Shown: one piece after another, positions 1 through 64,000 of the stretch | Layout of the letters: each line of letters opens with the position of its first letter | Numbering within the stretch: the first letter of the stretch is position 1 | Source: Rugalucina vietnamica | Lineage: Eukaryota; Mollusca; Bivalvia; Lucinida; Lucinidae | Direction of reading: 5' to 3' | Length of the DNA stretch: 64,000 nt | Assembly: GCA_964017185.1 (NCBI GenBank) | Contig: OZ024875.1 | Span: 42,129,486-42,193,485 of the forward strand | Translations under genes and position numbers: made by a program | Notes under the pieces: generated by a model | Seen by the model: the letters and a program-made list of their open reading frames with translations, nothing else | Databases searched by the model: none | What the model was told of the DNA's origin: nothing

Positions 1-1
1 A

Positions 2-172
2 ATCTGTGAAGCTGAAAGAAAGCGAAGAGAGCGCAAAGCCAAAACAAATGTGCCACCAGCAGACTCTATGACATTGACTTGCTCTACTTGCAACCGACAG
101 TTTAGAGCTGGAATTGGCCTAGTCAGCCATCAAAGAACTCACCAACACACATCAGCACTATTCAAGAAATAA
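2..172 (+). pseudogene. 3' end of a non-LTR retrotransposon ORF (C-terminal C2H2 zinc finger)
   Basis: The frame open from position 2 to TAA at 170-172 encodes a charged stretch EAERKRRERKAK and then CSTCNRQFRAGIGLVSHQRTH-type C2H2 finger (C-x2-C-x12-H-x3-H), ending LFKK. A single R-x-x-I-G-L-x-S-H-x-R-T-H finger behind a basic helix is the usual tail of one class of animal LINE reverse-transcriptase ORFs (remembered family feature). It lies in the ABTB1 gene on the opposite strand. The rest of the ORF is beyond the left edge. Confidence 0.6.
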
Positions 173-545
173 TGATGGTCTTTCTCATTAGTGAGAGACG
201 AACTATCACATGTATTTCATTTGTAATTGTCTCACTCTAATCGAAATCTGTAAAATAATGTTTCTATATTCAGTTTAAATAATGATGCTGTGTCCTGGGA
301 GAAAAATACTCATGACAAGTAAGTTAAAAGTAGCAAAAACTTACCTGTATACAAATAATCCAAAACTCCTCTAAATGCTGAAGGCAGAATCTGTAAAAAG
401 TATCTTCACTTATTCATTTGGAAGTTCCTTACATAGTTCAGAAAATTGTTCATGACATTTTTGTGTAAATTTCTTTTAGATAACAGAAAATCTTTCTTGC
501 TAAATAAAAGTTCAAGGAGGTAGCTAATTGTTAGACAACACAATA
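173..545. other. Intronic stretch, nothing recognised
   Basis: AT-rich sequence after the LINE stop codon, probably its 3' tail and ABTB1 intron. No exon, hairpin or repeat boundary was seen. Confidence 0.5.
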
Positions 546-808
546 ACTATGTCTGTGAAACGTATACCCCTCATACCCCACTTTTACATAGCAAAACTGG
601 GGTATGCAGGGGTATACCTATTTTTCTTATTTTTTGCTCCAAAACATAGATTGTGGGTACACGTTAGAACCGCCAAGGTGAGGCGGTTCTAACTGTACCC
701 ACAATCTATGTTTTGAGCAAAAATAAGAAAAATATCATTATCTACTGATATTTACAATTTTTACAGCTGAAAAAAAACTCTGTATTGCATGTGCAAGTTT
801 TCCTAATG
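546..808 (-). repeat. Palindromic MITE family A, copy 1
   Basis: A central near-perfect hairpin (arms with ACATAGATTGTGGGTAC and GTACCCACAATCTATGT around a GGCGGTTCTAAC loop) is flanked on one side by a GGGGTATAC-bearing arm and on the other by a tail ending in TGCATGTGCAAGTTTTCC. Orientation is opposite to copy 2 at 1432-1703, with ABTB1 exon 5 between them. Confidence 0.8.
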
Positions 809-1079
809 GTAGTAGTAATAATAGTTTGGGTAGAAACCAGTAAGCTTTTTAGCAATAAGGTCCCTATCATCTTTACCAGTATTTTACTTATTATGTCCTG
901 CACATACACATACATGTATATGTAATACTCAGAAATGATGGTGTTGCAGTATTGAATGAGGTGCTGCAGTAAAAGCCCTGGCTATCAAAAAGCTATAGCT
1001 TTTCGCTTGGGACTGTCAAGAGAAATACTTTCATTGAGTTTTAACAGCAGAAACAAAAATTTGGCAATAAGTCATTTAC

Positions 1080-1239
1080 CAGTCTGTGTTTAAGAACAAT
1101 GTCTCTTCGCCCCATCCATCTGGTTCTGAACAGTTCGGCAAAATAAGAACTTCTGGCACTTAGGATACAGCGGTGTGCCGGAATCTTTTCACCTCGAACA
1201 TGAAATACTACATCATGACAGATACCACTCTCTTTCAGC
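1080..1239 (-). CDS. ABTB1: ABTB1 coding exon 5 (first BTB/POZ domain)
   Basis: 160 bp encoding LKESGICHDVVFHVRGEK, IPAHRCILSARSSYF and ELFRTRWMGRRDIVLKHRL, the start of a BTB fold. Acceptor TTTTTACAG|GCTGAAAG and donor GACTG|GTAAATGAC, ending in phase 0. The next ABTB1 exon is not within positions 1-1079. Palindromic MITEs in opposite orientation lie on both sides (546-808 and 1432-1703). Confidence 0.92.
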
Positions 1240-4200
1240 CTGTAAAAATTATCGGAGACATGATGAGCAATGTCTGACAAAAGTTACTGAACACAATACT
1301 TCAGAAACCACATTCAATCGAGAAAAATATCTAGAAATGTCAAGGATTGCTGCAAAGTATGAAAACTGAAGTGGAAAGGTGTGTTTTAGCAGGAAAGTAT
1401 AATGGTAAGTGTTAAAATGCCAAACATTATGAAGACTTGCTCATGCAATATACAGAGATTTTTTTTCAGCTGTAAAAATTAAAAATTTCATTGGAAAAAT
1501 TTTGATATTTTTAAAATTTTTGCTCAAAACATAGAGTGTGGGTGCACTTTAAAACCCCCTCGGCGAGGCGGTTCTAACGAGTACCCACAATCTATGTTTT
1601 GGAGCAAAAATAAGAAAAAAAAGGTATACCCCTGTAAACCCCAGTTTTACTATATAAAAGTGGGGTATAAAGGGGTATACATTTCACGGACATGTTTTCC
1701 TGATGAATGTGGCATGAACTGGAACCACAATCTGGAAATAGTTACTTCTTCTTAAATCTGAAATTTCAAGCTTCTAGCCTTCTTCTGTGACAGTACAGCC
1801 CGGTTACCAAAGCCTTTGCTTTTGCTGCATAGTGCATTCCCTTTACTTCCTCAATCTAAAATTTAGACCTTCTAATCTTCAATGGCTGCACAGCAGCCAG
1901 GCATGTGACATATCAGACCGGGCTAAGAACCAAATGACAGGGTTTGTCACAACATGGTTCATGGTTCATACAGACTTTCAAAACATAAATTTAAGATCTT
2001 TTTAGGGCTTTTTTAAGGACACATATTTTCAATTTTCCTGCGCAAAAAAGTACAATGGTGACATTTTATGGTAGATGTTGCAAAAAATGACTACAAGCAC
2101 GACTAACGTGTAGGTATTACTATTAATATTTTGTCAAAATAGAAAAAGTGCCTTGAGAGGCACGTATACCCCCGGCTGGTAGTCACCCAGCCCGCCTTCT
2201 CCCTCCCTCAACCACCCAGCGCATGCACATGTCCTAAAATTGAACCTCAAATCCCAAACGAAAGACAGTACCTTTATCAAATACATTGTACCTTTGAGAA
2301 ATGTGTGTTCTAAAGCAGTTTGCCCATAGACATGAGGTTGTGTAGTTTTAGAGTACTACAGATCTACTTTACAGCAGTACACAGAGCTGACTTGTGTACT
2401 CCATCTAGGACTTAATCGCGGACATTGTGGGTCAGGTCCTCAGTCCTAGATGGAAAATGAAAATAGAATGCCATTCCAAAACAAAACAAAAAAAAATTAA
2501 TAGAAAAATTAATAATAAAAAAAGTATTGATGTCCTCAATCTTGAACACAATCTTGAAGACAAGCCCCCCTACCCCCACCCCCCGGACATGGACCCAAAG
2601 GTCTGAACCCAACATGGTACATGTACCTATGGTCTAAGTATGAATGCTTTCTGACAAGTGGTTGTCAAGATACAGACCTACATAATATACATTTCGAATA
2701 GCTATCATATTACAACATGTATATAAAGGTGTCCTAGATTTTGACCTCTAGCCCCACCCCTGGAGTTTGGTGCCATGAAATAAAAATCAACCCTACAGGA
2801 TATCTATGATCGAAATAGGAATACATTACTATGAGTGTAATGTTAAGATATGGGCCAAGAAAAAAAAAAGAAAACATTGTGTAATAAAACATTTTAAAGG
2901 TGACCTAGATTTTGAACTCTAGCCCCACCCCCTGGCATGGATCCTGGTGTCTGAAATCATGGAAACAAAGCAAACCCTATAAGGTACCTGTAGTCTAAAT
3001 ACGAATGATTTCTGACCATTGGTGTATGAGATATACATCAATAGAGAAACTTTAGCCAAAACTTTGACGCAAATTAAAGGTGACCTAGATTTTGAACTCT
3101 AGCTCCACCCCCTTGCATGGACCCTGGGGTCCGAACCCATAGAAACAAAGCCAACCCTACAGGGTACCTATAGTCCAAATATGAATGGTTTCTGATCATT
3201 GGTTCATGAGATATACACCAAAAGAGAAACTTTAACCAAAACTTTGACGTAAGTTAAAGGTGACCTAGATTTCGAGCTCTCGCCCCACCCCCGGGCATGG
3301 ACCCTGGGGTCCAAACCCATAGAAACGAAGCCAACCTTATAGGGTACCTATAGTCCAAATATGAATGGTTTCTAATATTTAGTTTATGAGATATACACCA
3401 ATAGAGAAACTTTAACCAAAACTTTGACATTTCAACTGAACTAACGAACCAACGAACTAACGAACATACGAACGGACGAACGGAAAAGCGAAAACTATAA
3501 ATGCCGGGGGTATAAAAAGAGAATCGGAGAATGGCTACCGATTTCCATGGGGAAAAAAAAAATTTGGAGAGAATGCAGACCAAATTGGCAGAGAATTAGA
3601 TTTAAGGCTCAAACATATTGGTTTCAAGGCCTCTCAAATGAAATTTAAGGGCTTTTCAGGGCCTCCCATGCAATTTAAGACCTTTTAAGATAACCTCCAA
3701 AATTCAGGGCCTTTTCAAGACTGTATGAACCTTGTGGTTCATTTCCTACCTTCTCAGGAATTCTTCATAAATATCTCTCCTCATAACTTTAGATGACACC
3801 ATGTTATATGACTGTAGCAGTTTCTTGATTGTATCTGTCAGAGCTCCGTATAAACATCTCTCGCCATCAAAGGTATTAGGCTCACATCTTGCACCTAGCA
3901 GTAAAATTTAGCAACAAATTAAACCAGAGGACCAATGGTCCTGTAAACGCTCACCTGAGTCTGCTGCATATACCAATAAACATGTTTGAATATTATGGTA
4001 TTCAACCCCAGTGCAGGGGCAGATGAAGCCCTTGGGCCGTTTTCTTTTTTCAGAATAATCAATATTCTGTCCATTTGCCAATTTCTTGTTGGCTTTTCCC
4101 TTCAAATGACATTTTAACAGTTTTTCCCATTCAAATGCATGGGCAACCCATGTTGACCTTGCCATAAACTTGGTCAAGGTCATCACAGGGTCATGATTTA

Positions 4201-7200
4201 TATATACATTGTAGTACTATAGCCATGGATGCTTCACGCCAAGTTTCACTGAAATCAATCTATTGGTTTCAGAGAAGATATTTGAAGGGTTTTTACCATA
4301 TATGGGCATGGTGGCCATCTTGGTCATGTGACCTAGAATATTAATATATACATTGGTTCCCCCATCCTATAGATGCTTCACATAAAATTTGGCTTCAGTT
4401 GGCCATGTGGTTTTAGAGGAGAAGATGTTTGAATATTATGGTAATATTTATGTATATTGCCCCGTAGTGTGGGCATATGAGCCCTTGGGTCCATTTTTTT
4501 TTTCGGAATAATTAATATTTAGTCCTACTACCCATTTCCTGCAAGATTTTCACCTCAAATGACTTTTTAAAAGTTTTCCCCATTCCAATGCATTGGCGAC
4601 CTATGTTGACCTTGTCGTAAAATAGGTCAAGGTGACCACAGGGTCATGATTTATATACACATTGTAGTACTTCAGCCTTTGGTGCTTCATGCCAAGTTTC
4701 TTTGAAATCGAACCATCAGATTCGGAGAAGAAGATTTTTGAAGGGGTTTTACCATATATGGGCATGGCAGCCATCTTGGTCATGTGAACTAGATAATTTA
4801 TATATACATTAATTCCCCCATTTCATAGATGCTTCACATAAAATTTGGCTTTGATTCGCCAAGCGGTTTAAGAGGAGAAGATGTTTGAATATTATGATAA
4901 TATACATATTGCCCCGGGGTGGGGGCAGATGAGCCCCTGGGGTCTATTTTTTTTTTCAGAATCATTAATATTCAGTCCTACTGCCCATTTCCTGCAAGAC
5001 ATTCACTTTAAATGACATTTTAAAAGTTTTCCCTATTCAAATGCATTGGCGACCTATGTTGACCTTGCCGTAAAAAAAGGTCAAGGTCATCACAGGGTCA
5101 TGATTTATATATACATTGTAGTACTTAAGCCATCGATGCTTCATGCCAAGTTTCTTTGAAATCGATCCACCGGTTCTGGAGAAGAAGATTTTTGAAGGGT
5201 TTTTACCATATATGGGCATCGCGGCCATCTTGGTCATGTGACCTGGATTATTTATATACACATTGATTACCCCTTCCTATTGATGCTTCACATAAAATTT
5301 GGCTTTGATTGGCCAACCGGTTTCATAGGAGATGATGTTTAAATATTATGGTAATATACATGTATATTGCCCCGGGGTGGGGGCATATGAGCCCCTGGGG
5401 TCCAATTTTTTTCAGAATCATTAATATTCAGTCCTACTGCCCATTTCCTGCAAGACATTCAATTTAAATGACATTTTAAAAGTTTTCCCCATTCAAATGC
5501 ATTGGCGACCTATGTTGACCTTGCCGTAAAATAGGTCAAGGTCATCACAGGGTCATGATTTATATATACATTGTAGTGCTTGAGCCATCAATGCTTCATG
5601 CCAAGTTTCGTTGAAATCAGTCCACCGGTTCTGGAGAAGAAGATTTTTGAAGGGTTTTTACCATATATGGGCATGGCGGCCATCTTGGTCATGTGACCTG
5701 GATTTCTTATATACACATTGGTTCCCCCTTCCTATAGATGCTTCATATAAAATTTGGCTTTGGTTGGCCAAGCGGTTTCAGAGAAGAAGATCTTTGAAAT
5801 TGTGAACGGACGACGGACGGACGGACGACGGACGGACGGACGCCGGATCATGGCCATCCTATAAGCTCACCTTGTGAGCCTAACGGCTCAGGTGAGCTAA
5901 ATATGGTGGCTGCTTCAGCTTCTTGTCGATTAACCTCTATACTGGTACAGCTGAGTAACTTAACATCAGCTTGAGTACATATTGTCGCTACCTGAAATTG
6001 ATAAATGAATGTGTAAATATTTAGCATCAGATGTAGGGATCGAAAACTAAATCACATACATACTATACATCAATAGTACGTATATATACTGAGCATAAAA
6101 AGAAACGCAGCAATTATAATCTACTAAATCTTGAACAAACTATGATATAATCAGATTTCGTTGAATGTTTAACACACATAGTAGATATCAGACTTCTAAA
6201 TGCAAGAAACCGATTTTCACTTTAGTAAGTACATGTATTGCTGAGTTTATTCGATGCCGACCACAGGAAAGTTGAAAATGGTAAAACATACAGTGAGCAT
6301 GCGTAAACATTAAAACAGTTGATGATTTAGAGGTTAAAAAGTGTACGTATGCACAGAGCAAATCTTTCCCGATTTTGCATTATCTAAGAGGGCAAAATAT
6401 CTTTTTCGATTTTAATCAAAACAAAGATCAGGTTTTCTGCAGTTTATACCCTAGTATCCCATAAATATGAATCACGCATTTAAACAAAGTTGAAGTCATC
6501 TTCATTTTATCCTTAAACTGGAAAAATCCTCCGTAAGATAGTGCTGCGTTTCTTTTTTTGTTCAGTGTAGTTCCAACTGAAACAACACCTGTTCCCAATG
6601 AGCTTGAATGGGTTCATTTGTGTGTACCTATTGTTCAATTATGTTTATTTCTTTTTTATTGTTTTGTTGTTTATTTAATATTGAAAAATCTGACCAGGTT
6701 ATGAAAATGGCAAACGGGGTGCGGTCCTACACGGAATACTGTTACTGCAGGTACAGAGTTAACTTCTTTTTAAAACCGATTTTCCAAGGAACAACTATAA
6801 GCTATGATGGTGGATAGGAAAAATCTGATTAAAATTTCGTCAACAAATTGCAGAGGTTTAGGGGAATACACCAAAAGAAAAGATGTTTTTAACTTTTTAA
6901 GAGGCAAAAATCATGGGATATACTGTTTGCAAGACACACACTTTACTGCAAAAATGGAACCGTACATAAATGCAGAATGGGGAGGGGAAATATTATTTAA
7001 TTCTCACACTTCGAACTCTAGAGGAGTTTGCATTTTACTCAGTAACAATATAGAATATAAAGTACATCAATCGAAAAAAGACCAAGAGGGAAACCTACTT
7101 ATTATAGATATAGAATTAGAAGGCCACCGTTTCTCTCTAGTGAATGTGTATGGTCCAAATGATGATTCACCAGACTTTTTCCAAAACATACATGGCGCTT

Positions 7201-10200
7201 TAGAAGAAATGGGTAACGAAACGATTGTAATATGTGGTGATTTTAACCTTGTACAAAACCAGGACTTAGATACTTATAATTATGTCAACATAAATAATCC
7301 TAGAGCCAAAAATAAGGTCTTAAATTTAAAAGAAGAATTAAACATGGTCGATCCTTTTAGAGAAATATATGATGGTCTTCGAAGATTTACGTGGAGAAAG
7401 GCAAACCCTATTAAACAAGCACGACTAGACTTCTTTCTTGTATCAGAAACAATAATGCATAGTGTAAATGATTTAGAAATTATACCAAGTTATAGATCGG
7501 ACCATTCTACTGTTGTACTTTCGCTGCAATTTAATGACTTTGTCAAAGGTAAAGGATTGTGGAAATTTAATGTTAGCCTTCTTAAAGATAAAAATTATGT
7601 TAACACTGTCAAAAAGTGCATTAATGACGTTAAAGAGCAATATATGTTACCAGTGTATGATACCGAATTTATTGAGGACAATGCCAATAATGAAATGCTA
7701 CAATTTACAATATCGAATCAGCTTTTTCTGGAGGTACTATTGATGGAAATTAGAGGAAAAACAATTTCGTACTCAGCGCACAAAAAGAAACAAAACAAGG
7801 AAAAGGAAGATTTATTACAAACAGAAATAGAAGATTTAGAGAAAACTGGTGAAATGAATTTAGATTTGTTGGAAACTAAAAAAGAAGAGCTTGAAAATTT
7901 AAGAAAAGAGAAACTTAAAGGTATCATTATAAGATCAAGGGTTAGGTGGGCAGAAGAAGGAGAGAAACCAACCAACTACTTTTGTAACCTTGAATCACGA
8001 AATTATATTAATAAAACAATTACGAAAATAGAAAAACAAAATGGCCAAACAATTACAAAACAGGAAGATATACTGAATGAGGTTAAATTATTTTACGAAA
8101 ATTTATATGAAAATCATGATTCAAATGACAACCAAGATTCCGAAATAATTTCGATTTTGGAAAACATACAAGAAAACCCTAAACTATCTTTAGAAAATAA
8201 AAATAAACTTGAAGGCGAGCTTACCGATAAAGAAATATTAGCAGCGGTAAAGAAAATGAAAAACAATAAAAGTCCTGGAACAGATGGATTCACTTCCGAA
8301 TTTTTCAAATTTTTCTATAATGACATTAAAGTTTTTATAAAGAAAGCATTAAATGAAGGGTACGAAAACGGAAAATTATCAATATCTCAGAGACAAGGTC
8401 TAATCACATGCCTCCCAAAGGGAGATAAACCGAAACAATTTTTAAAGAATTGGCGCCCAATTACTCTATTAAATGTTATTTATAAAATTGCGTCTTCTTG
8501 TATAGCAGAAAGAATAAAAACAACTTTAACAAGTCTTATTTCAGACGATCAAACAGGTTTTATCAGCGGAAGATACATAGGCGAAAATACAAGATTGATT
8601 TACGATATTCTTCATATTACTGATGAACTAGATATTCCAGGTCTCCTTCTTATTGTAGATTTCGAAAAAGCTTTTGATTCCATTTCGTGGAAATTCATAA
8701 ATCACACCTTAAACTTTTTTAATTTTGGAGAGTCTATCAAAAAATGGATAAATGTTTTTTATAATGATATCCAATCGTGTGTTATTCAAAATGGTTTTCT
8801 TTCAGAACCCTTTAACGTGAAAAGGGGATGTAGACAAGGAGACCCGTTATCTCCATATATATTTCTGTTATGTGCAGAAATACTTTCTCGTCAGTTTAAA
8901 GCAAGTAATGATATAAAAGGAATACAAATAGCAGGAATTGAATACCTTCTATCCCAATTTGCTGACGACACTACAATACTACTGGACGGTTCTGAAAATT
9001 CTTTAGATGAAGCCCTTAAGATCTTAAATACATTTGCATTAGCCTCAGGTCTAAAATTAAATTCAACTAAAACTCGAGCGGTATGGATAGGGAGCAAAAA
9101 ATTTAGTGGTGAAACCTTTAACCATAGACTGAAATTAGATTGGAACCAAACAGACTTCACAATTTTAGGTATTAAGTTCTCATGCAACATAGATACCATT
9201 GTTGACATAAATTATAATAACAAACTTATTGAAATAGAAAAAGAAATGAAACAGTGGTCCAAAAGAATATTAACACCTTTAGGAAGATTAACGGTACTCA
9301 AAACTTTACTTGTATCGAAGTTAAACCATTTAATTATATCTTTGTCTAATCCAAGTGCACGTCAGAAAACACAATTGAATAAATTATTTTTTGAATTTAT
9401 ATGGAAGTCATCTATAGATAAAATTAAACGTGACGTAATCATTCAAGACTTTAGTCAAGGTGGATTAAGGATGATACATTTAGAGAAATATATTTATGCT
9501 TTAAAGCTAGGATGGATAAGAAGACTCATTTTGAATGAAGCGAAATATAAAACTCTTTTTCAAAATATATATGAAAACATAGAACATATATTAAACAAAG
9601 GTGATACTTTCATCGAGGAGTTGAAGAATAATAACAGCAATAAATTTTGGTACGACGTCTTTGATGCTTGGATCAAGTTTATTCCCTTTTTGAAACCTAA
9701 AACAAAAGAAGATGTAATGAGTATTAGTTTATGGGAAAACAGTAACATTAAAATAAATGGCATGCCAGTCTTTTATCAAAGATGGTACGATAAAAATATT
9801 ATTTTCATCAAGGATCTTTTAAATTCAGAAGGAAAACTTCTATCTTTTGAACAGTTTCAGAATAAGTATGATCTACGATGTCATTTTCTACAGTTTTTAG
9901 GAATTAAAACAGCTGTTGGAAATTATATAAGACAGCTGGAGATTAACCTAAGCATAGACCCAGAACCTTTAATGAACTGTGTCATACCCTTCAATGTAAA
10001 ACTTATATTAAAACATAAAAAGGGAAGTCAGGATATGTACAGATTATTAGTATATAAAACCGTTATACCTAAAAGTCAAATAAAATGGAATCAAGTTTTT
10101 CAAAATGTAGACATGAATTGGAAATCTATATACACAGTTTCAAAAATATGCTGTAGAAACACAAAACTATATTGGTTTCAATATAGACTTCTACATAGAA

Positions 10201-13200
10201 TATTAGCAACAAAATACCTTTTAACAAAAATGAACATCGAGCAAAATAATCTTTGTACTTTCTGTGGCGAAGAAGTAGAGAAACTTGAACATTTATTCTG
10301 GCAATGCAATACTGTAAATACGTTTTGGGAAAATATTGAACAATGGATTTACGATCAAAATAATTACTTAATTAACATAGACAAAGTAAGAGCAATATTC
10401 GGAATTTTAAACGCATCAAAAATCTATATACCGGTAAACTATATACTAACAGTCACTCGATACTACATTTATAATTGTAAATTAAATGAAAACAATCTCA
10501 CAATCCAAGGATGGCAAAGATTCGTAAAACAATATTTAGAAGTAGAAAAAATGATAGCAATTAAAAACGACACATACATGCAATTCAACACAAATTGGGG
10601 AAAATGGTTACGTATCTTCGACTTGTAATAGAGATTACTAGGGCTCACATTTTAATATATTGAAGTATAATCCATATCCTATCAACTGTAACATATGAAC
10701 ATTTTAAAGCAAAAAAACCTCTGCGAATCAGCACATATATATCTAGCTTTTAGCCGATGACTTTGTACCTTGCACGAGATCCACAACAATGTACAATGTA
10801 TACTGTGTAGCCGCGCTTCGTTTGTCAGTACTACTGAAGCATATCTGTACGGGCAACGTCAAGCAAAAAGTAACTTGTTGACATAAAATATACCAATTAG
10901 ACCATGTGAAAACTATGTTCATCTGGATTTTTGTAATACATCACATGGACGCAAAGATCGCTGTATATAATCAAACGTTGATTGAAAGTGATGTTCATGG
11001 AAAAATATTATCGCTGAAAAATAATAATTTTCTCATGGTGTGGTTGCCATATAATTATATTGTAAATATTGTACATGTATCTATGTTTCTCATAGTTGTA
11101 TGTTATCATGTTTTCTGTGTCAGATGAGAAATAAAAAAAATTACAAAAAAAAATATGGTGGCTGCATGGATATGTGAATTATTTCTACATATGAAATTTC
11201 AAGAACTTTTTAAAGTGGATTTTAAGCGGAGAATACTGGTTCAAGTCCAACATAACCACCGTGTCCATTCGAAACGCATGAAAAGGGGTCGTAACGCATG
11301 ATCGGCGGCATTTTCACGTATGATTGCGGTAGTTTCCTACGGATTCGCCACCATTTTTGGAGGAAACTTTAGCGGTAAGTTTTTGCAAACTTTTATTTGA
11401 ATTATTTAAATAGACCTTTCCAACGAACGATCTAGCCTATCCGGATCTACATACATGCCTCTAATTGCCGAGTGTTCTACTGATGCATAGGCTTCGATAG
11501 GACTCGCAAACATTCGAGGAGATTATTGTTTTGCAAGTTCGGCCATACATGAAAATAACATTCGCCCAAAAACGTTTCGTACATTTCTCATTTTCTTCAA
11601 AGTTTTGACTAACTGTTGGATGATTTTGCTTTTTGACATCACACTTTAACTTAAGAAGCCAATTTCTCGTGATTTTTTTCCCGAACAACCACGGGTTAAA
11701 ACAAAATACGTCAAAATTAAAGTAACGCACGATAATACGGCAACCTGGTCTTTCGAACTTTGCAAGTATTTACAATGAATAACATATTTTAAGGGGTAAA
11801 AGCAAGCCAAACGCTCATTTGTCTCCAGTTTACACGTTTGGTGCTCGTCAATTGTACAAAGCTGAATCCTTGCTGTAAAACAGTAATTTGCTGACCATGT
11901 TGCTCGGTAGCTCTGTTGGCATAGCTATCAAAGAAGCAGAAGAAGAATGTGGCCCGACCAGGGCACGAACCAAGGGTCTCTCTCTTACCGTTTTTAACGT
12001 GGAGAGTTACTTGCAAACACCTGGACATTCACACCGCCTTACATTTATACAGCAACAGAAGGCAATTTCAAAAGTAGAAAGTAAATGGTGTCACGACTAG
12101 TATACTTTTCCAGCATTCAGTCTTGAAATTATACCACCTTTTCAAGCACGGCGGTAACAGAGAAATTTAGAGGTGCCGACATGACCTTGAACCGTCCAAC
12201 AATCTGTGGACCTGCTCTTGAGCACAAATAGTCCGGTAGAAAAGAGCTGAATTCAGAGAGGACCTGGAATTGAGTTCTAAAGTTTTTTTCTTTACTGAAT
12301 CTTATCTAGCAGACCTTGCCCTTGAAGAATCCAAGTGATGCCACCTTGGCATCATTGAGCATTTTGATATATTCAAGATGGTATCCAAGATGGAAGCCAG
12401 AAATAGCAAAAAGCAATATTTTACATCTCAGAGGACCTGGGATTAAGTTCTAAAGTGTTTTTCTATACTGAATCTTGTTTAGCAGACATAGACCTTGAAG
12501 AATCCAAGTGATGCCACTTTGGCTTCATTTAGCGTTTTTATGTATTCATGATGGTATCCAAGATGGAGGCCAGAAAAAGCAAAAATCAATATATTACATC
12601 TAAGAGGACATGAAATTAAGTCTAAAGTATTTACCTTTACTGGATCTTGTTTAGCAGACATAGCCCTTGAAGAATCCAAGTGATGCCACTTTGGCATCAT
12701 TGTGCATTTTTGATATATTCAAGATGGAATCCAAGATGGAAGCCAGAAATAGCAAAAATAAACAGCTTTACATATATGGGACAACTCTGTGATGTGATTT
12801 ATTGGTTTGCTTTTGTGTAAGACATAGAAAAAGAAGTTATGAAACATAACATTTCATAACAAGTCATAACATTTGTAACTTTAAGAAACTAAGATGGCAT
12901 CCAAGACGGTGGCCATAATAAAAAGAAGCACCAAAAACAATTTTACCTGTTCACATTTGAGATGTGCTTCTGGAAACATTTTGTGTAAAGCATAGCTTTT
13001 TAATTAAGAACAGGGGCATGTCTTTTTCACAAATTATCTAATTTCAATATGCAGGATGGCAACAAAAATGGTAGTCAAAACATCAAAAATATATTTATGT
13101 ATTTTTACACTTGTATTCCCCTTGTAATACTTCATTTCTTTGGCAATCTGCATAATAAATAATATACTTGGCATCCATTTATGTATCATGCCAGTCCAGT

Positions 13201-16200
13201 CTAATTTTAGCCATAATCCATTCAGTGCTAAGAGCTTGGAGCAAATAAAATGTAAAGGTTTGACCCATTGGAAGCATTCAAAGGGAGATACTATGGACTA
13301 TATTGCGCAATTTCGGGTAATGAACCCTCATCAGTAGTCCTTTTGAAACTGGCAACAAAAGCCAGACTATTGTACTGTGATTTCGAAAATTTACACGAGA
13401 AGTCTAAATCAAAGACACATTCCCAAATGGGGTCAAATAATTTAAACATTGCTGAGAAGTGTGTTTCTGAATGTGAGTGTTTTGAACATCTTTACTGATC
13501 TCAAAGGACCTAAATAAAAATACAATCTGCACTATGGATGATGTACAGGGAGACTATTTAGGGCCGCCACACGGCACAACACCAGCTGCAGTAATAGCAA
13601 ATAAATATAAAGGTTTGATCTTTTGGAAGCAGTATCTCATATATGAGCGCGGACAGACAAAAAGTGGTCTGGGCCTTAAAGTACATTGTATGCTATTAAC
13701 TTTTAAAAACATGTTAATTTGAAATATTTGGCATGCTCTGATATTTATGCCAAACTGCTTTAATATTGTAACACAATCCAAGACACATATAAAATAAGTT
13801 ATTAGTATCACGCATGTTGCGCCAAAAGAATACCCTCATTTTAAAAAAAGGTATGCCCTTTGTTGTATATTAAGGTACACAAGAATCACAAAGGTGTGTA
13901 AGACGGCACAGTAGCCTATGGTAGAATGTCGTACTCTGAATTGAGAGGCTGGTGTTTGAGCCCACCATCACAGAGTTAAGCATGACATGGTAATCTTTCC
14001 ATGTGAGTGGTTATAATAGTACTGGCTCATACCAAGGAAATATAAGCTCCATCTCAACATGACTGATTAATTGTTTATTTAATGGATTGTTAAACCACAA
14101 TACAAGCAAACCAAACAAATATGTGTCATATAAAATACATTTTTACACAATGTAAAGCACCATTGTGTGTCTTTCAGTCATGAAAAAGAAAAAAGGTAAA
14201 ACTAGCCATTATAATGAATTTTTAGACAACCATAATGGTATGAATGATAAATGTTCAAATCGGATGTAAGCATTTTTAAAACACAACTGTCTGTTCATTT
14301 ATGTATACATTGTTGTCTTGGCAAGAACAAAATAATGTACAACCAAGTCCTGCTCAGCAACAACAACAGCACATAGAAGCACATGGCCTATTCTTAAATC
14401 ATTAAAGATAATGTAACATCAGTGTTACCCAGAATTGGAAGTAAATAACCATCCTGCAATACCTTTATCACAATTCCATTACCAATGAAATAATAATGAT
14501 AGCTGACTGTCTCACATCCCAAAAGGACATGCACACTAAATTAAATGAGGTAAGAAGCAATAGCTTTATTATTCTCTATTGTTTCTCTACATCAATGGCA
14601 GACCTCTCTTTCACTGGTGATGACTTTATCACAACAATGCTTAGCCTGTGAGTCAGGTACTGAAGACATAACAGTAAAAATGCATCTGTGACATCTATAG
14701 TGGCTGAAATCCATTTCAGATTTTCAAGTGCTGCCAACCCCATTTGCTGCATACGGATGTCTCCTTCTTCATGGCTGCTTTTCATATCTCTCCTTTCAAT
14801 GATTATAACCTTGCAAACTTTTGAATGTACATGCCATCTTCTCCCTTAACCTATCAACTTAGAATTCTGATTTCTGCTACACTTATTTATTGATTAAAAT
14901 CAGCTACTGCTGGTTTTTCTATCATTGTCTGTACAACACTTTGTGGGGACAATAATTGCATGTCTTGTGACATTTTTGTGCTGAACTTTTTATCTACCAA
15001 ATACCAGGAAAACATTAACATTTTGGTTAGTTTACTGATACTTGATTGGAAATTGTCCACTTTGTACTTTGACAGATCTTTTGTAGACCAGTATATAAAA
15101 TGACAGATCGAGCCATCTGATATAGAACAAATGATTTTCTGTTTATTTGACCCACATATACTTTTGTTTGTGAGATTTTCTTCATTTAGCTTGTTTTAAT
15201 ATCACCTGTACATGTATCTGCAAATATCGAGGTTGTCACTAGTGCAAACACAAGTGCTAATGTGTTTATGCCTATGTCATATGACATTGCCTGTTGTCCA
15301 ATCACTCTAGTACATGTATAAATTAAAATGGTAGCTATTGCTTCACTATTACCAACTGTAAGATTATTCATACTGCTGCTTGGGTTTCTACAACTTAAAC
15401 ATTTCCTCATTAAAGCTTGCATGCTATTTGCTTTCAAACTGTTTCATTGCTTTTGTACCTAGTTCAAGATCTTTATCAATATTCACTATATTTCAACCCA
15501 TCCTTCCACCATCTTGAAATACACAATATTGAGATACAATTTTGTTCAAGTATCCTTTATCTTGATAAGGTAAAGTGTCTAGAGTAATGACTTGTAAGTG
15601 CTAAGTGTAATCAGTGCGGAAAAACGTTTAAACTCAATTCGAGGTCAAATACGTTTTGCGCAAGAAATCATGGCTGCCTTCTTGAATGCCATCTTGAATA
15701 TGATAATCTTGACAAGGCAACTGCAATGCAGCTTGAGTAATGATTCTGAAAGTTAAAAGTGCTAACTATTAATCAAAACTTGAAAGTAAAACCAAAAACA
15801 TGAAAAAGCCTTGACATTACATCTATACAGTGATTTTATAAGGTGCTGACAGCCATCTTGAACGCTGTCTTGAAAATTCTGTGAAAGAATGTACATAGTT
15901 ACACACAACTGATACCTATTCATTATTTTGCACTGAAATAACGACTGTTTTGTCAGATAAAAACAACAGAGACCCGTATTAAAGATTATTTTATATTCTG
16001 GCCGCCATCTTAAACGCCATCTTGAAAATACAAAATTGCTCAATGATGCCAAGGTGGCATCACTCAGATTCTTCAAAGGCAATGTCTACTGAACATAATT
16101 CAGTAAAGAAAAAAACTTTAGAACTCAATTCCAGGTCATATTTGTTTTCTGCCGGACTAAAATCCGCGTGTTGAGGTACTATATTATAACACTCTACAAA

Positions 16201-19200
16201 CAGGAAAAGACAATAAACAATTATAAGACTTCTTTTTCTAGAGTCAGCAATGCCATTTCCAAGCCAAGTAGTAAAATAGTAGGTAGTATTGTAACGGGAT
16301 AGTCTCCCTTGTAGAATGCGTTGGTGCAACGTATTAGCGGCATATTAGCGGGTAGTAATATGCAAATAAGAAACTCGAAACTTTGTGATTAGAGTAAGTG
16401 TTAGGTATATAGCGCAGTAAACCGCCCTTGGTGGATGAGCATGCTTTTCCACCGACGGGGTTTGCTGTGGCTCGGCTCGGCCGTTCGTTACATTTGGTGG
16501 CAGCGGTGGGATGATGACAACTGCCAGAACGGAGTTGCCTTACCCATGCAGTCCCCAGGCCAAGACTCGGGACGAGTCTTCTCGGAGGGGGAAGTAATGT
16601 AACGGGATAGTCTCCCTTGTAGAATGCGTTGGTGCAACGTATTAGCGGCATATTAGCGGGTAGTAATATGCAAATAAGAAACTCGAAACTTTGTGATTAG
16701 AGTAAGTGTTAGGTATATAGCGCAGTAAACCACCCTTGGTGGATGAGCATGCTTTTCCACCGACGGGGTTTGCTGTGGCTCGGCTCGGCCGTTCGTTACA
16801 GTAAAATAGTTAAAAAATCGAAGGGGGTCAAAGTACGAAACTATCCCCTGCTACCTAAACAGCATGACTCTAATATATACCAAGTATAAGCTTTTCAAAA
16901 AAGCTTGCGATCTCTCAGCACTTTTTTCAGTGTATGACCACGTATACCGTGACCAAAAGGACTCTTGCAGCTCGGCTCGGCACTGCTATAAATAGCTCTA
17001 AAAATAGTTATGTTCTACGGTGCCGTAGATACGGAAATACCATGATGAATACCAATAATGATCTAAAATTGAGTTCCCTTGAGCTATGCAAAAATTCAAA
17101 AGAAGAGGTTGGGCCAGACAGATCTGTTTCGAGTAATAAATTCTCCTCAGTGACCCTGAATAAACTGGCAATGAACAGATAAAATATGTACAGTAATTTC
17201 AAGCTTCAGCAATGCAGTCAATCAAAAGACTGATATAAATCAAATGGTATCCGAATAGTAAAACCTGTAAAAACTCAACTCAAATTAAACCATCAGTCAA
17301 TCAATTGTACTTGGGAGGGATTTAATCATTGCTCAATATATCAGTATTTACACAGAAGTGTGCTACTTTCGTTTTCATGAAAATCGTCTTTTTTTCTCTT
17401 TTCTTTCTTTCTTACTATATATACTGACTTACTGACTATCGATTGTGAATTCTTTTAATCGATTGCCGCTGTTGACTCGCCGCATAACACTTCTAGATAA
17501 GGCTGTAGCATGTATGTATAGGTGGTACCCCCCCCCCCCCCCCCCCTTATAATACACCATCCTGGCTGCGTGAAAGAAACATTGAAACAAATCTGAAACT
17601 GTTTTATTATTTGGGCATAAATAGAATACAGTATTCACAACTTGTGGTTAAATGACCACCGACTTCTGGTCATCTTGATTGGACCATGCAATTGCAGTAG
17701 GCCATACGCGCATGCCGAGAGATCTGCCCGAGCCTTTCCTGATCTTTGACTATTCTGCTATTGATGATGGTTGACACATGATCATACACTTAAGATAGCG
17801 ATGTGAGATTGCGAGCATCTCTTGGAAAAGCTTAACTTTTGTTGAATATACATTGTGCAAAGATGATTGAGCGTATATGCGGCGTGACTATTTATGCAAT
17901 GCGCTCTAGACCAGGGGTCCATAACCAACTCGCACATGCACCTGGCACATGAACACACTATGTTAATATGACCTATGTTTATCTCATCAAGATTGACACA
18001 GAGATTGACGAAAAAGAGGACAAACAAAATTTACGCGCATGCCTCTTACAAAGATTGGCTTTTGTTCTATTGGCTACCGACCTCAGACCTTGCTGCCCTC
18101 ATAGTCCAGAAGCACATGATACGGTATTTTATTTAAGATTAAACTATGGAATGTTAATTAATGTTAAAATAAATAAGACGTCGCACAGAGTCAATATTCA
18201 TAAATTGTTGAAGCCCTTTTATATGCTGTTTATGGACAAGGGATGGAATGCAACATCAGTAAGATATTACACCTGGAAATGAAGTAACCTGGACCTTACT
18301 TCAAACTACAACGGGACTTGACAACAAATGGGCATTTGGCTTGCTTTTACCCCTTAAAATATGTTATCCATTGTAAATACTTGCAAAGTTCGAAAGACCA
18401 GGTTGCCGTATTATCGTGCGTTACTTTAATTTTGACGTATTTTGTTTTAACCCGTGGTTGTTCGGGAAAAAAGTCATGAGAAATTGGCTTCTTAAGTTAA
18501 AGTGTGATGTCAAAAAGCAAAATCATCCAACAGTTAGTCAAAACTTTGAAGAAAATGAGAAAAGTACGAAACGTTTTTGGGCGAATGTTATTTTCGTGTA
18601 TGGCCGAACTTGCAAAACAATAATCTCCTCGAATGTTTGCGAGTCCTATCGAAGCCTATGCATTAGTAGAACACTCGGCAATTAGAGGCATGTATGTAGA
18701 TCCGGATAGGCTAGATCGTTCGTTGGAAAGGTCTATTTAAATAATTCAAATAAAAGTTTGTAAAAACTTACCGCTAAAGTTTCCTCCAAAAATGGCGGCG
18801 AATCCGAAGGAAACTACCGCAATCATACGTGAAAATGCCGCCGATCATGCGTTACGACCTCTTTTCATGCGTTTCGAATGGACACGGTGATAACTATATT
18901 TTTAAGACATGTGTCTCACAACAAGGCATAAAATGAGCCGCGACGCGAGAAAACCAGTCTTCATGTGTTTTCAACCAGACGAGACACAAATCGGCCTGTA
19001 CAGTCAAAGGAGCAGGCTAGAGGCTTGAAATTTTGAATATAAGTAGAGGAGAAACTGTACTATCCATGTAGTGAAAACAAAGGCGCTGATCAGCTTTGCG
19101 TAACTGCGCCTTTGTTTTTGCATAGGCGAAAAATCAGGTTTTCTCATGATGTGGCTCATGTGTCTCACAACAAGGCATAAAATGTTTTGTTACCTGTCTC

Positions 19201-22200
19201 TAGTAGATACTTCACGACATCCTCATGTCCACACAGACAGGCATAATATCTACAAATAGATGTAGAATTACAGGAAATTTGAAACAGCAAACAATACCCA
19301 CATGATCAAAGCCAAGATCAACCAGCAGCACTAAGTTCTCCATATCTATCTCTAGCTCTTTAATACCAAGTGTAGACTTGTGCTGTATTTAGTTATAAAG
19401 AAATACCTAGCAGTTCAACAATAACTTTATCAAATTAATATATCATAATATGTTCTACTGATGCTTTCCTGAGTTGCATCATTACAACTCATATTGAAAA
19501 CTATCAATATAATGAATCCAAGGCAATAGAAGATTATTTTTGGTGTTCCAAATATTAGATATCAATCCACAGTTACCTGATTAATTATACTAATACTTAC
19601 AGCGGTGTACTGTCCCATTTATCTCGAATGTTAACATCAACTTCCTTCTGTTCCACCAGATATCTGCAATACCGTATATCCATTACATTTGAGCTGCATG
19701 AAGAGAGAGCCTATCTTGTGGATTTTTAACCAGGGCTTTAATCAGAAGCAGATGATTTAAGATTTCATATTTTATATATATCAGATATCATTTCCATGTA
19801 TCTATCTGCCATACCGCACATATACCCTCACAGATATTTTATTTATAAAGCAGATACCATTTATTCTCATGGCAAGGCCGTCATCGCTGGTGCAGCAGGT
19901 CCGGCGCTTTTTTTGGGCGAGCATGCTATCTGATAAACCATTTTTTTCAACCGCCGCTGTCTTACTTACCCGTCTTTAATCTTATGTAATTGCCTTATTA
20001 ATCGATTATCATCAACCCTCAAAACTCGTGTTATTGAGGCAAAGGTATGAAAACAAACAGCTTATGAATCATAAAAACGTGTAAAAACAATACTTTCACT
20101 GAAATGACACCTGGTTGATTAGATTCGTCACCGTTAAAGGATTCTGTTCAGTGAAATGAGATAATGAGATCTACAGATTTCAATGATTGGCACCGGTTTT
20201 CTGGATACCCCAACAATAAGAAAATTAATTTCAGAATTTTCAAGCTGATTGTTTAGGTCTCATCCTTAGTTCATTTTTCTTAATTATATTTAATGAATTT
20301 CAGGCATTTTTGTGAATTCGAAGCCAAAGACGCATACAGAATGCGTTTTCAGCACCAATAAATCAAAATTTTCTTGGGAAAGACCCCCCAAGCCCTACGA
20401 GATTGGGGAAATCCCACTCTCGTGCTCTCCCCCTCTCTAGCCTTGATCACTTTTTTAAAATGCGGCGACAGGCCTGCATGGATATTGGGCCTAAACAGCA
20501 TAGTGGATAAGGCACTCGCTTGTCACCTCTGTGGTCCAGTTTCAAATAAAGGGCAAGGCATGTGGCAGGGTAGTGGTCACCCATCCAATGTTTTCTCTAG
20601 GTTCTGAGGTTTCCTACGCAATGTTTGACCTGTCTGTCTATGGTGACATAATGCCATCAATGCCCATCATCAGCGCCTTTAAAAACATTTGTTAAAGTTC
20701 AATGTTAGGTTGCAATTGAAAAGTTTAAACTTGAAGTTCGCATTGAAAATTAGACAGCATTTGAGTCGCAACATGAGAAAACAAGTCTTTGGTGTTTCCA
20801 CCCACTGGTTACTGGTTAGACATTTAAAATAGGCAGTGGTTAGGGATACGGTACCGTATCTTTAGCCTGTGGGCTAGGGATACGGTACCGTATCCCTAGC
20901 CTGGCGGCTAGAGATACGGTACCGTATCTGTAGCCTATATATCGGAAATGGCTAAAGGTACGGTATAGATCAAAAATCGATAATATAATATTTTCAGGTG
21001 AGTTTTAAGTTGAATCATTGCAAGTATCCTAATGAATCATAAAAGTAAACATTTACGGGTGTCTTACTTTTCTCACAGTTTCATGGTTGGTCTGGACAAG
21101 CTCTTCATATGCACAATAATCTTAACAGTATTAGCGTTAATTGTTGTTAATTGCTTGGGAAATTATGCACATATATAACAACTAAAAAGCGGTTTGCTTG
21201 TTTTTCAAACATTTTTGGAGTATCTTTGGCTAGTTTGGTCATTAGATCTGGTATGAAAATGTTATAGTTCGATTGCATTTAAGGCAATTTTATTACCTAA
21301 TTTTAATGGAAAATCGCATGTAAAACTCCTCGGACAAATGAACAAAAAAATTCGATCGACGTCTTAAGTTAAACAGTAATTGCCAAAAAATCGCATGATT
21401 TCCAATTTAAAAATTTAAAATAAGCGCATAAAGAACAATCACGAGAACGGCAGAAAACGTGTAAACCAAGCGTAAAATCATATCACAAAGAACACAACTT
21501 TATTTCAATATAAATCCCAGACCGCAGCTGGGCGGTATATGGGAAAAAGTACAGCTATATGCACAGTATATGGTGACGTACATAACATAAAGAGAGAGAG
21601 AGAGTTTTCAACTTTTTGCCCGATGTGAAGTATACGATCCATTCTGACGGTATGAATCAAGATTTGCATGCATGTTTTGCAATTGTACGACGATTGAATT
21701 GAGTAATAGCTTAATTGTTTTATTTTGCAGTTACTTACTTAACCATAACAAAAGTTAAAAGCATTCGCCGAATAATAATTGGTAAATTAAACAATGCCAA
21801 TGTCTTACTTCAGGTGTTTAGCGGTAGGACAAAATAAATCAACACTTCATTACTGTTTTGATTGTTGTTCGCACATTGAGGTGCGGACATCGTATTGGTG
21901 GTTAAGCAACTAATCGAGGATAATATTATCTTATTATTATCTTCACGCATCGTTAGAAACTTTCATACTGCGAGTTGGTTTTATATCCTTTGATGTCGGT
22001 CAAATAATTGTAGATAATATCCATAAATGTATCCATAAATACACTGTGGTAATATTGCAGAAACCCACACTCAAATATAACGATTGAAAATTTCGTTCCA
22101 CGGGGTAAGAAACAAAATTCAAATCTCTAGACTTTATACATTAACATTTTTTCTTAAATCTTTATCTCCAGTCTTCCGCACCTTTAGCCATTTAGGAGAC

Positions 22201-22743
22201 TTGCAATGATTCAACTTAAACCTCACCTGAAAATATTACATTATCGATTTTTAATCTATACCGTACCTTTAGCCATTTCCGATATATAGGCTACAGATAC
22301 GGTACCGTATCTCTAGCCGCCAGGCTAGGGATACGGTACCGTATCCCTAGCCCACAGGCTAAAGATACGGTACCGTATCCCTAGCCACTGCCTTTAAAAT
22401 ATTCAATTTATTAAGAAGAAATGAATGACCCTATGGTCAAGTAGTTCGGATCTTGTTGTATCAAACAGATCTTGAGTGCATGTAAATGCAACACTGTTAC
22501 ACATCATTGCCTCTGTAAGTTCTGAGAGTAATGTAGGTGGCACAGCTAGGACAAAAGTGGATTGACAGGCTTTCTTTCTTCAGATACTGAGGCTGAAGTT
22601 TGTGCAGGTATAATCAATGTGCATGCGATTGCAAAGCAATATACTTGTGATATTACTTAACTTGAAGGTTTCATAAACCATACTAACGTTATCTTAGAAA
22701 GATCACCACGACGACAGCTGAGAAATAGCTCTTTATTATCCAT
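1080..22743 (-). CDS. ABTB1: ABTB1-like gene, 5' half (five coding exons, gene runs off left edge)
   Basis: Ankyrin-repeat and BTB/POZ protein 1; the family acts as a CUL3-type ubiquitin-ligase adaptor or translation-linked regulator (known of the family). Five minus-strand exons join in phase to give residues 1-160: a start in MDNKELFLSCRRGDLSK, an ankyrin region with [20 protein letters not shown] and GARCEPNTFDGERCLYGAL, then the first BTB domain with DVVFHVRGEKIPAHRCILSA and SYFAELFRTRW. These blocks match vertebrate ABTB1 in order and spacing as I remember it (GARCEANTFDGERCLYGAL, DVVFVVHGKPFRAHRC). Coding exons are 22688-22743, 19601-19663, 19194-19249, 3750-3894 and 1080-1239. The rest of BTB1 and all of BTB2 must lie left of position 1. 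Introns of 3.0, 0.35, 15.3 and 2.5 kb are mostly transposons. The start codon faces the next gene across 244 bp. Confidence 0.93.
1432..1703 (+). repeat. Palindromic MITE family A, copy 2
   Basis: Full copy with the CTTGCTCATGCAATATACAG end, central hairpin at about 1521-1606, and the GGGGTATAC arm and ACATGTTTTCC end on the right. It is the reverse complement of copy 1 in layout. Confidence 0.8.
1735..1960. repeat. Degenerate palindromic MITE family B copy
   Basis: Contains diverged CTTCTTAAATCTGAAATTTC and AGCCTTCTTCTGTGACAGTA blocks typical of family B, in two inverted halves, but no clear GCTGATCAGC hairpin. Confidence 0.4.
2165..3514. mobile_element. 1.35 kb TIR element with internal ~175 bp tandem repeats
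   Basis: Inverted ends TATACCCCCGGC (2165) and GCCGGGGGTATA (ending 3514). Inside, about 4.5 tandem units begin near 2535, 2727, 2899, 3075 and 3256, each with GGTGACCTAGATTTTGA, CCCCACCCC and TTCATGAGATATACACCAA. They are followed by a GAAC/GGAC simple repeat at about 3437-3480. No ORF is credible. The layout is the same as that of 52986-54161. Confidence 0.7.
3750..3894 (-). CDS. ABTB1: ABTB1 coding exon 4 (linker to first BTB)
   Basis: Encodes ARCEPNTFDGERCLYGAL and then TDTIKKLLQSYN up to IYEEFLR, 145 bp. Acceptor CTGCTAG|GTGCAAG, donor GAGAAG|GTAGGAAAT. The split Arg codon AG|G is completed by exon 5. The block is nearly identical to the region just before the first BTB domain of vertebrate ABTB1. 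Confidence 0.93.
3918..5900 (-). mobile_element. GGTCAAGGTCA tandem-unit element (family D), copy 1
   Basis: About four ~445 bp units, each with TGTTGACCTTG, GGTCAAGGTCATCACAGGGTCATG, ACCATATATGGGCATGG and CATCTTGGTCATGTGACC. It starts AACCAGAGGACCAATGGTCC and ends with a (GGAC/GACG)n tract and CTCAGGTGAGCTAA. Short peptides such as KMAAMPIYGKTPSKIFF are by-products of the repeat. It sits in ABTB1 intron 3. Confidence 0.8.
6085..6569. mobile_element. 485 bp TIR element (MITE) upstream of LINE ORF2
   Basis: 28 bp inverted ends, read from each edge inward: TATACTGAGCATAAAAAG... and TACACTGAACAAAAAAAG..., both continuing AAACGCAGCA, with 3 mismatches. Both ends begin TA, which fits TA target preference. 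No coding capacity. It lies inside the LINE if the 15 bp duplication marks the LINE ends. Confidence 0.75.
6804..10628 (+). CDS. LINE ORF2: APE-type endonuclease + reverse transcriptase + CCHC (L1/Tx1 clade-like)
   Basis: Uninterrupted 1274 codons, the length usual for L1 ORF2p. Endonuclease at about 1-240: TNCRG (N15), LQDTHF (D44), VNVYGPN, GDFN (D146, N148), ARLDFFL, SDHS (D233, H234). RT at about 470-760: SPGTDGF, LPKGDKP, NWRPITLLNV, DDQTGFISGR, DFEKAFDS (D619), GCRQGDPLSPYIF, QFADD (D721, D722). C-terminal C-x2-C-x8-H-x4-C at C1151, C1154, H1163 and C1168. Function: nicking genomic DNA and copying its own RNA into it. The start is the first of two tandem Met codons. Most APE endonucleases have Glu where D44 sits. 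No frameshifts or stops, so the copy may be young and active. Clade assignment (Tx1 versus L1) is from memory. Confidence 0.93.
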   Translation: MMVDRKNLIKISSTNCRGLGEYTKRKDVFNFLRGKNHGIYCLQDTHFTAKMEPYINAEWGGEILFNSHTSNSRGVCILLSNNIEYKVHQSKKDQEGNLLIIDIELEGHRFSLVNVYGPNDDSPDFFQNIHGALEEMGNETIVICGDFNLVQNQDLDTYNYVNINNPRAKNKVLNLKEELNMVDPFREIYDGLRRFTWRKANPIKQARLDFFLVSETIMHSVNDLEIIPSYRSDHSTVVLSLQFNDFVKGKGLWKFNVSLLKDKNYVNTVKKCINDVKEQYMLPVYDTEFIEDNANNEMLQFTISNQLFLEVLLMEIRGKTISYSAHKKKQNKEKEDLLQTEIEDLEKTGEMNLDLLETKKEELENLRKEKLKGIIIRSRVRWAEEGEKPTNYFCNLESRNYINKTITKIEKQNGQTITKQEDILNEVKLFYENLYENHDSNDNQDSEIISILENIQENPKLSLENKNKLEGELTDKEILAAVKKMKNNKSPGTDGFTSEFFKFFYNDIKVFIKKALNEGYENGKLSISQRQGLITCLPKGDKPKQFLKNWRPITLLNVIYKIASSCIAERIKTTLTSLISDDQTGFISGRYIGENTRLIYDILHITDELDIPGLLLIVDFEKAFDSISWKFINHTLNFFNFGESIKKWINVFYNDIQSCVIQNGFLSEPFNVKRGCRQGDPLSPYIFLLCAEILSRQFKASNDIKGIQIAGIEYLLSQFADDTTILLDGSENSLDEALKILNTFALASGLKLNSTKTRAVWIGSKKFSGETFNHRLKLDWNQTDFTILGIKFSCNIDTIVDINYNNKLIEIEKEMKQWSKRILTPLGRLTVLKTLLVSKLNHLIISLSNPSARQKTQLNKLFFEFIWKSSIDKIKRDVIIQDFSQGGLRMIHLEKYIYALKLGWIRRLILNEAKYKTLFQNIYENIEHILNKGDTFIEELKNNNSNKFWYDVFDAWIKFIPFLKPKTKEDVMSISLWENSNIKINGMPVFYQRWYDKNIIFIKDLLNSEGKLLSFEQFQNKYDLRCHFLQFLGIKTAVGNYIRQLEINLSIDPEPLMNCVIPFNVKLILKHKKGSQDMYRLLVYKTVIPKSQIKWNQVFQNVDMNWKSIYTVSKICCRNTKLYWFQYRLLHRILATKYLLTKMNIEQNNLCTFCGEEVEKLEHLFWQCNTVNTFWENIEQWIYDQNNYLINIDKVRAIFGILNASKIYIPVNYILTVTRYYIYNCKLNENNLTIQGWQRFVKQYLEVEKMIAIKNDTYMQFNTNWGKWLRIFDL
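13215..13380 (+). repeat. Short repeat family C, copy 1
   Basis: Shares TTTCGGGTAATGAACC, TCATCAGTAGTCCTTT and GGCAACAAAAGCCAGAC with 48810-48932; a related fragment is at 13600-13650. Nature unknown, non-coding. Confidence 0.5.
13893..14112 (+). repeat. tRNA-headed SINE, diverged copy
   Basis: Begins GACGGCACAGTAGCCTATGG, has TGTTTGAGCCCACC at the B-box position and a body ending CATGACTGATTAATTGTTTATTTAATGGATTG with an ACAAGCAAACCAAAC tail. The same layout as the better copy at 34556-34755. Confidence 0.6.
14576..14785 (-). pseudogene. Coding remnant with SHEEGDIRM...TDAFLLL motif
   Basis: A 69-codon open frame reads MKSSHEEGDIRMQQMGLAAL then LKWISATIDVTDAFLLLCLQ. It resembles the H-E-E-A-D-T-R ... 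D-T-D-V block seen in repeated hypothetical proteins of marine invertebrates (recollection, not checked). The upstream sequence on this strand is broken by stops. Most likely a decayed gene of the surrounding element. Confidence 0.35.
16290..16800 (+). mobile_element. TRIM: miniature LTR element, two 203 bp LTRs and 105 bp interior
   Basis: Direct repeats 16290-16492 and 16598-16800 begin TGTAACGGGATAG and end CGTTCGTTACA (TG...CA) and differ at a single base that I could see (ACCGCCC versus ACCACCC). Two bases inside the left repeat is TGGTGGCAGCGGTGGGAT (16495-16512), a good complement to the 3' end of tRNA-Leu, and just before the right repeat is the purine tract GGAGGGGGAAG. This is a retrotransposon skeleton without genes. 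No exact target duplication is visible (AGTAT versus GTAAA). Confidence 0.85.
18935..19157 (+). repeat. Palindromic MITE family B copy flanked by 26 bp direct repeats
   Basis: Ends GAGCCGCGACGCGAGAAAAC and GGTTTTCTCATGATGTGGCTC with the GGCGCTGATCAGC hairpin core. An identical 26 bp sequence occurs at 18909-18934 and 19158-19183 (begins ATGTGTCTCACAAC, ends GGCATAAAAT). It is adjacent to the ABTB1 exon 3 donor at 19193. Confidence 0.8.
19194..19249 (-). CDS. ABTB1: ABTB1 coding exon 3 (ankyrin YYACLCGHE)
   Basis: A 56 bp exon encoding [18 protein letters not shown], flanked by acceptor TATTTGTAG|ATATTATG and donor ACAG|GTAACAAA. It starts and ends inside split codons that fit exons 2 and 4 (CT|A and G|GT). 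A palindromic MITE starts 11 bp downstream of the donor's direct-repeat copy. Confidence 0.92.
19601..19663 (-). CDS. ABTB1: ABTB1 coding exon 2 (ankyrin region)
   Basis: Encodes [20 protein letters not shown] plus split codons at both ends. Acceptor ATTGCAG|ATATCTGG and a strong donor CCGCT|GTAAGTATT. The split Leu codon CT|A is completed by exon 3. Its 63 bp keep the ABTB1 frame. Confidence 0.92.
19664..20495. other. ABTB1 intron 1, unassigned part
   Basis: AT-rich intron sequence; no exon, inverted repeat or recognised family seen. Confidence 0.4.
20496..20690 (+). repeat. SINE-like repeat with tRNA-type head, second family
   Basis: Head CAGCATAGTGGATAAGGCACTCGCTTG with GTCCAGTTTCAAATAAA at the B-box position, followed by GGCAGGGTAGTGGTCACCC and GTTCTGAGGTTTCCTAC. 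Related to 27125-27392, 31935-32135 and 55035-55200 in body sequence. Diverged. Confidence 0.45.
20831..22392. mobile_element. 1.56 kb TIR element with triple GATACGGTACCGTATC palindromes per arm (TSD TTTAAAAT)
   Basis: Inverted arms of about 200 bp (20831-21030, 22195-22392) are nearly identical. Each holds three perfect 16 bp palindromes at exact 34 bp spacing: 20845, 20879, 20913 and 22296, 22330, 22364. TTTAAAAT flanks both ends (20823-20830 and 22393-22400). The middle 1.15 kb has no credible ORF. It sits in ABTB1 intron 1. An 8 bp duplication fits hAT-, P- or MULE-like integration, but the family is unassigned. Confidence 0.85.
22688..22743 (-). CDS. ABTB1: ABTB1 coding exon 1 (start codon)
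   Basis: Encodes MDNKELFLSCRRGDLSKI plus two bases of a split Thr codon. The ATG is the complement of 22741-22743. The donor is AAC|GTTAGTATGG, not the strongest consensus but the only one giving the right phase (AC + A from exon 2). The peptide matches the ABTB1 N-terminus (D-L-F-x-S-C-R-x-G-D). Confidence 0.87.
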
Positions 22744-22987
22744 GACTGTCACCTTCAAGTTGATTGTTTTGATTGTGCAATGTCGCTTCTAACGTTGAAA
22801 ATATGTTTACATTTTTTCTTTAATTTCGAAGAGTTTTGCTGCACATTTGCGAATTTTTTTTTTTTTTCATAATAACTTATTTTATCTTTGCTGAAATATT
22901 TAAAAAAAAAAGTAAATTCTTTGACCAAAAACACTGTCGCTTACAACATTTAACCATCATCACGTGGGTAGGTCACATGACCAAATC
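22744..22987. promoter_or_regulatory. Putative bidirectional promoter between ABTB1 and the bifunctional transferase gene
   Basis: The 244 bp between the two divergent start codons must hold both 5' UTRs and core promoters, unless there are undetected non-coding first exons. It contains a CACGTG E-box at 22961-22966 and GTCACATGAC at 22972-22981, both just upstream of the transferase ATG, plus T- and A-rich runs at 22849-22868 and 22901-22911. There is no clear TATA box. Head-to-head spacing below 1 kb is typical of shared promoters (general knowledge); activity here is inferred. Confidence 0.6.
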
Positions 22988-23215
22988 ATGGCAGATGTCA
23001 ATGAAATAATGTGGACAAGAAGGGCTCGAGAGAGCTCTTCTGTTATAGGCAGTGTCATACTAATCTCATGTTGTAGTTACATTCTGTTTAACAAATTGAA
23101 AAGGAGAAAGAAAGAAATTCTTATTTTCAGTCGTTATCCTGAAGCTGGGAAGGCAAAAACCAGATTGATTCCCTCCCTTGGTCAGTCTGGAGCTGCTCAA
23201 GTTCAAGTCTGTATG
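22988..23215 (+). CDS. Bifunctional transferase exon 1 (membrane anchor, RYPEAGKAKTRL)
   Basis: Residues 1-76: cytosolic N-terminus, hydrophobic segment VIGSVILISCCSYILF at 19-34, basic KLKRRKK, then the first strand and the phosphate-binding-like motif RYPEAGKAKTRLIPSLG. Donor GTATG|GTAAGG, phase 0. Confidence 0.9.
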
Positions 23216-23622
23216 GTAAGGCTTGTGAAATTTCATTTCATCTGAGCTCTTATTTTGTACGCACATATTATCTATCCCTTCACATGGCATACACCCATAA
23301 CCAGGTATAATTTACTGAGTCAATCAACTTCTGGCAATTACGTACCAAGGAATTTTAGAAATGAGACTCAAGACCCTTCAACCACAAGTCCTAGGCTTTA
23401 CCATGGCATCACCTGAGGTGATGATCAGAAATTGATCGACTCAGTATCAGAAGATAGTGTCAGTCCTTTCCACTATACTAGCTTGTTCAATCCACTGTAT
23501 ACTGATTGGCAAGGATTTATCATTTAAGAGTCAAACCACTCATTACGAAAAAGTTTCTCATGCAACATACAGAGTTTTTTTCCAGCAGTGAAAATTGAAA
23601 ATTTCATTGGAAAATTTTGATG

Positions 23623-23653
<31 letters not shown>

Positions 23654-26600
23654 TTTTGCTCTAAACATTGATTGTGGGTACATGTTAACAATTGTACATG
23701 GTTAACAATTGTTGTTGACTATCTTTTCTTTTTTTCTTTCTTTCTTTTTTTCATGTATTAAGTCAGATTTATAATTATTATACATTTTTGCAGACTGAGC
23801 ATATTCTGAAGGCAATGAGAAGATATGAAGTCAGTAACAAGGATGTTGACATAACACTGCAATATACCGGCGGCACACACAAACTGATGAAATTCTGGCT
23901 TGATAAGAAAACTCGGGGAATAAATTGCTTCTACAGACCACAGAGAGGAAACAATCTTGGTGAAAAATTGCATTTAGCCATATCAGATAGCTTCAACAGA
24001 GGTCATGAGTCCGTCGTTGTCATAGGTGAAATTGATTATCAATTTTAAATTTGATATAAAATGCATTGAATGTCATTCCCAAACCTATAATAGTTGCTGA
24101 AATGAATTCTCAGGCCTTTGATGAATTAAAAATATTTGTTAAGATGAAATTTAAATTTATAAATTTTGTTTTATCATTGTTGTAGTATGACTATCTGTTT
24201 TTCCTTTGAAGTTTTTGTAACATTAAATCTAATACAAGTGAATTCCAAAGACATTAATACTCAGCTCAGGAAGGAGATAGAATAAAAACCATACTGTAAC
24301 TTCCTGATATTGGAAATAACAGAATGAATCTGTCAGGTGGTGTTCTGTCATACTACAAGGTCAGACCTTGTAGAAAAATAAACTTGTAGAAGAGCTTGTC
24401 TTCGGCTTGCTTTATTTCACTTATTTTTACCCATCTGTACTTTAACTCTAGCTTAAAATATACGGTACTAAATTTTTAGCTCACCTGAACCGAAGGCTCA
24501 TGGGCAGCTTATAGTATGGTACTCGAGCCGGCGTCCGTGCGTGCGTGCGTCCGTCCGTGCATGCGTGCGTTAACATTTTCAAAGATCTTCTTCTCTGAAA
24601 CCGCTTGGCCAATCAAAGCCAAATTTTATATGAAGCATCTATATGAAGTGAGAACCAATGTGTATATAAATAATCAAGGTCACATGACCAAGATGGCCAC
24701 CATGCCCATATATGGTAAAAACCCTTCAAAAATCTTCTTCTCTGAAACCGGTAGACCAATTTCAACGAAACTTGGCATGAAGCATCTATGACTCAAGTAC
24801 TACAATGCATATATAAATCATGACCCTGCAATGACCTTGACTTATTTTACGGCAAGGTCAATTTTGGAAACATTGGCTTTTACATGGGAAAAAGTGAAAA
24901 CTATGGATTTTTTTAAAACTATTGCAGCCTGATACCTGAAAAGTGGTAGATGTGAACAACTAATGAATTAGATGATAGTCTATGAGTGTATATGATTAAT
25001 TTAGGTCAAGGTCATTGGCTGACCTTGGCCTATCTGTCGTCCATACACACTTTTCAAAGATCTTCTTCTCTGAAACCCCTTGGCCAATCAAAGTCAAATT
25101 TTATGTGAAGCATCTATAGGAAGTGGAAATCAATGTATACATAAATAATCCAGATCACATGACCAAGATGGCCGCCATGCCCAAAGATGGCCGCCATGCC
25201 CATATATGGTAAAAACCCTTCAAAAATCTTCTTCTCTAGAAACGGTGGACCGATTTCAACAAAACTTGGCATGAAGCATCTATGACTCAAGTACTACAAT
25301 GTATATATAAATCATGACTCTGTTATGACCTTGACCTATTTCAGGGCAAGGTCAATTTTGGAAACATTGGCTTTTACATGGGAAAAAGTGAAAACTATGG
25401 ATTTTTTGAAAACTATTGCAGCCTAAGACCTGAAAAGTGGTTGATGCAAACAACTACAGTTCAACCTCATTATAACACGCCTCACTATAGTGCGGTTTTC
25501 AATATAATGCAGCCATGTCATGGCTCCCAAATTATTTATTTTGCTATATGTCTATTGTAAATAACCTCATTATAACACGGTTCACTTATAACACGGTCTG
25601 TTTTCATGGACCCCAAAGATAGCATTATAATGAGGTTGACCTGTAATGAATTAGATGAAGGTATATGATTAATTTAGGTCAAGGTCATCTCTTGACCTTG
25701 GCCTATCTGTCGTCCATACAAACTTTTCAAAGATCTTCTTCTCTGAAACCGCTTGGTCAACCAAAGCCAAATTTTATATGAAGCATCTATAGGAAGTGGA
25801 AACCAATGTATTTATAAATAATCCAGGTCACATGACCAAGATGGCCACCATGGCCATATATGGTAAAAACCCTTCAAAAATCTTCTCTGAAACCGGTGGA
25901 CCACTTTCAACAAAACTTGGCATGAAGCATCTATGACTCAAGTACTACAATGTATATATAAATCATGACCCTGTGATGACCTTGACCTATTTCAGGGCAA
26001 GGTCAATTTTGGAAACATTGGCTTTTACATGGAAAAAAGTGAAAACAATGGATTTTTTGAAAACTGTTGCAGCCTGAGACCTGAAAAGTGGTAGATGAAG
26101 AAAACTGATGGAGTGAATGAAGGTATGTGATTAATTAAGGTCAAGGTCATCTCTTAACCTTGGCCCGTCTGTGTTCCATACACGCTTTTCGAAGATTTTC
26201 TTCTCTGCAACCGCTTGTTTTGACTCTCAGGTGAGCGATTGTTGCCCTTGGGCTACTTGTTATGTTTTATTTTGATTTTTACGTAGGTGGTGATATTCCT
26301 GGTATTAATGAAGATATTATAGAAACAGCATTTAAATTGTTGAACAAGAAGGGTACAGACATGGTGCTTGGCAAGGCTGAAGATGGAGGATACTATCTCA
26401 TTGGACTGAACAAGTCTACATCATCTTTTCTAGGTTTGCTATCTGACTTGTAAGATTATGAAAACATGCAATATACATACTTTTTCTTGAGCTGCAAAAA
26501 TTAAAAAAGTTAAATTGAATTTTTTTTAGAGTGGCTAAGTGGTTAAGTGCAGTAAGCGCTCTTAACCATATACACTTCTGTAACCATATACAGGCGACCT

Positions 26601-29600
26601 GCGCTATCTCAAACTCGGTTGTCTCGAAAACCCCACTTATGTCGAATTGATCCCTCACTCAAATTGATCCCTCACTCCCGAGCATCTCTCCCTATATGTT
26701 ATTGTATTTCAACCTTGCTTGTGTCGAACTCGGTTATGACGGAAACTCAGCTGTGTCAAAGTGATAATTCGCTCCCAACAGAAATAAGAACATTAGTTTC
26801 ACCCTTCCTGTGTCGAAGTTAGAAGTCAAAATCGGTCTTTGCCGACTTGATATCAACACACAACCTATCATCACTGGAATTGTTACAGAACATTTTGACG
26901 TGTCAGGTTGGGGAATACTTGTTTGAAATCATAATCGATGGGGTAAACATGGTGGAAAAGGAAAGGAAACCCACTCAGTCTGGGAATGTGAAAGTGTTGA
27001 GATTTTCTAAGAATCTTGGCTGGTCTCAATTTGCTTATCTCGAACTTCGGAAAACTCGAAGTGGTTTCTCCATTCCCCTTGATTTCGAGATAGCGAAGGT
27101 GGCCTGTACACTTAAGCGCTTAATGGTTAAGCGCTTACTGCACTTAACCATTTGATCATCTCACCGCTGTTTCTGGTGTGAGTTTGAGCCCCACACGGGG
27201 CACATGTGAGACAAACCAAGTTCTGCTTGCAGGTGTGCCAGGTGGTTTTTCTCAGGGTTCTCCCTCCCCCCCCCCCACCCTTCTCCTCCCCATTTTGCCC
27301 CACCTAGTGATTGGCACATCTCATATGAGCTGAAATAATCTTGAAAGGGACGTTAAACTGAATGAAAATTAAACACATTAGAACTGCTTTGCGGAGGCGG
27401 TTCTAACGAGTACCCACAATCTGTGTTTGGGAATAGAAATTTTAGCTCATGATTTGGGGTGAAATCATATTCACAATCCAATGAAAAAAAACAGAGCCAT
27501 ATTATACAATCAACCTCATGTCAGCATAGCAATAGACAATTAGACATGAAAGGTATTAATATTCTGTCTTTTCAGATAAAATATTTGATAATATAGATTG
27601 GGGTACAAGCCATGTATTTAAACAGCAGCTAGACCAAGCAATTAGTGTGGGGGCTTCTCCTGAGATTCTACCAGTTGTACTGGCTGATGTGGTAAGTTAA
27701 TTCCGTAGATGACTTTTGATAATACATGTATATATACTGGTAGATAAGATATGGAAAAATATTGCTTGATCATGGTTTGCTCTGTTTGCTCCAGGAACAA
27801 CAAATCCAATGATTTTATGGAAAATTTGAAAACAAATTTAGCTTTGTGTATAAGTTTGTTTGAATGCAGAAATGTTTATGTAATATAATATTAAGGGCTT
27901 TCTAAAATAATTTCAGCCGTCTCATGAGAAAACCAACAATGTGGTTTCTGAACAGTTTTGACACAAAACATGCTGTACAGTCACAGAAGCAGACTATAAG
28001 CTTGAAATTTCGGATTTAAGAAGAAGAGGAAGTAAACTATCCATGTAGCGAAAACAAAGGCATGATCAGCTTCATGGTTTTCTCATGAGGCAGCTCATTT
28101 AATGTTTTAGGATACAGAAGAAGATATAAGTGTATTTGTGAGAGAAGTTGGTGTACCTGTTGACCAACTGAAGTCTGTGAAGTGGAGCATTATCATTCCA
28201 GTATTGAATGAGGAGAAAAACATCTCAGATACCTTACACAGCATTATCAAGGTATTGTCTAATTTGACGGAAGACCTGAACCATGACACGAGAAAATTGG
28301 TTTTCGGGGGTTCCGACCAGGTTCGTTACAAACCAACCTGTACAGTCACAAAGATAGCTAGAAGCTTGAAATTTATTTTAGAATAAGAGAGATAGTACCA
28401 TCCGTGTAGCGAAAACAAAAGGGCTGATCAGCTGTGCAGTAAAAAAAAACAGCACAGCTGGTCTGCGACTTTGTTTACATATTTAAATATCCGGTTTTCT
28501 CATGACACGGCTCATCTGATAAATACTATGCTGTTACGTGAGAGCACTTTTGTGATCTTTTGTGGCTTGTAATGTACAACTGATTTGTGGCTTGTAATGT
28601 ACAACTGATTGAACAATAGAAATTTTCATGGAAATTTTAACTTCATTTTTGCGCAAATTAAGATAAAGGCAATAAATATTTAAGCTGTGTTGAACTGAGA
28701 ATGAGCAAAGTTCTGGTCACGTTAAATATGCTGCTCATCTTTTGTACTACTAATCTTGCATTGTAATCTAGGGATTGTAGAATTGATCCTGGGCAATACC
28801 AGTCTTTCTGGTGAGACTTAGATGGACCTTTTAGTCCCATGTTGCTGAGATAAAAAGACATTATGAAAACTCATGCAATATACAGAGATATTTTTTGCTC
28901 AAAACATAGATTGTGGGTACAATCTCAGCGAGGCGGTTCTAACGAGTACGAGTACCCACAATCTATGTTTTGGATCAAAAATAAGAAGAATAGATATACC
29001 CCTGCAAACCCCATTTTTTCTATATAAACGTGGGGTTTAAGGGGGTATACATTTCACAGACATGTTTTCCTGATGACAAAAAAAAAAAATCTCTTTTTTT
29101 TTTCAACAGAGTTGTAATGATATTGACAACATCCGGGAGATTATAATCAGTGATGGTGGTAGTCATGACAACACAGTGGAAGTGGTGAAAACAATCTCTC
29201 AGTCATTCCCGGTACCACTCAATGTCATATCTAGTAAACCAGGTAATGGAATGCTCATTCAGTTTTGTTATATACTGTACTCGCTCTGCTGTTGTTAAAA
29301 CTGGCCTTTGTTGATCAGTTGATAGAACGTCTGCCTAGCTGGTTTGATTTTGACATAATGAAAACATGTCGGTGAAATGTATAGCCCCTTAAACCCCACT
29401 TTTAAATAGAAAAACTGGGGTTTGCAGGGGTTACACCTAATTTTTTTTGATCCAAAACATATATTGTAGGTACTCATTAGAACTGCCTCGGTGAGGCGGT
29501 TCTAACATGTACCCACAATGTATGTTTTGATCGAAAATATTAATGACATCATTTTTTTTCAATGAAATTTTCAATTTTTATAGATGAAAAAAAAACCCCT

Positions 29601-32600
29601 GTATATTGCTCTGGCGAGTTTTCATAATGGCTGCAGCATAAACACTGTTCTTACTATACTGAGAACTTCTTAGAATTTTGATTGGCTGACACCAAATTTA
29701 TTATAGCATGATGAGTATCATGCTAAAAGATTGTCACCCCTGATACACTTGTGGAATGACTTGATCCCAATAAAATTATATCTTTTGTGAAATTGTGAGT
29801 TTTGTTTATTTTCTATCTTTGCTCCAATACAAGTTTTTATTGGTACCGTACTCACGGTCTTTATTTTAAGCTCAATGAAACCAAAATATTTTAACAAAGC
29901 CTTTAGAAAATAAGAACGCAAACAATTATATGTTTATCCATTGCAGGAAGAGGTAATCAGTTAATACATGGTGCAGATTTATCAACAGGAGATTATTTAC
30001 TGTTTCTTCATGCCGACACTAAAGTACCTCAGGACTTTGACACAATGGCTGCCAGATGTATACAGACTCCTGGCGTTGTGTGTGGGGCTTTTGAATTTCA
30101 GTTTGATGTTATAGCGGATGATAAATTGTAAGGAAATGAGCCTCTGCATGAGAAAACCAACAATCTGCATATGTGAAAACAAAGACACAGATCAGCTGTG
30201 CAGTAACTGCACAGCTGATCAGCGCCTTTGTTTTCAATACATGGATAGTACAATTCCTCTTCTTCTTAAATCCCAAATTTCAATCCTCTAGTCTTCTTCT
30301 GTGACTGTACTGCCCGTTTTGTGTCGGACCTGGTCCGAACCCCAAATTGTTGTTATTCTCATGCAGTGGCTCAAATTATTTTCAGCTACATGTAACTGTA
30401 ATACTGTAAATTTGGCAATTTGTTTGTAACTTTTAATTTCCCAAATTTTCTATCATTTGAATTGTTAGTTTCTGAGTACATGTGCAGTCTATAGAGTTCA
30501 TATGAAGTCTTTATTTAATAGCAAAACCCTTGAATTCACAAGACAATCAGTCTGCAAATATATGTGAAAAGTAAGTACTTGTGAACATTGCCAAAATTTT
30601 TGGACCTTCGAAGAGTAATTGTACTATCTGTGTAGCGAAAACAAATGCGCTGATCAGCAGTGATCTGTGCCTTTGTTTTTTGCCTATGCAAATTGTTTGT
30701 TTTCTTATGCGGCAGCTCATGTATAATTTCAGAAGATCTAAGGAAGGATTCTGGTTCCTGTTACAAATGTATTTACTTGTTTGGGGAACCAGGCGAAGAT
30801 CTCGAAAGAAAGGTATATCAGGGAAAATTTTATTATTATTATTATTTTTTTTTTATATATATATATATTTTGCAATGATATTAAAACCTACTTCTCCAAG
30901 GAATAAACATCCATTAAAATTCAGCCAGGTTTTAAATATAAAAAAAGACAATATGGGTATCTGTCAAACAGTGTTTCTTTTGATTAATTTTTGCTACTCA
31001 TCTGTACCACTTAATTTTTGTAATTTTGCAGTGTTTTTCACTGACTCTTTCAGCAGTTTTACAAGGTCAGTCAAGACCATAACGAAAACTTGCCCATGCA
31101 ATAAACAGAGATTTTTTAGCTTTAAAAATTGAAAATTTTGAGCTGAAAATTTTTGATATTTTTCTTATTTTTGCTCAAAATATCGATTGTGGGTACATGT
31201 TAGTACCGCCTCGCCGAGGCGTCTCTAACGTGTACCCACAATCTATGTTTTGAGCAAAAATCAGAAAAAGATTTTAGAAAATCTAATTAGATTTTAGATT
31301 TTTTTAAACCAAAAACATTTCTGTATATTGCATGGGCACATTTTCATAATTTTACAGTGTTTTTCAGTGACTCTCTCAGCAGTTTTACACTGTCAGTCAA
31401 GACTATGGTTCTTTTTTGTCAACATTGTTACTACACAGTATGGAATTCTCGGCATTTTTCTCTTCAGTCAAACCTAATATGGTACTTGTTTATGGATTTG
31501 CTTCCCAGTTTTGTGAACAAACTGGGCCCAGTTGTTCAAAACTTCATTAGCTTAATGTCATCGTTAAGACCTCAATTTGTTAAGTAAATGCCGACTACAT
31601 AAGCAAACACACTGTTAATTTTTGCTGAAAAAAATGTGAGAATCCTTTGCCATGCAAAGGATTCTCACATTTTTTCAACAAAAAATAACAGCATATTTTT
31701 AATATTGCCATTTGAAATTTTAACATCGTTAACTAACGACCTTGTTAATTTTAAACAACTGGCCCCTGGTGTTTGGATATTTACAGAATTTCCATACGGT
31801 GATCAAGGACTTTTTATGAGCAAAAGAAAATACAAAGAAGTTGGTGGTTTCCCAGCATATTACTTGATGGAGGATTATATTTTGGTAAGATGATCAGTTT
31901 TGTTATTTTTTGATTCAGTTTTAAGTCTCAAGACTATTTCAGCTCACATTAGATGAGTCAGTCCATAGCTGGGGTGAAAACAGGTAAACCATGAGAAAAA
32001 AACCACCTGGCACACCTGTAAGCAGAATTTGGCTAGTCTCACATGTGCTCCATGTAGGGCTCGCAAACTTATCAGACACGACAGTGAGACGATTGAATGA
32101 TAACACAGATTAATGAAATCAGCACTGTCCTGATCAAATTCAACCTTTCTGCACTGCACATGTATAATAAAGAATCAGAAGGGGGTCTCAAGTATTAGCA
32201 TATTAAAAATAACAACATAATACATGTAGAAAGTACATGTATACATCCAATTGTCCATTTCCTGCAAGAATTTCCCTTTGAATGACATTTTAACAGTTTT
32301 TCCCCTTTCAAATGCTTTATAGGCGAGCTATGCTGACCTTGCAGTAAACATAGGTCAAGTTCATCACAGTGTCATGATTCATATATGATATTGTAGAACA
32401 TGTACTTTAGTCATTAATGCCACATGCCAAGTTTCTTTACAATTGGTCCACTGGTTCCGGAGTAGAAGATTTTTTAAGGGTTTTACCAAGCACAGAAGAT
32501 GGCTAGATACTTGAAATTTCAGATTTAAGAAGAAGAGAGAAACTACTATAGGTGTAGTGAAAACAAAGGTGCTGATCAGCTTTGCGGTTACCGCAAAGCT

Positions 32601-34423
32601 GGTCTGCGCTTTTGTTTTCACATATGCAAATAATTGGTTTTCTAATGCGGCGGCTCAAATTTAATTGCATTAATTCCTGGTCCCTATATTCTTACTTTTC
32701 ATTTGAGCCACATCATTAGAAAACAGGATTTTTGTCTATGTGAAAACAAAGCAGCAGATCCGAGTGCCTTTGTTTTCACCACATAGATAGTATAATTCCT
32801 CTACTTTCTTAATCCAAAATTTCCAGCCTCTAACCATCTTCTGTGCTTGTACAGACCAGTTTGTGTCAGACCCGGTCGGAAACCCCGATGACAGGTTTCT
32901 CGCATTGTGGCTTATTTCCTTCCTGTTACAGGTAGACAAGCTGAGAACTATCGGCCATGTTGCTATAGCAGACGGCGACCCTATCATTACTTCACACAGA
33001 AGATGGAAGAAATGGGGTTATATAAGAGTGTGTATACATCATACTAACATATCTACGTCATCAATACCCCCTTAAATCCCATATTTATATAGTGAATTGG
33101 GGTTCTTAGGGGAATGAATTTTTTCTTTTCAAAAAAAACAACAACAAAAAACAAAGAACAAAAGTTTTGTTCCAAAACATAGATTGTGGGAACTCTTTAG
33201 AATACATGTACTGCCTCGCTGAGGCGGTTCAAAGGTGTGCCCACAATCACTATCTGTTTTGATAATAAATAAAAAGTTAAAAATATCAATCTTTTTTCTA
33301 ATGAAATTTTTACAGCTGAAAAAAAAAATCCCTGTATATTGCACGAGCAGGTTTTGTAAATGAACAGCTTTATTGAAATAATAACTTATTATTGCATAAA
33401 TACCCGTGTCACACGATATTAACAGCCGTTTATTAATGGAGAGAAAGCCATTCATTAATATTGCAATTCTTGCACGCACATGCTGTTAATACATGGCTTT
33501 TACTTATGCTCATTACCTGGCGCCACGCAAAGCATGTGCTAGTAATGAGATACTGAAGTCCGCCCGGAACGAGCATAAAAACGAAAGGCTGTAAAATGTG
33601 ATGAGGCTGTAAAATATAGTGCACCGTATTTCTTTCATTTCTGCACCTTATTTCTTTCGTTTCTACAAAATTTATGCAATAATAGCGATCAAAAATGATT
33701 TTCCATTAACATTCGCTAGGTCCCTCGGGGAATGTTGAAAACCTCGGGCTATGCCCTCGGTTTTCAACACTCCCTTCGGGACCTAGCGAATGTTAATGAA
33801 TGGAAAATCATTTTTGATCCCTATATTGGCAATGTTCTGTGAATAGATTTGCATTGAATTAAAACTAAAGTTTGTTTGTTTGTATTGAGGCTTAACTCCC
33901 CAGTCAACAATTTTAAGTCATGTCGGGATGGAGCCAATACTGTAGGGAGTTAATGTCTTGCTCAATGACACAACCTGGTGCCGCTTGTGGGAACCGAACC
34001 CAGGACCTCTCGATTCACAGTCCGATGCTCTATACCACTATGCCACCGTGCTCCCCTTAAACTTAAGTGATTCCTAAGTTTTTTGATAGGCTTTTTGTGG
34101 AAACATCATTGCTGACTCTAGTCAAATTGTCTATTCAAGTCTTCAAGCAGTTTTGTTGTAGTATTACAGGTGTAAAGTGATTACAAACATTTTATTCTTG
34201 AAGCACTGAGGTTCTTCGATGAGTGTGTGGATTCATTTCCAAGAAAATGTTTCAAGACGAAGGTGTCATCTTCTTATGACCTTAGCTGTTGGTACATTCC
34301 ATTCATTCACGTGTATATCTCTTCCAGATAACAGGACTGAATCAACTAATAATTTGGGCCTACAAATTGGGAGTCCATCCAAACACATTGGCAGAGTGGT
34401 ACTATGGTAAAAAGATCAAGTGA
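22988..34423 (+). CDS. Membrane-anchored bifunctional transferase: TIGR04282/DUF2064-like domain fused to TIGR04283-like glycosyltransferase
   Basis: Eleven exons (1548 bp, 515 aa) join with every phase matching. Residues 19-34 form a hydrophobic signal-anchor followed by a basic stretch, suggesting a type II membrane topology. Domain 1 (about 43-240) has RYPEAGKAKTRL (49-60), GGDIPG (154-159) and EDGGYYLIGL (185-194), the hallmarks of DUF2064/TIGR04282 transferases. Domain 2 (about 264-500) has IIIPVLNEE, DGGSHDNT, GRGNQL, FLHADT (352-357), FPYGDQGLF (421-429) and MEDY (447-450), the hallmarks of TIGR04283 GT-A transferases. In bacteria the two families are usually adjacent genes named for radical SAM/seleno- or arsenosugar association; their substrates are not settled. 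The start is the first in-frame ATG; the two other upstream triplets are out of frame. An AATAAA lies at 35208-35213. Substrate in this animal is unknown. Confidence 0.9.
23547..23725 (+). repeat. Palindromic MITE family A, truncated copy with poly-T expansion
   Basis: Has TTTCTCATGCAACATACAGAG, GAAAATTTCATTGG, a 27 bp T-run and CATTGATTGTGGGTACATGTTA, then loses the second hairpin arm. Directly upstream of the transferase exon 2 acceptor. Confidence 0.65.
23794..24025 (+). CDS. Bifunctional transferase exon 2
   Basis: Residues 77-153: begins TEHILKAMRRYEV, continues through DVDITLQYTGGTHKLMKFW and RPQRGNNLGEKLHLAIS, and ends VVVIG in a split Gly codon. Acceptor TTTTTGCAG|ACTGAG, donor CATAG|GTGAAATT. 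The Q-x-G-x-x-L-G-E-K pattern is typical of DUF2064 proteins. Confidence 0.9.
24026..24472. other. Intron 2 of transferase gene, unassigned part
   Basis: AT-rich, no exon or repeat recognised before the family D element starts. Confidence 0.4.
24473..26262 (+). mobile_element. GGTCAAGGTCA tandem-unit element (family D), copy 2
   Basis: Starts TTTAGCTCACCTGAACCGAAGGCTCA with a GTGCGTGCGTCCGTCC tract, then ~500 bp units with ACATGACCAAGATGGCC, CCATATATGGTAAAAACCCTTC and TGACCTTGACCTATTTCAGG. It lies in intron 2 of the transferase gene and contains a nested pogo-like MITE at 25456-25643. Confidence 0.8.
25456..25643. mobile_element. pogo/Tigger-like MITE nested in family D element
   Basis: 188 bp with inverted ends TACAGTTCAACCTCATTATAA and TTATAATGAGGTTGACCTGTA. 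The CAG...AACCTC...TATAAC end style is typical of pogo/Tigger elements; TA at each end fits their target choice. Its ends start or finish with TA. Confidence 0.75.
26287..26433 (+). CDS. Bifunctional transferase exon 3 (GGDIPG and DGGYYLIGL)
   Basis: Encodes GDIPGINEDIIETAFKLL, then GTDMVLGKAEDGGYYLIGLN. Acceptor TTACGTAG|GTGGTG, donor TCTAG|GTTTGC. Bacterial relatives usually have G-[TS]-D-C-P at the first motif; here it is GGDIP, so the Cys is replaced while the Asp is kept. Confidence 0.9.
26525..27160. mobile_element. TIR element at a broken SINE
   Basis: Inner inverted ends ACAGGCGACCTGCGCTATCTC (about 26591) and the inverse GAGATAGCGAAGGTGGCCTGT (ending about 27107), with diverged AACTCGGT/TCGAA repeats between. 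The outer flanks GGTTAAGTGCAGTAAGCGCT (26540) and AAGCGCTTACTGCACTTAAC are also mutually inverted. No ORF. In transferase intron 3. Confidence 0.65.
27125..27392 (+). repeat. SINE-like repeat, second family
   Basis: GTGTGAGTTTGAGCCCCACA at the B-box position, then ACATGTGAGACAAACCAAGT and AGGTGTGCCAGGTGG, a C-rich run at about 27270, and ending GAAAGGGACGTTAAACTGAATG. Matches the reverse complement of 31935-32135. Confidence 0.6.
27375..27440. repeat. Palindromic MITE family A, fragment
   Basis: Only TTAGAACTGC, GGCGGTTCTAACGAGTACCC and ACAATCTGTGTTTGG survive: half of the hairpin. Confidence 0.5.
27576..27691 (+). CDS. Bifunctional transferase exon 4
   Basis: Encodes KIFDNIDWGTSHVFKQQLDQ and ASPEILPVVLADV, the C-terminal part of domain 1 (family pattern L-F-x-x-I-x-W-x-T). 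Acceptor TTTTCAG|ATAAAA, donor GATGTG|GTAAGT, phase 0. Confidence 0.9.
27915..28097 (+). repeat. Palindromic MITE family B copy abutting exon 5 acceptor
   Basis: Runs from AGCCGTCTCATGAGAAAACC to GGTTTTCTCATGAGGCAGCTCA with a shortened central hairpin. The intron AG of transferase exon 5 is only 13 bp beyond its end. Confidence 0.75.
28111..28251 (+). CDS. Bifunctional transferase exon 5 (domain junction)
   Basis: 47 codons: DTEEDISVFVREVGV closes domain 1, and WSIIIPVLNEEKNISDTL opens the glycosyltransferase domain, so the fusion point is inside one exon. Acceptor TGTTTTAG|GATACAG lies about 14 bp after the end of a palindromic MITE; donor ATCAAG|GTATTG is followed by another MITE copy 24 bp on. 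Confidence 0.9.
28276..28514 (+). repeat. Palindromic MITE family B copy
   Basis: CCATGACACGAGAAAATTGG to CCGGTTTTCTCATGACACGG, with GGGCTGATCAGCTGTGCAG and an A-run interrupting the hairpin. Begins about 25 bp after the exon 5 donor. Confidence 0.75.
28556..28610 (+). repeat. Short tandem duplication
   Basis: TTTGTGGCTTGTAATGTACA plus ACTGA occurs twice back to back, about 27 bp each, a recent local duplication. Confidence 0.7.
28864..29076 (+). repeat. Palindromic MITE family A copy, 34 bp before exon 6
   Basis: GAAAACTCATGCAATATACAG end, central hairpin with ACATAGATTGTGGGTACAA, then the TATACCCCTGCAAACCCC arm and ACATGTTTTCCTGATG end. A tract of A then T leads straight into the exon 6 acceptor. 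Confidence 0.8.
29110..29242 (+). CDS. Bifunctional transferase exon 6 (DGGSHDNT)
   Basis: Encodes IREIIISDGGSHDNTVEVV and PLNVISSKP, the nucleotide-sugar binding part of the GT-A fold (D-G-G-S-x-D-x-T). Acceptor TTTCAACAG|AGTTG, donor CCAG|GTAATGG. Bracketed by oppositely oriented palindromic MITEs at 28864-29076 and 29358-29627. Confidence 0.9.
29358..29627 (-). repeat. Palindromic MITE family A copy, 116 bp after exon 6
   Basis: Starts GAAAACATGTCGGTGAAATG and ends TATTGCTCTGGCGAGTTTTC, the opposite orientation to 28864-29076. Confidence 0.8.
29947..30127 (+). CDS. Bifunctional transferase exon 7 (GRGNQL, FLHADT)
   Basis: Encodes GRGNQLIHGADLSTGDYLLF and LHADTKVPQDFDTMAARC, then VVCGAFEFQFDV. 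FLHADT contains the D-x-D-like metal site of this family. Acceptor TTGCAG|GAAGAG, donor AAATT|GTAAGG with a split Leu codon. A MITE with an AAAT target duplication starts 10 bp after the exon. Confidence 0.9.
30138..30372 (-). repeat. Palindromic MITE family B copy with AAAT duplication, right after exon 7
   Basis: GAGCCTCTGCATGAGAAAAC to TTATTCTCATGCAGTGGCTC, hairpin GATCAGCTGTGCAGTAACTG/CACAGCTGATC. AAAT flanks both ends (30134-30137, 30373-30376). The left duplication overlaps the transferase exon 7 donor region. Confidence 0.85.
30615..30718 (+). repeat. Palindromic MITE family B, 5'-truncated copy before exon 8
   Basis: Contains TGTACTATCTGTGTAGCGAA, GCGCTGATCAGCAGTGATC and GTTTTCTTATGCGGCAGCTC. 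It ends 14 bp before the exon 8 acceptor AG. Confidence 0.7.
30733..30812 (+). CDS. Bifunctional transferase exon 8
   Basis: 26 full codons, RSKEGFWFLLQMYLLVWGTR then RRSRKK, amphipathic and basic. Acceptor AATTTCAG|AAGATC is 14 bp after a truncated palindromic MITE; donor AAAG|GTATATC. Phases fit exons 7 and 9. Confidence 0.85.
31083..31347 (+). repeat. Palindromic MITE family A copy with both ends of the same type
   Basis: Starts GAAAACTTGCCCATGCAATA and ends TATTGCATGGGCACATTTTC, so this copy is inverted over its whole length, unlike those with a GGGGTATAC arm. The central hairpin carries ATCGATTGTGGGTACATG and CGTGTACCCACAATCTATG. Confidence 0.8.
31522..31769. mobile_element. 248 bp hairpin MITE 17 bp before exon 9
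   Basis: Inverted ends CTGGGCCCAGTTGTTCAAAA and TTTAAACAACTGGCCCCTGG. At its centre is a second hairpin, TGAGAATCCTTTGCCATG / CAAAGGATTCTCACA at about 31636-31671. Confidence 0.75.
31787..31884 (+). CDS. Bifunctional transferase exon 9 (PYGDQ, MEDY)
   Basis: Encodes FPYGDQGLFMSKRKYKEVGG and FPAYYLMEDYIL, the most diagnostic TIGR04283 block (P-Y-G-D-Q-x-x-F followed by G-G-F-P and M-E-D). Acceptor ATTTACAG|AATTTCC, donor TTTTG|GTAAGA. Confidence 0.92.
31935..32135 (-). repeat. SINE-like repeat, second family, minus copy
   Basis: Reverse of 27125-27392: ACCACCTGGCACACCTGTAA, CTAGTCTCACATGTGCTCC and GGGCTCGCAAAC at the B-box position. In transferase intron 9. Confidence 0.55.
32235..32480 (-). 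repeat. Family D fragment
   Basis: One partial unit: CCATTTCCTGCAAGAATTTC, AGCTATGCTGACCTTGCAGT, TAGGTCAAGTTCATCACAGT and GGTTCCGGAGTAGAAGATTTT. Joined directly to a truncated family B MITE. Confidence 0.65.
32491..32656 (+). repeat. Palindromic MITE family B, left-truncated copy
   Basis: From ACAGAAGATGGCTAGATACT to GGTTTTCTAATGCGGCGGCT; hairpin TGATCAGCTTTGCGGTTACC/CGCAAAGCTGGTC. Confidence 0.7.
32705..32912 (-). repeat. Palindromic MITE family B copy, 19 bp before exon 10 acceptor AG
   Basis: GAGCCACATCATTAGAAAAC to CTCGCATTGTGGCTTA, with a damaged hairpin (GCAGCAGATCCGAGTGCC). Ends just upstream of TTTCCTTCCTGTTACAG. Confidence 0.7.
32932..33027 (+). CDS. Bifunctional transferase exon 10
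   Basis: 32 codons, VDKLRTIGHVAIADGDPIIT then SHRRWKKWGYIR. Family members have a S-x-R-R-W-x-x-x-G motif here. Acceptor GTTACAG|GTAGAC; donor TAAGA|GTGTGT is weak but gives the right phase with exon 11. Confidence 0.85.
33050..33358 (-). repeat. Palindromic MITE family A copy after exon 10
   Basis: TACCCCCTTAAATCCCATAT arm, an A-rich insertion at about 33129-33160, hairpin with ACATAGATTGTGGGAACTC and GTGCCCACAATCACTATCTG, ending TATATTGCACGAGCAGGTTT. Starts about 22 bp after the exon 10 donor. Confidence 0.7.
33686..33822. repeat. Hairpin repeat of about 137 bp
   Basis: GATCAAAAATGATTTTCCAT, TAACATTCGCTAGGTCCCTC and GAATGTTGAAAACC are mirrored by GGTTTTCAACACTCCC, GGGACCTAGCGAATGTTA and AATCATTTTTGATCC, with a short CTCGGGCTATGCCCT loop. 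In transferase intron 10. Confidence 0.75.
33872..34058 (-). repeat. tRNA-headed SINE, minus copy
   Basis: Read on the minus strand: GGGGAGCACGGTGGCATAGT then TATAGAGCATCGG, a B box in GGTTCGGTTCCC, and a body ending in TTGTATTGAGG-type A/C-rich tail. Matches the plus copy at 34556-34755. Confidence 0.8.
34328..34423 (+). CDS. Bifunctional transferase exon 11 (stop codon)
   Basis: ITGLNQLIIWAYKLGVHPNT then LAEWYYGKKIK and TGA. The Y-x-L-G-V-x-P-x-x-L-x-x-W-Y ending is the normal C-terminus of TIGR04283 proteins, so the reading frame is complete. Acceptor CTTCCAG|ATAACAGG. Confidence 0.9.
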   Translation: MTGLNQLIIWAYKLGVHPNTLAEWYYGKKIK

Positions 34424-34555
34424 ATTGCAATAGCCTAGTCTTGGACACTAGTATATGACTATTTTAATAGTTATCAACAAGATACCAGATTGACCAGACT
34501 CCAGTGAACATTTTCACTATATGAGTCATGTCCTGAAGCGACATGCTTCAGGGAG

Positions 34556-34755
34556 TGTGGTGGCATAGTGGTAGAGCATCAGACTCCGAATTGAGAGGTT
34601 CCCAGTTCGATTCGATTCCCACAGGGGGCACGGTGTTGTGTCCTTGAGCAAGATATATTAACTCTCCAGAGAACTGGAGGAAGCGGTAGCTCTGTCTCGA
34701 CATGACTGAAAAATTGTTGGCAGGGATGTTAAACTTAAATACAAACAAACAAAGC
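34556..34755 (+). repeat. tRNA-headed SINE, best copy, downstream of the transferase stop
   Basis: A-box-like TGGCATAGTGGTAGAGCATC, B-box-like GTTCGATTCGATTCCC (with a small duplication), body with GTGTTGTGTCCTTGAGCAAG and GTCTCGACATGACTGAAAAA, and tail AAATACAAACAAACAAA. RNA polymerase III-type internal promoter inferred. Probably inside the 3' UTR of the transferase gene, since an AATAAA is at 35208. Confidence 0.85.
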
Positions 34756-34827
34756 AACATGCTTCATGCAACTTCAGAATTGCAGATCAGCCCATGCATC
34801 ACCAGTCTCATCAACATGTTTATAAGG

Positions 34828-35094
34828 AAACAATGCCCATGCAAAATACAGATTTTTTTTTTTTCAGCTATAAAAATTGAAATTTCAATGGAAAAATTTT
34901 GGTATTTTTAATATCTTATCTCAAAAGATAGATTGTGGGTACACATAATTTAGAACTGCCTCGCCGAGGCGCTTCTAACGAGTACCTACAATCTATATTT
35001 TGGAGAAAAAATAGATAAACCCCTACATTCCCTAGTTTAACAATTTAAAGTTGGGGTTCAAGGGGTATACTTTTCATGGACATGTTTTCCTAAT
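34828..35094 (+). repeat. Palindromic MITE family A copy
   Basis: GGAAACAATGCCCATGCAAA end, hairpin with AGATAGATTGTGGGTACAC and GAGTACCTACAATCTATAT, GGGGTATACTTTTCATGG arm and ACATGTTTTCCTAATG end. Confidence 0.75.
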
Positions 35095-35317
35095 GTTTGT
35101 TTCCGCATAGGGTAACTATTTAACTTGTAACTGTCTCCATGGGTAGATGTAAAATGCAATGGATTTTCAATTGACAGTTCCCCATCAGGTTGGACATTAA
35201 ATGTTAGAATAAATTGCCAACCAAAAGATTTGGTTTATTTCTTGCTTATCCACCATGGTAATGACAGTCAACAACCAAGGACATTGTAGACCCAAGTCTA
35301 TGCTGATATTACTTTTT

Positions 35318-35885
35318 AGCTCGCCTGTACGAAAGTACAGGAAGAGCTATTGCAGTCACCCCGGCGTCGGTGTCGGCGTTGGCGTTAGCGTCGGCGTTGC
35401 TCAAATGTTAAAGTTTTTGGTTAAAGTTTTTAGAAGGCTATATCTCTTGAAGTTGTGGATGGATCAAGTTGATGCTTTGCATGTTGGTAGATATTGGTCT
35501 GAAGTATCACGACCCACCTGAGTGACCTGGAGGTCTAGGTCACGGACTTAGAAATTTTGTGTTAAAGTTTTTGGTTAAAGTTTTAAGAAGTCTTATCTCT
35601 TGAACATGTTGATGGATCAAGTTGATACTTTGCATGTTGGTAGATATTGGTCTGAAGTTTTATGCAGTACCAACCATCACGACTCGCCTGGGTGACCTTG
35701 AGGTCAAGGTCACGGACTTAGAAATTTTGTGTTAAAATTTTTGGTTAAAGTTTCTAGTAGCCTATATCTCGTGAACATGTTGATGGATCATGTTGATACT
35801 TTGCATGTTGGTAGATATTGGTCTGAAGTTTTATGCTGTACCATCACGACCCACCTGAGTGACAGCTCTTATTCTGTGACAAGTT
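35318..35885 (+). repeat. AGCTCGCCTGTACGAAAGTACAGG tandem-unit repeat (family E)
   Basis: Starts with TAGCTCGCCTGTACGAAAGT and a GGCGTCGGTGTCGGCG tract, then three ~175 bp units with GTGTTAAAGTTTTTGGTTAA, TTGATGGATCAAGTTGATAC and GTTGGTAGATATTGGTCTG. Built on the same plan as family D but with different sequence. Confidence 0.75.
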
Positions 35886-35895
35886 TAATATAAGT

Positions 35896-36119
35896 GAGAC
35901 GCATCATGAGAAAACCGGATTTTTGCCTATGCGAAAACAAAGGAGCAGATCAGCTTCGTAGTAACTGCGAAGCTGATCAGCGCCTTTGTTTTTCACAACA
36001 CGGAAAGTACAATTTCTCTTCGGATTTCAAGCTTCTAGCCTGCTTCTGTGACTGTACAGGTCGGTTTGTGTCAGACCTAGTCGGAAAGCACGAAGACCGG
36101 TTTTCTGACGTCACGGCTC
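35896..36119 (-). repeat. Palindromic MITE family B copy
   Basis: GAGACGCATCATGAGAAAAC to TTTTCTGACGTCACGGCTC. The hairpin CAGATCAGCTTCGTAGTAAC/TGCGAAGCTGATCAGCG is almost intact. Confidence 0.8.
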
Positions 36120-36246
36120 AAGTGATATACATGTATATTTACCAGCATTTACCCAGTCATCAATAACTGACTATGCTGAGGAGCCTCGCGATTTTATCAA
36201 TTTATTTTTCCTTGATTTGGTCATTGGGTAGTTAATGGGGTAGTGC

Positions 36247-37419
36247 TAGAATGTCTATTCCCAAAATGTCTACTCCCATTAATGTCTATTCCCAAAATTC
36301 TATTCCGGCCCATGTCTATTGTGCCAAAATGGCTATTCCCAAAATGTCTGCTGCAATAGACAGGTACAATATTATTGTTTACATTATTTGACCTTGACCT
36401 CGATGACGTAGTGCGCGTTGCATTGTGGTTAAAACTTTCACTTCCGGGTGGCAAAAACATTTCCGGTTCAATGTTGTTTACATACATTACTGAGTTTAAA
36501 TTAAAGTAAAATGTGTGCCGCCATCCCAATCAGGGAACAACGATGACATTTAAATACAAAATTACAAATAATTTTTTGCCTTTGGCTCTTTTATAAAGAA
36601 TTTAATTTCTCATACCTTGGGCAAACGATGTTGGATCCACGCGCGAACGAAAATATGTATTACTTAGATATGTTAAATAACAATTTGCGCCATTATGCGG
36701 CCACGTCTGCAATCAGACTAAAAAATTCATTCATAATGGAAAAATAAATAAATAAAAAATAAATAAATAAATAAAAATAGGTAATAAACAATTAAATAAA
36801 TAATTAGTTCTTGTTCCTTTTCCGACCTTGTTTGTACCGAGCCTTACATCAATAAAAGTGCGTTTATCTTAGCGCTTTTTATGAAGAATTTTTGCTCCTT
36901 TTTCTCCATCTTTTTCATTCTTAAGAATATATTAATTAATTAATTATATTTGAATAATCAAATTGAAATATAACTAAGTCCAGTTTAAATAATAACTATT
37001 CAAAGGCTATACACATATTGATGATCATAATCAATTTGAAAGAAACGCGGTTTCAGTTTTATGACACCTCAAATTACGATGCCCATAATCATGATAGTCG
37101 GCTTCTTTAATTATTATTTATTACACCCTCTTCAAAGAAATGACACATTCTTGGGGTACTATATGAATGAAAGGGATTAATGAGTCCCCGGGGCAGCCGG
37201 CGTGTGTGTTCAGTCGGTCGAAATGTCATAACAGGTGTTGATATCGCATGGATTAGATCTAGAAAAAGATAATTATGATTCCAGTGTCGTAAATAAAAAT
37301 GGATACACTTCAAAAAGTTATTATAACTTGTGGATAAATTATATTTATTCCACGGACTGAAAAAAGTGTTAGTGTTTTTATTATTTCACCGCATGCAAGA
37401 CATAATTAAATCGTGTGCT

Positions 37420-37483
<64 letters not shown>

Positions 37484-37526
37484 AGGGAGGGAGGGAGGGA
37501 GGGAGGGAGGGAGGGAGGGAGGGAGG

Positions 37527-37624
<98 letters not shown>

Positions 37625-37656
37625 ACCCAATTTCTAACGGCTTAAGTTTTTTTTTT

Positions 37657-37695
<39 letters not shown>

Positions 37696-38330
37696 CATAA
37701 AACTCGTTTTTCATAAAACTTAAACTTGCTTCAAACACGGCTCAAACACGGAAATTATTCAATGTTGATATCTGATTTCTACCGTATAAAAAAAACAAAC
37801 TTTTGATTGACTGAGATGCAAACCTTTTAATCCTGCACGGGAAGTAAACGCTAAATACTTATAATACTAAACTAGAAACACACATCAATTAATGCGCTAA
37901 AATATTTGGAAAATGTAATTGTTATGAACAAGTAATATTTTGACATTATTTTACATTTGTAATACATCAAAACATTACAATTCATTACACATTCATTGAA
38001 CTGGGGTCGCTTTTTTGCTACCCGGAAGTGGAAAGAAGTCACGTGAAAGTCACCTGACTTACCTGGATAATATAGACCACGTGGGTTGTGACGTATTGTT
38101 TGTATCTGTGTATAAAATGTTGCTTCAATAAATTTTATTGAGGTCAATGAAATAAATAATGAACTTTTTAAATGAAAATATAACAAGTTGAAATTGTTAA
38201 AATAATCAACAGTTTCACTTTATACAGTAGTCATTATGGAAGTAGACATTTTCTCACAGTAGACATTATGGGAATAGACATTTTGGGAATAGACATTATG
38301 GGAGTAGACATTTTGGGGGTAGACATTCTA
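36247..38330. mobile_element. 2.1 kb element with tandem AATGTCTATTCCC terminal repeats in inverted arms
   Basis: Left arm: AATGTCTATTCCCAAAATGT, CTACTCCCATTAATGTC and further variants of a ~16 bp unit. Right arm: the inverse, ATGGGAATAGACATTTTGG and ATTTTGGGGGTAGACATTC. Inversion continues inward (CACTTCCGGGTGGCAAAAA near 36440 against TTTTTTGCTACCCGGAAGTG near 38010). The interior is AT-rich with a large purine microsatellite, no ORF. Edges are approximate; no clear target duplication. Confidence 0.75.
37423..37623 (+). repeat. (GA)n(GGGA)n(GA)n microsatellite
   Basis: About 55 bp of GA, then about 55 bp of GGGA from 37477 to 37530, then about 90 bp of GA. Open frames of RE and SL dipeptides here are artefacts of the repeat. 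A T-run follows at 37648-37695. Confidence 0.95.
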
Positions 38331-39582
38331 CCATTATTTACTGAGTTATCAGTTCCACTGGTAAATGGACAGGAAAAGACAACACATCTCGGGGAATGCT
38401 TTCATTTTTAATGAGATTCAGTAACATTGTTCACAATGAAAAACTGATGAGCCAGTACATATGATTATAGAACTTACTGTGTATTGTAAATATGTAGGAC
38501 TCACAACTGGGCCAGTTCCCCAAAATGGTCGATTCCCACACTAGGCCAATTCCCACAACTAGGCCAATTACCACAACTTAGCCAATTTCATAAAGTATTC
38601 CACAAATGGGTGGATTTGAGAAAATGCTGGGGTAGCTTATTTTGATAATCTCCTTTTTGTTTTTGCTTTAAGCTTTACAGTGTACATTAACAACATAATA
38701 TATGTACCATCAACACTGTATCACCCTCAAAAATCATTATCAGATGTTATAAGCCATACATATTTATTAAGACGAGTATATGTCATATGTGAGCATATGT
38801 CATGGTTTGTACTTTAAACATAGCCACATACATGTATAGAAGTATAGAAATAGTATAGCGTAATCTATAATGTCCTCAACATAAGCCAGTAAATAACTAA
38901 ACATTAAAGCTGGAATGCGACAAGCTGGAGACTAGCAGGGTAACTTGTCACCAACAAAGGTTTGTAATATTAAAGCAATTTTCACATTGCGATCTCATTG
39001 AATGGACATTTAGTCAACAATTTTGTAAATTTTAGTCAAAGTGGTACTGTGAATTCAACACTTTTGTGAATTTTAGTCAAAGTGTGTCATTCAACAGTTG
39101 TGCCACACTCATAAGATAGTTAGTTTCAAGACGTGTGACACTACTAGCCCCTGATTTTTCTTTTTTCGCATAATAGTCAAGAGTTGTTCTCAAGACATTC
39201 ACACAATAGTCAAGCAACATCTGTACAATGTTCATGCAAGTGCTGCAAATTGGTTGCACTGTAGATTTACCCAAATTTCGCAACAACGGTTTTGTAAGTG
39301 TTCCGCCATGGGTTCATATAACACACAAAACAAATTAGGCCATATAACTTGAAATATCATTACTTTGACGTCATTTCTACAGTTGTAAAATATCAACTGC
39401 AGCCAGGACTAAAATTTTCAATTCTTTGTTCCCCATTTTAAATGAACAAAAAGCTATATGGCAACACATATATGTATCCAGATCTATTACAAGGTACATG
39501 TACTTTTAGAAAATCAACAAATGGTTTGAATATAATTTGAGGCCTCATTTTATAAATTCAGACAAGAAATACATGTATATGT
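38331..39582. other. Intergenic stretch with a short GGCCAATTCCCACAACTA tandem
   Basis: At 38510-38590 four imperfect copies of a ~17 bp unit (GGGCCAGTTCCC, AGGCCAATTCCC, AGGCCAATTACC, TAGCCAATTTC) occur. Otherwise AT-rich with no gene seen. Confidence 0.5.
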
Positions 39583-39814
39583 AAGGCCTGGTTTCCACGG
39601 ACAATGTTTCCTTGATGAAGATTATTTGTTACAGAAACTTTGGCAATGAGTTTGCGTTCACACACAACAAAGATTACTTATATTACTTAGCTCGCTCACC
39701 TTTGTCACATATATTTGACAAAGAAACTTCGCCACAGAATCGAGTTTACACAAGCATATTTTTCTGTGACAAACCTACTTTGTCAAAGAAAAATTGTCCG
39801 TGGAAAGGAGGCCT
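39583..39814. mobile_element. 232 bp TIR element
   Basis: Ends AGGCCTGGTTTCCACGGACA and the inverse TTGTCCGTGGAAAGGAGGCCT, with inner inversion of TTTGTCACA blocks. No coding capacity. Confidence 0.75.
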
Positions 39815-40429
39815 AATGTAAAACAATGAAAAACAAAATAATGACAAACAATTCAAGCAAAATGAAATCAGACCTTAAATATCAGATCATTGGGTAAATC
39901 ATAAACCCTGAACTTCTATTTTATGAGCGCACACTAACACAAAAAGAATGACACAAGTTGGTCCATAACTTGAATGGTGATGCATTCTACGTGTTTAAAC
40001 CTTTGCAAAACATTTAAGTATAAGTTTTATTACACCTACTAAGATATGTTAGTGACAAACCTCATGAATGTAATACTAATATGCCAGCCAGCCAGTGTGT
40101 GCTTTTACATGTTTTTTGATAAGAAGTGGATGTGCGATTATTGGAGCATGTGGAGCATGTGTGATTATTATAACAAATATGGTATTCCCAAATTTTGGAT
40201 AGCTTTGCCGTGGACAGTTAATACATATAAGACACTGCAGCTTGTTATCTGGTTCATATTTACAAAGAATTATGCTTGTTAATTATATGTATTATAAGAT
40301 AAAATATTGTTTAATTCAACAACGCCCTACAATACAACAAGATGATTGTGATTAATAATCACACTAGGAATGTAGCTTGATCTAAATGATAACATTCAAA
40401 GTGTAAATCGTCTAGAAATCATTGCTATC
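39815..40429. other. Unassigned intergenic stretch
   Basis: AT-rich, with a small tandem TGGAGCATG at 40142-40161. No gene or repeat boundary seen. Confidence 0.4.
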
Positions 40430-40640
40430 TGAGACGCAACACGAGGAAACTGGGTTTCCACATTGCAAACCATGTTTGACATAAACCGGCCTGTACAGTC
40501 TCAGAGAGAGATTGCAAGTTTGAAATTTTGGATTTAATAAGAAGAGGGATTGTACTATATGTGTCGATGTAAAAAAAGGCGCTGATCTGCATCATTCTTT
40601 TCACATGGGCAAAAAGCCGGTTTCCTCATGATGCGGCTCA
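40430..40640 (+). repeat. Palindromic MITE family B, diverged copy
   Basis: GAGACGCAACACGAGGAAAC to GTTTCCTCATGATGCGGCTC; the hairpin is reduced to GGCGCTGATCTGCATC. Confidence 0.7.
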
Positions 40641-40904
40641 CCTGACAAGCGTTCTAAAATGGCTGAAAACTATGCAAATCACAGCAAAATGACCGATTTA
40701 GATCAACCAAATACATGGACTGCAAAAAGAATTGATCATTTTTTTTTATTTTATTTTTTTCAAAATAAAAATGGAATGTTTGATTTGTTGTTTGACATTA
40801 ACAGTAAATACTTAAAGTCATGTTGATATAACCATTTACTGAATCATAATTGCCAGGGCAGCCTCCTTGGTGCAGTTTACCATGAACAAGTGTTCATTCT
40901 TTCT

Positions 40905-41096
40905 ATCTTACTTTTGATCCAAAACATAGATTGTGGGTACTCATTAGAACTGCCTCAGTGAGGCGGTTCTAACGTGTAGCCACAATCAATGTTTTGAGCA
41001 AAACTATTAAAAACATCAAAATTTTTGCAATGAAATTTTCAATTTTTTACAGCTAAAATTGTCTCTGTATATTGGATGGGCAAGTTTTCGAAATGC
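40905..41096 (-). repeat. Palindromic MITE family A copy, left arm missing
   Basis: Hairpin ACATAGATTGTGGGTACTC / GTGTAGCCACAATCAATGTT, then GAAATTTTCAATTTTTTACAG and TATTGGATGGGCAAGTTTTC. Confidence 0.75.
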
Positions 41097-41099
41097 GTC

Positions 41100-41580
41100 A
41101 GTTGATGACACAGTTAATGTTTAATTCATCTTGAACCAAAGGAAAACAGAAAACTAGACTGCTTAAAGCAAGAATCAGTAACAGGTCCACTGCTTAAAAA
41201 GTGAACTACATGTAATTATCAACAAAGCTACATGTACTATGCTAGATAATAATATGGAATGAACTGATTGTTATAGAGAATGGAAAATATGCAAAAGCAA
41301 ACATAGATACAACAAAAGATGAATATTCTTCAAGAAAATGGAATGATTATGGAGCAATATATATATATAAGTATATTATGAAAGGTGTTACATAATCTCT
41401 TGATAAAATGTATATAACGAAAACACATTTATTCACTAATATAACAATATCATTGTATGAAAAACAAAGATATAGACTGGATTTCACAACCATATCGATA
41501 ACACTTTCTCATCGAAAAATTGCACTTATAAGCGTGAGGTTCTTGGATATATTGGATGCTAAGATTCTAACATGATAATA
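41100..41580. other. Unassigned intergenic stretch
   Basis: AT-rich sequence with a short (TA)n at 41360. Nothing else recognised. Confidence 0.4.
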
Positions 41581-41581
41581 T

Positions 41582-41816
41582 GAGCCACTGCACAAGAAAA
41601 CCAACAAAATGCTTAGGCAAAAACAAAGGCGCAGATCAGCTTCGCAGTAACTGCGAAGCTGATCAGCGCCTTTGTTTTCGCTACATGGATAGTACAATCC
41701 CTCTTCTACTTAAATCCAAAATTTCAAATTTCTAGCCTGCTTCTGTGACTGTACAGGCTGGTTTGTGTCGGACCTGGTCGGAAACCCAAATTGTTTGTTT
41801 TCTCATGCACAGGCTC
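41582..41816 (-). repeat. Palindromic MITE family B copy with perfect hairpin
   Basis: GAGCCACTGCACAAGAAAAC to TTTTCTCATGCACAGGCTC. The centre GCAGATCAGCTTCGCAGTAA / CTGCGAAGCTGATC is a perfect inverted repeat. ATAT is present on both flanks. Confidence 0.85.
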
Positions 41817-42119
41817 ATATAGCAGTCAGAACAGATTTCCTCACTTCCCTAATAACTTTGACAGGGACATTAAATAAAAAAAATATACAAAAAGGAAATA
41901 TATTAGTACTATCCACAACCAAATATAGACAAGAAATAATGTAATTATTTACAGAAAAAATGAATAAATACTGCAGGAATTCTAGAATACATGGATTTCT
42001 ACTTTGTGAGCCATTAAATTATTAGTGAAATGCCATCAGAATATAAGTGAAAAGCAGTCAATAAAATTTGTTCATAGAGTGGCAACATACCTTAATTTGG
42101 AACACAAGTATATAGGAGT

Positions 42120-42315
42120 TAATGTGTCTTGCTCAATGACACACAGGTGCTTGTATCCTCATTTTTTAAGGTTTTAGGAGCATAGGTATGTATATAAAGA
42201 CATACCTATCCGCCTAAAACCTTAAAAAAATGATGATACAGGCCCCTGTGCAACAACATAATTCAGTGCCAGTGGGATCTGGGGCCCTACACACTAATCA
42301 CAATGCAACTGTGCT
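42120..42315 (-). repeat. Diverged SINE interrupted by a palindrome
   Basis: SINE pieces GTGTCTTGCTCAATGACACA and GGGATCTGGGGCCC flank an inverted repeat at about 42163-42238 (TTTTTTAAGGTTTTAGGAGC / GCCTAAAACCTTAAAAAAA) with a CATAGGTATGTATATAAAG loop region. Confidence 0.6.
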
Positions 42316-42462
42316 CCCTTTGTTAAGACAAGTCAAGTCCCAAACTTAGGACAGTTACAGTTGTACCTATCTATGTGCAGTGTGAGTATTGACTAGAGAT
42401 TTATTTCTTCAGATCCCTATCAAAATATATAACAAAACATATGAAATATTCCTATAGTTCCT

Positions 42463-42585
42463 GGACGATCGTAGTAGACCTTTGTCACAGATATGAATGA
42501 CACACCTGTTCCTATTGGCCAAATACATTCATTTCATTAATATGTATAATGGTAAACCTGTGTCGTAAGTCTACTCCAATCGTCC
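42463..42585. mobile_element. 123 bp TIR element
   Basis: GGACGATCGTAGTAGACCTT and the inverse AAGTCTACTCCAATCGTCC, with TTTGTCACAG / CTGTGTCG continuing the inversion. Non-coding. Confidence 0.7.
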
Positions 42586-42959
42586 GAGATAACAAGTCTA
42601 ATAGAGGACTAACAAATGGTTATCCAGAGTTAACCAACAAGACTGAGAAGTGAGAACAACCAATGTGAATGCAATCAATATGCAACAATTATCAATAAAT
42701 ACCTGTCTGGGAACCCCATATCTACAGAACAGAATGGACGGTTGAAAGCTGTTTGTTTACAGCAATCTTATACTGATTTTATTTGCATTAGTTGTTCTCA
42801 GTCGTGTTACTTGTTTCTAGATAACCTGTGTGATTAAGAGGAATGCAGACAATGCATATATTTTATGAAATGTGAAAATGCAGGTTCCTACATCCACTGT
42901 ACTGAGCATGTTTCTGTTCAACAATTTTTCAGTTGTTTTGGGACAGGGCAATCACTTCC

Positions 42960-43060
42960 TTGACTTTAATCAGTACTACGTGGGGTTAATGTATCTTGCC
43001 CATGCAACCCAGGACCTCTCGATTCAGAGTATGACACCCTACCACTAGATCTCTGCACTC
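42960..43060 (-). repeat. tRNA-headed SINE fragment
   Basis: Minus-strand head: GGTTGCATGGGCAAGATACA follows AATCGAGAGGTCCTGGGTT with a degraded box region and a lost tail. Confidence 0.55.
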
Positions 43061-43133
43061 TTGTGCAAGCTGAGAATCACTAAAACATGAAACTCATCCT
43101 TGTCATGGAGACTTAATGCATTGAATATTAAAT

Positions 43134-43368
43134 GAGCCATGCCACTAGAAAACCAACAATGTGGTTTCTGGACAGGTTCAACACAAACCAACCTGTACCA
43201 GCACAGAAGATGGCTAGAGGCTGGAAATTTTGGATAAAGAAAGTAGAGGAATTGTACTATCCATGTAACAAAAACAAAGGTGCTGATCGGCTTCGCAGTT
43301 ACTGTGAAGCTGATTTGTGCCTTGTTTTCGCCCATGCAAAATGTTGGGGTTTTTTTATGACACAGCTC
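43134..43368 (+). repeat. Palindromic MITE family B copy with AAAT duplication
   Basis: GAGCCATGCCACTAGAAAAC to TTTTTATGACACAGCTC. Hairpin GTGCTGATCGGCTTCGCAGT / ACTGTGAAGCTGATTTGTGC. AAAT on both flanks. Confidence 0.8.
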
Positions 43369-44330
43369 AAATGAAAATATCCTATTTGAAAAGCACCAAT
43401 CTTAACAAAACCCTGTTTGAAAATGGCTAATCTTAACAAAATTAAGACTGAATGAAAGAACTTGAAAGTAAATATCATAAACCTACACAAAAACACAACC
43501 TCCAATGACAGGTGTTTTACAAGTACAGCATTTGTAGACTAGGATTTTGAGCAAGGTTGGTTTCAACACGAGTCATAATATCAAAACACCAACCCAGTAT
43601 CGGTGTAAAGGGCTAAATGAACCACATTATAAGAGAATCAGTCTTCAGGATTTCAGACAAGATATGACAATAAAATAAACAATTTGTTCTCACAACTCAT
43701 GGTTCAAGGGTGACAGAAGACACATATTTAACAGTAAAAAGGTTTGAGTGATCTAAAAATGAACACCTTAGAATCATAAATTTTGCCTTGTGAGAACAAC
43801 ACTTACAAAACAAGGACATACCAAAAGCACCTGTGATTATCAATCTCAAAATGCAACATGAGTATATGGCACCACTTCTTACAACCTCTTTAATCTACAC
43901 TGGTTATCCAGTGACAACCAATGTGACTGAGAACAACCCATGTAGATGAAATCAATAAAGCCATATTAAAGAGTAGTTTAGTTTCAACATATTTTATTGC
44001 CATTTTAAGCAATGGGGTTGGGCTACAAGTTCTTAAAACAGCCCACCCCCTAAAAAGAGTAGGTACCTGTCTGAGAACAACTTACCATGGATCAGAGTAA
44101 GTTGTTCCCTGACAGGTGTTTACATCTTACAGCCTAATAACTGAATATTTTTAACAGCATCATTTGTTCACAGTCCCATTGGTTATCTCTGGATAACCAG
44201 TGTGTACTCAGGAATCCAATCCACTCCGACTACATGGTGTATTGTTGCGTAAGTCAGTCACATGGTTTCCAGAATCAGCTCCAATACCAAAGGCAGCGTC
44301 CTGTTCCTGTCTTGTGTTGTCTATGTGTTG
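43369..44330. other. Probable 3' UTR and flank of the ELAPOR-like gene
   Basis: Immediately downstream (minus strand) of the terminal-exon stop codon. Contains a minus-strand AATAAA at 43993-43998 as candidate polyadenylation signal. No repeats recognised; TTATCCAGTGACAACCAATG-like motifs recur three times with TGGATAACCAGTGT. Confidence 0.5.
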
Positions 44331-44384
44331 TTATGTGAGTGGCATTCTTTCATTCATGAGTGTTGTGTCAAAGGCATCATCATC
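44331..44384 (-). CDS. ELAPOR-like terminal exon
   Basis: Encodes DDDAFDTTLMNERMPLT and a TAA stop. Acceptor CTGTTTCCAG|GATGAT in phase 0, 7.9 kb from the previous exon. The D-x-F-D-x-x-x pattern resembles the D-G-F-D-S-V-P-L-K terminus recalled for vertebrate ELAPOR2. It is short, so less certain than the other exons. Confidence 0.72.
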   Translation of the reverse strand, partial: DDDAFDTTLMNERMPLT

Positions 44385-47300
44385 CTGGAAACAGAGAACA
44401 ACAATATACTGAAACTAAAAAGAAATGTTTCAATAGGTGTTGCTTATATTGAAACAGAACCTAAATGCTAAGGTATCATCAACATATTTTCAATCAAAAC
44501 TTTGTTTTATGGTTTAAACATCCCAGTAAAAACCAGAGGACCATTGGTCCTGAGAACGCTCACCTGAAGCCTGATCTTGGAGTATTAAGTCATCATGAAA
44601 TGACCTTGACCTTGAATACTCACAAACTTTTATTGACTTCATAAGTTGTCTGCATCTAGCAACTTTCAGGTCTCAGGCTGCAACAGTTTCCAAAATATCC
44701 ATTGTTTTCGCCTTTTCCTATGTAAAAGCCTATGTTTCCAAAATTGACCTTGCTGTAAAATAGGTCAAGGTCATCCTAGGGTCATCATTTCAAAAAAATA
44801 TGATGGGCTGGAGTCCCAAATGCTACATACCAAGTTTTACGAAAATCCGCCAGCCTGTTCTGGAGAAGAAGATTTTTGAGTGGTTTTTACCATAGTTGGG
44901 CATGGCGGCCATCTTGGTCATGTGACCCATATTTCGCGATCAAACTTTTGTTCCCCCTACCCATGGACGCTCCAAATAAAATTTCACTTTGATTGGCCAA
45001 GCAGTTTCAGAGAAGATCTTTGAAAAGTGTGTATGGAAAACAGACTGGCCAAGGTCAAGAGATGACCTTGACCTAAATTAATCACATACCTTCATCTACT
45101 CCATTAGTTGTTTGCATCTACCACTTTTCAGGTCTCAGGCTGCAACAGTTTTCAAAAAAATCCATAATTTTCACTTTTTCCCATGTAAAAGCCTATGTTT
45201 CCAAAATTGACCTTGCTGTAAAATAGGTCAAGGTCATCCTAGGGTCATCATTTTATCAAACTATGATAGGCTGGAGTCCCAAATAATACATACGAAGTTT
45301 CATGAAAATCGGCCTGCCAGTTCTGGAGAAGAAGATTTTTTAGTGGTTTTTACCATAATTGGGCTTGGCGGCCATCTTGGTCATGTGACCTGGATTTCGC
45401 TATCAAACTTTCATTATCTCTACCCATGAATGCTCCACATAAAATTTCAGTTTGATTGGCCATGCAGTTTCAGAGAAGAAAATCTTTGAAAAGTGTGTAT
45501 GGACAACAGACTGCTCAAGGTCAAGAGATGACCTTAACCTCAAGTAATCACATACTTTCATTAGTTGTTTTGCATCTATCACTTTTCAGGCCTCAGGCTG
45601 CAATCGTTTTCAAAAAATCCATAATTTTCACTTCTTCCCATGTAAAAGCCTACGTTTACAATATTGACCTTGCCGTAAAATAGGTCAAGGTCATGCTAGG
45701 GTCATCATTTGATCAAACTATGATGGGCTGTAGTCCCAAATGCTACATACCAAGTTTCGTGAAAATCGGCCTTCTGGTTCATGAGAAGAAGATTTTTGAG
45801 TGGTTTTTACCATATATGGGCGTGGCGGCCATCTTGGTCATGTGACCTGGATTTCACGATCAAACTTTCGTCACCCCTACCCATGGATGCTTCACATAAA
45901 ATTTCACTTTGATTGGCCAAGTGGTTTCAAAGGAGAAGATCTTTGAAAAGTGTGTATAGACGACAGACTGGCCAAGGTCAAGAGATGACCTTGACCTAAA
46001 TTAATCACATACCTTCATCTACTCCATTAGTTGTTTTCACCTACCACTTTTCAGGCCTCAGGCTGCAATAGTTTTCAAAAAATCCATAGTTTTCACTTTT
46101 TCCCATGTAAAAGCCTATGTTTCCAAATTTGACCTTGCCGTAAAATAGGTCAAGGTCATCCAAGGGTCATCATTTTATCAAACTATGATTGGTTAAAGTC
46201 CCCAATGCTACATACCAAGTTTCGTGGAAATCAGCCCACCGGTTCTGGAGAAGAAGATTTTTGAGTGGTTTTTACCATATATGGGCGTGGCGGCCATCTT
46301 GGTCATGTGACCTGGATCTCGCGATCAAACTTCAGTTCCCCCTACCCATGGATGCTCCATATAAAATTTCACTTTGATTGGCCAAGCGGTTTCAGAGAAG
46401 AAGATCTTTGAAATTGTGGACGACGGATGGACGACGGACGGATCCTATAAGCTCACCTTGTGAGCCTTCGACTCAGGTGAGCTAAAAATCAGTCATGTCA
46501 GGATGGAGCCACCACTTTCAGGGCATTAACAGTAAATGTGTCTTGCTCAAAGATACAAGACGGCACACAGCGGTGTTTGGATCAAAGCTCTATTGATTCT
46601 AAGTCCAACGCTTTACCACAAGACCACCACGCTCCTTATTTCTACTGAAGTGATCCACAATACTTTATACTTGATTAAAGTCATAAATTTCTTTATACAA
46701 TGTTTTATCTGGCTCAATATTATCCATTATTTGCACAATGTATATGTACATAAATGGGTATAAAGGATGAAAATATTTAAAAACAATTTCTAGCACCTAG
46801 ATCTTTTGTAATGCAAGCAATTACGGTACTATATCACTTGTGTCTGTCTGTTAAAACTCAATTGGAAATACATACACTGGACCTCTTTACAACACACTTT
46901 GTTACAACACCGTTTTGGATATAACATTGATCAATGTTAGACCCCAAATGGTCATTTTAGACTATTTTTGCTATGTGTCTATATATTTTACTCTCGTTAT
47001 AACACAAATTGGCTAGCTAACACGGAAATTGTCTTGGACTCCAACAACAGTGTTACAAAGAGGTTGTGGTGTATTAGCAATTGAAATAATTCCTCCTCAA
47101 GCATGCAAATGAAGACTTTCTCTTTCATGCACAAGCACCTTCGGGGTTCCCAAGTCAAGCAGTATCAAAATTCCCCCGCTTTTGCCTTATTTTTAAAATT
47201 TCAAATTCTTGGACATTTCCCTGACTTTTGCAAAATTTAATATTTTCCTGACTTCTGCAAAATTACATTTTTCACTGATGCATGGCAACCCTGAGTCTTG

Positions 47301-50300
47301 TCTGTGATACTATATTTTCTATCAGAAAAAAATATTATACATAGCCCAAATTATTTAATATATAAACATACATAATTTTCAGCTATCAGTACCATACTGA
47401 TTCAAAGATTTCACAATCAGTATGCCAGTATAGTTTTGGGGGCACAGAAAATAGTACAGACCTTGATCACACTTCTCGTATACTAAAGATGCCTACATCC
47501 TGTTGTGGCAAAACAATCATGATATGAGCCTTCCCATGAGAAAACCAACAATGTGGTTTTTGAACAGGTTTGATACAAACTGAGCTGTACAAGCACAGAA
47601 AATGGCTAGAGGCTTCAAATTTTGGATTTAGAAAGTAGAGGAATTGTACTATCCCTGTAGCGAAAACAAAGGTGCTGATCATCTTCACAGTTACTGTGAA
47701 GCTGATCTGTGTCTTTGTTTTCACCTAGGCAAAAATCCGGTTTTCTCATGATGCGGCTGAAATAGTACAGACCTAGATCACTCTTCACGTATACTAAAGC
47801 TGACTGCATCTTGTGGTATGCACTTCTTTTTCTTCTTCTTTTTAATAGATTTTATAATGTAAAATTTCTTATCTCTGTTAGTTCCTGTTCAAGCTTTATT
47901 CATATAACAGGTTCTTGTCATACATGTAAAAGCCTGTGTGGTGTAGTGGTTAGCCCATTTGAGATTTGGTTGAGTTCACCTTATTTTAAGGGGCGTAAAG
48001 AGTAATTTTGAATCTTTATCTCATTTTTCGATGAAATTCCTTTGAGCAAACAGAATAGCCCCTGGTGGGACGCCGCGTTCTGCGGCATCACATCTGGGGC
48101 TATACTGTTTGCCTATGTCCCATTAAAGAAACCCAAGGTGGCAAGTTATTGCTGGGCACAGTATATATGCTTCATATGTCACTTTAAAACAAGGTCATAT
48201 CTCCATATGACCTTAGCTGTTGAGTAGGATTTAACACATATACACCATCACCCATATCATACTGGTGTCGTGCCAGGAAAGAAACAATTGAACATGAGTA
48301 GCATCACCAGAAAACTGGTCTTTGGGCTTTCCGCCCAGGTCCGACACAAACCATGCTGTACAGCCACAGAAAATAGCTAGAAGCTCGAAATTTTAGAATA
48401 TGAAAGAAGAGACATTGTACTATCATTTGAGCAAAAACAAAGATGTTGATCAGCTGTGCAGTTGCTGCCCAGCTGATGTGTCCTTGCTTTTGCATAGGCA
48501 AAACATTGGTTTTCTTAAGACACAACTCACATAATGTGCATGCTTTGTGATAACCACAATGCAATTGTGCAAATTTTCCCAGAGAATCAGAGAAGCAAAG
48601 AAGCCCCTATGTATTACAAAAACTTGCCCATGTAGTATACATAGAACTTTTCAGTTGTAAAAATTGAAAAAAAAAAAAAAAAAAGATATTTGATACATTT
48701 TTGCTCAAAACATGGATTGTGGGTACATTTTACAACTGCCTCCGTGAGACGGTTCTAACAAGTACCCACAATCTATGTTTTGGATAGAAAAAGAAAATAT
48801 AATAAAAATAATTGTTAGATCCTTTGGAAGCAGTAAAACATTCAAAGCAAGAAGATGGGCCATATTGTACAATTTCGGGTAATGAACCTTCATCAGTGAT
48901 CCTTTACAAAACTGGCAGCGAAAGCCAGACAGGTAACCCTGTATACCCCAGTTTTAAAATCTAAACATGAGGTATACATTACACAGACATGTTTTCCTGA
49001 TGAGTATGTGAAGAACCTGTTATATTCAGCAATACATAATAATGTACAAACCAAGAATTCAGCTCTTCCTACATAATTTAAGGATTTAAGTTATATATGG
49101 TCTTCAACAGTATAATGGTTTAGCTCAAAACATAACATAAATATAATGCATACAGCAATTATGTCCCTTTCTTCTTTTTATAAATAAAAAAGAAATAAGT
49201 TTCAGTTATTATCAAAGTTGTTTGCTAGTATTGAGGTTTAACATCCCAGTCAACTTTTTTTCAATAAATAAAAATAAACTGAAAGTTGGGATAGAGGCAA
49301 TGCTTCCTGGGTATTAACCAGTACCCCAAGGAATTAATAATGTGTCTTACTCAAGGACACAACTCCACATCCCCAGCGGGGATCTAACCCAGGACCTATC
49401 AAATCGGAGTCTGATGTTCTGCAAATAACCCATCGCACTCCCCTCAGAAACATGTTCTGCATTTATGAAGAATTTGTTTGTAATGAGGTTTAAAGTCACA
49501 GTCATGTCAGGGCAGAGCCACCACTTCCTGGGTATTTACCAGTACTGTGGGGAGTTAATGTGCCTTGTTCCAGGACACAATACAGTGCCCCATGTGGGGC
49601 TCAACCCCAGGATCTCTTGATTGGGAGTCTGAGGCTCTACCACCAGGCCACAGAGCTCCCCTATTATGAAGAATTGACAATAGAAAAAATGTTATTAGGC
49701 CATTTATTCAAAATACATAATTTATGGATATACTTTATCATTATAGTCTCATGACTGTTCAAAAATATAAAAAATATCAATCCAGCCAGTATGTAACCAA
49801 GCCACATGCACCAAAATCAAATTAGACATCAACAAAAAATCCCAATTTCACCAGTTCAATATAAAGGAAAATGATCTTTTCACAATGTGCAAGCTCTGCT
49901 GTATGCAAACCAGGGAAAATAGCCAAGGGATGGCAGGACTTGGCAGCGAGTAAGTTTTCTTTTTTAAACTGCATGACAAACACAACATTTTTTGTTGTTT
50001 TTTGTACATAAAGAGGCATTTTATATGTATATGAGCCGCCTCATGAGAAAACCAACAATGTGGATTCCAAACAGGTCTGACACAAACAGAGCTGTACAAT
50101 CAAAGAGGCAGGCTAGATTCTGGAAATTTTTGATTTAGAAAGTAGAGGAACTGTAATCCTTGTAGCAAAAACAAAGGTGCTGATCAGTTTCGCAGTAACA
50201 GCTGATCTGCAACTTTGTTTTCACATGTATGCAAAATGTTGGTTTTCTCATGATGTGGCTTAAATTCATAATAATTCAAAGAAAATACAACTTCAACTTG

Positions 50301-53300
50301 ATCATTAGTATTTTCAGCATATATTTCAACTGCTTACATAGACTGATTAGTGAAGCTCCAGCTCATTCATATCTACCTCAATTTTGCACATTGTACAAGT
50401 ATTTGCTTTCAAGAAAATGAGCATCCATGGGCAGTGGATGCCTTGCATCATTTATATTACTGCCTCCAGCTTGCATACAGTAGTCTTTGGACAGGGTGAA
50501 AATAGGCCCATCCTAAACACATTAGGCACTAGTCGTTTGTAACCAAGCTCATCCCCTCAGGACCTGGGGTATTGGGGACTTTGACTTTTTGCTATAAGCC
50601 CAGCAATGGGGGGGGCAGTCATCATAAACCCTGCTACTTCCCTCCCCCTCCCCAACCCATGCCACAAAAGTCTGTTAAGTTTTCATCATACTGCCATTTT
50701 TGCATGTATAGTGCAACCCACAGGCAGTTCTACTGCACTGTGGGGATAATACAAAGGTAAACCCCCATTCATTTCCAAGTGTGTGTGTGTGGGGGGGGGG
50801 GGGGGGAGGGGGTTACAAATGACTAGTGCATTAGTTTAAACTGATTTCTAATGCTACATAATGAGCAAAATGATAGAGACTTACTGAATCTGTGGATGTT
50901 AACTGATGAAAGGGGAAAATTGCTAGATTACTCTATGAACTATAAGGTGATTTGTCCTAAAACTTTGGAAATACAAGTCTGGGCGAACTTGGCGGACATT
51001 AAGCAGAATTGTCAAATTATTTATGATTTATATTTATCACATAAGCAGCAGCGCGAGAAAAACAGTCTTCAGGGTCTCTGACCAGGTCTGACGTAAACCG
51101 GTCTGTTCAGAGACAGGAGAATGCTAGAAACTTGAAATTCCAGATTTAAGAAGAAGAGGGATTGATATATCAAAGGCGCTGATCAGCTGTGCAGTTATAG
51201 AACAGCTGATCTGCGCTTTTGTTTTGGCAAATTCAAAAAGCCGGCTTTCTCATGATGCGGCTCATATATCATGTTGTAAGTCTCACTTGTGATTTCACTT
51301 CTCTATTCATGATGTCTGATCAATCAAAGGCTGAATTGCCTTCTAGAAATTTTAAGATGTTTAGATAAGAGTTTTTAGAATCTTATTATTATCGTGGAAA
51401 CATTTTTTTTTTCTTTTTTCAAATAATGTTTGGTTTCTTTATGATATGCTGAGCTTTCATCGACTAATTTGTGTCAAATCTGGTGAGTAAATTCCAAAAC
51501 ACATGTCCAGGTTTGGCTTAATACTGGTGTTCCTTTTCAATAAAGCCTGTTCTCAATGCCCCTTATTAAAATGTTTGGTTGTTTTGTGGTTTAACATCAC
51601 AAGTCACCAGTTTTTGTCATGTCAAGACACGTGGCTATCAGCACAAACCAGGGCTTCAACATGAAGAAGTGTTACTTTCAGATTTTAAGTATAGACTGGG
51701 AAGCCCAGTAAGGCCACAGTTCCTACAGGTGCTTTTAGCTTTATATCATCTCTAGCACCATGGCATCAAAAGGACACCATAGCATGACAGGCAATTACCG
51801 GGACTGCACTGGGGACAAACAAGGTAACGCAGGGCTTTACTCAGATAAAACTGGGATCAATATTTCAAGGTTAAATGCCCTGATTCTTCACAATATACCA
51901 TCTTGACTTCATCATGACAAATCGGGACAGTGAGAACAGGGCTTAGAGATGTAATTTTATGGAGAAATAGCATGCGCGGATCCAGAAATTTTCATGAGAG
52001 GGGGTCCAACGAAAACATGGTAATTTTTGGTCACAGACGAGGGGGGGTCCAACCCCCAGAAAATCCCGAAATTACCTTTTTTAAGGTAAAATTTTCAAAT
52101 TCCAGGGGGGGTCCGGACCCCCGGTCCCCCCCTCTGGATCCGCGCATGAATAGCAAACATTAGTGCCTGAACCTTTGGTTGCAACTATATATACTGTTAC
52201 TGTCACTATTATACAGATCTATTACAAATTTCTACACATACCTTTTTCATTTTATTCTTGAGTTTCTTGAAGAACCTGGCCCCTTTACTGTCTTTGATCA
52301 TAACATCCCCTTGTTCATCGTCTCCCTCCTCTAAGGCACAGCTGTCTACCCCCGGGAGTTCCCCATCCTTACCCTCACCCCCTTCCACCAACTTCATGTA
52401 CTTGTACTCCAATCTAAATGTTTACAAGTGGAAATTTCTTGAGAAAATTTTAACAATTTTGAGAATTGTGTCTACAAAACACACAAATCAGATCAGCATG
52501 TGATGGTAGTATCATAGCCCTTTCTATGCTAAAAGTCTCTCTATCTGGTTTCTAAGACTGAAAATTTATTTTATGCTTTAACAAAAAAAATAACATCCTA
52601 AGCATGAATGCCTTCCAGCTTGATTAGCTATTTAATCATTTTCAAAGATGGCCGACGTAAAATTTTGATTTGGGATTGAGTGTTTTTATCTTCGGATGGC
52701 ACAAAACCGTGCTGAAATAAAGCTGACCAGTGAACATAACATTTTTCTACATAAAAGCCACAGGATCACTTACTTTTTATTTTTCCTCCAGGTGTGACAC
52801 AACAGGCAACACAGGATGACAGCTAAAGCTACTACAGCTGGGACAGCTATTTGTAACTGAAAAAATAGAGAAATATTTCATTACAACTAAGCAGCAGAAA
52901 ACATCAGGATAACATGTCCATGCAATAAATACCCCCTTAGAACCCAGTTTTATATAGTAACTAGAAATGGGTGTTTGTAAAACACTATGCCCCCAACTGT
53001 ATGTTTGTCTTTAAACTGGCAAATTGTAGGGTTTGTTTATTTCATTTGAATGAAGTGAAATTTAATTTCCTGTAGAAACTGTTCGGTTGCTTCTGTTTTG
53101 ACCTCGATCCAGAAACAGAGAATGTAAGCTTTATGCCAACAAGTTAAAATGGAGTAAAAATTTCAAAAGTGAGTTATTTTGTCAAAATTTGACAGAAAGT
53201 CCTCAAAAGTTAATCAGGTAATTTTCTTTTCAGCCCCAACCAGTATACCAAATATAAAGGCTCTAGCTTAAATACTTTTTCAGATATCGTGCACACAAGA

Positions 53301-56300
53301 TTTTCAAATTTTGTTTTCAAAGGGACATAACTCAGAAAAAGGGCAAAACTCAGACATGAAAAAAATACGGGTCAACTATTTTTCATAAGGAATCTGTATA
53401 CTAAAATTCAAAACCCTAGCATGCAGCGTTCAAAAGTTTCAATTTTCACCGAAAAAATCAATCAAAATTTCAAAATTCCGTATTTTTGTCAAAATTTGAC
53501 GGAAAGTTCTCAAAAGTGAATCAGGTCATCTACTTCTCAGCTCCAGCCAGTATACTAAATATGAATGCTCTAGCTTAAATACTTTTTGAGATATCTTGCA
53601 CACAAGATTTTCAAATTTTGTTTTCAAAGGGACATAACTCAAAAAAGGGGCATAACTTGGACATGAAAAAAAATACGGGTCAACTATTTTTTCATGAGGA
53701 ATGTGCATATGAAATTTCGAAACCCTAGCATTCCCCGTTCAAAAGTTTCAAATTTCACTGAAAAACTAACAAAATAATCAAAATTTCAAAATTTCGTTAT
53801 TTTGTCAAAATTTGCGGTAAAGTTCTCAAAAGTTAATCAGGTGATCTACTCCTCAGACCCAACCAATATACCAAATATAAAGGCTCTAGCTTAAATACTT
53901 GTTGAGATATCTTGCACACAAGATTTTCAAATTTTGTTTTCAAAGGGACGTAACTCAGAAAAGGGGCATAACTCGGACATGAAAAAAACTACGGGTCAAC
54001 TATTTTTTCATGAGGAATGTGCATATGAAATTTCAAAACCCTAGCATTCACCGTTAAAAATTAACAGACGCACGTACCCACTCACCCACCCACCCACACA
54101 CACACACACAGACAAGCCGAAAGCAATATGCCCTTCCAACTTTTTCAAAGTTGGGGGCATAAAAATGGGGTTTACATGGGTACACCTATTTTTGTCATTT
54201 TTGATCGACAACATAGATTGTGGGTAATCGTTAGAACTGCCTTGCCTCCCCGAGGCGGTTCTAACCTGTACCCACAATCAATGTTGTAGATAAAAAATAT
54301 TAAAGATATTTTTTTTTTCGGATGAAATTTTCAATTTTTATGGCTGAAAAAATCTCTGTATATTGTATAGGCAAGTAAAATAAAACCGCTAGTGTTGTGT
54401 ACAGTGAACACTTAGATCAGCCTGAACAGTCTTGCTGTCTGTATGATTCAGTAAAAATGGAATGCTACAGGTCACACATTGGTCAAATTTTAGCTGCCAC
54501 ATCAGAAAACCAACAATCTACATATACGAAAACAAAGGCGCAGGCCAGCTTCGTGGTAACCGGGAAGCTGATCAGCGCCATTGTTTTCAACACACAGATA
54601 GTACAATCTCTCTTCTTCTTAAATCCAAAAACTCAAGCTTTTAGCCTGCTTCTGTGACTGTACAGGCTGGTTTGTGTCGGACCTGGTCGGAAACCCAAAT
54701 TGTTGGTTTTCTCATGCATAGGCTCACACCTTTTTTTATAGTATTGCAATGTTTTTGGGGTGTTTTGTGTTTTGTCTTATTTGTTTTCTAATGTTTAAAC
54801 ATCCCTTTCTCATACGAGTTGCATCATGAGAAAACGGGGTTATTGCCTATGCGAAAACAAAGATGCAGGTCAGCTATGCAGTAACTACATAGCTGATCAG
54901 TTTTCGGATGGTACAATTCCTCTTCTATCTAAATCCGAGATTTCAAGCTTCTAGCCTTTTTCTGAGAGTGTACATGCCAGTTTGTGTCGAACATGGTTGG
55001 AAACCCCGAAGACTAGTTTGCTCGCATTGCAGCTCATTCAGATGGGTCAATCAGTAGGTGAGTTGAAAACTGGAGTATTCTAACAAACCAACTCACACAC
55101 CCCAAGAAAAACTTGGCTCAAACCCACATTTGTCGCAGCGGAGAGATGATAGAATAATCAAGAGTGGTAATGAAATAAACTTGGCCACATCAGCATCGCC
55201 CCTCCCCTACCCCACCCTAGATCTCAAAGCTGTAATTGCATGACAAGTATGTTTTACTTACAGCAAATGGTAGAGCTGTGAGTTGTTTCAGCGTACAGTC
55301 AACCACCTTCTCATACTTTATAGAATTATCTCTCACAACACAGTAGCTGTAAACAAAGAGATTTTTACAGTAACAACAGCTAGCTTTCATCTTTTAAATG
55401 AGCCTGTGCATGAGAAAACCAACAATTTGGGGTTCTGACCAGGTCAGACACAAACCAGGCTGTACAGTCATAGAACATTGTTAGAGGCTGGAAATTTTGT
55501 ATTTAAGTAGAAGAGGGATTGTACTATCCATGTAGCGAAAACAAAGGCGCTGATCAGCTTCGCGGTTACCGCGAAGCTGATCTGCGGCTTTGTTTTCGCC
55601 TATGCAAATTGTTGTTTTTCTCATGCACAGGCTCAAATATGCACATGCCATAGAAATATTTTCACAACTTTTTTTGGTTTGGTTATGGCTAACCATCCCA
55701 GTCAACAATTTCTCAGACATGTTTTGACAGAGCCAATGTTTCCTGGGTATTAAGCAGTACTATGGGGAGTTTAATGTCCTACTCAAGGACACTTCAAACC
55801 TCTTGTTCCAAACTCCTGTACTCTACCTCTAGGCCACCATGCTCCACTAATTTTCATGATGAATTCGTCTGAAAACTGACTATCATTGCAGTAGTCATGT
55901 TTTATCACTGCTCTGTATGTCAGAAGATCTTATAAATGGAAGTTCACTTATATCTTAAGTAGGCAGTCAGTCCATAAAAGATTCTTAGTGATATGATATA
56001 ACCCATACATTGTAACATATGAAACATTATCTGAGTCGCTGTGTCTGAGAACCAACTTTCTGCTTATGTGAAAACCAAGGCGCTGATCAGCTGTGCAGTT
56101 ACTGCACAGCTGATCAGCGCCTTTGTTTTCGTTTCATAGATATTACAATGCCTCTTCTTTCCGAAACTGAAATTTCAAGCTTCTAACTATTTTCTGTGGC
56201 TGTACAGCCTGATTTATGTTGGACTTGGTCGGAAACCCATGTTGTAGTTTTTTCATGTGAAAGCTCAAATAGTTTACTTACGCTGGTGGGAAGTAATGTA

Positions 56301-58359
56301 TAGTTTGTTTTCTATTTACACATTCTCCGACAACTTTGGTAAAGTCTCTGGTAGCGTTACAAGACGGACAAGCGATCCTGCTCCGCCACATGAAGTGGAA
56401 GGTACAACCGTCACACGTCCCGTCGACACATTTAGGTGGAGTGTCGATCTCGCCATTTCCTTTCTCATCGATATCACATCTCAGGCTGATGATTGTCTTG
56501 CGGCCTTTAGGGCACGCTCTAGTGGGACTGAAAAACAAACATATTTATCATAAATGAGCGGATAATTTCACTGAATACATATGATATATGACCACACATA
56601 TTAACATTTTTGTCAGAGTTTACTTAAAATGTGATAAAATCTAATTTTAAGGCTCAAAGGATAAAAAATCTTACACACATGGTCACATCATATGAAATTT
56701 ATTAAGGCCTAACTTTTTGTGTCAGCAGATGTGTAGCTTAAGTACATGTAAACTAACAGACTTTTGGAAAATGTACCTACCCAGACCAGACTGCTCTAAG
56801 AAACAAAGTCTAGGAATGACTGATCAAGGCTTACGGTGCTTGTTATTTCATCTGCACCATTCAGATGATTTCCCAAGGAAATTAACTTTGTATCATTTGT
56901 TTTGATTTGGTTCTGACATAACATTTCGGTCACAATTTTCATTCATTTCGAGACGGAACCACTGGGCATTAACTACTACTATGGGAAGCTTAAGGTATCT
57001 TGCTCAAGGACACAACTTGGCAGAGGTAGGTATTAAACCCACGATCTCTTCATCCGCAGTCATATATATTTTCCTTTTTTGTCCTTTGAAATCAGCGAGG
57101 GTATTCTGAGGAATCAGGAAATTATTATCAGTTTAGATTCATTTTCTAACCAACGTTTAATATATTTGGCCCAATTTGGATTATATTAGTCTTTGTATCG
57201 ACTACCCTGTTGAAAGTTACAAAATTACGGTAATTCTCATTGGCTCCTTGTTGCTAAATCAATAGGGTCACTGAAGAGGCTTAAATAGCCGAAACCGCGG
57301 TATGGCCCATCCCCTTTCTCATTAATATGTTCATTGCTCTTGCAGGATCGCAGTTTTATTTATTTATCATGAAGTGTACATGTACTTTATCACTAGGTCA
57401 CCACGCCCCGCTTGAGGGAGACTATCTTAAGCTAATATTTTGGTAGTTCAACTATTTTTGAGCTTTATGAGTACTACCCTTCTTACCTTGAGGAATTATA
57501 GTGGAACTGTACATCACTGTCAATGCCTGTAATAGAATTGAGACAAAATGTTTCAATCAGTTAAAAAATTTGCACACGAAACAGCATACCATATTTGTCT
57601 CAATCAGCACACGTGCTCCAATACGCACAGTTTAGTTATTTATAATCATTATTGTAACAAGTTAAACACTTACTTCTCCTTTTTATCTAGTCTGTCAAAA
57701 ACCAACAGCTTCTAAGTTTCTTAACTCCGAGTGCATTCAAAAACAATAAATGATTTAATGGTAATACCTTTACTGTCAAAGCCACTAGCATTGTAGAGTT
57801 TCTGGTAGAACTGTGCTGTGCCATTGTCCAGGTGAGTAACATTAGAGATAATCTCTACCAGTCTATCTCCAAGGCTAAAAATAGAATCATGAATATTTTG
57901 CATCAAAACGTGTGCCCAAAAGATTGTGTATTACCATACTTCCTCCATGAACTTATTACTCAAAGCATAAAAGTTTTTACTGTGTATTTCAATATCATTC
58001 TACTTTATTTTCATTAATACAATACTGAAAATTCGGAAATGTTCATGTGAACTTAATTTTCATGAATACTCGAGAAATAGATAGATCGCAAATTTAAAGT
58101 TCTCCCTAATAAAGACTTACTATAGGTCACATTGAATGCACAAGTATTTGCTTGCGAATTCAAACTCTCCAATATTTCGCAAACAGAAAATTCACAAAAT
58201 AAAAGTCACGTGAAAATTTCCTAACTTACAGTAGTATTGTGTGGTAACTAAAAATTACCTTGACGACTGTGTTGCCATGACGATACTGGAGTCACCTGAT
58301 GTAGGTACCATTGTTAGTCGACACACCATTGCCTCCACATCATGGGTGGACTTCACGGC
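44331..58359 (-). CDS. ELAPOR1/2-like gene, 3' portion (eight coding exons, gene runs off right edge)
   Basis: Endosome-lysosome-associated apoptosis and autophagy regulator family (KIAA1324/KIAA1324L in vertebrates), type I membrane proteins. Eight exons give 295 residues to the stop: AVKSTHDVEAM..., LGDRLVEII, then PTRACPKGRKTIISLRCD and KCVDGTCDGCTFHFMW with CPSCNATRDF (the MRH-like cysteine-rich module, as in human ACPQGRSTVVSLRC...CPDGTCDGCTFHF), a TM helix VPAVVALAVILCCLLC, and a tail KNKKLEYKYMKLV...DSCALEEGDDEQGD resembling the human QKLEYKYSKLV...DSCAIMEGED. The Y-M-K-L in the tail is a YxxPhi endolysosomal sorting signal. Exons are 58259-58359, 57768-57874, 57487-57526, 56282-56527, 55262-55346, 52774-52856, 52242-52413 and 44331-44384. 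Upstream exons were not recognised to the right. A minus-strand AATAAA lies at 43993-43998. Confidence 0.92.
44505..46637 (-). repeat. SINE split by a family D insertion
   Basis: Left SINE piece TTTTATGGTTTAAACATCCC at 44505-44530 and right piece TCAGTCATGTCAGGATGGAG to ACCACGCTCC at 46490-46637. Joined, they give the order seen in intact copies, so the 44531-46487 element inserted into an older SINE. Confidence 0.7.
44531..46487 (-). mobile_element. GGTCAAGGTCA tandem-unit element (family D), copy 3
   Basis: Starts AACCAGAGGACCATTGGTCC and ends in GGACGACGGATGGACGACGG then CTCACCTTGTGAGCC and CTCAGGTGAGCTAA. Four ~470 bp units with GAGATGACCTTGACC, TAAAATAGGTCAAGGTCATC and GGCGGCCATCTTGGTCATGT. 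Located in the 7.9 kb last intron of the ELAPOR-like gene. Confidence 0.8.
46868..47077. mobile_element. pogo/Tigger-like MITE
   Basis: TACACTGGACCTCTTTACAACAC at the left and the inverse GTGTTACAAAGAGGTTGTGG plus TGTA at the right, with TTGCTATGTGTCTATATATT inside as in 25456-25643. Confidence 0.7.
47078..47525. other. Unassigned intron stretch
   Basis: AT-rich intron of the ELAPOR-like gene. A small inverted pair TACTGATTCAAAGATTTC / CACAATCAGTA is seen near 47395-47420, nothing more. Confidence 0.4.
47526..47758 (+). repeat. Palindromic MITE family B copy
   Basis: GAGCCTTCCCATGAGAAAAC to GGTTTTCTCATGATGCGGCT, hairpin GTGCTGATCATCTTCACAGT / TACTGTGAAGCTGATC. Confidence 0.8.
48295..48532 (+). 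repeat. Palindromic MITE family B, diverged copy
   Basis: GTAGCATCACCAGAAAACTG to TTGGTTTTCTTAAGACACAA with TTGATCAGCTGTGCAGTTGC / TGCCCAGCTGATG. Confidence 0.75.
48603..48998 (+). repeat. Palindromic MITE family A copy interrupted by family C
   Basis: AACTTGCCCATGTAGTATAC end, hairpin ACATGGATTGTGGGTACAT / AAGTACCCACAATCTATG, then about 120 bp of repeat C at 48810-48932, then the CCCTGTATACCCCAGTTTTA arm and ACATGTTTTCCTGATG end. A nested insertion. Confidence 0.75.
48810..48932 (+). repeat. Short repeat family C, copy 2
   Basis: TTTCGGGTAATGAACC, TCATCAGTGATCCTTT and GGCAGCGAAAGCCAGAC as at 13215-13380. Its insertion inside a MITE supports it being a mobile unit. Confidence 0.55.
49222..49443 (-). 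repeat. tRNA-headed SINE, minus copy
   Basis: TTTGCTAGTATTGAGGTTTA tail side, GGGATAGAGGCAATGCTTCC, CTTACTCAAGGACACAAC, then GGGGATCTAACCCAGGACC at the B-box side. Older than 34556-34755. Confidence 0.65.
49474..49662 (-). repeat. tRNA-headed SINE, minus copy
   Basis: TGTAATGAGGTTTAAAGTC, GTCATGTCAGGGCAGAGCCA, CTTGTTCCAGGACACAATAC, and box region GGGGCTCAACCCCAGGATC ending ACCACCAGGCCACAGAGCTCCCC. Confidence 0.7.
50033..50262 (+). repeat. Palindromic MITE family B copy
   Basis: GAGCCGCCTCATGAGAAAAC to GGTTTTCTCATGATGTGGCT. The hairpin is partly deleted (GATCAGTTTCGCAGTAACAG). Confidence 0.8.
50263..51042. other. Unassigned intron stretch with GT/G tract
   Basis: Contains GGGGGG at 50610 and a (GT)n(G)n tract at about 50781-50810. 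No exon recognised. Confidence 0.4.
51044..51265 (+). repeat. Palindromic MITE family B copy
   Basis: GCAGCAGCGCGAGAAAAACA to GGCTTTCTCATGATGCGGCTC, hairpin AAGGCGCTGATCAGCTGTGC / GAACAGCTGATCTGCGC. Confidence 0.75.
51575..51970. other. Unassigned intron stretch, possible SINE traces
   Basis: TTGTTTTGTGGTTTAACATC and AGTTTTTGTCATGTCAAGAC resemble a SINE tail, but no box region follows. Otherwise nothing. Confidence 0.35.
51971..52148. mobile_element. 178 bp TIR element with exact AATAG duplication
   Basis: CATGCGCGGATCCAGA at the left, TCTGGATCCGCGCATG at the right, perfect 16 bp inverse. AATAG at 51966-51970 and 52149-52153. Interior has GGGGGTCCAAC and GGGGGGTCCGGACCCCC inversions. Ends 93 bp from the ELAPOR-like tail exon. 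Confidence 0.88.
52242..52413 (-). CDS. ELAPOR-like exon (cytoplasmic tail, YMKL motif)
   Basis: 57 codons beginning LEYKYMKLVEGGEGKDGELP, then GVDSCALEEGDDEQGDVMI and a lysine-rich end KKLKNKMKK. Acceptor CATTTAG|ATTGGAG, donor AAAAAG|GTATGT, phase 0. Confidence 0.92.
52774..52856 (-). CDS. ELAPOR-like exon (transmembrane helix)
   Basis: Encodes LQIAVPAVVALAVILCCLLC then HTWRKNK: one hydrophobic helix followed by a stop-transfer basic cluster. Acceptor TTTTTCAG|TTACAA, donor AAAAA|GTAAGT. Confidence 0.9.
52912..54377 (-). repeat. Palindromic MITE family A copy split by a TIR element
   Basis: Left piece AACATGTCCATGCAATAAAT with CCCCCTTAGAACCC at 52912-52985; right piece from about 54162 with GGGGTTTACATGGGTACACC, hairpin ACATAGATTGTGGGTAATC / CTGTACCCACAATCAATGTT and TATTGTATAGGCAAGT. 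The pieces join across 52986-54161. Confidence 0.7.
52986..54161. mobile_element. 1.18 kb TIR element with ~300 bp tandem repeats
   Basis: Perfect inverted ends TATGCCCCCAACT and AGTTGGGGGCATA. About three units share CTCTAGCTTAAATACTT, GATATCTTGCACACAAGATT, AAAGGGACATAACTCAGAAA and ACGGGTCAACTATTTTTCAT. Near the right end is a CCCACTCACCCACC(CA)n tract. Same plan as 2165-3514. Confidence 0.82.
54492..54725 (-). repeat. Palindromic MITE family B copy
   Basis: AGCTGCCACATCAGAAAACC to GGTTTTCTCATGCATAGGCTC, hairpin GCGCAGGCCAGCTTCGTGGT / ACCGGGAAGCTGATCAGCGC. Confidence 0.75.
54816..55034 (-). repeat. Palindromic MITE family B copy
   Basis: GAGTTGCATCATGAGAAAAC to TTGCTCGCATTGCAGCTC, hairpin GCAGGTCAGCTATGCAGTAA / CTACATAGCTGATCAG. 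Confidence 0.75.
55035..55205 (-). repeat. SINE-like repeat, second family, diverged
   Basis: ACCAACTCACACACCCCAAG, AAACTTGGCTCAAACCCACA and GCGGAGAGATGATAGAATAA match the order in 31935-32135. Confidence 0.45.
55262..55346 (-). CDS. ELAPOR-like exon (end of lumenal region)
   Basis: Encodes YCVVRDNSIKYEKVVDCTLK then QLTALPFA, corresponding to the human V-T-I-C-K-T-I-D-F-W-L-K-V stretch just before the membrane. Acceptor GTTTACAG|CTACTG, donor TTTGCT|GTAAGT. Confidence 0.88.
55400..55634 (+). repeat. Palindromic MITE family B copy with perfect hairpin and AAAT duplication
   Basis: GAGCCTGTGCATGAGAAAAC to TTTTTCTCATGCACAGGCTC. Centre GCGCTGATCAGCTTCGCGGT / ACCGCGAAGCTGATC. AAAT at 55396-55399 and 55635-55638. 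One of the best preserved copies. Confidence 0.88.
55680..55848 (-). repeat. tRNA-headed SINE, minus copy
   Basis: TTATGGCTAACCATCCCAGT, AATTTCTCAGACATGTTTTG, TACTCAAGGACACTTC, and a degraded box region ending CTAGGCCACCATGCTCC. Confidence 0.65.
56033..56266 (-). repeat. Palindromic MITE family B copy, ends 15 bp from the MRH exon
   Basis: GAGTCGCTGTGTCTGAGAAC to TTTTTTCATGTGAAAGCTC, with perfect centre GCGCTGATCAGCTGTGCAGT / ACTGCACAGCTGATCAGCGC. Confidence 0.82.
56282..56527 (-). CDS. ELAPOR-like exon (MRH-like cysteine-rich module)
   Basis: 246 bp encoding PTRACPKGRKTIISLRCD, PPKCVDGTCDGCTFHFMW, ACPSCNATRDFTKVVGEC and QTIHYFPP. The cysteine spacing and TCDGCTFHF block are diagnostic of the ELAPOR family. 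Acceptor TTTTTCAG|TCCCAC, donor CCAGC|GTAAGT. A palindromic MITE ends 16 bp beyond the donor. Confidence 0.93.
56528..56905. other. ELAPOR-like intron, nothing recognised
   Basis: AT-rich with no exon or repeat structure visible before the SINE fragment at 56908. Confidence 0.4.
56908..57065 (-). repeat. tRNA-headed SINE, diverged minus copy
   Basis: TTTTCATTCATTTCGAGACG, ATCTTGCTCAAGGACACAAC, TTAAACCCACGATCTC at the B-box position. Its head is separated by about 340 bp (a CACCACGCCCC piece occurs near 57400), suggesting an insertion at about 57066-57395. Confidence 0.5.
57066..57400. other. Possible insertion within a SINE
   Basis: AT-rich segment lying between SINE body and a possible SINE head; includes GCTTAAATAGCCGAAACCGC. 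No inverted ends were found. Confidence 0.3.
57487..57526 (-). CDS. ELAPOR-like 40 bp micro-exon
   Basis: Encodes IDSDVQFHYNSS between split Gly and Ser codons. Acceptor TATTACAG|GCATTG, donor TCAAG|GTAAGAAG. Accepted because it alone restores phase between the exons on either side. Confidence 0.83.
57768..57874 (-). CDS. ELAPOR-like exon (LGDRLVEII)
   Basis: Encodes LGDRLVEIISNVTHLDNGTA and QFYQKLYNASGFDSK with two N-glycosylation sequons. Acceptor TTTTTAG|CCTTGG, donor GTAAAG|GTATTACC. Split codons fit both neighbours. Confidence 0.87.
58259..58359 (-). CDS. ELAPOR-like exon (first recognised)
   Basis: 33 codons plus two bases: AVKSTHDVEAMVCRLTMVPT then SGDSSIVMATQSS. Acceptor TTTTCAG|GCCGTG, donor TCAAG|GTAATT. 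Lumenal region just before the MRH-like module. Confidence 0.85.
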
Positions 58360-59450
58360 CTGAAAATGGTTGAATAAAACAATTATTAACTCAGTTAAGA
58401 CTGACATCCTATCTGAGACATTAGTAAACAATTCGTTAAAATTTCAAATGGCAATACCACCGCGTCCAATCGAAACGCCGGACGAACGGTCGAAACGCCG
58501 GATCTGCGTTGTTTTAACTCCGGATTGCGGTAGTTTCCGCTGGATTCGCCGCCATTTTCGAAGGAAATTTTTTCGACCAGGTAACAAAAACATTTATTAT
58601 AAATATTAAAAGAGTTTATGTCAACGTAAGCACTAGCCTGTTCGGATCTACATACATGTCTGTAACCGCCGATTGTTCTGCTGATGCATAAGCTCCGCTA
58701 GGATATGCATACATTCGAGGAGATTTTTGTTTTCCATGTTCGGCCATACGCTAAAATCGTGTTCGCCCAAAAAAGTTTCGTACTATTGTCATTTTCTTCA
58801 AAGTATAGACAAACTGATGGTTGATTTTGCATTTGTACATGAGACTTTACCGTAAGAAGCCAATTGCTCGTGATTTTTCGCCCGAACAAGCGTACGTTCC
58901 AATAAAATACCGCAAAATCAAAGTAACGCCGGATAATACGGCAATCTGAGTTTTCAAACTTGGCGAGTGTGTAAGGTCTAGTACGCAATAGACATGCTCA
59001 ATTTTCTGCAGCATCGCTTTCTTGGAAGTGAGAATTTCGCTTCCAGAAATTAGTTCGACGTTCGGTTGTCATCATTGAGGATGGATTTTCTTAGACTTGT
59101 TGCTTCTCAGTGAAGATTAGCCATGTAAGATAAAAGTGAGTGATAGGTTTTAAGTCTGATTTAAAGGGACAAGATACTGGAGTGTGTTTTGGAAGTATGC
59201 AGTAACCATAAAAACAGGTTTCCGGCTATGGAAGTTATTTATGTTTAGGTCGGTTTCTTTTATACTACCCCTACAACAAATTAACCGTCAGAAATATGCC
59301 AAAAATGCCTGTAATTGCCCAGTCAAGTGAATTAAGTCTGCGTGACCATATGACCCTTTGGAAGCATAGAGAACTTTCAGATAGGTTACACAAAAACAGG
59401 CATGTCAGATGGTGACATAGAATTAAGAATTTGTTTCGTTTTTAATACTG

Positions 59451-59965
59451 CTTGTAGCCCAAGGGGAACGATCGCTCATTTGCGAGTAAGGAAGTACAGT
59501 CACTGGACAATTGAACATTAATTGGGGTTTAAACATTATATTGGCATGATGGTCAAATTGACGGTCAAGTGAAGTGAATTTTAATATTTGTATTGGTCCA
59601 CCTTCCTATAGATGCTTCAATTAAGATTTGGCTTTGATTGGCCAAGCTATCTCAGGGAAGAAGAGGTTTAACTATTATGATAATAATATACATGTATATT
59701 GCCCCGGGGTGGGGGCAGATGAACTTCAGGGTACGAATTGTTTACAGACTCATTGATATTCAGTCCTACTGCCAATTTCATGCAATATTTTCCTTTAAAA
59801 GATATTCTAACAGTTTCCCCATTCATATGCATAGGCAACCTATGTTGACCTTACCATAAAATAGGCCAAGGCCATCATACTGTCATGATTTATTTTGTAG
59901 TACTTAAGTCGTCTATGCTTCATGCCAAGTGTCGTTGAAATCGATCAGCCAGTTCTGGAGAAGAA
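59451..59965 (-). repeat. Family D fragment inside the long-TIR element
   Basis: TAGCCCAAGGGGAACGATCG, GATGCTTCAATTAAGATTTG, TATGTTGACCTTACC and GATCAGCCAGTTCTGGAGAA; one diverged unit. Confidence 0.6.
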
Positions 59966-60254
59966 GATTTGCGACTGAGGATGAGTTTTTCAGATTGTGT
60001 GGATGACATTTACGAAGACTTTTGTTGATAGGGGAAATTACTCACTAGCAAATTGTTTTCACAGGGATATTGCAGGGCGGAGCTTGTGTCAACTCTTTAA
60101 AAGTTCTGTGGGAGACATCATGATCTTGTTGATCCCTACAACGTGGTCGCGTCTTACATTGTGACTGACCTGATGCCAATTGCCAATAAATAATACGGCT
60201 TTCAATTACTGGACATTCGTTTCTTACCAGATATTCATTTTCTCGGCTTTGTAA

Positions 60255-60545
60255 TCAGTCATATGGACACTGCGGGTGCACAATAATGGACAGGTGATGC
60301 TCACCCTTCGCGAACGCCTGATCACACCTCCTGTTTTGGGGGATCCATGCCTGTATGACTACATATCTCGTATTCGTCAATGTTATTACGTTTTTTTGTA
60401 CCAAGAAGAGCGCATCGATGTTTTTTGGAACAACTTGTGCACGAGTGCTCAATACATGTTCATGCACATGTTACTTTGTTTCGGTGTAGGTGTGTTAAAT
60501 CATTTCGGCGTAGGTGTGTTAAAACCTGTGAAGACAATTCTTTGA
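60255..60545 (+). other. Unrecognised 89-codon open frame in transposon interior
   Basis: Open from about 60276 to 60545: VHNNGQVMLTLRERLITPPV, LGDPCLYDYISRIRQCYYVF, LYQEERIDVFWNNLC, then a repeated FGVGVL. There is no ATG at the 5' end and the upstream frame is closed by TAA. It could be a decayed transposase or captured exon; I recognise no family. Confidence 0.25.
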
Positions 60546-60845
60546 GATTAGAAAACTTAAATTGCATGATCATCAAATGCTGGAAAGGCTTACGTATTTT
60601 TGCTGTTTTCGTTCATCATGTGTGCTGTTGAATCGGATCTATACTTTATAATTTTGATTAAAGAAAAACATTGGTACACCCTGCGCTAAATAGAATAAAC
60701 TCGGTTTGTCTGAATACTGTGATTTGTGGTTCTTTTATTTCGCAAAGAATGCGATGAAATCATTTTTATTCCCTATATTCACATTGATTTTTAGCAAAAG
60801 AGTTTTACCTGAGTTTTATTACTTACGATGATTTGTAAATTCAAC

Positions 60846-61066
60846 ATGCCCATGCAATTAACAGAGATTTTTAAACTGGTAAAAAATGAAAATTTTCAGT
60901 AGATTTTTTTTTTAAATATTTTTTCTTATTTTTGCTCTAAACATAGATTGTGGTAACACGTTAGAACCGCTTCGGCGAGGCGGTTCTAACCAGTACCCAC
61001 AGTCTATTTTTCGAGCAAAAAGGGGTTCAAGGGGGTATACTTGTCATGGACATGTTTCTCTGATGT
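60846..61066 (+). repeat. Palindromic MITE family A copy inside the long-TIR element
   Basis: ACATGCCCATGCAATTAACA end, hairpin ACATAGATTGTGGTAACAC / CAGTACCCACAGTCTATTT, GGGGGTATACTTGTCATGG and ACATGTTTCTCTGATG. Confidence 0.75.
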
Positions 61067-62257
61067 TGTGCTACATACTAGCAGGTTATAATGTGGATCT
61101 AGGTTACTGACCATACAAAGGCAATGACCACAACCATTGGTATTGATGTTATTATGTTTTTACAGTACACGGTTTTGAGATAACATGTATCCTATATTAC
61201 TTCTGATTTGTTATACTCGCCGTCTCCATCGGCGCATATATAGCGCCATGTTTGATTTTTTGTGCATTTCGATGAAAAAAACGTAATGCAATAATTGTTA
61301 GAATCAATTTTAATTTCATTTATAGAATTTTATCATAATATTCTATTTCATATCAGAGATAATGAGAGATATTCTATCATGATTGATCTACTTAACCGGT
61401 ATCTAATGACCCAAAGCTCTAGCTTAGGACAATTAATGAACATCGATGCCTCTATCTCTGGTTATTAATCTGTTGTAAATATTAAAAAGCCAAGCTTTCA
61501 TACATGTGCAAATAAGTGTACTAGACCTTACAAGACATTAATCTATGCAAATACTTGCCAAGACTGAAAACTCAGATTGCCGTATTATCCGGCGTTACTT
61601 TGATTTTGCGGTATTTTATTGAAACGTATGCTTATTCGGGCAAAAAATCACGAGCAACTAGCTTCTTACGGTAAAGTCTCATGTACTCATGCAAAATCAG
61701 CCAGCAGTTTGTCTATACTTTGAAGAAAATGACAATAGTACGAAACGTTTTTGGGCGAACACTATATTAGCGTATGGCCGAACATGGAAAACAAAAATCT
61801 CCTCGAATGTTTGCATATCCTAGCCGAGCTTATGCATCAGCAGAACAATCGGCGGTAAGAGACATGTATGTAGATCCGAACAGGCTAGTGCTTACGTTGA
61901 CATAAACTCTTTTAATATTTATAATAACTGTTTTTGTTACCTGGTCGAAACAATTTCCTTCGAAAATGGCGGCGAATCCAGCGGAAACTACCGCAATCCG
62001 GAGTTAAAACAACGCAGATCCGGCGTTTCGACCGTTCGTCCGGCGTTTCGATTGGACGCGGTGAATACAATGTATTAGAAATACAATGTTATTTTTTGTT
62101 GAAAAAATGTGAGAATCATTTCTCTTTGTTTAGAATAAGTTTATTAAAAAAATGAACATTTTTTTTTTTTAAAATCACTCATGATTCACCTAAAAATGAA
62201 AGCTGGCTCAACCAAATGATATTGACGTGACTTTTCAATGAAGCATTTCCAAGTACA

Positions 62258-63434
62258 CTTCAGACCCGTTATAACGCGCTGGTCGGGGTCCACAAGTCGC
62301 ATGCGCGATATAGGTGAGGCGCGTAATGCAAATCTACTGAGTCGGACCAGGCTGATTGCAGTTTCTGTAGTGTATTGGTGGGTGGGGAACCTATTCGACG
62401 TGTGTATTGGCTTAACCGAGCTTGGCGGTTTATCGCAGAGTCCTTGTAAAATGGAATAAACAAAAATGAAGTATTGCGTGTTCCACAGTTTTATCAGTTA
62501 AAAACGATCTACAATGATAAAATTTGTTTATTTACAACGTTGTGAAAAGAGCGTCCATGACACCGGGCTTATGTTGCTGTTGTATTGTAGAGTTCCGCCT
62601 TTGACTTATTGGCGCACCCGGATATTTAATGCGGACAAGAGTCTTTTGCCGATACCGTATTTACAGTTATTTTAATTCGCCTGTCTTAATTGAATTTTCT
62701 GATCGGATAGAATTATACAAGATATAGGTGTCCCAATGCTTAGACAATCTTTGGTTTGTGTCGCCGTCGAAAATGAGCAATGTTGCGTAACAGGTGTCAT
62801 CAATAGCCTACAGCAGCCTGTGTTTCCGGTCTCGTTACGGTCTATCGATAATCCCCTTGCTCATTGGGCTTATTTTCACAACTTTTATGGCTTATCTTAA
62901 GAAAACAATGTGTTATCCACGATTCGCGAACGGTGGATTGTGTAAGTCTAAAAATTACTGACATGGCAATTATCACTCTTGAATATACACGCAGCTGACA
63001 CGGTTCGTAAACACATTATGCGTTCTATAAGAAAACCTGTTCTTTCAGTTTTAAATATGCAAAAGATAATTAACATTAATTGTTCTCAATGTATAATATA
63101 GAGAAACTGTTAGAAAATAGCACCTTGGCAAACGCCTGACAACTGCTTTTAATTTTTTTCTCTCGAGTACCATAAAGAGAAACTGTAAGAAAACTGAACC
63201 TTGTTGAATTCCCTGCAAACGATCTTTTTAACAGTGAATTCATCCGCACATAAACGCCTTAAACTGTAATACAATAAAGGAATATATATGGGTAAAACGG
63301 CGCCTTCGCGTCGCCACGATTTTTTTTTGTTTTGTTTTTTCTCAAAAGTGGGTGGGCGAAATTTTGGGATCCAAGGTGCCCTCGCGTTATATCCAACACC
63401 GCGTTAATTCAAGGCGTGGTATAGCGGGTCTGTC
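62258..63434. mobile_element. 1.18 kb pogo/Tigger-like TIR element
   Basis: Left end TTCAGACCCGTTATAACGCG, right end inverse GCGTGGTATAGCGGGTCTGT. Sub-terminal CGCGTTATATCCAACACCGC near the right. TIR style (CAGACCCGYTATAACGCG) is that of pogo-related elements. No transposase frame remains. Confidence 0.65.
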
Positions 63435-64000
63435 CTGTACTATCTTAATACTTTCATAAGTTAATATTTTTCAAAATCGAGAACCTCCATATGGAATTTC
63501 TGGTTTACCACAATTAGATTTGAAATACTTCATATGATCTATAAGTTTAAAATCAATATTCCATAACCTGAAAAAAAAAACTGTGAGCACACAGTAATGT
63601 TTAGCTGGGAACATTGTGCCTAAAAACAAATATGTTTACCTGCGCGCAAATGTACCAACTTTGGTGAAAAATGAGCGCAGACATGGTACCACCGCCTAAA
63701 TACTGGCTTATCCAACAAAAAAGACAAGTCAGAAGAAAACTTATTAAAAGTGGTATGCAAACTATAATGACTCAGATCATGATGTGAAGCAGGCACCTTT
63801 CGATCTGAGCCTTTGAGGTTTGCTAGAAAAATGGCACAACATCATGTCTATCAAATTTTTTTATCTTCAAATGTGACTAAATTTATGGGTTTTCTTGTGA
63901 CATGTCTTAAATCTTAAAAAGTATGCTATGAAAGACTACTGATACCTACAAAATGAAATGTCTTGTGTGAAAATATAATCAATTACTTTATGGATGACAA
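63435..64000. other. Unassigned sequence at right edge
   Basis: Includes an A-run at 63572-63580 and AT-rich sequence. No ELAPOR exon recognised, though the upstream part of that gene is expected on this side. Confidence 0.4.

Follow-up and report, generated by a model that had tools for sequence, protein, structure and literature searches.

An intact animal gene joins two bacterial-type transferase domains and may act with an animal ArsS in arsenosugar assembly

The window analysed here, a stretch of 64 kb (C7:42129486-42193485) from an animal assembly of 1.09 Gb in 47 contigs, holds what is, to judge from its sequence, an intact nuclear animal gene in which two bacterial-type transferase domains follow a single hydrophobic segment. 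The same assembly also encodes ArsS, and we lean, by a modest degree, towards the reading that the fused product is a membrane-anchored, two-domain bacterial-type enzyme that would act after ArsS in arsenosugar assembly.

Gene structure and predicted protein

Rebuilding from the DNA (window 22988-34423) gave 11 exons with 1548 nt and a product of 515 aa, with agreeing phases, no internal stop and GT-AG borders at all ten introns (Table 1), which reproduces the coordinates and the length of the original prediction. The product matches TIGR04282 at aa 44-247 with 175.8 bits (NCBIfam curated cut-off 134; profile 1-189 of 189) and TIGR04283 at aa 267-509 with 204.6 bits (curated cut-off 182; profile 2-221 of 221), scores that are far above chance and that bear out the two families named at the outset, and Pfam finds DUF2064 with 95.3 bits and Glycos_transf_2 with 78 bits. 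Ordinary animal glycosyltransferase families are not what the family profile searches show for these domains, and the boundary between the two lies inside exon 5, as had been predicted. Both TIGR04282 and TIGR04283 are named for their association with a radical SAM/selenodomain protein, and the status of TIGR04282 in NCBIfam is that of a hypothetical equivalog only. Among the 34 columns that are invariant in 19 bacterial fused proteins, 33 are kept in the animal protein, the exception being an N replaced by I339. Across the junction of exons 7 and 8, the animal protein is ~13 residues longer than seven aligned bacterial proteins, so that no junction of the model is less certain than the 5' edge of exon 8. 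Among solved structures, 3cgx is the nearest by sequence (E 5.2e-22), and the predicted structure of the fused protein has a pTM of 0.57, with an unsure relative placing of the domains.

Table 1. Exons of the fusion gene, in window positions, and location of the animal ArsS gene
Feature	Position	Strand	Content
Exon 1	22988..23215	+	Start codon, hydrophobic anchor (~aa 19-34), first strand and KTR loop of TIGR04282
Exon 2	23794..24025	+	TIGR04282 domain, aa 77-154
Exon 3	26287..26433	+	TIGR04282, GGDIPG and EDGGYYLIG motifs; site of the DUF2064 match in the genome search
Exon 4	27576..27691	+	TIGR04282, IDWGT motif
Exon 5	28111..28251	+	End of TIGR04282 (DVDTEED), linker, start of TIGR04283 (SIIIPVLNEE); aa 242-288
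Exon 6	29110..29242	+	TIGR04283, SDGGSHDNT motif
Exon 7	29947..30127	+	TIGR04283, GRGNQ and LHADT motifs; TIGR04283 match in the genome search
Exon 8	30733..30812	+	TIGR04283, VWGTRRRSRKKE; 5' edge least certain of all junctions
Exon 9	31787..31884	+	TIGR04283, FPYGDQGLF and MED motifs; TIGR04283 match in the genome search
Exon 10	32932..33027	+	TIGR04283, TSHRRWKKWG motif
Exon 11	34328..34423	+	C-terminal end, stop codon
Animal ArsS gene	C10:28961821-28967716	-	At least 6 exons; loci L014 and L015

A 19-residue Kyte-Doolittle scan of the 515-aa protein reveals one stretch only above 1.3 (~aa 19-34), directly followed by NKLKRRKK and then by the first strand of domain 1 (TIGR04282). According to the positive-inside rule, the basic flank of a membrane segment marks its cytosolic side. 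By eye, six basic residues follow the segment versus three before it and a stem is absent; therefore, the sequence suggests an enzyme that faces the cytosol, on the ER or the outer mitochondrial membrane, in preference to the Golgi lumen. An anchoring of Golgi/ER type had been proposed earlier, of which the single hydrophobic segment stands, whereas these same features do not favour the Golgi type.

Genomic setting

In a profile search of the animal genome, exon by exon, the only match to DUF2064 is exon 3 of the window gene and the only two matches to TIGR04283 are its exons 7 and 9. This is, thus, the only such gene found in the assembly, but a diverged second copy could escape because the search proceeds exon by exon. 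TGF-beta domains, which occur at 15 places in the assembly and in none of the 14 prokaryote control genomes, mark it as an animal genome. It is very improbable that the window gene stems from a contaminant or a symbiont, or that it is a dead copy, since it has ten spliceosomal introns and no stop, retains the 33 of 34 invariant residues and lies at 42 Mb on contig C7 of the animal assembly, and since ArsS, on the 57-Mb contig C10 (at 28.96 Mb), has introns of its own. Moreover, one interspersed repeat family (CENKDTDQLCSNCTADQRLCF-like when translated) was seen by eye both in an intron of the window gene, at window ~30140-30290, and beyond the ArsS stop, which fits the presence of both genes in one host genome.

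Elsewhere in the window, positions 6801-10625 on the forward strand hold an uninterrupted frame of 1275 aa with an endonuclease, a reverse transcriptase (128.7 bits) and a zf-RVT domain, that is, a LINE-type retrotransposon. The Pfam scan of the window covered 10 of its 141 ORFs of at least 70 aa. Over the 64 kb, Rfam gave no match above gathering scores and ARAGORN, with the bacterial code, found no tRNA.

The same fusion in bacteria

A scan of bacterial genomes yielded at least 473 relatives and, in 22 of the best-scoring 80 loci, one open frame holds both TIGR04282 and TIGR04283, always with TIGR04282 first, as in the animal; since these 80 are the best-scoring of at least 473, the count gives no frequency of fusion. 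The fused loci include Cyanobacteria, Thermodesulfobacteriota, Planctomycetota and Bacillota, and 292 genomes of the cyanobacterial phylum added at least eight near-full-length matches with 38-43% identity, one of them stop-broken. The fused proteins of Geitlerinema sp. P-1104 (L018), Cyanobacteria bacterium RU_5_0 (L020) and a Thermodesulfobacteriota MAG (L023) resemble that of the animal in their domains, their order and their single frame, and the bacterial fused proteins share with it all but one of the invariant columns, at an identity of ~42% at best over the fused length. However, the animal gene differs in its ten introns, its N-terminal hydrophobic anchor and its ~13 extra residues at exons 7-8.

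Plasmid records hold TIGR04282 and TIGR04283 as two adjoining genes. The original prediction had taken such neighbouring genes as the bacterial arrangement and had placed the fusion on the way into animals. The first of these views is too narrow, given the fused frames with the same order in 22 of the best 80 loci and in further cyanobacterial genomes, and the second is not supported, as 22 fused bacterial ORFs among the best 80 of at least 473 loci led us to reject the fusion as an animal event. Since bacteria have the same fusion, it is probably older than the animal gene, which would have entered the animal line already fused, or older still.

Inspection by eye of the bacterial frames L024:5320-7413, L026:4345-6423, L028:5254-7293 and L071:3859-6615 also revealed an extra glycosyltransferase-2-like part before TIGR04282; in L024, L026 and L028, the TIGR04283 part also follows, which makes a three-domain fusion. 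At 28 of the best 80 loci (L018-L097), the surroundings of the transferase genes include a relative of a plasmid TVP38/TMEM64-FAD oxidoreductase.

An ArsS gene in the animal assembly

The model TIGR04167 bears the name arsenosugar biosynthesis radical SAM (seleno)protein ArsS. Run on the animal genome, it gave five exon matches in a 4.5-kb stretch of C10, none of them above the cut-off singly, and tblastn added a sixth exon on this contig; the search for the first coding exon found none. Splicing of the six exons gives a product of 313 residues, which reaches 414 bits to TIGR04167 versus a cut-off of 300 and contains CNQACNHC, a CxxxCxxC motif, and the splice sites have AG at the six acceptors and GT at five donors. 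Because the animal assembly itself encodes ArsS, the link of the two transferase families to ArsS/selenodomain loci is stronger than it was when first proposed, and the suggested connection with arsenosugar chemistry is strengthened as well. Decay of the gene was considered, as three of the five exon matches contain a stop, and was rejected, as each of these stops falls in the intron, beyond the splice site of exon 2, 3 or 4; a terminal TGA is the sole stop within the coding chain before the final stop.

The last exon reads HCYGCSAGMGSS, then TGA, QGTTV and the stop, where bacterial ArsS has GSSC. This TGA, at C10:28961841, aligns with the Cys of GSSC and with the TGA that four bacterial ArsS carry at the Cys/Sec site, out of 16 above the cut-off in the 22 genomes with fused genes. 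On the coding strand, 757 nt beyond the TGA, SECIS_1 has a match of 29.5 bits, less than its gathering score of 35 (E 0.0048 for 3 kb and 0.064 for 40 kb of sequence). Of the 44 Rfam matches with an E of up to 10 in these 40 kb, no other is a SECIS. In addition, tRNA-Sec has two matches above threshold in the animal genome. Taken from these sequence features, the animal ArsS is likely a selenoprotein, which shares the TGA site with some bacterial ArsS but has introns and, 3' of the stop, a SECIS-like element as in eukaryotes. The tRNA-Sec search also gave 22 weaker full-length matches of 40-46 bits, below the gathering score and with several clustered on C2 and C3, which are perhaps other tRNAs or tRNA-derived repeats.

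A review on prokaryotes counts TIGR04167 among the predicted bacterial selenoproteins and describes most bacterial families as confined to bacteria (PMC9312934). A survey of six invertebrate selenoproteomes included one mollusc; the word 'radical' is absent from its main text, and its section on novel eukaryotic selenoproteins deals with AphC-like proteins only (PMC3473315).

Other pathway genes and co-occurrence

An exon on C2 that reads YYGCGLTIPTKLERMKVLDLGSGSGRDCFVVSKLVGQDGHVTGIDMTKEQV, and that we take to be AS3MT-like, is matched by the arsM model PRK11873 with 48 bits, the cut-off of 263 being unreachable for a single exon. This model is so named in the prokaryote review (PMC9312934). 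MTAP has two exon matches on C5, with 74.3 and 52.2 bits, and the four animal genes (fusion, ArsS, AS3MT-like and MTAP-like) lie on four separate contigs, C7, C10, C2 and C5, respectively.

In bacteria, ArsS scores above the cut-off in 16 of the 22 genomes with a fused gene, versus 1 of the 14 control genomes; the other six have no ArsS above the cut-off, one of them having a partial match, and several of these assemblies are MAGs. ArsS lies within the fetched stretch at 13 of the best 80 loci, five of which are among the 22 fused ones. In one annotated plasmid operon, ArsS and the two transferases stand together with genes for a methyltransferase, a phosphate transporter and MTAP. The Acinetobacter portensis plasmid operon (L002) has the same families as the animal, with adjoining ArsS, methyltransferase and MTAP; however, it has the transferases as two genes with TIGR04283 first, whereas the animal has one gene that is unlinked to ArsS. 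With two plasmid MTAPs as queries, none of the best 80 genome loci gave a match, which speaks against close linkage of MTAP to the transferases.

Proposed function of the fused enzyme

In the route that we propose, AS3MT would methylate arsenic, ArsS would put a 5'-deoxyadenosyl group on dimethylarsenic and an MTAP-type phosphorylase would swap adenine for phosphate. The TIGR04282 domain, with a CofC-like nucleotidyltransferase fold, could then activate 5-dimethylarsinoyl-ribose-1-phosphate with a nucleotide, and the GT-A domain of TIGR04283 could hand the arseno-ribose to a glycerol-type acceptor, so that the fusion would couple activation to transfer and the N-terminal anchor would probably keep the enzyme on the cytosolic face of a membrane. 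Expression of the gene, the substrate, the membrane side and each chemical step of the fused enzyme are what we infer. Several observations weigh against this route: the link to MTAP is weak, ArsS is near few of the fused loci, six genomes with a fused gene have no ArsS above the cut-off, the animal genes are spread over four contigs, the first coding exon of ArsS is missing from the model, the SECIS_1 score stays below its gathering score and the predicted structure leaves the mutual placing of the domains unsure.

Among the known enzymes nearest to the fused protein are 3-phosphoglycerate guanylyltransferase (7p97) and CofC-type nucleotidyltransferases. The similarity to CofC would concern the fold only; the CofC model TIGR03552 gives 28.4 bits on the animal protein versus a cut-off of 105. 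The GT-A transferases GpgS, TarS/TarP and WrtF also come near but belong to other families, the GpgS model giving 43 bits versus a cut-off of 262.

The enzyme might also work with ArsS and yet make another 5'-substituted ribose glycoside, with sulfur, selenium or a lipid head group, the arsenosugar name having been carried over from a few bacterial assignments. The wide distribution of TIGR04282 and TIGR04283 in bacteria and the merely hypothetical equivalog status of the former would fit such a product, which we nevertheless consider less likely, given that ArsS is reported as acting on arsenic (PMC12159101), that an AS3MT-like gene in the animal would supply methylated arsenic and that arsM-like genes lie near 7 of the best 80 loci.

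Origin of the animal genes

In a tree of the TIGR04283 domain, made by a quick method, the animal adjoins the Geitlerinema sequence (SH-aLRT 94, not starred). In the trees of fused proteins, which contain bacterial relatives and the animal, the animal is inside no bacterial phylum with starred support, and the same holds for the ArsS trees. The animal branches are long, and that in the second fused-protein tree is the longest of that tree. The first fused-protein tree contained all 22 fused rows; the second left out L034, L035, L039, L044 and L060, which are long or far, and included the eight best new cyanobacterial matches, L154-L161, except L159, which has four stops. Both ArsS trees were made without those rows of the first loci that score no more than 150 bits, and the second also without five rows from genomes that were already represented. 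Among viral contigs, no ArsS relative was found, and 14 loci matched the transferase query partially, with 23-33% identity and a best E of 7e-9.

A transfer of the fused gene from bacteria, the origin that we infer, is plausible from these comparisons. It is possible, with a chance that we put somewhat short of even, that the fusion gene and ArsS are instead old eukaryotic genes, lost in many lineages, rather than the result of a recent bacterial transfer. Such an inheritance would agree with the long animal branches inside no bacterial phylum with starred support, with the many introns and with a SECIS-like element placed as in eukaryotes. However, every relative found is bacterial, in a comparison set of bacteria plus this animal that is, therefore, no fair test, and a single clade of the animal with cyanobacteria is not rejected (p-AU of 0.273 in the first fused-protein tree and 0.345 in the second). 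An old eukaryotic origin is compatible with arsenosugar assembly as the best explanation of the enzyme, and both can hold together.

Significance

We see an even chance that the animal makes arsenosugars de novo with nuclear AS3MT, a Sec-containing ArsS, a phosphorylase and a single anchored enzyme for activation and transfer, in which case the Sec-containing ArsS would form the arsenic-carbon bond to ribose. In the open-licence literature searched, no report of the fusion gene or of ArsS in animals was found, and they may be printed elsewhere or exist as unnamed database predictions. According to a 2024 review, phytoplankton and a brown alga produce arsenosugars directly, by a biosynthesis whose exact course is unknown, and the presence of these compounds in mussels of deep-sea vents hints at a bacterial origin (PMC11228943). 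The joint presence of ArsS, the transferases and an AS3MT-like gene in one animal assembly points to a further possible source, and the interest of the gene is high because the source of animal arsenosugars becomes directly testable. Moreover, the fused enzyme offers a way into two families with unsettled substrates. If the proposed route is true, ArsS would add a new selenoprotein family to those of animals, and the arsenosugars of marine animals, perhaps also those of vent mussels, would partly be animal products.
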